From an uncultured Pelagibacteraceae bacterium (GTDB lineage Bacteria; Pseudomonadota; Alphaproteobacteria; Pelagibacterales; Pelagibacteraceae): a stretch of 64,000 nt of DNA. Location: the NCBI GenBank assembly GCA_902620465.1, contig CACNIF010000001.1, positions 305,696 to 369,695 of the forward strand, read 5' to 3'. The notes under the pieces are model-generated. The model did no database searches and had not been told where the DNA came from. It saw only the letters and a list, made by a program, of their open reading frames with translations. A program made the position numbers and the translations under genes. Each line of letters opens with the position of its first letter. The stretch's first letter is position 1. Below, piece by piece: positions 1 to 64,000 of the stretch.

Positions 1-403
1 CAAATTCAATTACTCTTTTTTGATTAATCTTTTTTGTCTTATTTAAAATATTTTTTATTCTTAAAATTAATTCTTTAGGTTCAAAAGGTTTAGGTAAATA
101 GTCATCAGCTCCTATTTCTAAACCTTCAATTCTGTCACTTGGCTCACCTTTGGCAGTTAATAAAATAATCGGAGTCTCCAATCTTTTTATATTTTCTTGA
201 ATAAATTCTAATCCACTTTTGCCTGGCATCATTATATCTAATATTATTAAATCAAACTTTATTAATTCTATTTTTTTTTTAGCATCCTCTGCATTTTCTG
301 CTGTAGATATTAGAAAATTGTTTTCATTTAGATACTTTTTTACTAAAGATCTTATCCCATGGTCATCATCTACAACCAATATATGAGCAATAAAATCATC
401 CAT
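1..403 (-). CDS. OmpR-family response regulator receiver domain, 3' part outside window
   Basis: Reverse-strand translation MDDFIAHILVVDDDHGIRSLVKKYLNENNFLISTAENAEDAKKKIELIKFDLIILDIMMPGKSGLEFIQ...ADDYLPKPFEPKELILRI: receiver DD, phospho-Asp and K-P motifs. Confidence 0.9.
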   Translation of the reverse strand, partial: MDDFIAHILVVDDDHGIRSLVKKYLNENNFLISTAENAEDAKKKIELIKFDLIILDIMMPGKSGLEFIQENIKRLETPIILLTAKGEPSDRIEGLEIGADDYLPKPFEPKELILRIKNILNKTKKINQKRVIEF

Positions 404-833
404 TAATAATTTTTTTTAAGACTTTATCAAAATTAATCACCTCTTCAGAACTTGAATTTAAAAGGGCATTATAAATTCTTTTTTTTTGTAGCAAAAATAT
501 TTCTTCAAATATTTTTTTGCCTTTTTCATTAAGATAAACATGTTTAATTCTGGTATCTGTCTCATCTTTTTTAAAAATAATAATCTCAAGTTTTATTAAA
601 TCTTTTAATACTCTATTTAAACTTTGTTTTGTTACTTTTAGTTTTGCAAGTAATTTAGAAATTGAAATACCCTCATACATTGATAGTAAATGTATAACTT
701 TTTGATGAGCTAAACCAATTGAGTACTTATCAAGAATTTTTTTTGAGTCCGAAAAGGTTTCTCTATAGCCAACAAATATTTTTTCAATCAAATCTTTCAA
801 TTGGTCATCTTTTAGATATAAAAGTTCTTTCAT
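396..833 (-). CDS. MarR-family winged-helix transcriptional regulator
   Basis: 145 aa; SISKLLAKLKVTKQSLNRVLKDLIKLEII HTH and wing with DETDTRIKHVYLNEKGKKIF; overlaps the start of the response regulator. Confidence 0.85.
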   Translation of the reverse strand: MKELLYLKDDQLKDLIEKIFVGYRETFSDSKKILDKYSIGLAHQKVIHLLSMYEGISISKLLAKLKVTKQSLNRVLKDLIKLEIIIFKKDETDTRIKHVYLNEKGKKIFEEIFLLQKKRIYNALLNSSSEEVINFDKVLKKIING

Positions 834-899
834 TATAGGTAAGTTATATTGACATATTATAGATACAAAGATATTTTTTAATAAATAAATATTTCATAA

Positions 900-1781
900 A
901 TGATACCTTACGATAAAAGATCTGGAAAAATATGGTACAATGGTGATTTAGTTGATTGGTCAGAGGTTAAATTACACGTTTTAAGTCATGGTTTGCATTA
1001 TGCGAGTTGTGTTTTTGAGGGAGAGCGTGTTTATGATGGTTCAATCTTTAAACTAGAGGAGCACACATCAAGATTATTTTATTCAGCAAAAAGAATGGGT
1101 TTTGAAATTCCTTATACAGAAGATGAAATCAATTCTGCTAGTAAAAAAATAATAGCAACACAAAAGGTTGAAAATGGTTATGTCAGACCAGTTGCTTGGC
1201 GAGGAAGTGAAATGATGGCTATATCTGCCCAGCATACAAAAATTCATGTCGCAATAGCAACTTGGGAGTGGGGATCTTATTTCGATCCAAAGCTTAAAGT
1301 AGAAGGTATAAAATTAAATATATCCAAGTGGCGAAGACCCGCACCAGATACTATACCTTGGGATACAAAAGCATCAGGACTTTATATGATCTGCACTCTT
1401 TCAAAGCATGAAGCTGAAAAACAAGGATATACAGACTCATTGATGTTAGATTATGAGGGAAATGTTGCCGAAGCGACTGGTGCAAATATATTTTTTAAAG
1501 ATAAAAATGGAGAGCTACATACTCCAATACCTGACTCATTTTTAGATGGTATTACAAGAAGAACTGTAATTGAGATTGCAAAATCTAAGAATATAAAAGT
1601 TCACGAAAGAAAAATAAATCCAAATGAACTTCCAAATTTTGCAGGATGTTTCTTAACTGGTACAGCTGCAGAGGTAACCCCAGTATCTTGCATCGCTGAA
1701 AACCAATACAAAGTTTGTGATATGATAATTAATCTTAATGAGAGCTATCAAACTTTAGTAAAGAAGAAAAAAGCAGCCTAA
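900..1781 (+). CDS. ilvE: branched-chain amino acid aminotransferase
   Basis: Class IV aminotransferase; HGLHYASCVFEGERVY, GNVAEATGANIFF, LTGTAAEVTPV. Confidence 0.93.
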   Translation: MIPYDKRSGKIWYNGDLVDWSEVKLHVLSHGLHYASCVFEGERVYDGSIFKLEEHTSRLFYSAKRMGFEIPYTEDEINSASKKIIATQKVENGYVRPVAWRGSEMMAISAQHTKIHVAIATWEWGSYFDPKLKVEGIKLNISKWRRPAPDTIPWDTKASGLYMICTLSKHEAEKQGYTDSLMLDYEGNVAEATGANIFFKDKNGELHTPIPDSFLDGITRRTVIEIAKSKNIKVHERKINPNELPNFAGCFLTGTAAEVTPVSCIAENQYKVCDMIINLNESYQTLVKKKKAA

Positions 1782-2362
1782 TCCTTATTATCCTCTGAAA
1801 TTGCATGATCAATTCCTTTCCGCATATATTCATACCCAGTAAAAAGTGTTAAAGCTGCGGAGAGCCATAACAAAACAATTCCGATTGTTTGAGCATTATA
1901 GTCTTGAAAATTTATAATTTTATTTCCAGTATCTCCTGACAGTAAAAGAGCAATCGAAACCATTTGTAAGACAGTTTTCAATTTAGCTAGATTTGAAACA
2001 GGAAGTTTAATTTTACCTTTAGCTAAAAATTCTCTTAGACCAGATACTAATATTTCACGTGTTAGAATTATTATAGCAGCAATAACTTCATAATTTCGAA
2101 TAGTACCGTCCATTACTAAAAGAATAAGAGCTGCAGCAACAATTATTTTGTCCGCAATCGGATCTAGTAATTCACCTAGTTTAGACTCCTCTCCAAGCAA
2201 TCTGGCCAACATACCATCTAAAAAATCAGTAAATGATGCGACTAAAAAAAGAATTAATGCAGTAAAGTCACCATAAAAACCAGGCAGATAAAATGCTAAA
2301 ACAAAAAACGGAACAATCAAAATTCTTCCAATGGTTAATATATTTGGTATTTTTTTAAGCAT
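1778..2362 (-). CDS. pgsA: CDP-diacylglycerol--glycerol-3-phosphate 3-phosphatidyltransferase
   Basis: CDP-alcohol phosphotransferase motif DFLDGMLARLLGEESKLGELLDPIADK. Confidence 0.93.
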   Translation of the reverse strand: MLKKIPNILTIGRILIVPFFVLAFYLPGFYGDFTALILFLVASFTDFLDGMLARLLGEESKLGELLDPIADKIIVAAALILLVMDGTIRNYEVIAAIIILTREILVSGLREFLAKGKIKLPVSNLAKLKTVLQMVSIALLLSGDTGNKIINFQDYNAQTIGIVLLWLSAALTLFTGYEYMRKGIDHAISEDNKD

Positions 2363-2370
2363 TTTTAGTT

Positions 2371-4236
2371 TTATTCATGAAAAAAGTTATATATCTTTTT
2401 TGCGACTTTTTCTTCTACACCATCAACAGATTTAATTTCATCAAGACTGGCGGATTCCACTGCTCGAGCAGATCCAAAATGATTTAATAAAGCCCTTTTT
2501 CTTATAGATCCTATACCATCAATTTGATCTAGTAAGGACTTACTAATTCCTCTTTTTCTTTTAGCCCTATGTGCACTTATCGCAAAACGATGAGACTCAT
2601 CTCTAATCCTTTGAAGAAAGAAAAGGGTAGGATCATTTTTTGCAAATTTATATTCTTTACCATTATGAAAAAATGTCTCGTTTCCACTATTTCTAAATTT
2701 CCCCTTAGCAATTGCAATGATTGGGATTTCATGAAGACCTAATTCATTTAAACTTTCTCTTGCAACTGAATATTGGCCTTTTCCACCATCAACTATAACT
2801 AAGTCAGGAAATGAGAGATAATTATCCTTTTCTTGAATTGCTCTTTTAAATCTCCTGTTCAATACCTCTCGCATCATTCCATAATCGTCTTGCTCATTTT
2901 TTTTCATTTTGATATTAAATTTTCGGTATCTTTTTTTAACAAAACCCTCTTCACCGAATGCTATCAAAGCTCCAACACTATTTGTTCCTTGAATATGACT
3001 ATTATCATAAACCTCTACTAAATTTATATTGGTCTCAAGATTAAACTTACTCGCGACTGAATCAAATAATTCCCTATTATTTTGACTTTCATAAAGTTTT
3101 CGATTTAAACTTTCTTTTGCATTTTTAATTGCTAGATTAATGACTTTTAATTTTGATCCTTTTTTTGCGACAGATAAATTGACTTGTTTTCCCTCTTTTC
3201 TCGAAAGTGTTTTTTCTATCAAATTTTTTTCTTTTATTTCCTCAGAAATTATTATCGATGAAGGCACGCTTTTATTTTCATAAAATTGCGAAATAAAAGA
3301 ATTGAGTATATTGCTAAGACTTTCATCTGGATCATGTTTTGGAAAAAATGCTTGGTTACCCCAATTTTGTTTTGAACGATAAAAAAAAACTTGAATACAA
3401 GTTTTTCCTGATTCTTTGTAACCTGCGATTACATCTGCTTCAATTAAATTTGCCTCATTAATTCTTTGAGAAGATTGAATAATATTTAAAGATTTAATTC
3501 TATCTCTTAAAATCACAGCTTTCTCAAAATCTAAATCTTCACTAGCCTTTTCCATTTGATCTGAGAGACTTTTTTGAATTTTTCTCGATTTTCCAGAAAC
3601 AAATTCTATCGCATCTTCAACAGTCTTCTTATATTCTTCTTTTTCGATATAGCCAACGCAAGGTCCAGAACACCTTTTAATTTGATACAAAATACATGTT
3701 CTTTCACGATTTTTGAAAACAGTGTCATCACACACCCTTAAATGAAAAATCTTTTGTATCATTTTTATAGTCCAATTTGCTGAACCTGCAGATGCGAAAG
3801 GACCAAAATAAAAACCTTCTTTAGTCTTTTTTCCTCTGTGTCTCTTTATTTGAGGCCACATGTCCTTATTACCAATAAAGATAAAAGGAAAAGATTTATC
3901 ATCTCTTAAAAGAATATTAAATTTTGGTTTGTGCTTCTTAATTAAATTGGCCTCCAGTAATAAAGCCTCACTTTCATTTGAAGTAGTAGTAATCTCAAGG
4001 TTTTTCGTTTGAGACAACATTCTCTCAGTTCTAATAATATGATTTTTTTCTGCTATATAACTTTTAAGTCTGTTAGGTAAATTTTTTGCTTTGCCAACAT
4101 AAAGAATTTCCCCTTTTTCATTTAACATGCGATAAACACCAGGTAGTTTAGGTATTAAAGGCAGTTCTTTTTTAATTACTTCTTTTCCAATTTCAGAACT
4201 TATCATGACTTCTCTTTTTGGTAATTTGAATACCAA
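2371..4236 (-). CDS. uvrC: UvrABC system protein C
   Basis: GIY-YIG-type N-terminus ([25 protein letters not shown]), UVR motif, C-terminal HhH. Confidence 0.96.
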
Positions 4237-4651
4237 CAGATGAACACTGTTTTAAGATTTCTAATTTTTCAATTTTAAGCATTATTTTAGCAATCCTTTT
4301 GTCTTTAAATAACTCATCGAACACGGCCTCTGCTAAAGTTTCTAAAAAGTTATAATGTTTTTTTTTAACTAGTTTTGTTACTAATTTGACAATTGTACTG
4401 TAATTAACAATAGATTTAATATCTTTATCATTTGAAGGTTTTTTATCTTGATAGTCAATTTCTAAACTAAATTTTACTTTCTGAGGTTTTTCTTTTTCAA
4501 AATCATAGTATCCGAGTTTTAGATCCAAAATTAATTCATTAATAAGAATTTTTTTCTCGTAGTTAAATAAGCTTTTGGATTTATCAATCTTAACAATTTT
4601 AAGGTTACTTTTTTTCACTCTTTCCCTCTCATTATATCTGGTGTCTGCCAA
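4193..4651 (-). CDS. folB: dihydroneopterin aldolase family protein
   Basis: [42 protein letters not shown]. Confidence 0.75.
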
Positions 4652-5351
4652 TTTAAGCTTTGACCACTATCAATAGCTAAAATTTGCCCTGTAATAGAGC
4701 TGTTTTTTATAAAAAAGTCAACTGCATCACATATCTCTTTTACATTAACTTGTTTTTTTAGTGGTGTTGCTAAATATTGATTCTTAAAGTGTTTTTCAGA
4801 TTGTCTTTTATTTTTAATTGTTGGACCTGGAGCTATTCCATTAACTCTGATTTTTGGTGATAGGCTCATAGCGCTAGTTTTGGTTAAAGTATATAAGCCA
4901 GTTTTACTTATTGTGTACGAAAAAAAGAAAGGAGTTAGTTTAAAAACTCTTTGATCAATTATATTAATTATATTGTTATTTTTTCCCTTAATATTTTTTG
5001 AAAATTCTTTTGATAAAAGAGCAGGAGCTTTAAGATTAGTTGAAATGTGATTTCCCCAACTTTTTGCACTAAAGTTTTCTAATTTATCATTTTCGAATAA
5101 GGAAGCGTTATTAATTAAACAATCAAAATATTTTAACTTTGACTTAGCAAATTTTATAATTTTTATAACATCTTTTTCTTTACTAAGATCTCCTTTTACC
5201 AAATAAATTTTTGAACCAAAATTCTCTAGTTTCTTTTTTAAATTTTCAGCTTTTATTTTTGATTTATTATAATGAATAATAATTTGTTTATTTGGTCCTG
5301 ATAATTTCTCAGCGATCGCAGCACCTATTCTAGTTGCTCCACCAGTAATTA

Positions 5352-5370
<19 letters not shown>
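4615..5370 (-). CDS. short-chain dehydrogenase/reductase (pteridine reductase-like)
   Basis: [16 protein letters not shown] Rossmann motif, [18 protein letters not shown] active site; adjacent to folB. Confidence 0.85.
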
Positions 5371-8753
<3,383 letters not shown>

Positions 8754-8755
8754 CT

Positions 8756-9703
8756 TTATCTTTGATTTAAGATTTTTTTTGCTGGAAGAGTTTTTTTGAT
8801 CCAAGATTTTGGAATAGCGTTTAATCCTTTTAATGCTGCAAAATATGCGCCAATAAAATTTGCTCTAGAGCAATTACATCCACCAGCCTTAATTGTTTTT
8901 AAAATAGCTCTTTGATAATTTGTTGAACTTAGTATTGCATGAATGGAGCTATTAAATGTACCTGGGTAGCTACATGCCATTCCCAGTTTTTTTACAACGA
9001 ATGAGTGAGATTTTGATTTTAATTTTTTAATTTTAATTATGTCATTTATAATTATCTTAAAATTGTGACTTTTCTTAAATTTTTTGACAAATTCATTTAT
9101 TGGATTTTTCGCACCTTTAAGAGCAAGATCTATAATGTGAAATTTTGCTAATGCATATTTGTGACTGATTTTTGAAATCGTTACAGTAGTAATTATCTTT
9201 TCTAAACTTTTAAAATCATAACCATAAAGAAAATATGGAAGGCTGGCACAAAAACCATCTGACTCGTTCACTTTAATTCCACCAGTAGATTTTTTTTTTA
9301 ATTTTATATTTTTTACAGTTTCAATTACATTTTGGTGTATCCAGGGTCCTTTAACTATGCCACGCCAGTCTTTAACTTTTTTATACTTTGATCTAAGCCC
9401 TAGATTCCGCCAATAAATACTTCCAGGGCCGAAATTTTTAAGAATATTTTTTTTAAAACGTTGGTTGATATCATCATGTCCCTCAAGCAGAGTTTTGAAC
9501 ATGACCTGACCAATTTCATTATATCCAGAAACTTTACCTGTTTTGATATTATAAAAAGGACTTTTATTTTTTTTTAGAAAAGAAAAGTCTTTTTTTCCTC
9601 TTATATAAGAATTTAGCTTTTTTTGATTATAAACCCAATGCAAAGGTCTTGCAGCAGCATCAGCTACAGTTGCACCTAAAAATACATGAAGATTATTTTT
9701 CAC
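8756..9703 (-). CDS. ADP-ribosylglycohydrolase (DraG/J1-crystallin-like) family protein
   Basis: FLGATVADAAARPLHWVYN N-terminus; C-terminal GGCNCSRANFIGAYFAALKGLNAIP. Confidence 0.75.
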   Translation of the reverse strand: MKNNLHVFLGATVADAAARPLHWVYNQKKLNSYIRGKKDFSFLKKNKSPFYNIKTGKVSGYNEIGQVMFKTLLEGHDDINQRFKKNILKNFGPGSIYWRNLGLRSKYKKVKDWRGIVKGPWIHQNVIETVKNIKLKKKSTGGIKVNESDGFCASLPYFLYGYDFKSLEKIITTVTISKISHKYALAKFHIIDLALKGAKNPINEFVKKFKKSHNFKIIINDIIKIKKLKSKSHSFVVKKLGMACSYPGTFNSSIHAILSSTNYQRAILKTIKAGGCNCSRANFIGAYFAALKGLNAIPKSWIKKTLPAKKILNQR

Positions 9704-9704
9704 G

Positions 9705-10649
9705 TTAGTGTGATAAGAATTTTTCCGCTTCTAAAGCCGCCATACAACCCATTCCTGCTGCAGTTACTGCTTGTCTAAATGTTTTGTCTTTAACGTCACC
9801 AGCTGCATAAACACCAGGAATATTTGTTTCTGTTGAGTCTGGTTTTGTAATTAAATAACCCTCTTTATCCATTTGCAATTGATCTTTAAAAAGTTGAGTA
9901 GCTGGATCATGACCTATAGCAATAAAAACTCCGTCTAATTTAAGTTCTTCGATTTTATTTGTTTTAACATTTTTAATTTTAATTCCCTTAACATTTTTAG
10001 GGTCTTTATCTCCCACAACGTCTTCTACAACTGAGTCCCAAATAATTTCAATTTTTTTATTTTCCATTAATTTTTTTTGAAGCATTTTTTCTGCCCTCAA
10101 ACTGTCTCTTCTGTGGATTAATTTTACTTTTGAAGCAAATTTTGTAAGAAACATTGCTTCTTCAACAGCTGCGTTACCACCACCTACAACAGCAACTTCT
10201 TTATCTTTAAAGAAAAACCCATCACACGTAGCGCACGCTGAAACACCAAATCCCCTAAAGTCTTGCTCAGATTTTAAATTTAGCCATCTTGCTTGAGCAC
10301 CTGTTGAAATAATAATGCTGTCAGCAGTGTATTTCTGTCCAGTATCACCCATAGCTTCAAAAGGAGAAGTCTTTAAATTTACTGAACTAATGTGATCCTC
10401 TATCATCTCAGTTCCAACAGCTTTAGCTTGCTCTTTCATTTGATCCATCAGCCAAGGCCCTTGAATTACATCAGCAAATCCTGGATAATTTTCTACATCA
10501 GTTGTTGTAGTAAGTTGACCACCCGGCTCTGACCCATACACTAAAATTGGATTGAGCATTGCTCTTGCAGCGTAAACAGCGGCTGTATATCCGGCAGGAC
10601 CAGATCCAATTATTAACACTTTTGTGTGTTTAGTTGGATTTTGACTCAT
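9705..10649 (-). CDS. trxB: thioredoxin-disulfide reductase
   Basis: GSGPAGYTAAVYAARA, CATCDGFF redox motif, GVYAAGDV. Confidence 0.97.
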   Translation of the reverse strand: MSQNPTKHTKVLIIGSGPAGYTAAVYAARAMLNPILVYGSEPGGQLTTTTDVENYPGFADVIQGPWLMDQMKEQAKAVGTEMIEDHISSVNLKTSPFEAMGDTGQKYTADSIIISTGAQARWLNLKSEQDFRGFGVSACATCDGFFFKDKEVAVVGGGNAAVEEAMFLTKFASKVKLIHRRDSLRAEKMLQKKLMENKKIEIIWDSVVEDVVGDKDPKNVKGIKIKNVKTNKIEELKLDGVFIAIGHDPATQLFKDQLQMDKEGYLITKPDSTETNIPGVYAAGDVKDKTFRQAVTAAGMGCMAALEAEKFLSH

Positions 10650-10670
10650 ATGAAAGCTATATAGTGATTA

Positions 10671-11621
10671 ATGACTAAATTAAAAGGTTTATTATTGACC
10701 GAGGGAATGCACGGTATGATTAGTCAGGTTGAAGGACTTGCAAAAGCTTTAGATCTTGATTTTATACACGAAAAAATTGAACTTGAAAATTTTTGGAAGC
10801 TTATTCCACCAAAAATAACACCAATCAAAAGTTTTGTATTTAAAAATAATATTCTGCATGATTTTAATATTGTTATTTCTTGCGGAAGAAAAAGTGTAAT
10901 ACCATCAATTTACTTAAAAAAAAAATTTAAAGAAAAAATTATTAACATTCACATTCAAGATCCCAAAGTTTCTTTAACTAACTTTGATTTTGTTGTGGCT
11001 CCAGAACATGATGGATTAATAGGAAAAAATGTAATTTCGACTAAGGGAGCAATTCATTACCTGAGAGAAAATGAGTTGGATGAAAATACTTCATATTTAA
11101 AACCAAAGATTAAGAAAGAAAAAATTGTCACTTTAGTTGTAGGAGGGCCTAATAAATATTATGACTATAAACCAAAAGTAGTAGAAGAAATATTTTCAAA
11201 AATTAAACAAAATTTCATTAATAACAACTATCAATTAATATTTATACCCTCAATGCGAACTCCAAAAAATGTGATTGATAAAGCAAAAAATTATTTTGAT
11301 GACCATCAAATTATTGTTAGTGAAATTGATAAAAAAGCTTATTTATCTTCTTTGGGACTAGCAGATCATATTGTCGTTACATGTGACTCAACCTCTATGA
11401 TATCGGAGGCAGCAATCACTGGTAAACCGATTTATGTAGCGCATATGCCATATATAAAAAATAACTATAGATTTAAAAAATTTTTTGAAATGTTTAAGAA
11501 ACTCAATATCATTAAAGATTTAGGTGACAATTTAGAAGTCTGGAAATATGAAAAACTTAATGAAACAGATAGAATATCAGGATATATAAAGAGCAAATTA
11601 AAAGACTATGACATTTCTTAA
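10671..11621 (+). CDS. mitochondrial fission ELM1-family protein
   Basis: GMHGMISQVEGLAKALDL; VVGGPNKYYDY; VTCDSTSMISEAAITGKPIYV glycosyltransferase-like motif. Confidence 0.75.
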   Translation: MTKLKGLLLTEGMHGMISQVEGLAKALDLDFIHEKIELENFWKLIPPKITPIKSFVFKNNILHDFNIVISCGRKSVIPSIYLKKKFKEKIINIHIQDPKVSLTNFDFVVAPEHDGLIGKNVISTKGAIHYLRENELDENTSYLKPKIKKEKIVTLVVGGPNKYYDYKPKVVEEIFSKIKQNFINNNYQLIFIPSMRTPKNVIDKAKNYFDDHQIIVSEIDKKAYLSSLGLADHIVVTCDSTSMISEAAITGKPIYVAHMPYIKNNYRFKKFFEMFKKLNIIKDLGDNLEVWKYEKLNETDRISGYIKSKLKDYDIS

Positions 11622-12270
11622 TTCTATATTAAATCAATCCAAAAAGTATGATTTCCCATTTGATCATTGGGAATATAATAATGCTTTAAGTGAAAATGCA
11701 ATTCAGGAAATAATTACAGCGGATATACCAGATGTAAGCAAACATAACCTATCTTACGATGGTACAAGAGCAATCGATGGTGGAGCTGCAGAATTTAGAG
11801 AGGGAATTGCATCTGGTGGTAAAGCAATAAAATTTAGATGCTTTGTTACAAAAGAAAACTCAGCACAATTTCCAAACTTAGTTAGATTTATAAATGAATT
11901 ACAATCCAAAGAAACCTGTGAGTCAATTTCAAAAATGATTAACAAAGATCTTTCCAATTCTTATGTAAGAGTAGAGGTTATCTGTGATCGTGAAGGTTTC
12001 TGGTTGAAACCTCACTGTGATATAAAAGAAAAACTAATGTCAGGACTAATTTTTGTAAATAAGGAAAATGAGTCTGAAGATTTAGGTACCGATTTTTACA
12101 ATAATAAATTAGAGAAAGTTAAGACAGTGCCATATAAGCATAATTATGGTTATTTGTTTTCAAGTGGCCCAAATACTTGGCACGGAATGGAAAAGAAAAA
12201 AATAGTTAAAGAGAGAAGATGTATTCAAGTAAATTATGTAACATTCAAAACTGATTGGAAAGTTGAATAA
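11608..12270 (+). CDS. 2OG-Fe(II) oxygenase-like protein
   Basis: GFWLKPHCDIKEKLMSGLIFVN (HxD) ... GPNTWHGMEKKKIVKERRCIQVNYV (distal His, Arg). Confidence 0.6.
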   Translation: MTFLNSILNQSKKYDFPFDHWEYNNALSENAIQEIITADIPDVSKHNLSYDGTRAIDGGAAEFREGIASGGKAIKFRCFVTKENSAQFPNLVRFINELQSKETCESISKMINKDLSNSYVRVEVICDREGFWLKPHCDIKEKLMSGLIFVNKENESEDLGTDFYNNKLEKVKTVPYKHNYGYLFSSGPNTWHGMEKKKIVKERRCIQVNYVTFKTDWKVE

Positions 12271-12296
12271 TATGTAATTTTAAAAAATTTAATAAC

Positions 12297-12536
12297 TTAA
12301 AACAGACAAGAATAAGTTCCCAAAACAAATAATGTTACAAAAGTAAAACATATACCAGAAACAGCTTTTACCTGATCACCATCTTCATTAGGATTATCTT
12401 TACTATAAAGTCTCCAGTAACCTTCATTATTATTTTTATTAGAAAAATTATCTAAACTATTTTCAATATATTCACTGATATCCGAGCTTCTAACTGCATC
12501 GTGAAATTGGTTGCTTTTAAGGTTCTCTGTACTCAT
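12297..12536 (-). CDS. small hypothetical protein with C-terminal transmembrane segment
   Basis: 79 aa ORF; GICFTFVTLFVLGTYSCLF hydrophobic tail. Confidence 0.5.
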   Translation of the reverse strand: MSTENLKSNQFHDAVRSSDISEYIENSLDNFSNKNNNEGYWRLYSKDNPNEDGDQVKAVSGICFTFVTLFVLGTYSCLF

Positions 12537-12672
12537 ATTTTTTTATAATTCTAAAATAAAATAAAAAAAGAGTCCTAGGTAATATTTGTTAAAGTTACCA
12601 TTTTGGGTCAAAAAGATTGATAAATCGTATTTATATATTGATAGTTGAATTTATTAATTTATTTAATTACCG

Positions 12673-13014
12673 ATGATTATAAAATATTTAAGTTTTTTGG
12701 TAGGTTTGATCTGGTCTTACTCTTTAATTAAAACACAATCTATTTTTAGTAAAAAAGCAGGTCTAATCTTTAAATTGTTTATCTCCAAGGTTTCTTGGTT
12801 AACCCTAATTGTGGCAATTTATTTTGGGTATAAAAATTTTTCTGTTGAGTACATTTTGGCAGGTATTATTTTCTCTATTATTTTAGTTCATCTTGGATTT
12901 AAATTTTTAGGTAAATATTTAAAGTCAAAATTTAGTGAAAAACAACTTACTACTACAAAAACATTTTTTGAATATTCATTAATAGCTTGGGTTTTATATT
13001 ATATTTTTAATTAA
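12673..13014 (+). CDS. hypothetical multi-spanning membrane protein
   Basis: 113 aa hydrophobic ORF between genes. Confidence 0.55.
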   Translation: MIIKYLSFLVGLIWSYSLIKTQSIFSKKAGLIFKLFISKVSWLTLIVAIYFGYKNFSVEYILAGIIFSIILVHLGFKFLGKYLKSKFSEKQLTTTKTFFEYSLIAWVLYYIFN

Positions 13015-13086
13015 TAATGAACTATTTTGCTCAAACTGAGCTAAGTTAATATTGTTTTTTCTAATAATTATATATAAATATTTGTT

Positions 13087-14100
13087 ATGTTTGAAAAATT
13101 AGAAGAACTTGCAAAAAATAATAAAAAAATTTCCGACTTTCATATTAGAAGTGGTTGGCCTTTAGCTTATCGTCAAACTGGTGAAATTCATAAAATTCAA
13201 GAGGTTGTAGTTAAAGCCCAGGATCTTCAAGATTTATTATCAACAAACTGTAATGAAATTGAAATGAATAGATTTAAGGATACTCATGAATTAGATTCCT
13301 CAGTAACTTTGAGTGGACTAAGATTTAGAGCAAACTTTTACAAAACTATTCATGGTCCTGCTGCAGTATTGAGAAGAGTTGAGAGTGTAATTCCGACGAT
13401 GGATCAATTTGACCTACCGCCTGTTCTTTATGATATCATCGATATGCATAAAGGTTTAGTTTTAGTGACAGGTCCAACAGGTTCGGGTAAGTCAACAACC
13501 CTTGCAGCAATAGTTAATGAAATTAACAAGACAAGAACTTCAAATATTATAACGGTTGAAGATCCAGTTGAATTTATTCATAAAGATATAAAGAGTATTG
13601 TTTCTCACAGAGAGGTTGGAAAACAAACTCAATCTTTTGCTAGCGCATTAAAAGCCGCATTGAGAGAAGATCCAGATGTTATATTAGTAGGAGAGATGAG
13701 AGATCTTGAAACAGTTTCACTTGCTTTAACTGCAGCTGAGACGGGTCACCTTGTTTTTGGAACTTTGCATACAAGTGGTGCCCCAAGTACCATAAACAGA
13801 ATCATTGACGTATTTCCGCCAGAACAACAAGCGCAGATTAGAGCTCAAATTTCTACATCTTTAAAAATGGTTGTAACCCAAAGACTTCTAAAAACAAAAG
13901 ACGGGCAAGGTCGTTGTGGTGCCTTTGAGGTAATGAAATGTACTGCACCAATTCAAAACTTAATACGAGAATCTAAAATCCACCAAATACCAAGCATCAT
14001 GCAGACCGCCGTTAAGGAAGGAATGATTACAATGACAAAATCATTAGAGGAACTTGTCAAAGCAGGTAAAATTGATGCATCGGCTGGTAGAGAACAATAA
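13087..14100 (+). CDS. pilT: type IV pilus retraction ATPase PilT family
   Basis: GPTGSGKSTTLAAIVNEIN Walker A; VGEMRDLETVSLALTAAETGHLVFGTLHT; AFEVM. Confidence 0.92.
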   Translation: MFEKLEELAKNNKKISDFHIRSGWPLAYRQTGEIHKIQEVVVKAQDLQDLLSTNCNEIEMNRFKDTHELDSSVTLSGLRFRANFYKTIHGPAAVLRRVESVIPTMDQFDLPPVLYDIIDMHKGLVLVTGPTGSGKSTTLAAIVNEINKTRTSNIITVEDPVEFIHKDIKSIVSHREVGKQTQSFASALKAALREDPDVILVGEMRDLETVSLALTAAETGHLVFGTLHTSGAPSTINRIIDVFPPEQQAQIRAQISTSLKMVVTQRLLKTKDGQGRCGAFEVMKCTAPIQNLIRESKIHQIPSIMQTAVKEGMITMTKSLEELVKAGKIDASAGREQ

Positions 14101-14758
14101 AGGTTTTACAACTTTAGAAGTTATAGTTGTGCTATGTATTGTAGGTGTTCTGGCAGCTATTTCTTATCCACGAATATCAGATTGGAATAAAGCTAGAGCA
14201 GTGCAATCAGATGTCCTTAAAGCATTTAATGTGTTTGATAAAATAAATTCACAAGTACAAAGAGGACTATATGCGTTTGTTCAAGTTTACATAATTAATG
14301 AGGTTTCAGATGATGCTGGTACTTCTATTACAATTACATCAAGAGGAATAACAGCTGATACATTAGGTGACAAAATTACTTCAGGAGCTTTTAGAAATGC
14401 ATCTGAAAGATGCTCTGCAGATATAGCTGACTGGGATCATGATGGCACCATATCTGATAGGCCTGAGGTGTCTAGTGTAGTTTTAGATAACCTTGAAACA
14501 ATTTTACCCGCTGACGCTGAGGAAGGAGTATGTTTTTCTAAAGACGGAAGATGGTATAGTACTACTGATGGTTTAGCGGGAGTAAATTTTTTAGAACTAT
14601 TTGGTACAGGAGGTCTTTGTGATAGGCATTTAAATCCTAGGGACGAAATGGATATACGAAGAGGTCCTCAATGTGATTATCGCATTATTTGGTCAAGATT
14701 TGGAAATATAAAACTTGAAAAATGGGCCGAAGTAAAAGGAGATTGGGTTACTCAATAG
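14075..14758 (+). CDS. type IV minor pilin (prepilin N-terminal motif)
   Basis: MHRLVENNKG|FTTLEVIVVLCIVGVLAAISYP; start probably ATG 14075 inside the pilT 3' end (ORF track from 14054). Confidence 0.85.
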   Translation: MHRLVENNKGFTTLEVIVVLCIVGVLAAISYPRISDWNKARAVQSDVLKAFNVFDKINSQVQRGLYAFVQVYIINEVSDDAGTSITITSRGITADTLGDKITSGAFRNASERCSADIADWDHDGTISDRPEVSSVVLDNLETILPADAEEGVCFSKDGRWYSTTDGLAGVNFLELFGTGGLCDRHLNPRDEMDIRRGPQCDYRIIWSRFGNIKLEKWAEVKGDWVTQ

Positions 14759-14759
14759 A

Positions 14760-15497
14760 ATGAAGAAGAATAAAGAAAAAGGAATGAGTATATTAGAGGC
14801 AATTGTTGCAAGCGTAATAGTTGGTATTGGTTTCATAGGAATTTTTCAAATGGTTGGCTATGCAGTAAATTCTATTGATGTTTCAGGAGAGAGATCAAAA
14901 GCTGGACATTTAGTTGGAATGATTGCAGAAGGAGTGCTCGGTTATAAAGATACTTATGTGGGGGTAAGTGAAGATGATGAACAAGCATTGATTTTTGAGG
15001 ATGGTAAAGCATTCATGCCATCAGAGTTAGATCGAAAAGCGTGTGCAAAATTTGTACAATTTTATACGAATTTGGATTTTGATGAAACTGAGGATACTAA
15101 TGCTTGTGGATCAGACACTAAGCTTAATAATATAAATACTATCATAAATACGGATAGATGCTCGACAGAAGATAAGTTGCCTCTTTATAAAAAAGATGAG
15201 GCATCAGTTTGGGGAGGAAAAAGTGCTGCTTCAAACCAAATACTGAAATGGCAGGCAATTTTAAATCAAGATCAATTAATTAAATGTAAAACCGAAAAAG
15301 ATACAAAGTCAATTAAGATGTTTGATATGTGTCGTTGGTCCTCAAATAAATGTACATATACTAATAATAATATATTTGATGATCGAATGTATGTAGGAAG
15401 AATTCAATTCAATTTAAATGATGGAAAAAAAAGAAGATTTTTATATTTCCAAGCAGACTATGAGCCTAAATATCGAGCTAGAGGAGCTGGAGAATGA
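14760..15497 (+). CDS. type IV minor pilin, PilV-like
   Basis: MKKNKEKG|MSILEAIVASVIVGIGFIGIFQM. Confidence 0.82.
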   Translation: MKKNKEKGMSILEAIVASVIVGIGFIGIFQMVGYAVNSIDVSGERSKAGHLVGMIAEGVLGYKDTYVGVSEDDEQALIFEDGKAFMPSELDRKACAKFVQFYTNLDFDETEDTNACGSDTKLNNINTIINTDRCSTEDKLPLYKKDEASVWGGKSAASNQILKWQAILNQDQLIKCKTEKDTKSIKMFDMCRWSSNKCTYTNNNIFDDRMYVGRIQFNLNDGKKRRFLYFQADYEPKYRARGAGE

Positions 15498-16471
15498 TAA
15501 GAACTCATCAAAACGCAGGAGTTAGTTTGATAGAGATGCTTATAGGTATCGTCATATCTGCAATAATAATTGGTGCAATGTACACCACTTATTCAGTAAT
15601 AAACCAAACTTATTCAAGGGTATCGGATGTTGCTGGTATTAGTAAGTCAGGAAGAGATATAGTTTCCATGATAATGAGAGACGTAAGGATGGCCGGTTTT
15701 AAATATTACTATGGTTACAATGCTGAGAATGAAGCAAGACCTGAAGCAAGGAGAATTCCAAGAATTGACTATCTACGATTTGTCCCTGGTGCTTCTGATG
15801 AAAAAAAAGGCCATGAACCAGTTGTTATTTATAGAAATAGACTTGGGGATGCAACTAGATTGTCTGATCAAGACCCTGTTGTTCCTGGATATACTTTGAT
15901 TGATGAACCAATAAATGATGTTTGCTGTGATCAAATCCATATTGTTTATGGAGACTTTGATGCAAACGCTGATATTGATGCTGGAGAACAATTTTATACA
16001 AGATATAAGATTTCTTATTTTGCCCATGCTATGCAAAAAGATAATGACAAATTTTATGGAGTTTTTAGATCAAAGAAATATTGGAAACAGGCTATAGATG
16101 ATCCAGAAGGAGGAGACTGGGTTGTCAATAATTGTCCTCCAGATAATGATTGTTACTCAGGTCAGTTAGTAAGAGAATATTTATCCGACATGTCATTTGT
16201 TGCTATGGATAAATTTGGTAGAGCAGTGGATGCAGATCCAAAAGATCCTGAAAATATTTATAATATTCGATCGGTTGATATTACTTTAACATTTAGATCA
16301 GCTTCAAAATCCGGATTTTTTAAAAATCTCAGGCAGGGAACAAAAAGACAAATTTTATCACTGGGAAGAGAAGCTACAGAATTTACTGGTGAAGATGCTG
16401 CTTTCAAAAGAGATCCAATTTTTTTAACAGTGCATACAAGAAACTTGGGTGGAATAGGAATGACTAATTAA
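15494..16471 (+). CDS. type IV minor pilin, PilW-like
   Basis: MIRTHQNAG|VSLIEMLIGIVISAIIIGAMYTTYSVINQTY, SGRDIVSMIMRDVRMAGF. Confidence 0.87.
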   Translation: MIRTHQNAGVSLIEMLIGIVISAIIIGAMYTTYSVINQTYSRVSDVAGISKSGRDIVSMIMRDVRMAGFKYYYGYNAENEARPEARRIPRIDYLRFVPGASDEKKGHEPVVIYRNRLGDATRLSDQDPVVPGYTLIDEPINDVCCDQIHIVYGDFDANADIDAGEQFYTRYKISYFAHAMQKDNDKFYGVFRSKKYWKQAIDDPEGGDWVVNNCPPDNDCYSGQLVREYLSDMSFVAMDKFGRAVDADPKDPENIYNIRSVDITLTFRSASKSGFFKNLRQGTKRQILSLGREATEFTGEDAAFKRDPIFLTVHTRNLGGIGMTN

Positions 16472-17367
16472 TGAATAATAATAAAGAAAAAGGATTTGCA
16501 TTAGTTTTATCAATTGTACTTTTAATAGTAATGTCTTTGATGGGCGGTTCATTAATAGTTATTTCATCAGGGGATCACCAAAGTAATAATAGTAGCGATC
16601 AGTACCAGCAAACTTTTTATGTTGCTGAAGCTGGTCTTTTAGAGGGAGAGAAATGGATCTTGGATAAATATCTTGGACCTTGGATGAATAGCATGCCCAG
16701 TGATAATGATGTCCTCGGAGATCCTCCTGCAGAACCTGGTCCATTAGCAGTCTGGAATATTAAAAATGAGATATGGCAGGATACAAAAACTGAGTACACA
16801 AGCAAATCAGAAAATGGTTTCTTTAGACATACATTTATACGAGGGCCAGCTCAAAATGATACAAAAGTTGCTAGAGATAGCTCACAATGCTTAATGAGTT
16901 TTAAAAACATAGATACAGATGAAGATGATAACGTATCAATTATTGGAAAAGGCCAACTTCCAGTTGAAAAAAGTTTTTTGGATATCGTTGGACCACTTCT
17001 ATGCACAGGAACAAATGCGGAATGTTTAGATCCTGACAGTACAAGTTTTAACACTGATGATGAAGTAGTTAATGAGAGAGGCGATAATCCTACGGATTTT
17101 GAAGAAAAAGAAAAATTTATTCGTGCAGAATTTAATTTCTTAAAAAGATTTGCTTATGAATATTTTATCGTAAATGTGGGGGCAGCTGCATATAGAAATG
17201 ATGGATCTAGTGTTGCAACAGACGTCAGTAATGTTGACTCACAAGGAACAGCATATAAAATATATTCCTGTGGGATTCTTTATGGGCCAGGAGGCAGAGG
17301 AGAATACCACAATGGAGAGGTTGAAATTTTAATACCTTTAGAAAGTATTGTGGTAATGCCGACATAA
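16471..17367 (+). CDS. type IV minor pilin, PilX-like
   Basis: MNNNKEKG|FALVLSIVLLIVMSLMGGSLIVIS; QQTFYVAEAGLLEGE. Confidence 0.8.
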   Translation: MNNNKEKGFALVLSIVLLIVMSLMGGSLIVISSGDHQSNNSSDQYQQTFYVAEAGLLEGEKWILDKYLGPWMNSMPSDNDVLGDPPAEPGPLAVWNIKNEIWQDTKTEYTSKSENGFFRHTFIRGPAQNDTKVARDSSQCLMSFKNIDTDEDDNVSIIGKGQLPVEKSFLDIVGPLLCTGTNAECLDPDSTSFNTDDEVVNERGDNPTDFEEKEKFIRAEFNFLKRFAYEYFIVNVGAAAYRNDGSSVATDVSNVDSQGTAYKIYSCGILYGPGGRGEYHNGEVEILIPLESIVVMPT

Positions 17368-17371
17368 AATC

Positions 17372-17908
17372 ATGAGAAGAAATATATTTTTAATAACTTT
17401 ATTTTTACTAACTTTTCTAAAATTTAATCCTGTTTATTCTGAAGAATGTGATCTAGAATTTGAAATTGGAGAGAGTTTTTCAAGTGTCACTGAGATGTTA
17501 GGTGAGCCTGATATAGATAAGAATATTGAATTAATAGATATGAATCCAAATGCTGAAAAAACAAATTATTGGTTTGCAACAACGAATTTTAAAAATTGGT
17601 GTCCAGACCATCATCCGGAGGAAACTGAAATTAGAATTCACTCTCTAGGTGGAGAAACTGTTATTGGTTATGAGTTAATTCTTAATAATAATATATCTAA
17701 GATAAATGATAAAAAATCGTTTCTCTTTTATTATATTCAAGAAAATTATGGAGAAGAAGCCAAAGAAGTTTTTGATCCAAAATGGCTTGGACATATTAGT
17801 TGGGAGAAGGATAATAAGAAATATTATTATAGTAAAACTTTAAGATTGGATGTTTTGGTCGAGGAAGAATTAATAATTACAACTAATGAATATAGGCAGT
17901 ATTGGTAA
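17372..17908 (+). CDS. hypothetical secreted protein in minor pilin operon
   Basis: N-terminal hydrophobic signal-like segment; 178 aa; no recognised family. Confidence 0.6.
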   Translation: MRRNIFLITLFLLTFLKFNPVYSEECDLEFEIGESFSSVTEMLGEPDIDKNIELIDMNPNAEKTNYWFATTNFKNWCPDHHPEETEIRIHSLGGETVIGYELILNNNISKINDKKSFLFYYIQENYGEEAKEVFDPKWLGHISWEKDNKKYYYSKTLRLDVLVEEELIITTNEYRQYW

Positions 17909-20900
17909 TGTTTAAAATGGACTCAATAAAAAGATTATTTTTCTATCTATTTGCATTAGTTATGGCGTTTAATCAAAATGCCCTTTCAAAATCATTACCA
18001 CCGGGTTCAGGTACAGGCGATGTTAAAGCAAATATATTAATTCTTCTTGATACATCAGCTAGTATGAACGGAAACCCTTTTGGTGGTGCAGCAATTTATA
18101 ATCCAAATGATTTAATTTTGCTTAATGATGGTGATGTAATGGTTGGGCAAGCCAGAGGCGCAATTGTAAAATTTGATTACGACACAGAGGATTTTGATCC
18201 AACATTTGTTGATCCTGACGGTGATGGCAAGGGAGATAGGCTATTCCAAGGATCAAACAGTATGCCCTCGTGTGAATTAGAGACTGGCAGACAAGATAGC
18301 AGAGTAAGAACTGTTCGTGAAATGGATAAGTCATCAGATGTAATTGGAGTTTCACCAGCAGGTAAAGAAGTTATTTATTCAATCTCGTATGATTATGAGT
18401 CTGTTGTAGCTATAGATGCGTCTGGCAATTGCGTAGAGGTTATTAGTAGTGCTGAACTTGGGAAAGTGTCTACTGGAAGATTTGATAAATTGTATCCACT
18501 AGGTTTGGATATTAAAACTATTGATAGCCAAGACCATTTAATTGTAACGGGTCATCAAGAAGTCTGCCTTGATGAAAGAAGGGTAGGAAAGAAAAAAAGA
18601 AAGAGATGGGTTTGTTTTAGATATAGTCAAGAAGAATTTGTTTTTTCAAGAAATCTCTCGACTGGTAACCAATTGCTTTGTCCTGTTAATAGTCTCAATT
18701 CAACATTCAGAACCCACTTAAGATCTACAAGTTCAATTTCTATGGATAGTGGAAACAATCTTTACTACGTTGTTAGCGGAGAAATTTATAAAATTTCAAT
18801 TTCATCTGATGGCGTAAACTTTTGTCCAAATCTTGAAGCGCCTACACGTTTTCAGAGAAATGTTAATGGCAATGTTTACAATCTAGTTGCGAAAATGAGT
18901 ATTGATCCACAAGATGAAAGTATTATCTATGCAACAAGTAACACCAGCCATACACTGCAAAAATTATCAATTAACTCATCGAACATAACTACTACAGCAA
19001 CTGTTGGGGGGTTCGGTCCAACAGCGTCCACAGCATCAAATGTTCTCTTTAATATACCTATGGGTCTTCATGTGTCGAATGACAGAGTTTGGGTTGGTAA
19101 TGCGAAAAATTCAATTCAAGAATTCGATATAAGCGGAGGGTCTATGACTTGGGTTGACGAATTGGGAACTAAAATAGTAAGTAGAGCTGAAGGAGCCAAA
19201 AGAGCAATTAAAGCAGTTGTTAACGACAGTTCATTAACTAGTGGAGCGTATTTTGGTTATGGATATTGGAACGCTGGAACAAGAGCAAACGGAAGAGGAG
19301 CTAAGGGAAAATGGTTACCGTTTACAGAATATTCTTGTCACAACATGTGTCCCAAGGCAAAAAAATTTCAAAGATGTAATGATTTTTGTGATTATTACCG
19401 GGGGTGGTCTAACGCTGCCCAACATCCTTCGGGTAAATCTGTCCAATGTGATGACAATTCTTGTATACCTGTAGGAATTGGACCAAATACATCTAATCGA
19501 ATAGTTGAAGCTGTTGATAGAATGAAAACAAGATTTGGAACAGATGGTACTGCTTTTTCTCAACTTGCCTACGAGTATATGTTAGACCCAAATATTGGAA
19601 TAACTAAAGACGGTCCTGAGTGTCAACTTAACTACGTTATTGTAATAGGTGATGGTATGTGGCAACACCACGACCGGGCTTTGAGACAAATTAGAGATTT
19701 AAGAATTGATAGTGCAGCAGCGGGGGTAAACAAAGATCGGTTTGGAAACGCAAAAGGAGTTAAGACAATTTTTATAGCCTATGGTGGAGGAATAAAAGAT
19801 AGAGGAGACGAGCAATTTCAAGAAGCAGCAAAAGCTGGTAGTTGTGATGATCCTAATTTTGGTACATCTGCTCAAACAGATCCAGAATGTAGACAAAGAA
19901 TTATTGCAGAAAATCCAAAAGAGTTAGTTACAAAATTAAAAAGTGAGATAGAGAGAATCATTGCTAGTAGGCTCTCATTTTCTGCTCCAGCCATAACTGC
20001 TACCGTGCAAGAAGGTGGAGATTTGTTTCAGGGACAATTTTCATTAGCACAAGGACAACAGTGGATAGGACATCTAATGAGAAAGGGCGTTACACCAGAC
20101 GGTTTTGTTATTCATGAGGACCCTGCAAATAATTGGGATGCAGCTAAAAAATTAGCAGACAGGGATATATCTACTAGAAAAATTTGGACCCCTCTGCAGG
20201 GTAAAAGTTACATAGAAAGTGACTGGAACAACTGGGTTGAAGGAAACAGTTCTGAAATTAATAAATTATTTCAAATTTTAGGAAACACTGTTACAGATTA
20301 TCATAAAACGGGTTCTACTTGTCCAGGACCAGATGGAAATGATGATGATATAAAAGGTTTGATTAATTTCGTCAGAGGTGCGGATTACTTTCTTTACCGC
20401 ACAGGTAACGACAGATGTTCTGGAAAAGGAGATAAGAGAGAAAATATTCTTGGGGACATATATCATTCTCAGATTGTTGAGGTTGGACCTCCAGGCGCAA
20501 ACACGAACTACACAGCCACAAATCAAGAAGCATACTACAGACAAAAAAATGGTTATGCTAGTTTTGCTTCTAGTTTAAGCCAAAGGCAAAGAGTTCTTTA
20601 TGTAGGAGCTAATGATGGAATGTTGCACGCGTTTGATGCTAAAACTGGAGAGGAGCTTTGGGGTTTTGTTCCACCGTTCATTGCTGGAAAGTTACCGGAG
20701 ATGGTAAATGATAACCTAGATCAAGCAATTGGTAATGGAAAAGGCGGTACGAATGCAATATTTGCAGTTGATGGTTCACCAGTTGTACATGACATGTTTA
20801 TTAAAGCTGTGAAACCTAATGGGCAGCCAGAGGCAACAAAATCTTGGCGTACTATATTAATGATTCCTTACGGAAGAGGTGGTGCAGGATATTCTATTTT

Positions 20901-22764
20901 AGATGTGACAGAGCCATCAGAACCAATTCATGTATTCTCTGTTTACAATGATTTTGTTCGAAGTAAAGTTATGATAGCTTTAAGTGATGGTGAAATAATT
21001 AACAGTGAAGACTCACCAGCTCCAGCATTAGATTATACAGGTGGAAGCTTGAATATTAATGACTCAGAGGAAGCTAAAAACGCTAAATTTAATATTGAAG
21101 TAGCTAGAAATGCTGACCTAGCTAATGATAGCACTGGTAATGATTATACTGAAAGGGATAAGATTAGAGATTGTGTGACCGACAGTAATTTTTACTCGGG
21201 TGGTACAGCCGCTTGTTACAAAGGCAGAGTTTGGAGATTTCCATATATTATGCCGCAAGAATTTATTGATGATCCATCAACTTTACCTGTTCAAAAAGTT
21301 ATAGATGGAACTGTTACATCATTAACCGTAGATACGATTGTACAAGAAGCATCATTAGCAACAATTACATTTAGAGAGGAACTAGTAATTAATCTGAGTG
21401 AAGATGACGGTTCTCTAGCATCCGATGATGAGACAACTTTCTTTACTGTTAAAATTCCTAATATAGGAACTGAAAACCCAGTATATGATTATAGTAAGAT
21501 GGGTGAAACTTGGGCAACGCCAAGAATATTCAGACTTCCAGTTGAAAGAGAAGAGTCTATAGATAGTGATAGATATGTTGCAGTAATGCCCGCTGGATTT
21601 GGTAGAGTTGGCGGTGTTGGTTCAGCTGTATATGTAATAGATTTAGAGTCCATGAGTGAGCAAAGTGGAGGCCAATACCCTGGGAAAATAGCTAGCGGAG
21701 GGAATGGGTTAATCGATTTAGTCGATATCGATAACTCATTTGAAAGTGCTTATGGAGGTACATTAAACGATCTTCCTAATTCAGTATTGGGCGACCCAGT
21801 GGTAATTACTCCAGATACTTTTAGAGGTGCGAAATGGCGGGGAGCAATGGTTTATGTAAACGATTATGAGGGGAAAATTTCAAAAATTAACTTAACTAAT
21901 GAACTGACTTCTAAAGGCTCTAATCCGGCGCCAATAGAATTATATGATCATACTACTTTATTTTCTCTAAATACAAACGAGGAAAACGGCAGAGTTAGTT
22001 TTTTTGGAATGGACGCTGCTTTTGGAATGGATACTAAAAACTTATATTTGTTTGGAGCCACTGGGGACTTTAATGACATCGCGCGGAGATCAAGAGGAAT
22101 GGATAACATCTTATATGGAATAAGAGATTTTGATTTTCCAAATTTTAGAATGGTAAATTCTGGAGGCGTCGGGTCTTTAACAGAGGCTATGAATGCAAGA
22201 AAGATTGATGCAGAAGACGGATATAGTTTAAGTTCAAATTGTGTAAATACTGCTGACGAAACAAATGATCAGGGGGATTGTCCTGCGATATCTAAGGACG
22301 CCTGGGTTTTTAAATTAGATAAGCCATTTGACAAAAGACAAGACGAGTCTTTAGTTACTGATACAGGAGCTCCAAATTTAACACAAAATTTATATCACAA
22401 AGCTACTGCATCACCCACTGTGTTTAAGGGCACGGTTTATTATCCTGTTTATCAACCACCAGAGGGCGGAAAGTGTAATGTCGGAAACGCTTATGTCTGT
22501 GCCGCTGATGATGAATGTGGAATTAATACCTCAGAAGAAATTGGACGAGCAAGCAGACAGATGGATGCAAATGCTGGCTTTGATGAAAAGACAGGTTGTT
22601 ATTATCTACAACCTGGTGTTCTTTCGAAGTTAGAGGTGTTTGCAGATAAACTTTTTGCAAACATTACAACAGATAGTGAAGACCAAGAAGATACACTTAT
22701 ATCTTTACTTTCTAATGACGGAGCAATCTCAGTGTTCAGAGGAAATTGGCGAGAAAATTATTAG
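17902..22764 (+). CDS. pilY1: PilY1-like type IV pilus tip adhesin (VWA-like region plus C-terminal beta-propeller)
   Basis: 1620 aa; ANILILLDTSASMNG MIDAS-like motif; VLYVGANDGMLHAFDAKTGEELWGFVPP PilY1 propeller signature; immediately follows minor pilins. Confidence 0.92.
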   Translation: MVMFKMDSIKRLFFYLFALVMAFNQNALSKSLPPGSGTGDVKANILILLDTSASMNGNPFGGAAIYNPNDLILLNDGDVMVGQARGAIVKFDYDTEDFDPTFVDPDGDGKGDRLFQGSNSMPSCELETGRQDSRVRTVREMDKSSDVIGVSPAGKEVIYSISYDYESVVAIDASGNCVEVISSAELGKVSTGRFDKLYPLGLDIKTIDSQDHLIVTGHQEVCLDERRVGKKKRKRWVCFRYSQEEFVFSRNLSTGNQLLCPVNSLNSTFRTHLRSTSSISMDSGNNLYYVVSGEIYKISISSDGVNFCPNLEAPTRFQRNVNGNVYNLVAKMSIDPQDESIIYATSNTSHTLQKLSINSSNITTTATVGGFGPTASTASNVLFNIPMGLHVSNDRVWVGNAKNSIQEFDISGGSMTWVDELGTKIVSRAEGAKRAIKAVVNDSSLTSGAYFGYGYWNAGTRANGRGAKGKWLPFTEYSCHNMCPKAKKFQRCNDFCDYYRGWSNAAQHPSGKSVQCDDNSCIPVGIGPNTSNRIVEAVDRMKTRFGTDGTAFSQLAYEYMLDPNIGITKDGPECQLNYVIVIGDGMWQHHDRALRQIRDLRIDSAAAGVNKDRFGNAKGVKTIFIAYGGGIKDRGDEQFQEAAKAGSCDDPNFGTSAQTDPECRQRIIAENPKELVTKLKSEIERIIASRLSFSAPAITATVQEGGDLFQGQFSLAQGQQWIGHLMRKGVTPDGFVIHEDPANNWDAAKKLADRDISTRKIWTPLQGKSYIESDWNNWVEGNSSEINKLFQILGNTVTDYHKTGSTCPGPDGNDDDIKGLINFVRGADYFLYRTGNDRCSGKGDKRENILGDIYHSQIVEVGPPGANTNYTATNQEAYYRQKNGYASFASSLSQRQRVLYVGANDGMLHAFDAKTGEELWGFVPPFIAGKLPEMVNDNLDQAIGNGKGGTNAIFAVDGSPVVHDMFIKAVKPNGQPEATKSWRTILMIPYGRGGAGYSILDVTEPSEPIHVFSVYNDFVRSKVMIALSDGEIINSEDSPAPALDYTGGSLNINDSEEAKNAKFNIEVARNADLANDSTGNDYTERDKIRDCVTDSNFYSGGTAACYKGRVWRFPYIMPQEFIDDPSTLPVQKVIDGTVTSLTVDTIVQEASLATITFREELVINLSEDDGSLASDDETTFFTVKIPNIGTENPVYDYSKMGETWATPRIFRLPVEREESIDSDRYVAVMPAGFGRVGGVGSAVYVIDLESMSEQSGGQYPGKIASGGNGLIDLVDIDNSFESAYGGTLNDLPNSVLGDPVVITPDTFRGAKWRGAMVYVNDYEGKISKINLTNELTSKGSNPAPIELYDHTTLFSLNTNEENGRVSFFGMDAAFGMDTKNLYLFGATGDFNDIARRSRGMDNILYGIRDFDFPNFRMVNSGGVGSLTEAMNARKIDAEDGYSLSSNCVNTADETNDQGDCPAISKDAWVFKLDKPFDKRQDESLVTDTGAPNLTQNLYHKATASPTVFKGTVYYPVYQPPEGGKCNVGNAYVCAADDECGINTSEEIGRASRQMDANAGFDEKTGCYYLQPGVLSKLEVFADKLFANITTDSEDQEDTLISLLSNDGAISVFRGNWRENY

Positions 22765-23525
22765 AATAAAAATATTTTAAATTTATCAAAAAAAGAAATA
22801 TAAATCACACACCCGATTATAATGTACGGACCAAATGGAATTTGTGAGGACATTGTTTTTGATTTTTTAATTAGAGATGGTGTTACAATTAGAAGTGCTA
22901 CAACAGAAGATATAAAAATTATAAAGGGGATACATATCCAGCCGAACCAGAAACCAATTGCAGAGAGTAACTTAGCATCCCCCAGTCCCATACCTTCTTT
23001 ATTCTTAAATTTTTTATAAGAAAGAATGATTAACCAAATGACTAAGTAACCCATAATTCCTCCAATAAGTGAGTTAAGATAAATAGGAAAGAGATTTGAG
23101 TCTAAATTTGGAGCAAATGATTTTGCAAAACCAATTATCATTAATGGAAAAGTAAGGCTGTCAGGGATTATAAAATGATTTAAATCTATAAAAAATATGA
23201 TTATAAAAAAAATACTTAACAAAGCTAACAACAGAGTTGTGATGGTTAAACCATAAATATGGTAAACTAGTAAAAAACTTAAGACACTGATTAATTCTAC
23301 TATAAAATATCTTATATCTATTTTAACTTTGCAACTTCTACACTTTCCACCAAGTATAAAGAAAGACAATAGAGGAATGTTATCAAACCATTTGATCCTT
23401 GTACTGCATTTTGGACAATAAGATCTCTTAATTGCTATACTTTCATCATTTGGAAGCCTGTGTATACAAACGTTTGCGAAACTCCCCCATATACTTCCAA
23501 GGATAAATGCTATAATATAGAACAC
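22761..23525 (-). CDS. pilD: prepilin peptidase (type IV leader peptidase)
   Basis: GSFANVCIHRLP; CPKCSTRIKWFDNIPLLSFFILGGKCRSCK; GMGLGDAKLLSAIGFWFGW. Confidence 0.95.
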   Translation of the reverse strand: MFYIIAFILGSIWGSFANVCIHRLPNDESIAIKRSYCPKCSTRIKWFDNIPLLSFFILGGKCRSCKVKIDIRYFIVELISVLSFLLVYHIYGLTITTLLLALLSIFFIIIFFIDLNHFIIPDSLTFPLMIIGFAKSFAPNLDSNLFPIYLNSLIGGIMGYLVIWLIILSYKKFKNKEGMGLGDAKLLSAIGFWFGWICIPFIIFISSVVALLIVTPSLIKKSKTMSSQIPFGPYIIIGCVIYISFFDKFKIFLF

Positions 23526-23624
23526 AGTTTAGAGTTTAATTTGAGAGGAAAATTCTATGAGCCCATTAATGCAGTATTGTACTAACATAATTGCATCAGT
23601 TAGGTGCAAATAGAAATTAGGCGC

Positions 23625-24974
23625 ATGAATAATGATTTCCATCAATTTCAAAATTATCAAAAAATTAACGAATATCAATTTATAAATAACATGTTTTTTG
23701 GTGTAAAAAAAAAGGAAACGATCAAAATAGATGACACTAGCAGTAAAGATTTAGAGCTGGTAACTAAAATGAATCAAGAGTTTGCAATGTCTCTTGATTT
23801 AAAAGAAACACTTAATAACTCATTAGAATTAATTATAAAAAGAATTAATGCACAAGCAGCAAATATTTTTTTAATAGATAAAAAAAATCAATCGTTCCAA
23901 TGTATTGCTTCCAAACATCAAGCATATCTTGAGGATTTCGAAATCCCAATTACTCAAGGAGTTATGGGAAAAGCTGCAGTCATGAAAAAATGTATTAGAG
24001 TTGGTGATGTTAGAAAAGATATTAGAGAAATTGCAGAATTTTATTTTGATTTAGATAATAAAACAAATTTTACAACTTATTCAGTTCTATGTTCCCCTTT
24101 AATTGTATCGGATGAATGTATTGGCGTTATTCATTGCTTAAACAAAAAAACTAATAATAAACTTTTTGAAGAGAATGATAGAAAACTTTTAGAAACTTTG
24201 TCTGGTCCGGCTGCATTAGCAATAAACAATGCTAAGATGGCAAAAGATTTAGTCGATAAGAATAGAATGCAAAAAGAAATTGAAATTGTTGGCGAGATAC
24301 AAAAAACTTTGTTGTCGCAAAACAAAAAAGAAAACTTTCCTATAGCAGGAATAAACATCCCAGCAAAAGTTGTATCAGGAGATTTTTATAATTTTTCTGA
24401 TCTAGGTGATGGTAAATTTGGTTTTGGTGTTGCAGATGTATCTGGTAAAGGAATTAAATCTTCCCTTTTAATGTCAAAGGCTTCGAGTCTTTATAGATGT
24501 TTAAGTAAAACAATTTTTTCTGCTGCTGATTTATTAAACTTACTTAATTCTGAAATTTGTGAAACAGCTGCACGTGGAATGTTTGTAACAATGCTTATAG
24601 GTATTTATGACAGTAATAAAAAAGAATTACTACTTGCTAACGCAGGACATGAACCACCACTAATTCATTCTAAAGACGGAAAATTTACAAACTATACTGA
24701 AGCAGGTCCACCTTTAGGAATTATGTCGAAGATTAAATACAAAGAGACAAAAATAAAATTTTCTGAAAGTTCGATGTACGTATTCACTGATGGTATAACA
24801 GAAATGAAAGATCCTGAAGGTAATATGTTAGAGTCTGATGGATTCAAAAACTATATTACAAAGTATCAACAAACACCTAATCACGAAAGATTAAATAAAA
24901 TTGTTGAGGATATAATTAAGTCTGGTCGTATTCAAAAAGACGATCTGACTATTGTAGTTGTAGACGGAGCATAA
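23625..24974 (+). CDS. GAF domain + SpoIIE/RsbU-type PP2C serine phosphatase
   Basis: GAF region (NAQAANIFLIDKKNQSFQCIASKH...), PP2C motifs FGVADVSGKGIKSSLLMSKA, NAGHEPPLI, FTDGITE, DDLTIVVV; ORF track starts at 23604 (GTG), ATG 23625 more likely. Confidence 0.88.
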   Translation: MNNDFHQFQNYQKINEYQFINNMFFGVKKKETIKIDDTSSKDLELVTKMNQEFAMSLDLKETLNNSLELIIKRINAQAANIFLIDKKNQSFQCIASKHQAYLEDFEIPITQGVMGKAAVMKKCIRVGDVRKDIREIAEFYFDLDNKTNFTTYSVLCSPLIVSDECIGVIHCLNKKTNNKLFEENDRKLLETLSGPAALAINNAKMAKDLVDKNRMQKEIEIVGEIQKTLLSQNKKENFPIAGINIPAKVVSGDFYNFSDLGDGKFGFGVADVSGKGIKSSLLMSKASSLYRCLSKTIFSAADLLNLLNSEICETAARGMFVTMLIGIYDSNKKELLLANAGHEPPLIHSKDGKFTNYTEAGPPLGIMSKIKYKETKIKFSESSMYVFTDGITEMKDPEGNMLESDGFKNYITKYQQTPNHERLNKIVEDIIKSGRIQKDDLTIVVVDGA

Positions 24975-24982
24975 TTTTTTTT

Positions 24983-25285
24983 ATGTTTGCGATAAGTAAG
25001 ACAATAGTCTTGTTTGCAATAATTATTTCTGCTCTTTTGTTTTGGGCGACGTCAAATGTTTGTAGATATAATTTTACAATTGAAAAAAAAACAAATTAGC
25101 TTAATATTATTTCAGAAGATATATTCCAAACGCTTCCAATAGCAAAAGTTTATTACTTTAGAGAATTAAATTGTAATAACGTTGATACCATTTAGAATTT
25201 TAACAGAATTATTAATAATTTTAACGCAATTACAGTTTTGATTTATCAAGAGTTAACTACAGATATAAGAGGAGAGCCTAATTAA
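24983..25285 (+). pseudogene. small reading frame interrupted by two in-frame TAG codons
   Basis: Reads MFAISKTIVLFAIIISALLFWATSNVCRYNFTIEKKTN*LNIISEDIFQTLPIAKVYYFRELNCNNVDTI*NFNRIINNFNAITVLIYQELTTDIRGEPN* (TAG at 25097 and 25193, TAA at 25283). Confidence 0.45.
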
Positions 25286-25483
25286 AATAAAAAAATGTGT
25301 TTTAAAGAAATTTTTTTAATAAATCATGTAAGAAATTTAATTATTATCCAATTTTCGCTCAAAAAGAGAAAAAAACTATATTTTTTTTTAAAAAAAGGCT
25401 CAATTTGTAATTGAATAGATAGTTTTTTAATAAATTGAATATTAAATTTACAATTTTTGAGTGTAGTATTAATAAAACATTTA

Positions 25484-25797
25484 ACTCTAACACATAAATT
25501 TAAAACTCTAACACAAAAAAGTTTAAATTTAGCATGATTTTAATTTTTGTTGATTTTATTGACTTTTTTAAAAAAAATTAAAATATAATACTCTAACACA
25601 ATTTAAAATTTATTATTTGTGTTAGAGTTTATTAAAAATTTAAATAAAAAAAAAAGTTAAATAAATATTTTAATTTTTAAAAAATGGCTATTTTACTTAC
25701 TTTTTTAACATTAAGCCCATTTTGAACATATATTTTATAATTTTGTGTTAGACTAAATAATAATTTTGTGTTAGAGATTCGTTAAATTGTGTTAGAG
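25484..25797. repeat. cluster of seven copies of CTCTAACACA / TGTGTTAGAG (one copy ends in C)
   Basis: Forward copies at 25485, 25506, 25591; reverse-complement copies at 25618, 25744 (TGTGTTAGAC), 25767, 25788. Confidence 0.9.
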
Positions 25798-25816
25798 AAA
25801 AAATTATAAGTTGTTT

Positions 25817-28258
25817 ATGAACGATCAAGACGACGAAAAAAAAATTATTGATGAAGATAAGTCTCAGTCTGAATCTGAGAATCAATCTAAAGTTGATGAA
25901 AATAATCAACCTGAAGGTGTAGATAATCAAAAAAATGATCCTATCCTTGAATCAAATCAAAATAATAAGGAAAATAATGATCAAACACAAAATTTAGATA
26001 CATCTAGTGATAAAAAAGATGAAAATAAAATTTTAGATAATCAAAATGATGAAAAAAGTTTAGAATCAAGTCAGAACAACGATCAAGAAACCACCCAACA
26101 ACAAACATCCGAGCCTTCAAGTGAAAAAAAAGATGAAAATAATGGATCCTCGCATGAGGTAATCCATAAGAAAGACGGAAGGTTGCATATTTATATCCGA
26201 CAAGACAAATACAAAGGTGAATTAAAATCAAAAAATTGGGTTGGAAGACTTTATCATGATGGAAAACAAAAAATTTCATCATCAGGAACTCCTAATTTGG
26301 AGGAAGCAATACCAATTTTAGAAAAATGGTTTGATGACGTTGTTGCGGGAAAAGAAAAAGAAAAAGAAATTCAAGAGCTACCTGTTAAAACTGAAGAAAC
26401 ATCTGTTCAACCAGAAACTTCAACTCAAATTGTTAATAAAGAACAAACGAGTCAAACAACTACGTTAACCGAACCTAAAATTGACTCTCCTATTTTAAAT
26501 CAATCACCAGAGGACGAACAAGAAAATAAAAAATCAAAATTTGCTTTTTTAGATAATATAAAAAATATTAAATTTAAAAAGCCAAGCTTCTTAGAAAAAA
26601 GTTCAGTTTCAAAACCATCACTCAAAACTAATGAACTTTCGAAAAAAGTTACTAGTTTTTTTAAATCTAAAATTGGAAAGTCAGCAGTTAAAGGGGAGGA
26701 AATTGTTGGAGTTGAAATTACAAACAAAGAAATAAGATTAGCTCAAGTATCAACTAATAAATCAAATCAATGGGTATTAGATAAATTTTATGCTCACCCA
26801 GTTGACTTACCAGATGATGCAAATGTTTTAGATAATGGAGAAAAATTAGGAGCAGAACTTACAATTGCATTACAAAAATCTAAAATTACAACATTAAATG
26901 CTGCAATTGCTATACCTGTCACAAGTGCAATTATAAGAGTTGTAACAGCACCATTGATGAAAGAAGAGGAATTGCAAAAAGCTATTGAAACTAATTCACT
27001 TTGGGAAAATTTAGTTCAGTTAACTGATAACTTAGATGACTATTCAATTTTCCATCAAGTTATTAATAGGAATGAAAAAGCTAATACAATGGATATTTTA
27101 TTTGTTGCTTCAAAGCTGGCTGATATAAATAATTATACCTCTATAATCAAGCAAAGTAATCTCAACCCAGTTATAATTGATGTAAAATGCTTTGCATTAA
27201 AATCTGCTGTCGACCAAATAAATCAAATCTCAAATAAAACGGATGATGTAAATCTTACTGCGGTTTTAGAATTTGGTTTAGATGAGAATTATTTAATGAT
27301 TTTATATGATAATAACCCAATAATTACTGATATTTTTTTAAGAGGCCAAGATAGAAAAATATTATTAGAGTCACAAGATGTTGAAGAAAAAGAAGCATTA
27401 GTAAGAAGATTTTTAACTCAAGTAAAACAAGCGGTTCAAGATTTTGAAACCAAATATGAGAGAAGAATAAGAAACATAAAAGTAGTCTCAGATTTAAAAA
27501 ATGTTGAGGATTTTTTGTCAAGTTTTAGAAAGGGACTACTAAATGTTGGTTTTAACTTATTTGATCCAATTGATGGATTGTTAATCCCTCAGCAAAATAA
27601 AGAAAAAGTAGATTTAATTAACAGATCATACTTATCATCGGTTGTAGGTCTTGCTTTTAGAAAATTGGATGTATTTGGTTATTATAAATTTGTTACTGCC
27701 GTTAAAAATATAAACTTACTTCCTAACAGAAAAGGCATGATTAAAGAAAAAAAGATGAAAGCCTTTTCAAGTTTTGCTTTCAAAGGTATAGCTGCTTCAG
27801 TAGCAGCAATATATGTAATTCTCTTTGGTTTATCTTTCTGGAACATCCAATCTTACAATAAAAAACTAATTAATTATGATACTGTCCTAGAAACTCATAA
27901 AGCTAAAACATCTGAACAAAAGAAAATTAAAAAAGAGTTAGCTATAATTACAAATACTTTAAAATTAAGTAAAAGTTTAAAATCAAATAAACAGAAGAGT
28001 TATAGGGTTTTAGCTCAAGTTGCTATGAGTGTTCCTAAAAGAATAAAATTTTCATCAGTTGATTACGATGGCAAAAATAAAGTAATTATCAGAGGGCAGG
28101 CTGCTACCGATCAAGACATTTTGAAGTTAATTAATAATTTAGGAACGCAGGAGTTAGTTGTGCAAGCATCACTTGGAAAAATGAATTTCAAAGGTAAGGC
28201 TGGAGACTCTGCAGATATTAAAAAAGATTTTACAGTTTTTGTGGATGTTAAGGGATAA
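25817..28258 (+). CDS. PilM-PilN fusion with long polar N-terminal extension
   Basis: PilM/actin-like region (VGVEITNKEIRLAQVS...) followed by PilN start (NINLLPNRKGMIKEKKMKAFSSF + TM helix + coiled region); ORF track starts at TTG 25811. Confidence 0.85.
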   Translation: MNDQDDEKKIIDEDKSQSESENQSKVDENNQPEGVDNQKNDPILESNQNNKENNDQTQNLDTSSDKKDENKILDNQNDEKSLESSQNNDQETTQQQTSEPSSEKKDENNGSSHEVIHKKDGRLHIYIRQDKYKGELKSKNWVGRLYHDGKQKISSSGTPNLEEAIPILEKWFDDVVAGKEKEKEIQELPVKTEETSVQPETSTQIVNKEQTSQTTTLTEPKIDSPILNQSPEDEQENKKSKFAFLDNIKNIKFKKPSFLEKSSVSKPSLKTNELSKKVTSFFKSKIGKSAVKGEEIVGVEITNKEIRLAQVSTNKSNQWVLDKFYAHPVDLPDDANVLDNGEKLGAELTIALQKSKITTLNAAIAIPVTSAIIRVVTAPLMKEEELQKAIETNSLWENLVQLTDNLDDYSIFHQVINRNEKANTMDILFVASKLADINNYTSIIKQSNLNPVIIDVKCFALKSAVDQINQISNKTDDVNLTAVLEFGLDENYLMILYDNNPIITDIFLRGQDRKILLESQDVEEKEALVRRFLTQVKQAVQDFETKYERRIRNIKVVSDLKNVEDFLSSFRKGLLNVGFNLFDPIDGLLIPQQNKEKVDLINRSYLSSVVGLAFRKLDVFGYYKFVTAVKNINLLPNRKGMIKEKKMKAFSSFAFKGIAASVAAIYVILFGLSFWNIQSYNKKLINYDTVLETHKAKTSEQKKIKKELAIITNTLKLSKSLKSNKQKSYRVLAQVAMSVPKRIKFSSVDYDGKNKVIIRGQAATDQDILKLINNLGTQELVVQASLGKMNFKGKAGDSADIKKDFTVFVDVKG

Positions 28259-28261
28259 TTT

Positions 28262-28963
28262 ATGGATTTAAAAAATATTAATTTAGATTTAAAGAACATC
28301 GATTTAGAAAGTATAAAAGCTAAAATTAAATCGATAGATAAAAAAATTCTAATTAAATTTGGTATTGGATTTTTATCAATTATTATATTCTTAATAATTT
28401 ATTACGCTGTTTTAAGCCCTATCGTTGAAAAGAAAAAAGCTCAGTTAGATAACATGCAGAAAAAACAAGCTGAGATAACAAAGATGAATCAAGACATCAA
28501 ATCTAGTAAAGCTAAAATAAAAAAACTTACTCCTCGATATGAACAATATTCTACTTTATTCCATAGCAAAGCCGAGGTTGAGGGTCTTTACGATACACTA
28601 AGTCAATTCGCAGGGATTAACAACTTAGTCATTTCAAAGATTGAAAAGGGCAAACCAAAGGCCATAACAAAGGCATCAGCTATTGCTTCTACAGAAAAGA
28701 AGAAAAAGAAGAAAAAGAGAAAAAGTAGAAAGAAAGTTGATACTGGTGTTAAAAAAAATATTGCTTATTACAGAATACCTGTAAATTTTCAAATAAAGGG
28801 CAATTTTCTTGGATATATTAAGTTTAAGAGACAAGTGGCCATGTCTCAAAAAATGTTAAATTTTGACAAAGAAACAATTAAAGTGATAAAAGGGGATACA
28901 ACCAGTACGGTAGCTGTAACTGGTGTATTAACAATAGTGGGTTTACCAGATGAATTTTTTTAG
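28262..28963 (+). CDS. pilO: type IV pilus inner-membrane protein PilO
   Basis: TM helix then coiled coil and LYDTLSQFAGINNLVISKI / YYRIPVNFQIKGNFLGYIKFKRQVA; directly after PilN region. Confidence 0.85.
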   Translation: MDLKNINLDLKNIDLESIKAKIKSIDKKILIKFGIGFLSIIIFLIIYYAVLSPIVEKKKAQLDNMQKKQAEITKMNQDIKSSKAKIKKLTPRYEQYSTLFHSKAEVEGLYDTLSQFAGINNLVISKIEKGKPKAITKASAIASTEKKKKKKKRKSRKKVDTGVKKNIAYYRIPVNFQIKGNFLGYIKFKRQVAMSQKMLNFDKETIKVIKGDTTSTVAVTGVLTIVGLPDEFF

Positions 28964-29456
28964 GCTCATATTTTTGGTTATAATAGTTATCACTTTCTCA
29001 CAGAAAGTAATGTCAGATAGTCACGACCAAAACATTGTTGAAAAGGCAAAAGAAATTAATAAACAAGTAAAAGAGAAGCAAGCAGCACAACAAGAGAACA
29101 TTAAAAAAGAAACAGACCAAATTGTTGTAAAAGAAGAACCGTTACCTTTAAATGATCCATTTGCTGGAGATGCGTCAACATCTAGTGATATAGTTACAGA
29201 AGTAACACCTACATCCAGTGCAGTAAAATTAAGATCTTATAAACTTGTTGGATCATTTTCCGCTCAAGATAATAGTTTCATTACTTTAGTTGATGACAAT
29301 GGTGAATTTATGACAGTAGAATTATTTGAAGAAGTCTTAAGTGGTGTGAAACTTGTTGACGTTAGTATAAAAAGAGCAGTTTTTGAAAAAGCTGACGATA
29401 ACCAGTACATAATTATGAATTTTAAAAATCAAATAAAAGAGGCAAATGAATTTTAA
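28950..29456 (+). CDS. pilP: PilP-like pilotin/lipoprotein-position protein
   Basis: Synteny between pilO and pilQ; PLNDPF, SYKLVGSFSAQDNSFITLVDDNGEFMTV. Confidence 0.75.
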   Translation: MNFFRLIFLVIIVITFSQKVMSDSHDQNIVEKAKEINKQVKEKQAAQQENIKKETDQIVVKEEPLPLNDPFAGDASTSSDIVTEVTPTSSAVKLRSYKLVGSFSAQDNSFITLVDDNGEFMTVELFEEVLSGVKLVDVSIKRAVFEKADDNQYIIMNFKNQIKEANEF

Positions 29457-30984
29457 AAATACCAAACTTTTTATTTTATTTAGTTTTTTTTCAGCTTTGC
29501 TTTTAACTGGTTGTGCCACTGACGGTAAATTTGGAACAAAAAAATTTAAACATAACACTCCTTTAATAAAAGAAGACATAAAGAAGAAAGGTAAAATAGA
29601 AGTTGATAAGACCGCAAAGATGGGGCCAAAACCAGCTGAGGCTGATGTAATTAAACTTGGTAAAAGAAAACAAATTTCTTCACAGAAATCAAGAAACTAT
29701 TTGTTAATTGGTGAGGAATATGAATTATTAAAGCAAAATATTTCATTTAATTTTAAAAATCTAGATTATAGAACAGCAATAGAATTAATGGCAAAAGCAG
29801 GTGAGATAAATATTCTCATTGGTGATGAAGTTGCCGGCTCAGTTACAGCACAACTGATTGATATTCCATGGGATAAAGCTTTTAATGCACTCTTAGATCT
29901 AAAAAACTATGCAGCTGACTTTGATGTTCAAAGTAATTTAATAAGAGTTCACTCTCCATCAAATTTGACTCAACAAGAATCTACAAAATCAGCTAGAGCT
30001 TCAGCTGTAAGGAAAAAAGTTGAACTAGAGGACTCTGTAGAGCCATTAATTTCAGAAATATTCAGACTTTATTATATAAGCCCTGCTGAGGCCAAAGCTA
30101 CTTTAGATGAGTTATTTAAAGCAGCAGATGGAGGAATTTCTTTAGTTCAAATTACTGAAGAAAAAACTACAAGATCGATTATTGCAAGAGGAAAAGAAAA
30201 AGATTTAGACGTAGTTGATAAAATAATTAAAGAAATTGATGTTAGAACAAGACAAGTCTTAATTGAAGCTTTTATTGTTGAGGCAAATTCAGATTTCGAA
30301 AGAGCATTAGGTACTGCTCTTGGTGGATACTATAGAAGACAGGGTGAGATAATAGGTGGTGTTCAAGCAGGATCATCAGGAGATGCAGATATAGGTGCAG
30401 CTACTGCTGTTATAGGTTCTACTACTGACTCCATAACAAATTTTGGAGCAGCTGGTAAGACAAGTGGTATTGGAATATTAAAGAAGACAGGATCTGCAGT
30501 TTTAAAGACCGAAATAACTGCACTAGAGTCTCAGGGGATGGGAAAAACTATATCTAATCCAAAAATATTTACTTTAGATAACCAGGTCGCAACTATCACA
30601 CAAGGTGAAGAAATACCTTACGCTTCTAGTTCAGCAGAGGGTTCAGATACCTCCTTTAAGGAAGCAGCATTAAAAATGACTGTTACACCAAGTATTATTG
30701 GAGATGGAAATGTTCTTTTGGATATCCAAGTTAATAATGATACGCCTAATAGATCTAATCCAGGAGATCCTGCGATCAATAAAATGGAAATTAGCACAAA
30801 ATTATTAATAGCTGATGGCGATATTGTAGTTATAGGTGGTATTAAAAAGAATGCTTTAACTAACAGCAAACAACAAACTCCTGGGGTAGGAGACGTTCCA
30901 GTTGTTGGAAATTTATTTAAAGGTAAATCAAACACTGATAACATGGATGAATTATTAGTGTTTATCGCACCAAGGATTTTATAG
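29446..30984 (+). CDS. pilQ: type IV pilus secretin
   Basis: Lipobox-like LLLTGCAT; NFKNLDYRTAIELMAKAGEINILIGDEV; VLIEAFIVEANSDFERALG; GEEIPYASSSAEGSDTSFKEAALKMTVTPSI; secretin C-terminus. Confidence 0.93.
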   Translation: MNFKNTKLFILFSFFSALLLTGCATDGKFGTKKFKHNTPLIKEDIKKKGKIEVDKTAKMGPKPAEADVIKLGKRKQISSQKSRNYLLIGEEYELLKQNISFNFKNLDYRTAIELMAKAGEINILIGDEVAGSVTAQLIDIPWDKAFNALLDLKNYAADFDVQSNLIRVHSPSNLTQQESTKSARASAVRKKVELEDSVEPLISEIFRLYYISPAEAKATLDELFKAADGGISLVQITEEKTTRSIIARGKEKDLDVVDKIIKEIDVRTRQVLIEAFIVEANSDFERALGTALGGYYRRQGEIIGGVQAGSSGDADIGAATAVIGSTTDSITNFGAAGKTSGIGILKKTGSAVLKTEITALESQGMGKTISNPKIFTLDNQVATITQGEEIPYASSSAEGSDTSFKEAALKMTVTPSIIGDGNVLLDIQVNNDTPNRSNPGDPAINKMEISTKLLIADGDIVVIGGIKKNALTNSKQQTPGVGDVPVVGNLFKGKSNTDNMDELLVFIAPRIL

Positions 30985-32736
30985 ATGCTTAAAATTAGCA
31001 GAGAAAGTGAAATTAATTTGATCAATGTGCTAATTGATAACGATATTATTTCTGGAAAAGATTTAATTAACATTAAAAAGATTAGCACTGAGGGAAATAA
31101 ATCTCAGATAGATGCAGTATTTGAACTCAAGCTCACTGATGAAAATAAAATTTTAGATGTTTTGGTAAAAGAACAAAGTCTTGAAATTGTAGATCTTTCT
31201 AAAATTCAAATAAGCGATGAAATTAAAAGTGTGCTACCCTCAAATTACATAAACGTAAATTTTGTAGCGCCCTTTAAGGTTGAGGGTAAAACTCTTCACA
31301 TTGCGATTTCAGATAGTTCAAAGCTTGGTCTTATGAGAAATTTGAAAGCAATTACAAAAAAAAATATAGAGCTACACGCTGCAAAAGTTTCTCAAATTTC
31401 AGAGTTTATTGAAAAACTTCAATCAGAAAGTGGAGACGTTACAACTGCAACAATTAGACAAGAGAATAAAGAGAAAACAAAAACCTTTGACTCTGATTTA
31501 GGTGAGGCGGGTGAAGTTTTAGAAAAAGCTCCCGAAGAAGATATAGAAGCAATCGAAAACGAGTCGGAAGTAATAAAATTTAGTACAGCAGTTGTGGCAG
31601 AGGCTATTAAATCAGGTGTCAGTGATATTCATATCGAACCGTACAGATTTAGCTCAAGAGTTAGATACAGATTAGACGGAATGCTCCAAGAGCAGGAACA
31701 ATATAAAAAATTTCTTCATGATAATTATGGAGCGGTTGTTACAAGATTTAAAATAATGGGTAAATTAGATATTGCTGAAAGAAGATTACCTCAAGATGGA
31801 GCAATAAATTTTAAGATAGATGGTAAAGTTGTTGATTTACGATTATCGATTTTACCAACCGCTAATAATGAGAGAATAGTAATGCGGGTTTTAAATAAAG
31901 ATGCTGGTGACATAACTTTAGAGCAATTAAACTTTGAAGATGTTGATTTACAGAATTTAAGAAAAGCAATTCATGGAACTCAAGGTTTAATACTTGTAAC
32001 TGGACCAACAGGATCTGGTAAATCAACAACTCTTTATAGTATTTTAAAAGAGGTGAGTAAGCCTCACTTAAATATTCTAACAGCCGAGGATCCTGTTGAA
32101 TATGAATTAGATGGTGTAGGACAAGTTCAGATAAAAGATGACATTGGATTAAGTTTTGCTGCTGCTTTGAGATCTTTTTTAAGACAAGACCCGGAAATAA
32201 TACTTGTCGGGGAGATGAGAGATAAAGAAACAGTTGATATCGGACTGAAGGCTGCACTCACTGGTCACTTAGTATTTAGTACTTTGCACACGAATGACGC
32301 TCCAAGCACTATAACTAGATTACAAAACATGGGCACTCCTGATTATTTAATAAGTGCTGCTTGCCAATTGGTTTTAGCACAAAGACTAGCAAGAAGGACC
32401 TGCAAAGATTGTAGAGTTCCAGATGACGATGTTAATCCAAAAGTTTTGCAAGACCTAGGCTTTACAGCAGAATTGGCTTCAAGAGTAAAAGCTCTCAAAG
32501 GCAAAGGTTGTCCTAAATGTAAAGACACTGGTTATAAAGGAAGACAAGGTCTATACGAAATTTTGGTTGTCTCAAAACCAGTTAAAGAGGCAATACTTAG
32601 AAAAGCAACAACACCTGAGCTAAGAGAAATTGCAGTTAAAGAGGGCTTTCAAACCATGCAAGATATGGGAAGAAGACTAATTGCTAATGGTGAGCTTAAT
32701 TTTAGGGAATATGAGCGGGTTTTAACTACCTCATAA
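30985..32736 (+). CDS. pilB: type IV pilus assembly ATPase
   Basis: SDIHIEPY; GPTGSGKSTTLYSIL; RSFLRQDPEIILVGEMRDKETVDIGLKAALTGHLVFSTLHTNDAPSTITRL; zinc motif CKDC...CPKC. Confidence 0.95.
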   Translation: MLKISRESEINLINVLIDNDIISGKDLINIKKISTEGNKSQIDAVFELKLTDENKILDVLVKEQSLEIVDLSKIQISDEIKSVLPSNYINVNFVAPFKVEGKTLHIAISDSSKLGLMRNLKAITKKNIELHAAKVSQISEFIEKLQSESGDVTTATIRQENKEKTKTFDSDLGEAGEVLEKAPEEDIEAIENESEVIKFSTAVVAEAIKSGVSDIHIEPYRFSSRVRYRLDGMLQEQEQYKKFLHDNYGAVVTRFKIMGKLDIAERRLPQDGAINFKIDGKVVDLRLSILPTANNERIVMRVLNKDAGDITLEQLNFEDVDLQNLRKAIHGTQGLILVTGPTGSGKSTTLYSILKEVSKPHLNILTAEDPVEYELDGVGQVQIKDDIGLSFAAALRSFLRQDPEIILVGEMRDKETVDIGLKAALTGHLVFSTLHTNDAPSTITRLQNMGTPDYLISAACQLVLAQRLARRTCKDCRVPDDDVNPKVLQDLGFTAELASRVKALKGKGCPKCKDTGYKGRQGLYEILVVSKPVKEAILRKATTPELREIAVKEGFQTMQDMGRRLIANGELNFREYERVLTTS

Positions 32737-32758
32737 TTATTATATAGTCTAAAGAGTC

Positions 32759-33994
32759 ATGGAAGCATTTACTTATAAAGGCATTGCAGATGGTAAATAC
32801 GTTGAGGGCGATATTGAGGCTATCAATCAAGAGGAAGCATCTCATAAGCTTAAAGAGCAAAAAATTATTATTACTAATTTAATAAGATCAAAAAAGAAAA
32901 AAGTAGAAACCAAAGCTAAAGCAAAAGGTAAAGGCTTTTCTTTTCGTAAACCAAAAGTCAAAGTGGAAGATGTCTTAATTTTTTCTAAGCAATTTGCAAC
33001 AATGGTTAAAGCGGGCTTACCAATATTAGAGGTTTTAGCCATGTTGAGAGATCAGTTGGAGAGTCCAGCTATTAAAGAAGTAATCGAAGATATAAGGAAA
33101 AGCCTAGAGGGAGGGGTAACACTTTCTAAATGTTTTGAAAAATATCCTCAATATTTTGATAACGTTTATTGTAATTTGATAAAAGCTGGAGAAGCCAGTG
33201 GTAAGTTGGATGTATTCTTAATGAAAATTGTAGACGCTCTTGAAAAAAAAGAAAAGATAAAAAAGAAAATAAAATCTGCACTCATGTATCCTGCTATAAT
33301 GTTTTCTGTAGCAATAACTGTTAGTGCATTTATGTTAATCAAAGTTGTTCCTGTTTTTGCAAAAATGTATGATGGAATGGGTTTAGATTTACCAAAACCA
33401 ACAGCAGTTATCATGTCAATGAGTGATTTTTTGAGAGGAACTGGAGGAATGGTTTTATTAATAAGTTTAATTTCCTTTTTTGTAGCATTTAAATATTTAA
33501 CAGCTAAAAATGAAAAGATTAAGTATAGATGGCACAAACAAGTTTTAAAACTACCAGTCTTTGGTGATTTAATATTAAAATCATTGCTTGCAAGAATTTC
33601 CTTAATAATGGGAAACTTGAGTGCAGCCGGAGTAAATTTATTGGAAAGTATAGAGATTGCAAAATCAGTTAGCAGCAATGTGGTTGTATCAGAGGCTTTA
33701 GAAAATGTTAAAAAAGGAGTTTTTTCTGGAGATACTTTGACAAAATTATTTTTAAAAGAACCACTCTTCCCCCCAACTTTTAGTCAATTAATTTCTGTGG
33801 GTGAGCAAACGGGGCAGTTAGATGAAATGTTTGGCTCTGTTGCAATGTATTATGAAGAAGAATTCGATGGAGCTGTCGATAATATGTCAAGTTTGATTGA
33901 ACCGATAATGATTGTTTTTATGGGAGTTATGATCGGTGGATTAATGATTGCGATGTATTCACCAATCTTTAACGTTGGAGCGTTAATAGGTTAA
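32759..33994 (+). CDS. pilC: type IV pilus inner-membrane platform protein
   Basis: FSKQFATMVKAGLPILEVLAML; SLIEPIMIVFMGVMIGGLMIAMYSPIF. Confidence 0.95.
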   Translation: MEAFTYKGIADGKYVEGDIEAINQEEASHKLKEQKIIITNLIRSKKKKVETKAKAKGKGFSFRKPKVKVEDVLIFSKQFATMVKAGLPILEVLAMLRDQLESPAIKEVIEDIRKSLEGGVTLSKCFEKYPQYFDNVYCNLIKAGEASGKLDVFLMKIVDALEKKEKIKKKIKSALMYPAIMFSVAITVSAFMLIKVVPVFAKMYDGMGLDLPKPTAVIMSMSDFLRGTGGMVLLISLISFFVAFKYLTAKNEKIKYRWHKQVLKLPVFGDLILKSLLARISLIMGNLSAAGVNLLESIEIAKSVSSNVVVSEALENVKKGVFSGDTLTKLFLKEPLFPPTFSQLISVGEQTGQLDEMFGSVAMYYEEEFDGAVDNMSSLIEPIMIVFMGVMIGGLMIAMYSPIFNVGALIG

Positions 33995-34404
33995 ATTTTT
34001 TTAGTAAGTACCAAATGGTTTACCCATTCTTTTTGGTCTTTTTTAAAAACTGCTGCATCCATGATTTGCTTTATAAAAAAAGTCCCAAGACCCCCTGGTT
34101 TAATATCATCTAATTTTCTATGTTGAATATTTTCTGGTATTACTGCTTTGCCTTTATCAAAAAAACCGATCTCTAAATCACTATTTTTAAGTGAGATTTT
34201 AATTTCCATTCTATCTGATGTTTCTGCAATATCTTTATAGGCATGCTTAACGATATTTTGTGCTGCCTCAGCAATTGCTAATACAAGTTCATCTTTTTGA
34301 TCTTGTGGTAAATTAATTTTTTCAAATACTTCTCTAGAGAAAGTTCTTACTTCTTTTAAACTAGCCGTACTTACAAGAAAATCTTTAGACTCTTCTATAT
34401 TCAT
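33991..34404 (-). CDS. RsbW-like anti-sigma-factor serine kinase (HATPase)
   Basis: ELVLAIAEAAQNIVKHAY N-box; DKGKAVIP; KPGGLGTFFIKQIMD. Confidence 0.9.
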   Translation of the reverse strand: MNIEESKDFLVSTASLKEVRTFSREVFEKINLPQDQKDELVLAIAEAAQNIVKHAYKDIAETSDRMEIKISLKNSDLEIGFFDKGKAVIPENIQHRKLDDIKPGGLGTFFIKQIMDAAVFKKDQKEWVNHLVLTKKI

Positions 34405-34703
34405 TATTCCAAGTTTAAAATCTGTTCAAGTTTTGCCATCATTATCACTTTTAAAACAGATTTACTTACCTCTTTGACAATAACCTTGGTATTATGCTCC
34501 AAAGCTTTTTGATGACTTTCAATTAAAACAGAAATTCCTGAAGAATCCATGTAGGAAACATCTTTCAAGTTTAAATGAACTTCTTTTCCTGACTCTACTA
34601 TAGGTAAAATCACCTCTTTGGCTTTTTCGGTAACGTCCATATCTATCTCTCCATTTAAAAAGACAGTGCTGACATTTCCTTCTTCTGTTACTTTATAGGT
34701 CAT
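34404..34703 (-). CDS. RsbV-like STAS anti-anti-sigma factor
   Basis: VSTVFLNGEIDMDV; VSYMDSSGISVLIESHQKA phospho-Ser motif. Confidence 0.92.
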   Translation of the reverse strand: MTYKVTEEGNVSTVFLNGEIDMDVTEKAKEVILPIVESGKEVHLNLKDVSYMDSSGISVLIESHQKALEHNTKVIVKEVSKSVLKVIMMAKLEQILNLE

Positions 34704-34753
34704 AATTATATAAAGACTGATAACATAAATAGATCTTAAAATGTATATTTTTT

Positions 34754-34767
34754 ACCCATTATGGACA
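34754..34767 (+). promoter_or_regulatory. candidate shared operator motif ACCCATTATGGACA upstream of pilA
   Basis: Similar 14-mers upstream of 25817, 35932, 39867 and (minus strand) 12536; TGGACA overlaps a possible -35, TAGATA/TATAAT downstream. Confidence 0.4.
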
Positions 34768-34867
34768 AAAAACATTTATTTTTGTTAGATAATATAATAT
34801 TTATAAAGTATTTACATATCATAAATTATTAATAAGAATTAAGTATTAATTAAAAAGAGGAACTAAA

Positions 34868-35383
34868 ATGAAAAATAATAAAGGTTTTACACTAATTGAA
34901 TTATTGGTTGTTGTTGCAATCATAGGTATTTTAGCTGCCGTAGGTGTTGTTGCATACAACGGATACACTGGTGCTGCTAAAAAAAATGCAGCTAAAACAA
35001 TTCATGCAAATTTAATTAAGTATGTTGCAGCTGAATATTCTAAATGCACTATAGATAATTCAGATACTATCATGAAAAAAGGTGGTACAGGTGGAATAGA
35101 ATGTTCAACCGAAGATGCTGGAACAGGTGCAATAACTTTCGTTACTGCAGGTGAGATAGTTACTCATTTGGTAGGAGATGATACTCCTTTAGAAGATAAA
35201 AATCCGTACTCAACTTCTAGTGCTGCTGTAAGATCAAGTACAAGTGCAGGCGCAGGTTTTGTTAGTATTGATGCAACTAGTGATAACTTAATAACTGTCC
35301 TTACTTGTTTCACAGACGGTAAAACAGGAAATGAATGTACAGCGACCGACAATCAATTGACTAACACAATATCGATTGATTAA
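34868..35383 (+). CDS. pilA: type IV major pilin
   Basis: MKNNKG|FTLIELLVVVAIIGILAAVGVVAYNGYTGAAKK. Confidence 0.93.
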   Translation: MKNNKGFTLIELLVVVAIIGILAAVGVVAYNGYTGAAKKNAAKTIHANLIKYVAAEYSKCTIDNSDTIMKKGGTGGIECSTEDAGTGAITFVTAGEIVTHLVGDDTPLEDKNPYSTSSAAVRSSTSAGAGFVSIDATSDNLITVLTCFTDGKTGNECTATDNQLTNTISID

Positions 35384-35405
35384 TTTTTTTTGAATTGAGT
35401 TTAAA

Positions 35406-35843
35406 ATGTCTACTAGGAGTTCTGCATTTACTTTAATAGAACTTCTAGTAGTCATTGCTATAATAGGTATCTTATCTGCCGTTGGAACTGTCGCTTATAA
35501 CGGTTACATCGGTGGTACGAAAAAAAAAGCTGCAGAAAATGTCTTAATGCAGATAGGTTTAGCTCAAACAGATCATTATGCTAGTTGTGGAACTTATTAT
35601 TCTACCTCAGATGGTTACTGTGTACCACCAACTGCAGAAACGGAGTGTACACCATCTAAAGGCACAACCGAGACTATAGGAACTGATCTATTTGGAAAAC
35701 CAAGTTACATAAAGCTTCAAAATGGTTTTCTTTTTTGTTCTTTTTCCCCAGGTACAACTTCTTATACAGTGAGAGCTGTAGGCCTTGGTGATTGCCAGTT
35801 AGATATTGATGAAAGTGGTAGTATTGATGACTCTGCATGTTAA
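35406..35843 (+). CDS. second type IV pilin, paralogue of 34868..35383, Ala at -1
   Basis: MSTRSSA|FTLIELLVVIAIIGILSAVGTVAYNGYIGGTKKKAAENV; C-terminal CQLDIDESGSIDDSAC. Confidence 0.9.
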   Translation: MSTRSSAFTLIELLVVIAIIGILSAVGTVAYNGYIGGTKKKAAENVLMQIGLAQTDHYASCGTYYSTSDGYCVPPTAETECTPSKGTTETIGTDLFGKPSYIKLQNGFLFCSFSPGTTSYTVRAVGLGDCQLDIDESGSIDDSAC

Positions 35844-35931
35844 TAGCTACAATTATGAAATTGTAAATTAACCCAAAATGGATATATGAAAACTATAATT
35901 ATACATAAGGTTAATATTTAAAGTATTTAAC

Positions 35932-36222
35932 ATGAAAAAATTAATTTTAATTTTAATAGTTTTCCCACTTTTAACTAATTGTACTCAATATTCTGCTATG
36001 ATGAATCCGAGCATTACATTAGCAACTGGTGGAACTATTTCCCAAGCCTCCACATCTTTAGCAAGTTCACTGGCTGTCAATGAAGCAAAGAAAAGTTTAC
36101 AAGCAGAAGTACCAGAGGAAAAATTTTGTCAGACTTTTCATTCATCTGAATTAAATGAAATTTTTTTTGAGACTATCGATCAATCAGATTGCATTTACGA
36201 TCCCATGAGTATTTATAGATAA
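35932..36222 (+). CDS. small hypothetical lipoprotein
   Basis: MKKLILILIVFPLLTNC lipobox-like signal; 96 aa. Confidence 0.65.
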   Translation: MKKLILILIVFPLLTNCTQYSAMMNPSITLATGGTISQASTSLASSLAVNEAKKSLQAEVPEEKFCQTFHSSELNEIFFETIDQSDCIYDPMSIYR

Positions 36223-36231
36223 TACAAATCA

Positions 36232-38385
36232 ATGATGCCACAAGAAGTAATTGATGTACTATCAAGTAACATCGACACTTTATGGGTAATAGATTGCGCA
36301 ATTCTAGTTTTCATAATGCAAGCAGGTTTTATGTGTATGGAAACTGGCTTATCACGGCATAAAAATAGCATTAATGTTGCCCTTAAAAATGCTGCAGACT
36401 TTGGAGTATCTGTAGTTATTTTCTGGATATTTGGTTTTGGTATCATGTTCGGTACTTCTTATTACGGTTTTTTTGGCACTGATTTATTTTTTTTCAAAAC
36501 TAACAAAGCGGAATACATGACTTACTTTGTATTCCAAGCAATGTTTGTTGCAACTGCTGCAACAATTATTTCAGGTGCAGTTGCTGAAAGAATGAAATTT
36601 AATGGTTATTTGATTATGACTGTTTTAGCTACCGGAATAATTTATCCTATAGTTGGTCATTGGGCGTGGTCCTCAAGTTATCTTTCAAAATATGATACGG
36701 TCGATCAGTTACTAGTTGTTACTGGTTCAGTAAGAACAACCGGATGGCTTTCAGATTTAGGTTTTGTTGATTTTGCAGGAAGTACAATTGTACATTCTGT
36801 AGGTGGATGGATTGCGTTAGCAGCAGTAATTATTTTGGGGCCAAGAATTGGTAAATACTCTAATGCTAATAAAGGAAAATTCACTGGATCTAGTTTTCCA
36901 CTTGCTGTTTTAGGTACACTCATTTTGTGGTTTGGTTGGTTTGGTTTTAATGGTGGTAGCAATGGGGCGATGGATGAAGTAGTGCCTTTAATTTTAATCA
37001 ATACATTTTTAGCTGCTGCTTTTGGTTTATTAACTGGATTAGGTATTTCATATTTTAAACATAAAAAACCCGATCCTTTTTATATTATTTTAGGTCCGTT
37101 AGCAGGTTTAGTTGCAATTACTGCAGGATGTAATTCGATGACGTCTGTCACTGCAATTTTTGTTGGCATCATTGGTTCGATTATTGCAATTTTTGTAAAT
37201 GAACTTTTAAACAAATTTGAAATTGACGATGTTGTTGGTGCTGTTCCAGTTCATTTGGCTGCTGGTATTTGGGGAACTTTAGCTGTTGGATTTTTTAGCG
37301 ATTTAAATATTTTAGATACTGGTCTTGATAGATTTTCACAAATTAAAATTCAATTAATAGGAATTTTGGCAATTGGATCATTTACATTTATATCATCATT
37401 TATAATTTTGAGTTTTGTAAACAAATTTTATCCATTAAGAGTAAGTACCGTTCAAGAGGAATTAGGATTAAATATTGCAGAGCATAATGCAGTTTCAATT
37501 GAGCATGATTTAATTTCAATTTTAAACAAACAATCAGAATCTGGAGATCTTAAAGTAAGGGGGCCTCAAGATCCGTTCACCGCTGGTGGTGTGATTGGTC
37601 TTTATTATAATAAGTTAATGAGCAAGCTTGAAACAACAGAAGAGGAAAAAAACAAGTGGCGTGAAAGAATTTCTAAAGAGGTTAAATTAGCTGTAAAAGT
37701 TCAAGAAAACTTTTTACCAAAAAGAAATTTAAAAAATTATCCTGTGCACGGCATCAACCTATCAGCGAGAGAGGTCTCAGGTGATTTCTTTAGCTTCTAT
37801 CCTCACAATGATAGTATTTATTTTATAATTGCTGATGTTGCTGGCAAAGGTATTCATGCTGGAATGGTTATGGCTAAAGCGTCTACTTTGTTTGAAGTGT
37901 TATCCCAATCAAAAGTAGATCCAGATGAAATGGTTCTGCACATGAATAATGATTTAAATAATACTAAAACTGGTGGAATGTTTGTAACTTCAATAATTGG
38001 TGAATACAATTTAATTACAGATGAAATTAGATGGGTAAACGCAGGTCATCAGCCTGCAATTGTTAGAGATGATAATGGGAAATATGAGCAGTTTCAAAGT
38101 TCAGCACCTCCCCTAGGTGTTATCAAACAGAAAGACAAAAGTATTTATAATATTAATAAGATGAAACTAAATGGTTCAAGATTTTATGCATTTACCGATG
38201 GATTATCTGAAAGCTTAAATGATAAAGGACAAGAAATAGGTATTGACGGATCAATAGATATTATTGAGACTAATTACAACAAAGACACCACTCAACAATT
38301 AAATGATATAACTAAAATGGTCGTAAACACGAGCAAAAATCAAAAACTGTCTGATGATTTAACAGTAATAAGTATTGGAAAATAG
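36232..38385 (+). CDS. ammonium transporter (Amt) fused to C-terminal SpoIIE/RsbU PP2C phosphatase
   Basis: Amt motifs QAGFMCMETGLSRHKNSINVALKN, FGWFGFNGGS, AVPVHLAAGIWGTLAVG; then IADVAGKGIHAGMVMAKA, NAGHQPAIV, FTDGLSE, DDLTVISIG in one 717 aa frame. Confidence 0.93.
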   Translation: MMPQEVIDVLSSNIDTLWVIDCAILVFIMQAGFMCMETGLSRHKNSINVALKNAADFGVSVVIFWIFGFGIMFGTSYYGFFGTDLFFFKTNKAEYMTYFVFQAMFVATAATIISGAVAERMKFNGYLIMTVLATGIIYPIVGHWAWSSSYLSKYDTVDQLLVVTGSVRTTGWLSDLGFVDFAGSTIVHSVGGWIALAAVIILGPRIGKYSNANKGKFTGSSFPLAVLGTLILWFGWFGFNGGSNGAMDEVVPLILINTFLAAAFGLLTGLGISYFKHKKPDPFYIILGPLAGLVAITAGCNSMTSVTAIFVGIIGSIIAIFVNELLNKFEIDDVVGAVPVHLAAGIWGTLAVGFFSDLNILDTGLDRFSQIKIQLIGILAIGSFTFISSFIILSFVNKFYPLRVSTVQEELGLNIAEHNAVSIEHDLISILNKQSESGDLKVRGPQDPFTAGGVIGLYYNKLMSKLETTEEEKNKWRERISKEVKLAVKVQENFLPKRNLKNYPVHGINLSAREVSGDFFSFYPHNDSIYFIIADVAGKGIHAGMVMAKASTLFEVLSQSKVDPDEMVLHMNNDLNNTKTGGMFVTSIIGEYNLITDEIRWVNAGHQPAIVRDDNGKYEQFQSSAPPLGVIKQKDKSIYNINKMKLNGSRFYAFTDGLSESLNDKGQEIGIDGSIDIIETNYNKDTTQQLNDITKMVVNTSKNQKLSDDLTVISIGK

Positions 38386-38445
38386 TATTAATTCACAAAA
38401 AAATATTAATTGAAAAAATAAATAGACTTAATATCTTTCACTTTT

Positions 38446-39747
38446 ATGAATTTAAACACTAACAGATTAATATTTGTTTTCATCTCAATATTATTGCTGA
38501 TGACAACCTTTGCTGTCTCTTCAGAAAAAAATATTACGTACATGCAAATTTTACAAAAACCAAATGATTTAGATTTAAATTTAAAGTATGCCCAGCAACA
38601 AGGTAAAATGGGAAATTTTAAGCAAACAATTTCTACACTTGAAAGATTGAATATGCTTTATCCCGATAATACTGAAATCAAATTATATTTGTTATCAGTT
38701 TTAGTCCAAGTTGACTCACCTGAAAAAGCATCAACCATTATTGAAGAAATGAAATTAAGAAGGGACCTTTCATCTGAAGATTTAGAAACATTACAAGAAA
38801 TTGAAGAGGAATTAAAAGATCGAGAACCAGGTCTTTGGACTTTTGCTGCCGATTTTTCAACTGGAGTGATTGCATCTGATAATGTTAATAGTGTTTCAAG
38901 TACGAGATTTAAAGATTCATCTGGATCACGTGAAGCTTTTAATTCTCCAAAATTTGACAGAACTTTGAGTGGCAGTATGGGATTATCTGCATCTCGACCT
39001 GTTGGAGAGGAGTCCTCGTTACTTATTAATTTGTCCCAAACTACATCTGAACAATATCATGAAGCTGATGATGATTATCAAAGTTATGGTTTTACTCTTG
39101 GTTTAGATACAGTTTTTTTAGGACAAAGTGTTAGTCCGTATCTTATTTTAAGCAAATCAGATTACCAACATGATGCTGATAGTTTTTCTAAGATGTATGG
39201 TTTAGGAGGTTTCTTTTCTGTCGGTGAGAGAAATTCTTTTAGTTACGGATTTTCATACTCAAACTCGAAAGGAAATAACAATATATCTGATACTACTGCA
39301 AACGAGACGAATGCAAGTGGTCATAGTATAAATTTAGGCCACGACTTTATAGTAAATCAACTGATCACAACTAATATTAGTTTAGGTTACAGTGATACCG
39401 ATTCAAGAGTTGATGATGGAAATGATTATGAAAACTACGATGTAGGTTTTGGAATTAATTTTGCATTTCCTTGGGCTTATATCGCAGTAAGTAATAGTAT
39501 GAGTTTCAATGATTACAAGAAAGCAGACACGTCAGTTAATGATACAATAAGATCAGACTTTACAAATACATTTGATATAATTTTAACAAAGGCTATTGGA
39601 GACATTTTTCCAGGGATAGATCCTAACAGAAGCTTTTTTATAAATTTATCTTATGAAAAACTTTTTTCTGAAGCGAATATTATTAATTATGATTATATCG
39701 CAGATTCCTTTTCTTTAAGTTTTTCAAAATCTTTTAGGTTAAATTAA
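38446..39747 (+). CDS. TPR-containing outer-membrane beta-barrel protein
   Basis: Signal peptide, TPR-like helices (AQQQGKMGNFKQTISTLERLNMLYPDN), alternating beta-barrel C-terminal half. Confidence 0.65.
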   Translation: MNLNTNRLIFVFISILLLMTTFAVSSEKNITYMQILQKPNDLDLNLKYAQQQGKMGNFKQTISTLERLNMLYPDNTEIKLYLLSVLVQVDSPEKASTIIEEMKLRRDLSSEDLETLQEIEEELKDREPGLWTFAADFSTGVIASDNVNSVSSTRFKDSSGSREAFNSPKFDRTLSGSMGLSASRPVGEESSLLINLSQTTSEQYHEADDDYQSYGFTLGLDTVFLGQSVSPYLILSKSDYQHDADSFSKMYGLGGFFSVGERNSFSYGFSYSNSKGNNNISDTTANETNASGHSINLGHDFIVNQLITTNISLGYSDTDSRVDDGNDYENYDVGFGINFAFPWAYIAVSNSMSFNDYKKADTSVNDTIRSDFTNTFDIILTKAIGDIFPGIDPNRSFFINLSYEKLFSEANIINYDYIADSFSLSFSKSFRLN

Positions 39748-39860
39748 TTTTTCTTATAAATATTTAAATTTTTGGTTAGATTAACCTTAGTTTTATTGAG
39801 TTTTTTTTAACCCATAATGAACATTAATTATTCCTATTTTCGTCTAAATTTGCTAGTTTC

Positions 39861-41087
39861 ATGGTGATGAAAAAAATTTTTAGTGCAGTCATTGGGCTAT
39901 TTTTAATTCTTTCTTCTCAAGTGAATTCTGCTGAGAAGCTTAGCATTGAAAAGCAACTTGTTGGAATAGTTGGAGCTATATCTGGAACGGTAAAAACTGA
40001 AACAAGAGAGTTAAAGGCTGGCGATAAAATTTATTTAAATGAAACGATTTATGCTGCACCAGGTTCAGGTACACAGATTTTATTATTAGATCAGTCAACT
40101 TTTACAGTTGGTGAAGACTCTGAAGTTGTGATGGATACTTTTATTTTTGATCCAGAAACAAATGATGGAAAAATCGTTGCAAGCGTAAAACAAGGAAGTT
40201 TAAAAGTTATTTCAGGATTAATAAGTAAAAAAAATCCTGACAGCCTTACAGTCGAAGTTCCTGAGGGAACTTTAGGTTCAAGAGGAACAGAATTTCAAAC
40301 TATAGTTTCAAAAGGAAAAACAGATACTTTATTAATTGGTCCAGGAAAAAATAACACTTTAGGTATGAGACCAGGAGCGGTTTTAGTTGGAAATAATCTT
40401 GGTCAAACTTTATTAGATAACCCATATAGTATGACTTCGATGACCAAAGGAAAAGCGCCGGGTCAAGCAAAAAAAATTACTAAAAATCAATTAAAGAAAT
40501 TTAATAAAAAAATGAGAGCTCTTAGAGTAGCCAAGCTATCTCCTAATGAAACTAAAGCTGAGAGAAAACAATTAAGAAAAAATCTTAAAAAAGAATTAAA
40601 AGCACTAGGTTTTGAAAAAGAGGAAATTAAAACAATAATTAAAGAAAACATTCAAAAAGATAAAGAGAAAAAAGTAGCAATTAAAGCTGAAAGAGCAGAA
40701 AAGAAAAAAGCTCAGAAAGCTAAAGCTAAAGCTAAAAAGCAAAAGAAAAAAGCTAAATTAGACGAAGGTAAGAAAAAAGGTAAGAAGAAAAAAGCTAAAG
40801 CAAAAAATAAAAAAGGCAAAAAGAAAAAAGCTAAAGCCGAAAAGAAAAAAGGTACTAAGAAAAAAGCTACTAAGAAAAAAGCTACTAAGAAAAAAGCTAC
40901 TAAGAAAAAAGCAGTAAAGAAAAAGCCAGCTAAAAAGAAAAAAGCAGTGAAGAAAAAACCGAAAAAGAAGAAAAAAGTAGTTAAGAAGAAACCTAAGAGA
41001 AAAGTCGTTAAAAAGAAAAGAGTAGTGAAGAAGAAAAGAGCTGCTAAGAAGAGAAAAGCTAAAAAGAAAAGAAGAAGAAAAAAATAA
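39861..41087 (+). CDS. FecR-domain secreted protein with long Lys-rich C-terminal tail
   Basis: Signal peptide; GDKIYLNETIYAAPGSGTQILLLDQSTFTVGEDSEVVMDTFIFDPE FecR-type domain; tail KKATKKKATKKKATKKKAVKKKPAKKK; start may be ATG 39867. Confidence 0.8.
   Translation: MVMKKIFSAVIGLFLILSSQVNSAEKLSIEKQLVGIVGAISGTVKTETRELKAGDKIYLNETIYAAPGSGTQILLLDQSTFTVGEDSEVVMDTFIFDPETNDGKIVASVKQGSLKVISGLISKKNPDSLTVEVPEGTLGSRGTEFQTIVSKGKTDTLLIGPGKNNTLGMRPGAVLVGNNLGQTLLDNPYSMTSMTKGKAPGQAKKITKNQLKKFNKKMRALRVAKLSPNETKAERKQLRKNLKKELKALGFEKEEIKTIIKENIQKDKEKKVAIKAERAEKKKAQKAKAKAKKQKKKAKLDEGKKKGKKKKAKAKNKKGKKKKAKAEKKKGTKKKATKKKATKKKATKKKAVKKKPAKKKKAVKKKPKKKKKVVKKKPKRKVVKKKRVVKKKRAAKKRKAKKKRRRKK
40851..40910 (+). repeat. 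15-nt tandem repeat (GSTACTAAGAAAAAA, 4 units) within the Lys-rich tail
   Basis: ggtactaagaaaaaa followed by three gctactaagaaaaaa. Confidence 0.85.
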
Positions 41088-41146
41088 ACAGATCTTTCGT
41101 AAATAAGATTTATTTACTTTAATCCAATTACCTATAAATTTGATTT

Positions 41147-43198
41147 GTGAAAGCAATTTTACATAAAAATCTAAATTACGTAGTTTTCTTTGCCTTACTT
41201 ATTCTCTTGATTTTTTTAAAAATTCTTAACCCAAGTTTTATCAAATCAATATCATTTTTAAGTTTTGATCTTTACCAAAAAGTATTTGCAGAAAAAAAAA
41301 ATTCAGATGTTGTAATTATAGATATTGATGAAAAAAGTTTAGGTAAGTTTGGTCAGTTTCCTTGGAATAGAATTGTCTTTGCAGAAATTTTAGATAAGCT
41401 AAACGAGTCAAACCCAAAGGCAATAGGTTTTGATATTTTTTTCACTGAAAAAGATAAACAATCTCCCGATGCTATTATTAAATCGTATGGTTTAATTCCC
41501 TCTGACATAGCAGAACTTCAGAATTTAAAAAGTCCGGATGATATTTTTGCGGAGAAACTTAAAGAGTCTAAATCTATAATAGCAGTTCTGGGAAGCAATG
41601 TTCCGTCTCATTCAAACTATGATCGAAAAGCAAAAGCTAGATTTTTATCTAAAGGTGGGGAACCAAAACAATTTACTTACTCTTATCCTTATTCCATAGG
41701 CTCACTAGAAGTATTAGAAAAAAATGTCAAAGGTTTAGGATCTATCTCTTTTTTAGATCAATTAGACGGTATCATTAGATCTCTACCTTTAATTGTTCAA
41801 TTCAATAAAAAAATGTATCCAACTATGGGTTTAGAGATGGTTAGAGTTGGTTCTAAACAAAAAAATATTTATGTAGAATTAAATGAAGTTGGAATTCAAA
41901 GAATTAGTGCAAGACCTCACAAAATAGACTCCGATCCTAATGGGATTATTTGGATTAAATATAAAAAGTCAGATAAAAATCAATATATTTCAGCCGGGGA
42001 TGTTTATGATGGTAAATTTCAAACAGATTTTTTTAAAGACAAATATGTTTTAATTGGTGCCTCAGCACAAGGTTTATTTGATTTAGTTAAAACTCCTCTT
42101 GGAGTAACTATACCAGGAGTTGAAGTTCATGCTAATGTTATCGAAAATATCTTAGATCAATCCTATTTGGTTAGAAATCCAAACACATATATATTTGAGT
42201 TATTGTTTTCTATTATCGTTGCCCTAATTACATTTATTTTATCTCAAAAGGTAAAACCCAAACTAAGTTTATCAATTTTCTTTGGAAACATCTTGGCAAT
42301 TATAATCATCGGATTTTCAATTTATAAATTTAGATCTGAATTGGTAGATATGAGCTACCCTATATTTATTGTAACCGCTACCTTCTTAACCGGTCTTTAT
42401 TTTAGATTTATTGAGGAAAACAAAATAGCTTTAGATAATTTACAAAAAGAGGCAAAATTATTAAAAGAACGAGAATTAGCTGCAGGAGTTCAAAAAAGCT
42501 TATTTCCAGACATATCAAAATTTGAAAATTTTATTTTTGCAAGAAACGTTCCTGCAAGAGATGTATCAGGAGATTATTTTGATGTGGTAAGATCCACCCC
42601 AGAAGAATACTTTTTCACATTAGCTGATGTATCAGGGAAAGGGGTTAAAGCGGGTATGTATATGGCAAAAGCATCGTCCATATTTAGAACGCTTACGAAC
42701 TTGAAGTTTCCATTAGAAAAAGTTGTGTTCGGTGTCAATAATGAGCTCGTTGAGGCAAAGTTTAAAGGGATGTTTGTTACTGCTGTTTTTGGGAAATTAA
42801 ACATTAAAACAGGAGAACTCGTATTTATTAATGCAGGGCATGAAAGTATTTTGACTTTTGATCAAAATAAAAATTATGAATATATCAAATCAGAAATGCC
42901 ACCCATTGGAATTGTTAAATATTTCACAGAGTCTATGGTTAAATCCAATACTATGAACCTTAAAGATAAAACATTTGTGGTTTATACTGATGGTGTAACG
43001 GAAGGCTATTTGAAAAATGGTGAGGAATTAGGCGCAGAAGGAGTGCAAAAAATCATAGATGGTATGTCAGAAGTGACACCAAAAACTATTGTCGAGTCTA
43101 TTGAAAAAGAATTAAATTGGGGTGCTGAAAAATTAAGAGATGATATTACTTGTATGGCTATAAATATAAATAATACTGAGCTAATCAAAAAGAAATAA
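41147..43198 (+). CDS. CHASE2 sensor domain + TM helices + SpoIIE/RsbU PP2C phosphatase
   Basis: CHASE2-type VVIIDIDEKSLGKFGQFPWNRIVFAEILDKL...PKAIGFDIFF; C-terminal LADVSGKGVKAGMYMAKA, NAGHESILT, YTDGVTE. Confidence 0.92.
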   Translation: MKAILHKNLNYVVFFALLILLIFLKILNPSFIKSISFLSFDLYQKVFAEKKNSDVVIIDIDEKSLGKFGQFPWNRIVFAEILDKLNESNPKAIGFDIFFTEKDKQSPDAIIKSYGLIPSDIAELQNLKSPDDIFAEKLKESKSIIAVLGSNVPSHSNYDRKAKARFLSKGGEPKQFTYSYPYSIGSLEVLEKNVKGLGSISFLDQLDGIIRSLPLIVQFNKKMYPTMGLEMVRVGSKQKNIYVELNEVGIQRISARPHKIDSDPNGIIWIKYKKSDKNQYISAGDVYDGKFQTDFFKDKYVLIGASAQGLFDLVKTPLGVTIPGVEVHANVIENILDQSYLVRNPNTYIFELLFSIIVALITFILSQKVKPKLSLSIFFGNILAIIIIGFSIYKFRSELVDMSYPIFIVTATFLTGLYFRFIEENKIALDNLQKEAKLLKERELAAGVQKSLFPDISKFENFIFARNVPARDVSGDYFDVVRSTPEEYFFTLADVSGKGVKAGMYMAKASSIFRTLTNLKFPLEKVVFGVNNELVEAKFKGMFVTAVFGKLNIKTGELVFINAGHESILTFDQNKNYEYIKSEMPPIGIVKYFTESMVKSNTMNLKDKTFVVYTDGVTEGYLKNGEELGAEGVQKIIDGMSEVTPKTIVESIEKELNWGAEKLRDDITCMAININNTELIKKK

Positions 43199-43208
43199 AT
43201 CTTAATTC

Positions 43209-45689
43209 ATGAAAATTTTTAAAAAATTAAATATTAAAAAAATTTTTAAGTCTTTAAAAACAGGTGTTTTAAGTACTAATATATTTTTTTTTTTATTTAC
43301 AGCCTTTTTTTCTACACTAGCTCTAGCCGCCGCTTTAACACTTACACATAAAGAAAATAGAATTCCAAATAGTGCACCCGGTTGTTTTAGCTCTAAATTA
43401 GAACAGATTAACCAAACAACATCGGTGCAAAGCTACTTTACAGAACTTAAACACGATAGAACCGAGGATCTAAGAGATATCGTGTGGAGTGATGACGGCA
43501 CAATGGTTTTTTCTATTAATGCTGACATGGATGCTAGTCCTTCTAGTGGTTATATGGGTGACCTTGATTTATCTATGAATAAAGTTGCTACTCCATTTGA
43601 ATTAAACACTGTAAAAACTGATACTACAGATAATATACCACATACTTGTGATGATATTGATGGTTTTGATGTTGATCATCCAGAATTTCTGGCACAAGGT
43701 TTGAGCTTTTTTTCTACTGCATATAGAAGTATTCATGTAGCAAAAGGTGGTAGGATTTTTTATATTTTGAATAGCACAGGTGATGTATATAGATATGATT
43801 TAAGTACACCTTTTGATTTTAAAACGGCAAAATACATACATCAAATTGATTTAAGCACCTCAACAAAAGTTACTGGTTTTTCGTTAAGCAGAGACGGTAC
43901 AAGAATGTATTCTGTGGATCAAGGCGAAGATGCTGACACACCTGTGGTGGCAACTTTTTCATTATCACCAGCATTTGATATCACATCTGCTACAGAAATT
44001 CATAGTGTAAATCTATTTACAATTGGAGTTGAAGATGTCGCTAATTTTCAAGCGGCTAGAGATATTGAGTTTAGTGATGATGGAAGTCAAATGTTTGTCT
44101 CTTTTTTTAATAAAAATCATACTAATAGCATTGAGCAATTTAGTTTAGGCAAACCTTTTGATGTTTCAACAGCTACTCATTTAGGAGGCCATGATTTTCT
44201 ATATCGTGTCTCCCCTGGAGGAGCATTACGAGATGCAGACGAAGCGAGGAGTTACCCAGCGGGTCATGGAATAATATGGGGTTTTTCTTTTTCAAGTGAT
44301 GGTATGAAATTATTTATTTCACAAGCAGATGCTGGACAAACGATAGATAATATTTATCAATTTGACCTTGATTGTCCTTATGGCATTGTTTCATGTGTAT
44401 CCAATGCAAGTGCATCTGTTAATGCTCAAATTGAATTAGCTAAACAAAATATAAGTATAAACGTTGATACTATTTTTAAAAGATTTGAGTGGATCAAAAG
44501 AAATAGAGATCAAGAAGACTTAACTAGTCACAATATAAATATAAACTACCCCAATCCTATATTAAAATCTCTAGCAAGTAAGTTAGAACCTTCATTAAAA
44601 AATAATTTAGTATCCCTTGTGAGTAATACTCAAAAAAATGACGAAAAGAAAAAATCTAAATGGTCGTCATGGAGTTTACTGGATTTATCAATAGGAGATT
44701 ATCAAGAAACACTCGTAGATAAAGCAAAAGGTATTAAAACGAAAGGTATAACATTTGGCTCAGATAGAAAAATTGGAGATAATAAGTTTTTTGGTTTGGC
44801 ATTGAGGTATGGAGATAGTGCATCGAATATTAGACGATCTAGTCAAAAAGTTGACCTCGAGTCTTTGACATTAAATATTTATGGAACTGTTCCAACAAAT
44901 AACAATCAGTATATTAATGCAGTTTTAGGCCTGAGTGCTTTACGTTTCGATAACAAGTACCTAGGAAAAATATCAGGTGAACGAAATGGAAGACAGGCAT
45001 TTGCATCAATTAATTACAGAACTAAAAAGACATATGGTAAGTTTAATATTACTCCTACAGGAAAACTTACTTATGGGGTAACAGAATTATCTGAATTTAC
45101 AGATTTTATTAGTAAAGCTAGCGATCGACCAGCTACAGATATTCGTTTTCATGATGATACATTTGTAAGTGGAGAATTTGCTGGTGGTGTTTTATTTGAA
45201 ATGGAAAAAATTGAGAGAGATAGGGTAACATTCCAACCCATGGGAGGAATTGAAATTATTTATGATCTGGCAGATGATAATGCCTACAAATATTCATATT
45301 TAGGTTCAACTGTTGTAAATGAAGAGACAATTAATAGCTATTCGAATAAAAAATTAAAAACTAATATTGGTTTAGAGTATATACTTGAAAATGGCTTCAC
45401 TATACTTTTTGATTATAAATACATAAAAAGTTTAGATAATTGTGAAAGTTGTTTACATTCAGCAGTATCTCAAAATTTTAATAACAAAACTTTTATTATT
45501 AAATTTAGTAAATCAAAAGAAGAAAATAATCAGTTTGCTCTCGATTTTGATCCATTATCAGACAATCTTACTAAATTAAGTTACTCAAAGGATATTGGTA
45601 ATTTGAATTATAATTTGAGTTCTAAAATGAATTTATTATCCAAAATTAAAGATTATGGAGTAAATTTTGAAATTTCTGGTACTTTTTAG
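43209..45689 (+). CDS. beta-propeller + autotransporter-like beta-barrel surface protein (paralogue 1)
   Basis: Propeller repeats (SLSRDGTRMYSVDQ, SSDGMKLFISQ), DLDCPYGIVSC linker, FEWIKRNRD, barrel ending in ISGTF. Confidence 0.7.
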   Translation: MKIFKKLNIKKIFKSLKTGVLSTNIFFFLFTAFFSTLALAAALTLTHKENRIPNSAPGCFSSKLEQINQTTSVQSYFTELKHDRTEDLRDIVWSDDGTMVFSINADMDASPSSGYMGDLDLSMNKVATPFELNTVKTDTTDNIPHTCDDIDGFDVDHPEFLAQGLSFFSTAYRSIHVAKGGRIFYILNSTGDVYRYDLSTPFDFKTAKYIHQIDLSTSTKVTGFSLSRDGTRMYSVDQGEDADTPVVATFSLSPAFDITSATEIHSVNLFTIGVEDVANFQAARDIEFSDDGSQMFVSFFNKNHTNSIEQFSLGKPFDVSTATHLGGHDFLYRVSPGGALRDADEARSYPAGHGIIWGFSFSSDGMKLFISQADAGQTIDNIYQFDLDCPYGIVSCVSNASASVNAQIELAKQNISINVDTIFKRFEWIKRNRDQEDLTSHNININYPNPILKSLASKLEPSLKNNLVSLVSNTQKNDEKKKSKWSSWSLLDLSIGDYQETLVDKAKGIKTKGITFGSDRKIGDNKFFGLALRYGDSASNIRRSSQKVDLESLTLNIYGTVPTNNNQYINAVLGLSALRFDNKYLGKISGERNGRQAFASINYRTKKTYGKFNITPTGKLTYGVTELSEFTDFISKASDRPATDIRFHDDTFVSGEFAGGVLFEMEKIERDRVTFQPMGGIEIIYDLADDNAYKYSYLGSTVVNEETINSYSNKKLKTNIGLEYILENGFTILFDYKYIKSLDNCESCLHSAVSQNFNNKTFIIKFSKSKEENNQFALDFDPLSDNLTKLSYSKDIGNLNYNLSSKMNLLSKIKDYGVNFEISGTF

Positions 45690-45727
45690 TATTTACAAAT
45701 TTTAATTTTTTTTTTTATAAAGTAATA

Positions 45728-47917
45728 ATGAAAAAGCTTTTAGTAAAAATTTTTGTTATCTTGTTTTTATTATCATCAAATTTATTTGCTGAGGTTAAAC
45801 CTACTTTGTTAAGAACAGTTAGTTTGACTAATATTGTAAAATCTCCATCAGATGTGAGATTTAATCCTGCAGGAACTAGAATTTTTTTTTCTGATTATCA
45901 TTCTGGAGCAAATGTTTTATTACAATTCGATGTTGATACCCCTTTTAATATTTCTACAATCGATTTTAATAGTAAAGTTGAATTAGCTACTAATGGAGGT
46001 GTTGACAACATACAACAACCACAAGGTTTTGAGTTTAATAGTGATGGAACAAAAGTTTTTGCTATTAATGATGGAGGTGGATTTAACGCCCATTTGCTTT
46101 CAACTCCCTATGATTTTTCAAATGCCACCATGGTTGCTGATGATGGTTTTCATTTTAAAACAGATCCGGATCCAGATATAAATAACAACAGAGCTGTTAA
46201 ATTTAATAATGATGGAACAAAAATGTTTCTAATTGATGCTCACACTGTTACTGGTGGTAAAAGAATAATTGAATTTAATTTATCTACTCCTTATGACACG
46301 AGCACAGTTACCGAAGGAAATAGTTTTGCAATTAGTGGTACAGTTGCAGCAGCAGTACTTCAAGATTTTTCATTTGATGATGATGGTACAAGAATGTATG
46401 TAATTGAAAGTCGTATAAATCCAATTGCGACATTCATCTATGTTTATAAACTATCAACAGGCTTTGATATAACTTCAGCAACGTTTGTAGGAAAAGTCCA
46501 GCAAGTATTCGAGAGTTTAGGAAGTGATGGAACTAATGGAACTCCTCTAGGTATGGGTTTCTCCGAAGATGGAATGAAACTTTACCAAGTTACTTACCAA
46601 GATAAGGCAATTGGTACCCGTGATAGAGTACACGAATACGATTTAATTTGTCCTTATGGGATTGTAATTTGTGAAACGGATGCTGTTACAGCAATAGGGG
46701 CTCAAGTAGAAATTGCTAAAAATGTAATTTATCAAAATTCTTCAACAATTTTTAAAAGATTTGATTGGTTACGAAGAAATGATGAAAGAACTAATTTAAC
46801 CAATCATGAAATTAAACTGAATATTCATAATCCAATTTTAGCAGCATTAAAAACAAACTTAGAAAATTCATTAAATAATATTGAATATACTCAAGTATCA
46901 TTAAAAAAAGAAAATTCTAAAATCAATAAAAAGAATTGGTCTTATTGGTCTCATGGAGATATTTCATTTGGAAGAGTAGGTGATACAGCATCCTCTAAAC
47001 CTAAGGAAGTTAAGACTAAAGGTATTATGTTTGGTGCAGATAAATTAGTGGATAAAAAGATTTTTGGTTATGCATTCCGATACGGTAATGAAGAAGTTGA
47101 TATAGATGATGGGTCAAGCGATGAATTAGATGCACAAACATTTTCTTTAAATATTTACAGTAGTGTGCCTCTAAAAAATCGGTCTAATCTTAATTTATTA
47201 TTTGGTGCTAGTTATTTAATGATAGACCAATTAGGTAAAGATCAAGTTACCGGTCAAAGAAATGGAAAACAAATTTATACATCAATGAGCTATGAAAACG
47301 AAAATGAGTATACCAAATATGAATTAATACCATTTGCTAAGCTTGAAATGGGTATTACTCAATTTTCAGATTATACTGATTTTGGTGTTGTCTCTAATAG
47401 CGTTGAAAGTCACGAGAGACTTACATTTAAAACAGGAAATATCTCTGCAGGTTTGAAATTTGATGATATTTTATATTTAAATGAAGACACTATAAGTCGA
47501 AATGGATTTATTGAATATATTTATGATTTAACACCCAACATTGATCATTATGTTAAAAATCATCTTGATAATACTACTCTTAAAAAAACTATAAATACTC
47601 ATTCATTACACAATGTAAAAGGGAATATAGGTTTTGAATATATGTATTCAGATGGTCGTACAATTGCAATTAATTATGAAAGATTTCAAAGTCTAGACAA
47701 AAGTGGTCATAAAGACAGTTTGTTAATTAAGTTTGGTGGCGTGAAAAAACATAATGCAAATTTAGATTTAATTTATGATCCAATAAACGATAATAATACG
47801 AAAGTCAGCTATCTAAAACAAATGGGTAATTTTAATTTAAAACTAAAATCTAATTATAGTTTATTTAGTAAAATTCCTGATTATGGTGCAAATATAGAAA
47901 TTTCTGGTACTTTTTAG
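45728..47917 (+). CDS. beta-propeller + autotransporter-like beta-barrel surface protein (paralogue 2)
   Basis: DLICPYGIVIC, FDWLRRNDERTNLTNHEI, C-terminal YGANIEISGTF match paralogue 1. Confidence 0.7.
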   Translation: MKKLLVKIFVILFLLSSNLFAEVKPTLLRTVSLTNIVKSPSDVRFNPAGTRIFFSDYHSGANVLLQFDVDTPFNISTIDFNSKVELATNGGVDNIQQPQGFEFNSDGTKVFAINDGGGFNAHLLSTPYDFSNATMVADDGFHFKTDPDPDINNNRAVKFNNDGTKMFLIDAHTVTGGKRIIEFNLSTPYDTSTVTEGNSFAISGTVAAAVLQDFSFDDDGTRMYVIESRINPIATFIYVYKLSTGFDITSATFVGKVQQVFESLGSDGTNGTPLGMGFSEDGMKLYQVTYQDKAIGTRDRVHEYDLICPYGIVICETDAVTAIGAQVEIAKNVIYQNSSTIFKRFDWLRRNDERTNLTNHEIKLNIHNPILAALKTNLENSLNNIEYTQVSLKKENSKINKKNWSYWSHGDISFGRVGDTASSKPKEVKTKGIMFGADKLVDKKIFGYAFRYGNEEVDIDDGSSDELDAQTFSLNIYSSVPLKNRSNLNLLFGASYLMIDQLGKDQVTGQRNGKQIYTSMSYENENEYTKYELIPFAKLEMGITQFSDYTDFGVVSNSVESHERLTFKTGNISAGLKFDDILYLNEDTISRNGFIEYIYDLTPNIDHYVKNHLDNTTLKKTINTHSLHNVKGNIGFEYMYSDGRTIAINYERFQSLDKSGHKDSLLIKFGGVKKHNANLDLIYDPINDNNTKVSYLKQMGNFNLKLKSNYSLFSKIPDYGANIEISGTF

Positions 47918-47928
47918 TTTAAAAGAAA

Positions 47929-50172
47929 ATGATTAAAAAACTAATTTGGATTTTATTAATAATTTTTCCAATTTCTAATTCCTTTGGGGCCATGTATACC
48001 CTGTTACAAACTACAGACGTGAGTAGTAGTGGTGTTGTTCCAGGTGGTATTCATTTTAATCCTGATGGAACAAAAATGTTCATTGTATCTCAATCTAAAG
48101 ACGGTGATTTTTCGCTAGTGGATGAGTATGATTTAACCACACCATTCGATATCTCTACTCAAAGTTATGCAGGTGATAGTGAGAGATGTAATTTAGATAA
48201 TAGTAGTGGTGGCGACAGCTTTGGCCCCAATATGAATACTACTTTTGGTTTGGAATTCTCCAATGATGGAATGAAATTGTTTGTAGGTACTGGTGGTATA
48301 GCTAATGAAGTAAAAAGAGATAGAGTATTTAGGTTTGATTTGACTTCACCTTATGATGTTTCAACATGTTCATTTGCAAACCAAACTCCAGGTCTTGACA
48401 CTGATGCCTTACAGGATGGGAGTAATGCAGGTGACAGGGAAAAATTTGATAATGGAAACACACATGCTTTACAGAGATTCCGACTTCAAGGTATTGAAAT
48501 CAGCAATGATGGAAAAAAATTATTTGTAATTATGCATGGTCATAATACAGGTGGAACTGTACGTAATACCAGGCTACTAGAATACTCACTCACAACACCA
48601 TTTGATTTAAGTAGTCTGTCGCTTATTTCAAACGCAGGAATAGAATTAGAAGATGAAGTAATGAACCCAAAAGACATGAGATTTAGTCCAGATGGAAAAA
48701 GACTTTGGTTGGTGGATCATCAAACTTCTCAAAGAAATGTTACTCAAATTTCTCTTGACGTTGCATTTTCTACATCTACATTTACAATTGATGGTTCTGT
48801 TACACTAGATCAAGAACAGCCTGCTGGAATTGCATTTAGCACAAATGGTTTAAAGATGTATGTTGGTGGGGATACAACTCAAATTGTTGAGGAATATAAT
48901 CTCGTCTGTCCTTTCAATCTTTTTGCAGGCAAATGTCCTCCAATTACAGATAACAGTGATCGAACTGGAATGGCATTAGCTCAAATAGAAATTGCCAAAA
49001 GAACTATTGATCATTCAACAGATAGTGCACTTAATCGATTAAAATGGATTAGAAGAAATAAAGATAAACAAAATTTAACTAATTTAAATATTGATATTAA
49101 TTTTACTAATCAAAGATTAGCTTCTTTAACCGAGATTGTTAAAAATGTTGCTGCTAAAAAAAAAGCAAAAGTCAAAGAAGAAGACGTATTTTATTGGAGT
49201 GAAGGAAGTATTGCAGTTGGAAGAATAGGAGATACAAGTATTTCATCTACTAAGAGAATTGATACGGATGCAGTCACTTTTGGTGCAGATAAATTTACTG
49301 ATGAAAATGGAATTAAAGGATTAGCATTTAGAGTTGGTAGAAATAATGTTGATATTGGAAATTCTGGAAGCAATTTGGACACTGATACATTTAACATTAC
49401 CTATTATTCCACAACCCCAATAGAAGATGATACTAAATTTCTTGATACCTTTATTGGGGTCGGAGGATTGAGGTCTGATTTATTAACTGTTCTAGATGGT
49501 AAAAATTTAACTGCTAATCGAAAAGGTAAACAAATATATGGAACAATAAGAATAAAAGATGAAATAAAAAAAGATAATTTGACTTTTATTCCTTCTGGAA
49601 GATTTGATATTGGTCACACTATTTTAGGATCTTATAACGAATCTGGTAATGGTGGTATTGATGTAGAAAATCAACACATTCGAACGAAAAAAATTAGAGC
49701 AGGTTTTGCTGCAGTCGAAGATGTCTTAAATGAAAAATATACAATAAAAAGACACGGAAAAATTGAATACATAATGGATTTGGATCAATCCTCAAAGTTT
49801 AAATATACATATACAGGTGACAGCAGTGTAACTTTTGATGATAGTTTATCTTCTGGAGCCTTGCACAGTATTAATGGTGAGATTGGGATTGATATCGTGC
49901 TTCAGGATAATTTTAGTGTTTTTTTAATATATGAAAGAAATCAAGCGCTTGGATCAGGACATACTGATAAAATTCATTTAGCTATTGGATATTTACCCAA
50001 TAAAGAAACAAATTATGCTTTTAATATTAAAGGATCTGATGATCTAAGATCAGAATATATCTTAAGCAAAACCATTAATGATTTTGAATTAGATTTTAAG
50101 ATAATAAATGAAGATCCTTTTAATATAAGTGATATTAAGCAAGCTTTTTTTAATTTAAGAAAAGTTTTTTAA
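47929..50172 (+). CDS. beta-propeller + autotransporter-like beta-barrel surface protein (paralogue 3)
   Basis: FNPDGTKMFIVSQ repeats, NLVCPFNLFAGKC, LKWIRRNKDKQNLTNLNI, C-terminal barrel ending in F. Confidence 0.7.
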   Translation: MIKKLIWILLIIFPISNSFGAMYTLLQTTDVSSSGVVPGGIHFNPDGTKMFIVSQSKDGDFSLVDEYDLTTPFDISTQSYAGDSERCNLDNSSGGDSFGPNMNTTFGLEFSNDGMKLFVGTGGIANEVKRDRVFRFDLTSPYDVSTCSFANQTPGLDTDALQDGSNAGDREKFDNGNTHALQRFRLQGIEISNDGKKLFVIMHGHNTGGTVRNTRLLEYSLTTPFDLSSLSLISNAGIELEDEVMNPKDMRFSPDGKRLWLVDHQTSQRNVTQISLDVAFSTSTFTIDGSVTLDQEQPAGIAFSTNGLKMYVGGDTTQIVEEYNLVCPFNLFAGKCPPITDNSDRTGMALAQIEIAKRTIDHSTDSALNRLKWIRRNKDKQNLTNLNIDINFTNQRLASLTEIVKNVAAKKKAKVKEEDVFYWSEGSIAVGRIGDTSISSTKRIDTDAVTFGADKFTDENGIKGLAFRVGRNNVDIGNSGSNLDTDTFNITYYSTTPIEDDTKFLDTFIGVGGLRSDLLTVLDGKNLTANRKGKQIYGTIRIKDEIKKDNLTFIPSGRFDIGHTILGSYNESGNGGIDVENQHIRTKKIRAGFAAVEDVLNEKYTIKRHGKIEYIMDLDQSSKFKYTYTGDSSVTFDDSLSSGALHSINGEIGIDIVLQDNFSVFLIYERNQALGSGHTDKIHLAIGYLPNKETNYAFNIKGSDDLRSEYILSKTINDFELDFKIINEDPFNISDIKQAFFNLRKVF

Positions 50173-50173
50173 A

Positions 50174-53100
50174 CTAGATATTTTGTAAAGCTGTGACTTC
50201 TAATTTTTTAGTTTTTAGTGACTTTATCGCTTCTAAACAAGCATAAGCTGTTGACATATTTGTGCAATAAGGAACTTTATTTTTTAAGGTTGCTCTTCTT
50301 AAAGCTATAGCATCACTAACTCGATGTTCACTATTACCGCCACCAGTATTAATTACTAGAGCAATTTTTTTAGCATCTAAAACATCAACAATGTGAGGAG
50401 TACCTGAACTAACTTTATTAATCTTCTTACATTTCATACCAAATTTTCTAATATATTCAGCAGTCCCTTTAGTAGCACACAATTTAAATTTAAGTTTGAT
50501 CAATTGTTTTGCTAAAATAATCCCTTCATCTTTGTGTGCATCTTTTAATGAAATAAAAGCAAGGCCATCTTTTGGTAAAGAATTAGCAGATGCAATTTGA
50601 CTCTTGGCAAAAGCCATACCAAAATTTTTATCAAAACCCATCACTTCACCAGTTGATTTCATCTCTGGACCTAAAAGTAAGTCACTATTTGGAAATTTAT
50701 TAAATGGAAAAACTGCTTCTTTAACAGCATACATTCCTTTAGATTTATCTTTTAAATTAAATTTAGATAATTTTTCACCAGCCATAATTCTTGAGGCAAT
50801 TTTAGCAAGAGGTAAACCTTTTGCTTTTGATACGAAAGGCACAGTTCTACTTGCTCTTGGATTTACTTCAATTACGTAAATCTGATCTTTTTTAATTGCA
50901 AATTGAATATTCATGAACCCTTTAACCTTAAGAGCTAAAGCTAATTTTCTTGTTTGATTTTCTATTTCTTTAATCAAATAAGGTTTAATTGAAACAGGGG
51001 GTAGACTACACGCTGAGTCTCCAGAGTGAATTCCAGCTTCTTCAATGTGTTGCATGATACCTGCAACAAATACATCTTTACCATCAGACAATGCATCCAC
51101 ATCAACTTCCATTGCTTGATTAATAAATTTATCAATCAATATTGGATTGTCTTCTGCAGCCTTAAAGGCTTCTTCAACGAACTTTTTTAAATCATTTTTC
51201 TCATATACAATTTCCATTGCTCGTCCGCCTAAAACGTAAGAGGGTCTTACAATTAGGGGTAAACCAATTTTTTCAGCAATTTTTATTGCTTGTTTATAAG
51301 TTTTAGCAATTCCACTTTCAGCCTGTTTTAATTTTAATTTATTTAAAAGATTTCTAAATCGATCTCTATCTTCTGCAAGATCAATCGAAGTATATTGGGT
51401 GCCTAATATTGGAAGTTTATTTTGATATAAAAATTCAGCTAACTTTATAGGAGTTTGGCCACCAAATTGTGCTATCACTCCAATTAAGTTTCCTTTCTCT
51501 TGTTCTTTCTTAATGATGTTGAAAACGTACTCTTCTTTAAGCGGTTCAAAATATAATCGATCACTTGTGTCATAATCTGTTGATACAGTTTCTGGATTAC
51601 AATTGACCATAATCGTTTCAAAACCTGCATCTTTTAAGGCGAAACTTGCTTGGCAACAACAATAATCAAATTCAATTCCTTGACCAATCCTGTTAGGACC
51701 CCCTCCTAAGATAATGATTTTTTTCTTTTGAGTTGGCTCTGCTTCACACTCAGAGTTGAGTGAAAAATTTCTTTGATAACTTGAGTACATATAAGGTGTA
51801 AAAGATTTAAATTCTGCAGCACAAGTGTCCACTTTTTTATAAACAGGTAATACTTTTAAAGCCATTCTTCTTTTTCTTACAACACTCTCAGGAATTTTAG
51901 TTAACTCAGATATTTTTTTGTCTGAAAAACCAATAGATTTAATACGATTGAATTCAACAAAATCTCTTGGAACACCTTTGTTTTTAAGTTTATTTTCATT
52001 ATCAACTATCTCTTTAATTTGTTCTAAAAACCACGGGTCGATCTTTGATAAATTATGAATTCTTTTTATATTGATCTTTTTTCTAAAAGCTTCTGCGACA
52101 AGTAAAAGTTTATTAGGGATATTTTCTTTAAGTTTTTTCTCTATTTTTTTTCTATTAATATTAAAAACTCTATCTAAGCCTGAATACCCTGTTTCAAGAG
52201 AAACCAATGCTTTTTGTAAAGACTCTTTAAAATTTCGACCTATCGCCATCGCCTCCCCAACTGATTTCATTGATGTACCTAATGTTGCAGGTGAAGTCGA
52301 AAATTTTTCAAAGGTAAATCTTGGAATTTTTGTAACGACATAATCAATAGTTGGTTCAAAAGATGCAGGGGTGACTTTTGTTATCTCATTTTTTAATTCA
52401 TCTAATGTGTAACCGACAGCAAGTTTCGCTGCAATTTTTGCAATAGGAAAACCTGTTGCTTTCGATGCTAAAGCAGATGATCTTGATACTCTTGGGTTCA
52501 TCTCAATAATGACCATTCGTCCATTTTTTGGATTTATGGCAAACTGAACATTAGACCCTCCTGTTTCAACTCCAATTTTTCTAAGGCATGCAATAGATGC
52601 GTTTCTCATTACTTGATATTCTTTATCAGTAAGTGTCAACGCTGGTGCAATTGTAACAGAGTCACCCGTGTGAATTCCCATTGGGTCAATGTTTTCTATT
52701 GAACAAATAATTATACAATTATCTTTCTTATCTCTTACAACTTCCATTTCAAATTCCTTCCAACCCTCCAAACATTCTTCAACTAGAACTTGGTTTACTG
52801 GGGACTCGTGTAATCCATATTTAATTATTTTATAAAAGTCTTTTTTGGTTTTAGCAATTCCACCTCCAAGACCACCGAGTGTAAATGCGGGTCTAATAAT
52901 TGCAGGTAGACCAATTTGTTTTAAAACTTTTGAGGCTTGATTGAATTTATTTACAACTTTTGATTTCGGTAAATCTATACCAATATCCATCATGTTCTTT
53001 CTAAATTTTTTCCTATCTTCAGCATTAGAAATTGCTTTTGAATTGGCCCCAATTAGTTCTATTTTGTATTTTTTAAGAACTCCCTTTTTTTCTGCTTCCA

Positions 53101-53398
53101 TTGCCAAGTTTAATGCAGTCTGACCACCCATGGTTGGTAAAATTGCATCGGGTTTTTCTTTTTTTAAAATTTTTTCAAGTATTTCTAGAGTAATTGGTTC
53201 TATATAAGTTTTATCTGCAACATCTGGGTCAGTCATTATTGTTGCTGGATTTGAATTAACTAAAACTACCTTATAACCTTCATCCTTTAGTGCTTTGCAT
53301 GCTTGAGTGCCCGAGTAATCAAATTCACAAGCTTGACCAATAATTATTGGGCCAGCTCCAACGACTAAAATTTTTTTAATATCTTTTCTTTTTGGCAT
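50174..53398 (-). CDS. carB: carbamoyl-phosphate synthase large subunit
   Basis: [25 protein letters not shown]; two ATP-grasp halves; MGS domain. Confidence 0.97.
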
Positions 53399-54572
53399 TT
53401 TTTTTAATGTTGTTTATAAATTCTTGAAAAAGGTAAACACTATCCTGTGGTCCTGGATTTGACTCTGGATGATATTGAACAGAAAACACAGGTTTATTTT
53501 TTAATCGAATTCCCTCTATTCCTCCATCAAACAAAGATTTATGAGTAATTTCTAGATTTCTTGGTAAACCTTCTTTAACAATTTCAAAACCGTGGTTTTG
53601 ACTGGTAATTTCAACACTATCATTAATAAAGTTTTTTACTGGATGATTGGCTCCACGATGTCCAAGCTTCATTTTTTTAGTTTTTGCTCCTAAGGCTAAA
53701 CCAAGTAATTGGTGACCAAGACAAATTCCAAATATTGGAAAATTTTTTTTAATTAGATTTTTTATTATTCCAATAGCATATTTTCCAGTTGCAGCAGGAT
53801 CTCCAGGACCATTTGACAGAAATATTCCATCAGGTTTTAGTGATGAAATTTTTTCATAACTAGTGTTACATGGAACCACTGTAACTTTACATTTAAAGTC
53901 AGAAAAATATCTTAAAATGTTCTTTTTAATTCCATAGTCTATAGCAACGACATGAAAAGATTTTTGTTTATTTTTTTGATATCCAGTTTGCTTTTTCCAA
54001 GTTTTAAAACCGTTCCAAAGATAATTTTTTTTTGTAGTAACTTCTTTTGCAAGATCTAAATTTTTTAATCCACTCCATTTTGTAGTTACATTGATGATTT
54101 TATTTATATTAAATTTGCCTGTTTTTGAGACTGATATTGTGCCTTTTGGTGCTCCTTTATCTCTAATAAAATTGGTCAAATTTCTTGTATCTAATCCAGT
54201 GATGCCGACGATTTTATTTTTTTTTAACCAAGCATCGAGGTGTAAAAATGATCTATAATTTGATGGTGAGGTTATTTCTGAATTAAATATAACTCCTTTT
54301 GTCCAAATTTTATCAGACTCATGATCTTCACTATTGGTACCCACATTACCAATGTGAGGAAAAGTAAAATTGATTATTTGCCCAGCATAAGATGGGTCAG
54401 AAATTATTTCCTGATACCCTGTAAGAGAAGTGTTGAAGCAAACTTCTCCAGTTGCTGTTCCTTGGTAGCCAATACCAATGCCTTTAAAAACTTTTCTATT
54501 TTCAAGAACTAAAATACCTGTTTGTTTATCTGAGATTTTTTTTGAGTTAGTTTTTTTTGCTTTTTTGATCAA
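53376..54572 (-). CDS. carA: carbamoyl-phosphate synthase small subunit
   Basis: [32 protein letters not shown] glutaminase motif; overlaps carB start. Confidence 0.97.
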
Positions 54573-54698
54573 TTACAACTCATAAGTTAAAGGTTAATAC
54601 AATAATTGGATTATTATCGCAACAGAGATGTATTATAAAATTGAAAAAAAACAATTTTTCTTTTGAGAATTTTTTGCTTTAAAGTAGATTAAAAAATT

Positions 54699-55163
54699 AT
54701 GTCTTTAAAACAAACAATTGAAACTGAATACAAAAACGCTTTAAAATCTAAAGATAAAACAAAAATATCAACTTATAGGTTAATTTTATCATCAATCAAA
54801 GATTTAGATATTGAAAATAGATCAGGTCCCAACAAGAAAGAGACAGACGATGAAGATATTAAAAAGCTATTTAAAAAAATGGTTAAGCAAAGAAGCGAAT
54901 CAATTGAAATCTACAAAAAAAATAATCGAACTGATTTACTTGAGGTTGAGCAAAATGAGTATGACATTATATCAAGTTTTTTACCTAAGGTTTTAGGTGA
55001 TGAAGAAACAAAAAAAATATGTGAGGAGATTATAACAAAATTAGGCGCTTCTTCACTAAAAGATATGGGCAAAGTTATGGGTGAACTAAAAAAAGAATAT
55101 TCCGATAAAATTGATTTTGCTAAAGCGGGATCTCTTATTAAAGAACTCTTGAATAATTCATGA
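54699..55163 (+). CDS. GatB/YqeY domain protein
   Basis: YRLILSSIKDLDIENR; DEEDIKKLFKKMVKQRSESIEIYKK; MGKVMGELKKEY; upstream of dnaG. Confidence 0.88.
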   Translation: MSLKQTIETEYKNALKSKDKTKISTYRLILSSIKDLDIENRSGPNKKETDDEDIKKLFKKMVKQRSESIEIYKKNNRTDLLEVEQNEYDIISSFLPKVLGDEETKKICEEIITKLGASSLKDMGKVMGELKKEYSDKIDFAKAGSLIKELLNNS

Positions 55164-56938
55164 TGAAATATCCAAAAGAGTATCTCGATGAAATAAAAAC
55201 TAGATTAAAAGTTTCATCAGTCGTATCTAAATTTGTGAGTTTAAAAAAAAGAGGAAAAGAATTTGTAGGTCTTTCACCTTTTAAAAATGAAAAAACACCT
55301 TCATTCACAGTTAACGATGAAAAAGAATTTTACCATTGTTTTGCTACGTCTGAACATGGAAACATTTTTGATTTTGTTATGAAAACACAAAATCTTAGAT
55401 TTGGTGAAGCTGTAAAGTATCTTGCAAATTTGGCTGGTATGCAACCTTATATGTTTACGAAACAAGATGAGGAGAGAGAAAAAAAATGGAAAGAGTATTG
55501 TTTAATTTTTGATCAATACGTCGAATTTTATCATGACGAGTTAATTAAAAATGAAACACATAACAATGCGAGAAATTATTTAAAAGATAGAAATATAAGC
55601 AAAGATCAAGTTAAAAAATTTAAAATAGGATATATCGAGAAAAATCCAAATTTTTTTGAAAAAATAAGAAGTAATTTCAGTGAAGAAGCTTTAATTGGAA
55701 CTGGATTATTTTATTTCGATGAAAAAAAGAAAATTCACGTAGAGAGATTCAAGGGCCGTATAATTTTTCCAATAAATAATATTTCTGGTAAATCAATTGC
55801 ACTTGGTGGAAGAATAATTGAAAAAAGTGATTACCTTGCCAAATATATTAATTCTCCTGAAACATCTTTTTTTAAAAAAGGTTCAAATTTATATAACTTA
55901 GATCAGGCTAGAAAATTGTCTAATAAGTTAAATCATATCTTTCTTGTTGAGGGTTATATGGATGTTGTTGGATTAGCAAAAAATAATATAGAAAATGTGG
56001 TTGCTAACTTGGGAACTTCACTTACCGACAAACAAATTTTAACATTAAATCAATTTTTCGATGATATTATAATTTGCTTCGATGGGGATGAGAGTGGTTA
56101 TAAAGCGGCTTTAAGAGCCGCAGAAAATTCTATTGTTTATTTAAAACCAGAAAAACAAATTTCATTTTTATTTTTACCTGACAAAGAGGATCCTGATAGT
56201 TTTGTGAATAAAAACGGCAAAGACTATTTTTTAAATTTTGTAAAAGAAAGTAAAATATCGATACACCAGTTTATTTTTGCACACTATAAAAAACATACTC
56301 AAAATAATCCATCATCTTTGGCAATTTTCGATAAAAAACTTAGGTCGATAGCAAACACTATTAAGGATGAATATATTAAAAAATACGTCTTAGAGTATTT
56401 TTTGGAAAAAATTTCCGAGCTAGCACCACATACTAATTTAAGTAAAAAATTCAATTATGTTAAAAAAGTTAAATCTCTAGAAACGACAAAAAAATACTTT
56501 AATGAAAGTAAATCGTTATCAGCAATAGAGCTTAAAGAATTTTCATTGCTTTATCTTATAATGAATAATTTGGAATTAATGAGGGAAAATCCTCATTTAA
56601 TTGAAAATGTAAGTTTATTTACCGAAGTTAATGAGCAAATTTTTTCAAAAATTTTATCAAAACTTAAACTTGATGGAGAACTCACTATTAAAGATTTAGA
56701 AATTGATAAACAACTAATTGAAAAAATTGATAAGTTTGCTCCAATTAAATATATCCTGGGTAAAAAGAATAAAAATGAACATGAGATAATTGGATTATTA
56801 GATGACATTAAAAGAGATCTGAATAGTTATAATCTTGAACTTAGAATCCAGGAGTTAGAATCGAAGTTTTCTAAAGATCTTAGTGAGACAACATTTAATG
56901 AGCTAAAAGAACTCAAAAAAAAGCAAAATATCAATTAA
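55160..56938 (+). CDS. dnaG: DNA primase
   Basis: FVGLSPFKNEKTPSFTVNDEKEFYHCFATSEHGNIFDFVM; Toprim VEGYMDVVGLA, CFDGDESG. Confidence 0.96.
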   Translation: MMKYPKEYLDEIKTRLKVSSVVSKFVSLKKRGKEFVGLSPFKNEKTPSFTVNDEKEFYHCFATSEHGNIFDFVMKTQNLRFGEAVKYLANLAGMQPYMFTKQDEEREKKWKEYCLIFDQYVEFYHDELIKNETHNNARNYLKDRNISKDQVKKFKIGYIEKNPNFFEKIRSNFSEEALIGTGLFYFDEKKKIHVERFKGRIIFPINNISGKSIALGGRIIEKSDYLAKYINSPETSFFKKGSNLYNLDQARKLSNKLNHIFLVEGYMDVVGLAKNNIENVVANLGTSLTDKQILTLNQFFDDIIICFDGDESGYKAALRAAENSIVYLKPEKQISFLFLPDKEDPDSFVNKNGKDYFLNFVKESKISIHQFIFAHYKKHTQNNPSSLAIFDKKLRSIANTIKDEYIKKYVLEYFLEKISELAPHTNLSKKFNYVKKVKSLETTKKYFNESKSLSAIELKEFSLLYLIMNNLELMRENPHLIENVSLFTEVNEQIFSKILSKLKLDGELTIKDLEIDKQLIEKIDKFAPIKYILGKKNKNEHEIIGLLDDIKRDLNSYNLELRIQELESKFSKDLSETTFNELKELKKKQNIN

Positions 56939-57004
56939 TTTATATTATTTATTAATGGATTTTTATAAATTTGACATTATATAAGACTCTTTAAAATTAT
57001 TGCT

Positions 57005-58828
57005 GTGGAAAGAATTATTACAAAATCGTTTGCAAGACTAATGGGTCGTGGAACCCATAGAGGATTTATTACTTACGAAGAACTAAGCAAATCCTTAGGT
57101 AAGAGGAATTTGTCTAATGAAAATCTTGCCCAAGCATTCATACATATCCTTGATGAAAAAGTTACTTTAGTAGAAAAAAAATCAGACTTTAAAGTTCTTA
57201 GAAAAAAGGACAGTTCCTCTAAAGAAGAAGGTAAAACTATCGAGAAAAGTGATGATCCTATTAGGATGTATCTTAGAGAAATGGGTGGTGTTGAGTTATT
57301 ATCTAGAGAAGGTGAAATAGCTATTGCTAAAAGAATCGAAGCTGGAAAAGATGTAATGTTAATAGCATTGTCTCAAAGCCCTATAACAGCTCAACAATTT
57401 TTTGAATGGAATGGAAAACTTCAAAAAGATGAAATTTTAGTTCGTGAGATTATTGATATTGATACAAATTATATGGAAGATGAAACAACTGGACCTAGTG
57501 CAAAACAAAAAAATTCTGGAGAATTAGAAAAAGAAGAAGGTGCTAGTGAGGAAGACGAGGATTTTAATCCCACACTTGCTGCAATGGAAAGTGAGATTAA
57601 ACCTAAGGTATTAAAAACAGTTAATTTATTAACTAAAGAATATAATAAACTTATCAAATACCAAAAAGAAAAATTAGACTGTGTGTTAAATTCAAAGACT
57701 TTTTCTCCTGCAAAAGAAAAAGGTCATGATAAAATTGTTAATGACATCTTAGAGAATATTAAATCTCTCCAATTGTCACCATCTGTTTTAGAAGAATTAG
57801 TTCAAAAACATTATGTAGAGAACAAAAAGATTGTTTCTCTAGAGGGAAATTTAATGAGGCTAGCTATAGATCAAAAGATTCCTCGAAATGAATTTATCAA
57901 GTTTTATATTGGTAATGAAATTAACCCTAATTTAAAAAAGTTTTTAGATACAAACTCTTTATGGAAGCAATTTTTCTCAAAAAATAAAGATGAATTCAAG
58001 AATATTAGAGATAGATTAGTTGAAATAAGTCATAAATTAGGGATGTCGGTAACTGACTATAAAAAGTTAGTTAGTAGAGTACAAAAAGGAGAAAAAGAAT
58101 CTAGAATTGCGAAAAAAGAAATGGTTGAAGCAAATTTGAGACTAGTTATCTCGATTGCCAAGAAATATACAAACAGAGGTTTACAATTTTTGGACTTAAT
58201 TCAAGAGGGAAATATAGGTTTAATGAAAGCAGTCGACAAATTTGAGTACAGAAGAGGTTATAAATTTTCTACTTATGCTACATGGTGGATACGACAAGCA
58301 ATAACAAGATCCATTGCTGATCAAGCAAGGACAATTAGAATTCCAGTCCACATGATAGAGACTATAAATAAGATTGTAAGAACTCAAAGATTAATTCTCA
58401 GTGAATTTGGAAGAGAAGCAACTCCAGAGGAACTGGCAAAAAAATTAAGAATGCCACTAGATAAAGTGAGAAAGGTTTTAAAAATTTCTAAAGAACCAGT
58501 ATCTTTAGAAAAACCAGTTGGTGATGAAGAAGATAGTAGTCTAGGAGATTTTATAGAAGATACGAAAGCCCTCGCACCTCTAGAACAAGCAATTAAATCT
58601 AATTTAGGAGAAGCAACGACAAAAATATTATCAACTCTTACACCTAGAGAGGAGAGAGTATTAAGAATGAGATTTGGGGTTGGTATGAATACAGATCATA
58701 CTCTAGAGGAAGTTGGTTTACAGTTCTCTGTCACACGTGAACGTATAAGACAAATTGAGGCGAAAGCTCTGAGGAAATTAAAACATCCAAGTAGATCGAA
58801 ACAGTTAAAGAGTTTCTTAGAAAGTTAA
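57005..58828 (+). CDS. rpoD: RNA polymerase primary sigma factor
   Basis: GTG start; [62 protein letters not shown]; region 4 HTH. Confidence 0.97.
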
Positions 58829-58839
58829 GTTTTATATTT

Positions 58840-58914
58840 GGGCCGTTAGCTCAATAGTAGAGTACTGCATTGACATTGCAGGGGTAGTTGGAGCGTAACC
58901 AACACGGCCCACCA
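58840..58914 (+). tRNA. tRNA-Val(GAC) with non-canonical D and T loops
   Basis: Manual fold: acceptor GGGCCGT/ACGGCCC, D stem GCTC/GAGT, anticodon stem CTGCA/TGCAG with loop TTGACAT, T stem GTTGG/CCAAC, encoded CCA; D loop AATAGTA, T loop AGCGTAA. Confidence 0.8.
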
Positions 58915-58988
58915 TTTAAAATTTCAATAGTAAAAAGATCTATTCTTGTTTAATATATCAATTTATTATAATAAGTTATTTTATGAAA

Positions 58989-59065
58989 GGGCCTGTAGCT
59001 CAGTTGGTTAGAGCAGTACACTCATAATGTATTGGTCCCAGGTTCGAGTCCTGGCGGGCCCACCA
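58989..59065 (+). tRNA. tRNA with CAT anticodon (Met elongator or Ile2)
   Basis: GGGCCTG/CGGGCCC acceptor, anticodon loop CTCATAA, canonical GGTTCGAGTCC T arm, encoded CCA. Confidence 0.92.
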
Positions 59066-59079
59066 TATATACAATTTAA

Positions 59080-59664
59080 TTATTTTAAAGAAAATTCTTT
59101 TAATGTTTTAAATAAGAAGTCGATATTACCATCATTGGAGTTTAATATTGATGCAAACTCCTCCTTTTGTGTTCTCGCTAAACTTAAGCCCTCTATTATT
59201 AAGTCTCTTATTAGCGGGTTATCTTGATTTTTTGTATAAATTCTCCAGTCAATTTTTACCTCAGGTCTTTCAGAAGTTCCTTTTAAAACACTATTAACAA
59301 TAGTGTAATTTTCACCTAAAACCTTTTTTGACAAAACATCAATTTCTGGATTTGTATATTCTGATAACCTACTAGAAAAACTTTTTAAAAAATAATCTTC
59401 GAATAATTGTAAATACTTAATTTTTTCTTCTTCACTCAAGTTTTTTCTGGCTGATCCTAGAGAATAAAAACCCACACCCTGAATGTCAACAGTTTCTTTT
59501 GCAATTACCTTCAACTTATTGATTTTTTCTTCTTGTGAAATATTTTTAGCTAATATTTCTGATGCTCTGTTAACTGTTGATTGAACGAATACATCAGGCT
59601 CAACAGAAAAAACATGAATAAAGTTAAAATTTAATAATATTAATATAAAAAAAATTTTTTTCAT
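59080..59664 (-). CDS. mlaC: MlaC/Ttg2D-family phospholipid transport periplasmic protein
   Basis: Signal peptide; GVGFYSLGSARKNLSEEEKIKYLQLFEDYFLKSFSSRL; VKIDWRIY ... LIRDLIIEGLSL. Confidence 0.85.
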   Translation of the reverse strand: MKKIFFILILLNFNFIHVFSVEPDVFVQSTVNRASEILAKNISQEEKINKLKVIAKETVDIQGVGFYSLGSARKNLSEEEKIKYLQLFEDYFLKSFSSRLSEYTNPEIDVLSKKVLGENYTIVNSVLKGTSERPEVKIDWRIYTKNQDNPLIRDLIIEGLSLARTQKEEFASILNSNDGNIDFLFKTLKEFSLK

Positions 59665-59687
59665 TTCTTTGTTGTACAGATAAAGAC

Positions 59688-60482
59688 TTAATTATTGTCT
59701 ATTTCTTCCCAATCTTCCTCATTTTTGTAGAAAATTTCAATATTTCCTTTTCTTAAATTGCTAATTTTGTTTTCTCTGTCTTGCAAATATAAACTTTTTA
59801 CCGATGCATAAAAGTCTATAGAATTTATTTCTAGATTGTCAAATGACTCAATATTATTTGATCTAAAATCGATACCCTCTACAGCCTTTGTTGCCATATA
59901 AAAACCCTCACTTAAATACTCGTTATTTCCGTGCATTGAAGCGTTATAGTAAGGATCACCTCCTAACACATTCATAAAGGAACCAGTTGTATCTCGTAAA
60001 GTCGAAGGTCCCAAAACAGGTAAAACTACGTAACAGCCTGGTCCAACTCCCCATGCACCTAAAGTTTGACCATAATCCTCCCTTTCGTATTTTGGAAAAC
60101 CCATTTGATTCGCAACATCAATAGTACCTAATATTCCAATAGTTGAGTTGACTACAAGCCTAGCCGTATTAATTATTGCTAGTTTAATATCACCCTGCAA
60201 AACATTATTCGGAATTGTAACTAAACTTGATAAATTTGTAACAAAATTATGAGTACCTTTTTGAACAGGATCTGGTAATTTTCTGTAACTTTCAGCAAGA
60301 GGTTTTATTATAGTTTTATCCAGACTTTGATTAAATGCAAAAGTTGCTCTATTTAAATTTTTGAAACAATCTTTAACTTTTTTTGGTTCTTTTTCTAACT
60401 TTAATTCACCATCAGAACCTGCGTTTGCATTCATTGTTAATAAAAAAATTGAAATTAAAATTATTGATAATTTTTTTAACAT
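59688..60482 (-). CDS. mlaA: MlaA/VacJ-family lipoprotein-like protein
   Basis: NLNRATFAFNQSLDKTIIKPLAESYRKLP; DYGQTLGAWGVGPGCYVVLPVLGPSTLRDTTG. Confidence 0.93.
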   Translation of the reverse strand: MLKKLSIILISIFLLTMNANAGSDGELKLEKEPKKVKDCFKNLNRATFAFNQSLDKTIIKPLAESYRKLPDPVQKGTHNFVTNLSSLVTIPNNVLQGDIKLAIINTARLVVNSTIGILGTIDVANQMGFPKYEREDYGQTLGAWGVGPGCYVVLPVLGPSTLRDTTGSFMNVLGGDPYYNASMHGNNEYLSEGFYMATKAVEGIDFRSNNIESFDNLEINSIDFYASVKSLYLQDRENKISNLRKGNIEIFYKNEEDWEEIDNN

Positions 60483-60589
60483 ACGAACTTATCTTATATA
60501 TTATTCTTAATTATGTAAATTAACATTTAATAATAAAAAATGTCCATAAAATGTTTATAAATAGCCTAAAATTGTATTAATATTTAAGC

Positions 60590-61318
60590 ATGAATAAAAT
60601 TTATGATTATTCACCGAATTTTAGCTTGCCAAAAAGGCAAAAAAAAAGAATAAAATTTATCATCATTCATTACACAGGCATGAAAAAAGAAATAGATTCT
60701 ATAAAGAGACTGCAGAATCCCAGGTCTAAAGTTAGTTCGCATTATTTAATAAAAAAAAATGGTAAAATATTAATTCTAGTTCCTGATCTTTACGAAGCTT
60801 GGCATGCTGGTTTATCAAAATGGAAAAATCATGAAAATTTAAATAAAAACTCAATTGGTATCGAAATTACTAATCCAGGTCACCAATATGGTTACAAAAA
60901 TTTTTCTAGGTTACAAATTTTTTCTCTAGAAAAACTTTTAATATCTTTAATTAAAAAATTCAGAATTAAAAAAAAATATATTCTTGGTCATTCAGATATA
61001 TCTCCCGATCGAAAAAAAGATCCAGGTGAAAAATTTCCTTGGGCAAAGCTGGCTAAAAATGGGTTGACCTGGTATCATAATTTAGATTTAAAAAAAATTA
61101 AAAAATTTAGAAAAGTTAAACTTTCATCTAAAATTGAGGAAAATATTTTTCTTAAAAATCTTTATAAAATTGGATATAAAAAGATTGAAGGTTTAAAAAT
61201 GAGTAAAAATATAGAATATCTTACAAAGGCTTTCCAAAGAAGATTTAGACAGGATTTAGTTGATGGTAAAATAGACCGAGAGTGTTTAATAATAAGTAAA
61301 AACCTTGTCTCTAATTAA
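60590..61318 (+). CDS. N-acetylmuramoyl-L-alanine amidase (AmpD-like, amidase_2)
   Basis: IIHYTGMKKEIDSIKRLQNPRSKVSSHYLIKKNGKI; NSIGIEITNPGHQYGY; GHSDISPDRKKDPGEKFPW. Confidence 0.9.
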   Translation: MNKIYDYSPNFSLPKRQKKRIKFIIIHYTGMKKEIDSIKRLQNPRSKVSSHYLIKKNGKILILVPDLYEAWHAGLSKWKNHENLNKNSIGIEITNPGHQYGYKNFSRLQIFSLEKLLISLIKKFRIKKKYILGHSDISPDRKKDPGEKFPWAKLAKNGLTWYHNLDLKKIKKFRKVKLSSKIEENIFLKNLYKIGYKKIEGLKMSKNIEYLTKAFQRRFRQDLVDGKIDRECLIISKNLVSN

Positions 61319-61363
61319 AAAGATTAAACTTGAAATTTTTTGATTTAATTATAGATTATCTTT

Positions 61364-61716
61364 GCCAGATGAACGATTTATCGCTTTAATTTTTTAAAGA
61401 GGAAAGTCCGGACTCTACAAGAATACAGTGCCAGGTAATTCCTGGCAGGGGCAACCCTAGGGATAGTGCCACAGAAAATAAACCGCCATAACATGGCAAG
61501 GGTGAAAAGGTGTGGTAAGAGCACACCGGTTCTATTGGTAACAATGAACGCTGGAAAACCCCACTGGGAGCAAAACTAAGTAGAGATGACAATGTTGAAA
61601 AACTAAAAGCAATTCTTGGCTAGTCATCAGGGTTAGTTGCTTGAGCTCAAAAGTGATTTTGAGCCTAGATAAATGATAAATTTAAATGACAGAACCCGGC
61701 TTACAGTTCATCTGGC
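61364..61716 (+). ncRNA. rnpB: RNase P RNA, bacterial class A
   Basis: GAGGAAAGTCCGGACTC, ACAGAAA, GGTAAGAGCACACCGG core motifs; terminal pairing gccagatgaac/gttcatctggc. Confidence 0.93.
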
Positions 61717-61826
61717 TTATCCAAAATAATTAAATTCAATATAAATGTTCACGTTTTGATTCATTTTTGATCAAATTTTTTACATTCATTCTACATTAAC
61801 CTAAGTGTTGACTCCTTTAATAAAAA

Positions 61827-61850
61827 CCCATAATATCCCATAAATTCCCA
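61827..61850 (-). promoter_or_regulatory. putative MraZ operator: three TGGG repeats at 10-bp period on the minus strand
   Basis: cccataatatcccataaattccca upstream of mraZ. Confidence 0.65.
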
Positions 61851-61880
61851 AAATAAAGGGAACAAAGAATTTTATGGCTT

Positions 61881-62336
61881 ATGTTTTTATCGACGTACGA
61901 AAACAAACTAGACAAAAAAGGAAGGGTGTCCGTGCCTGCAAGTTTTAGATCATATTTATCTAATCTTGGTTATAACGGTATAATTTGTTATCCTTCTTTC
62001 AATAATCAATCAATAGAAGCATGGCCTCAAGACAGAATAGAAAAAATTTCTAATACAATAGATACTCTTAGTCCATTTGAGGAAAAAAGAGATTTTTTCG
62101 CAACATCAATTTTATCTGAGAGCACAAATTTACAATTTGATAGTGAAGGTAGAATTTCACTAACCTCAAAATTACTAAAACATGCAAAAATAAAAAACAG
62201 TATGATTTTTGTTGGCCAAGGTAAAACATTCCAAATTTGGGAACCAATGGCATTCGAAAGATTTAAAACTAACGCTAGAAAAAAAGCAAATTTACATAGA
62301 GCTAGTCTTAAATGGGAGAGTCAACTTAACAAATAA
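61881..62336 (+). CDS. mraZ: transcriptional regulator MraZ
   Basis: YENKLDKKGRVSVPASFRSYL; FDSEGRISLTSKLLKHAKIKNSMIFVGQGKTFQIWEP. Confidence 0.95.
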   Translation: MFLSTYENKLDKKGRVSVPASFRSYLSNLGYNGIICYPSFNNQSIEAWPQDRIEKISNTIDTLSPFEEKRDFFATSILSESTNLQFDSEGRISLTSKLLKHAKIKNSMIFVGQGKTFQIWEPMAFERFKTNARKKANLHRASLKWESQLNK

Positions 62337-62348
62337 CGGGGGATAGAA

Positions 62349-63824
62349 ATGACAATTAATTTTAAGGTACCAGAAATTAAAGAATTACAGCCAAGACTTT
62401 TAGTAATGGGAATTGGTGGAGCAGGTGGAAATGCAATTAATGAGATGATTGATAATGGAATGCAAGGAGTTGAGTTTATTGCAGTAAATACTGATGCGCA
62501 GGATTTAAAGCACAGCAAAGCAAAATCAAAAATTCAAATTGGCTTAAATTTAACTAAAGGTTTAGGTGCAGGTGCAAAACTTGATATAGGTCAAGCAGCT
62601 GCTGATGAATCTTTAAATGATATTGTCAATATCTTACAGGGTGCTAACATGGTATTTATTGCAGCTGGAATGGGTGGTGGAACCGGTACAGGTGCTGCTC
62701 ATGTAATTGCTAGAGCTGCTAAAGAACTTAATATTTTAACTGTTGGTGTAGTCACTTTACCTTTTTTATATGAGGGACCATCAAGAATGAGAAGAGCTCA
62801 ACAAGGATTAGAGGAACTAAGAAGACACGTAGATACAATTATAGTTATCCCAAATCAAAATTTATTTAAGATTGCTAATGAACAAACTACTTTTGAGCAG
62901 TCGTTTAACTTATCAAATAACGTCCTGATGCATGGAGTGCAGAGTATTACTGATTTAATGGTAAGACCTGGATTAATAAATCTTGATTTTGCTGATGTTG
63001 AGTCTGTAATGGCCTCGATGGGTAAAGCGATGATGGGTACAGGCGAGGCTGAGGGTGAAGGTAGAGCAATGAAGGCAGCTGAGATGGCAATTAGTAACCC
63101 ATTAATCGATGATTATACCTTAAAAGGTGCCAAAGGATTATTAGTAAACATTACTGGGGGAAAGGATCTTAAGCTTTTTGAAGTTGATGAGGCAGTCAAT
63201 AAAGTTAGAGCAGAAGTAGATCCTGAGGCCGAATTAATTATTGGTGCCATCACAGATCCTGAACTTGACGGAAAAATGAGAGTTTCAATTGTTGCAACTT
63301 CTTTGGACGGTCAACAACCAGAAACTAAATCAGTAATTAATATGGTACATAGAATACAAAATAGAAATCCGGGTTATTCTGACTTTGTGGCCAATGGTAT
63401 GACACAATCTTTTCAATTTAGTGGAAACAACTCAAATCCGGTTTCCCATGGCGCGAACGCTCTCAAGCTTGAGAACGAGATTGTAACTAATAATTTACAA
63501 AGTCAAACAAACAATCAATCAGTAAGTGATGTGAATAATCAATATCATGAAGAGCTTTTGAAAAATCAGGAAATTGAGAAAATTGATAGTTTAAGTTCTG
63601 ACTATAATGAGATGCCTTTTTCACAAGAAACCTCTGAGCCTTTAGAAAAAATAGAAGAAGACCAGAATGATTTGAGAGAATTTGGCGTAGACACTAACGA
63701 ACCAGACTTATTTAGTTCTGAAAACGATAATTTAGATTCGAATGACCTCCTAAATTCTTCAGAAGATGAAAAAGAAGAGGATGATCTTGAAATTCCCGCA
63801 TTTTTAAGAAGGCAAAAAAATTAA
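62349..63824 (+). CDS. ftsZ: cell division protein FtsZ
   Basis: [52 protein letters not shown]-terminal peptide IPAFLRRQ. Confidence 0.97.
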
Positions 63825-63842
63825 TGTTCTTCGAGAAAATAA

Positions 63843-64000
63843 ATGGAAGCCACCATAGTACCGGATAGATTAAATCACTATCCAGTATTGCTAAAAGAAC
63901 TCATTAGCATTATTTCCCCTCAATATGGTGGCACATTTATTGATTGTACTTTTGGTCAAGGTGGATATTCAAAAGAGATACTTAAATTTCCAAATACTAA
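63843..64000 (+). CDS. rsmH: 16S rRNA (cytosine1402-N4)-methyltransferase, truncated by window end
   Basis: [47 protein letters not shown]. Confidence 0.9.

Follow-up and report, generated by a model that had tools for sequence, protein, structure and literature searches.

Type IV pilus operons are usually described under dedicated regulators, such as PilS/PilR or AlgR. Membrane-bound one-component regulators of the ToxR/CadC type consist of a cytoplasmic DNA-binding domain, a membrane segment and a periplasmic part, and the LytTR regulators (AgrA, AlgR and ComE) use direct repeats of about 10 bp at a spacing of 21–22 bp with a GTTA core. In integrases that possess an arm-binding domain, this domain is located at the N-terminus. 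It has been reported that an arm-type site of the KplE1 integrase IntS overlaps the −10 element and that this integrase is negatively autoregulated (PMC2951348). For the ALOG regulators of plants, it has been proposed that the transcription-factor domain was derived from the N-terminal DNA-binding domain of a tyrosine recombinase (PMC3537659).

The locus described here lies within the window (i.e., the whole stretch of 64,000 nucleotides that was analysed) and combines features of these systems. As with KplE1 IntS (PMC2951348), where short repeated sites for the integrase N-terminal domain overlap its own promoter, a homologous domain is accompanied by similar sites on a predicted promoter; in contrast to IntS, the domain is fused to the pilus protein PilM without a recombinase catalytic domain, and the array of sites is larger and phased. 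PilMN (the PilM–PilN fusion protein) is similar to ToxR/CadC in that a cytoplasmic DNA-binding domain, a single membrane segment and a periplasmic portion are predicted for it and it is proposed to regulate a nearby operon, but its domain is of the integrase type rather than a winged helix, and PilMN also belongs to the structural components of the pilus machine. The ALOG proteins differ in that they are plant proteins whose domain is traced to DIRS1-like retroposons and is of the XerC/D N-terminal type, whereas the PilMN domain corresponds to an additional arm-binding domain preceding that core. No report of a PilM with DNA binding or an integrase fusion was found in the open-access literature searched, and such an absence is no proof of novelty. 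On the evidence given below, the array probably represents binding sites for the integrase-type domain of PilMN; this domain was probably captured together with its sites, and PilMN would autoregulate the pil operon.

An earlier note, made from the sequence alone, had described seven copies of a 10-mer in noncoding DNA upstream of pilMN. All seven are present at the positions and on the strands it gave (Table 1), six of them exact copies of TGTGTTAGAG and one a single-mismatch variant, TGTGTTAGAC, and the last copy does precede the pilMN start codon (ATG at 25817) by the short distance claimed. The intergenic region that holds them has a G+C content of 19% versus 31% for the window. The opinion that such an array is unlikely by chance was borne out: only 0.06 exact matches are expected in 64 kb, and none of 100 shuffles reached six. 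Moreover, the count over the 968,844-bp assembly (77.9% complete) returned the six array copies as the only exact matches, so that the 10-mer is not widespread, and a genome-wide repeat or uptake-type sequence was ruled out in the absence of further exact copies. The 12-bp stem with a 15-nt loop at 25590–25628 is also real and corresponds to the −/+ pair formed by sites 3 and 4, a pair kept in many relatives at 25–27 or 35–36 bp; the other hairpin pointed out earlier, TAAATTTAAA/TTTAAATTTA, exists in the window but is not kept in the other loci examined.

Table 1. Coordinates of the repeat array, the predicted promoter and the pil genes in the window
Feature	Position	Strand	Remarks
Array site 1	25485..25494	-	TGTGTTAGAG; position conserved in relatives
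Array site 2	25506..25515	-	TGTGTTAGAG; 21 bp from site 1
Array site 3	25591..25600	-	TGTGTTAGAG; 85 bp from site 2
Array site 4	25618..25627	+	TGTGTTAGAG; inverted relative to site 3
Predicted pilMN promoter	25705..25741	+	TTAACA-18-TATATT (25705-25734), alternative -10 TATAAT (25736-25741); consensus only
Palindrome-like GCCCATTTTGAAC	25715..25727	.	At the -35 position; conserved in an alignment of 34 distinct relatives
Array site 5	25744..25753	+	Variant TGTGTTAGAC, immediately 3' of the predicted -10
Array site 6	25767..25776	+	TGTGTTAGAG
Array site 7	25788..25797	+	TGTGTTAGAG; ~20 bp 5' of the pilMN ATG
pilMN fusion	25817..28258	+	813 aa
Integrase-type N-terminal domain in PilMN	26153..26350	+	~residues 113-178, HEVIHKKDGRLHIYIRQDKYKGELKSKNWVGRLYHDGKQKISSSGTPNLEEAIPILEKWFDDVVAG; ~65 residues
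Rest of apparent operon	28262..33994	+	pilO-like, pilP position (no Pfam match), pilQ secretin, pilB ATPase, pilC

The description of the array held, and what it missed is the key link, namely the extra N-terminal domain of the adjacent PilMN. Neither Pfam nor NCBIfam contains a model that matches this domain, and in PHROGs it matches unnamed families only weakly. The same domain (57–66% identical) forms the N-terminus of tyrosine-recombinase integrases of 418–425 aa in two relatives (G107 and G242), and the PilM-fused copies share about 50–60% identity with residues ~5–75 of the integrase at locus L082 (E ~1e-20). The integrases that carry it match PF00589 Phage_integrase (E 1.3e-7) and have an XerD-like core from near residue 85. 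Outside the order, the domain matches the N-terminus of a tyrosine recombinase in the same class (hhalign 94.6%, E 7e-8), and relatives of that recombinase on alphaproteobacterial plasmids are annotated as site-specific integrases. That is to say, it is an integrase N-terminal domain by homology to bona fide integrases and, judged from its place in the sequence, corresponds by position to the integrase arm-binding domain. PilMN itself contains no recombinase domain, its matches being to PilM and PilN only. The AlphaFold2 models of the domain (run without an alignment) consist of strands followed by a helix, with a pLDDT of only 56–58; no significant structural match in the PDB was obtained for the first model, and no convincing sequence relative was found among the PDB entries searched. 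Within the order, only two such integrases came to light, and they are closely related to each other; the phage records searched held no integrase relative, and the collection searched held no related phage DNA. A second copy of the domain was not found in the incomplete genome of the window, where it is seen once.

Each of the two integrase genes is preceded by the 5′ half of a tRNA-Leu gene. At L082, the ~122 bp between this half and int contain TTGTGTAAGAG, TAGTGTAAGAG and TTGTGTTATAC, the last of which overlaps a possible −10 of int (TATACT), and the corresponding interval at L083 contains TTGTGTAAGAC and TTATGTAAGAG. Sites of the TGTGTAAGAG type at these loci are one mismatch away from the pil motif. 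Within two mismatches of TTGTGTTAGAG there are three sites at L082 and two at L083 versus ~0.1 expected (shuffle p 0.0002 and 0.0024, respectively), and the tandem copies are 11 bp apart. More copies occur beyond int, near a second, intact tRNA-Leu, and at L083 these include ATGTGTTAGAC, the pil variant. We infer that these repeats are the arm sites of the two integrases. The loci themselves are small islands with two recombinases, in which the integrase behind the half tRNA-Leu is followed by a different, intact tRNA-Leu(CAA) and a serine recombinase.

The arrangement is conserved in relatives, a test to which the earlier note had exposed its own proposal and which went in its favour. A PilMN search of 60 relatives yielded 17 further homologues: the seven at 71–74% identity have 5–9 sites upstream of the gene, and the eight at 66–67%, together with two more distant ones, have none. 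Among 61 genomes, the 10-mer is clustered in eight, in each case upstream of pilMN and nowhere else, all other copies being scattered singles, and the domain is present in exactly these eight, chance-level matches aside. The open frame of PilMN is 755–840 aa long in the array carriers versus 572–596 aa in the others, and among the carriers the domain is 81–88% identical versus 71–74% for the PilMN core. In the 398 genomes of the order, 66 have the domain and site pairs, three the domain only, three pairs only and 326 neither; put differently, site pairs lie upstream of the PilM fusion in 66 of the 69 domain-encoding genomes, and pairs occur in 3 of the 329 outside this set (Fisher p ~1e-67, a value that treats genomes as independent, which they are not). 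Two of the three domain-only cases seem to be cut off where their contigs stop, and four single sites, spaced apart, are present in the third. Weak matches to the domain at L092 and L093 looked unrelated. The three genomes with pairs only (G301, G411 and G362) were rejected as arrays without the domain, their site pairs lying inside coding sequence, either a 4Fe-4S ferredoxin-like frame or a repetitive frame. In G411 and G301 (L147 and L148), the frame is that of a Pro/Glu-rich, repeat-bearing membrane protein, with TGTGTTAGA repeats by coding chance. Outside the order, the spread was sampled in 387 genomes of the class, plus plasmids and phages.

A capture event would account for this distribution. 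PilMN relatives without the domain have a short upstream intergenic region with no TGTGTTA-like site; where a pilT-like gene lies divergently, the gap to it is short and free of sites in domain-free relatives, and in the genera with the domain it is wider and filled by the array. In these divergent-pilT genera, PilM resembles the integrase in its start, the domain being preceded by a few residues. The 5′ region of an integrase gene (arm-type sites, promoter and N-terminal domain) was probably captured in front of pilM; a simple account adds a later joint loss of the domain and the array in one clade, although two gains are also possible. The earlier idea of a recombination or attachment sequence fits this likely origin, since the nearest similar sites flank a tyrosine integrase with the same N-terminal domain, but nothing suggests that recombination takes place at the pil array itself.

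The same distribution bears on a different explanation, in which a separate regulator, encoded at another locus, would use the array as its operator, PilMN would employ its domain for some other purpose, and domain and array would occur together through common descent of the locus. On the PilM tree, as few as two changes of state suffice, so that independent co-changes of the domain and the array (i.e., gains or losses) are few, and the other conserved elements of the promoter described below probably bind other proteins, both of which favour this explanation. On the other side, the pairing is kept in divergent genera, which retain sites in spite of other array layouts and a domain far less similar to that of the window, and elsewhere the same domain is an integrase N-terminus beside near-identical sites. 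A known candidate reader is missing as well: a LytTR response regulator was first suspected because of the 21–22 bp repeat spacing, which the pil array shares with LytTR sites along with the ~10-bp repeats and the GTTA core, but no LytTR protein was found in 61 relatives, incomplete genomes included, and this candidate was rejected. A separate regulator is considered unlikely.

In addition to its conservation, the array has a regular geometry. The motif extends to TTGTGTTAGA(G) in 358 distinct site contexts containing TGTGTTAGA, of which 344 have T as the preceding base, the inner nine bases being fixed by the search itself. Neighbours on the same strand are mostly 20–23, 84–88, 115–119, 125–130, 136–140 or 148–153 bp apart, and the long ones among these spacings, measured in 17 representatives, agree with 10.7 bp per turn (p ≤ 0.0002, also when only unique values are counted). 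Between genera, the orientation and layout of the array vary and the motif and phasing stay constant, which is the behaviour expected of DNA sites lined up on a single helical face. The C of the TGTGTTAGAC variant is retained in most close relatives at the copy just 3′ of the −10-like element. The largest array observed, at L091 (G066), has about 13 sites in two blocks upstream of pilMN, including the variant TGTGTGAGAG, and looks duplicated or expanded.

The TTAACA-18-TATATT element is the strongest promoter-like match in the region, such matches being overall near chance (11 vs 7.6). With this promoter, which lies downstream of sites 1–4, transcription is predicted to start in or beside site 5. 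Besides the palindrome at the −35 position, the conserved elements of the region, at 25548–25570 and 25687–25706, include a TTGATTTTAYTKACTTTTTT element, which occurs in either orientation in relatives. The palindrome and the TTGATTTTAYTKACTTTTTT element are probably sites for other regulators, and further regulators are implied by such conserved promoter elements. For the present role of the array, the multi-site operator once suggested is the best fit, given conserved, helically phased sites on both strands of a conserved promoter.

PilMN consists, in order, of an acidic, Asn/Gln-rich tail (Asp/Glu 28%, Asn/Gln 30%), the integrase-type domain, a linker, PilM, a hydrophobic segment and PilN. 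It matches PilM_2 (E 3e-17), TIGR01175 (E 8e-22, below the cut-off) and PilN (E 4e-4, just below the cut-off), and this homology within a pil gene cluster identifies it as type IV pilus PilM/PilN. The only strong hydrophobic segment lies near residue 657, between PilM and PilN, so PilMN is probably anchored in the membrane, a flexible tether in the cytoplasm carrying the domain, followed by PilM, the membrane segment and a periplasmic PilN. The domain would reach the DNA from the membrane on this disordered tether, and several PilMN molecules may bind sites on one DNA face (~10.7 bp per turn). Three bound sites would lie over or just after the predicted start, with possible looping to the upstream group via the phased distal sites. 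These three positions make repression or road-blocking the likeliest effect; repression is nonetheless a guess at the sign of regulation, and activation or tethering is possible. The pil operon would then be autoregulated, most likely by repression while PilMN is not engaged in pilus machines; a feedback loop of this kind, with pil transcription repressed by unassembled PilMN, is plausible. The fuller proposal, that a structural component of the pilus machine is a membrane-anchored, sequence-specific DNA-binding protein which senses assembly and sets the expression of its own operon through an integrase-derived domain and its sites, is given even chances. An assembly protein with its own DNA-binding domain, apparently beside its own operator array, would link assembly and expression within a single polypeptide. 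In addition, bacteria would here provide a case in which the DNA-binding domain of an integrase entered host regulation jointly with its sites, the domain–site pairing being preserved across many species and several genera.

The same protein architecture could serve another purpose: the sites may hold the pilus machine at the chromosome, or anchor the locus at the membrane, with no transcriptional role. This would suit a PilMN that is predicted to be membrane-anchored with its domain on a long flexible linker, seven sites exceed the needs of a simple operator, and the genome has its single cluster of sites at the pil locus. Yet the sites cover the predicted transcription start and the gene leader, where one of them keeps its variant base, which suggests a promoter role, and in those genera whose pilT-like gene is divergent, the array occupies the intergenic region that the two genes share; such tethering is rated slightly below a separate regulator. 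It is very improbable that the region acts as RNA, with the inverted copies forming hairpins in an sRNA or a leader. The + strand of the array does fold much better than shuffles (z −6.1), but this is because the copies are inverted, and in L081 and L086 all copies have one orientation and cannot pair. Furthermore, the spacing follows the DNA helical repeat, the promoter position leaves sites 1–4 upstream of the predicted transcript, and the array region has no match among the structured RNAs of Rfam up to E 1, all of which spoke against the sRNA with repeated loops put forward in the earlier note. An active or recent recombination or attachment site, such as one used by an integrase today, is the least credible explanation, since the resemblance to the sites at the integrase attachment region and the presence of both an integrase and the array in G107 are outweighed by the lack of a catalytic domain and an att core at the locus, of any domain-bearing integrase found in the incomplete genome of the window or in nearly all array carriers, and of a tRNA half-site or element boundary in the array sequences examined.

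The pil cluster is flanked by a GAF-SpoIIE phosphatase (23604–24974) and an RsbW-like anti-sigma kinase (33991–34404, read from its translation), a pair that hints at partner-switching control near the pilus genes. To the left of the array, a degraded reading frame at 24982–25284 looks like a pseudogene, and in the relative L013 the corresponding end still belongs to an open frame (...KVYYYKELNCNNVD...IYQELSTDIKGDPN).
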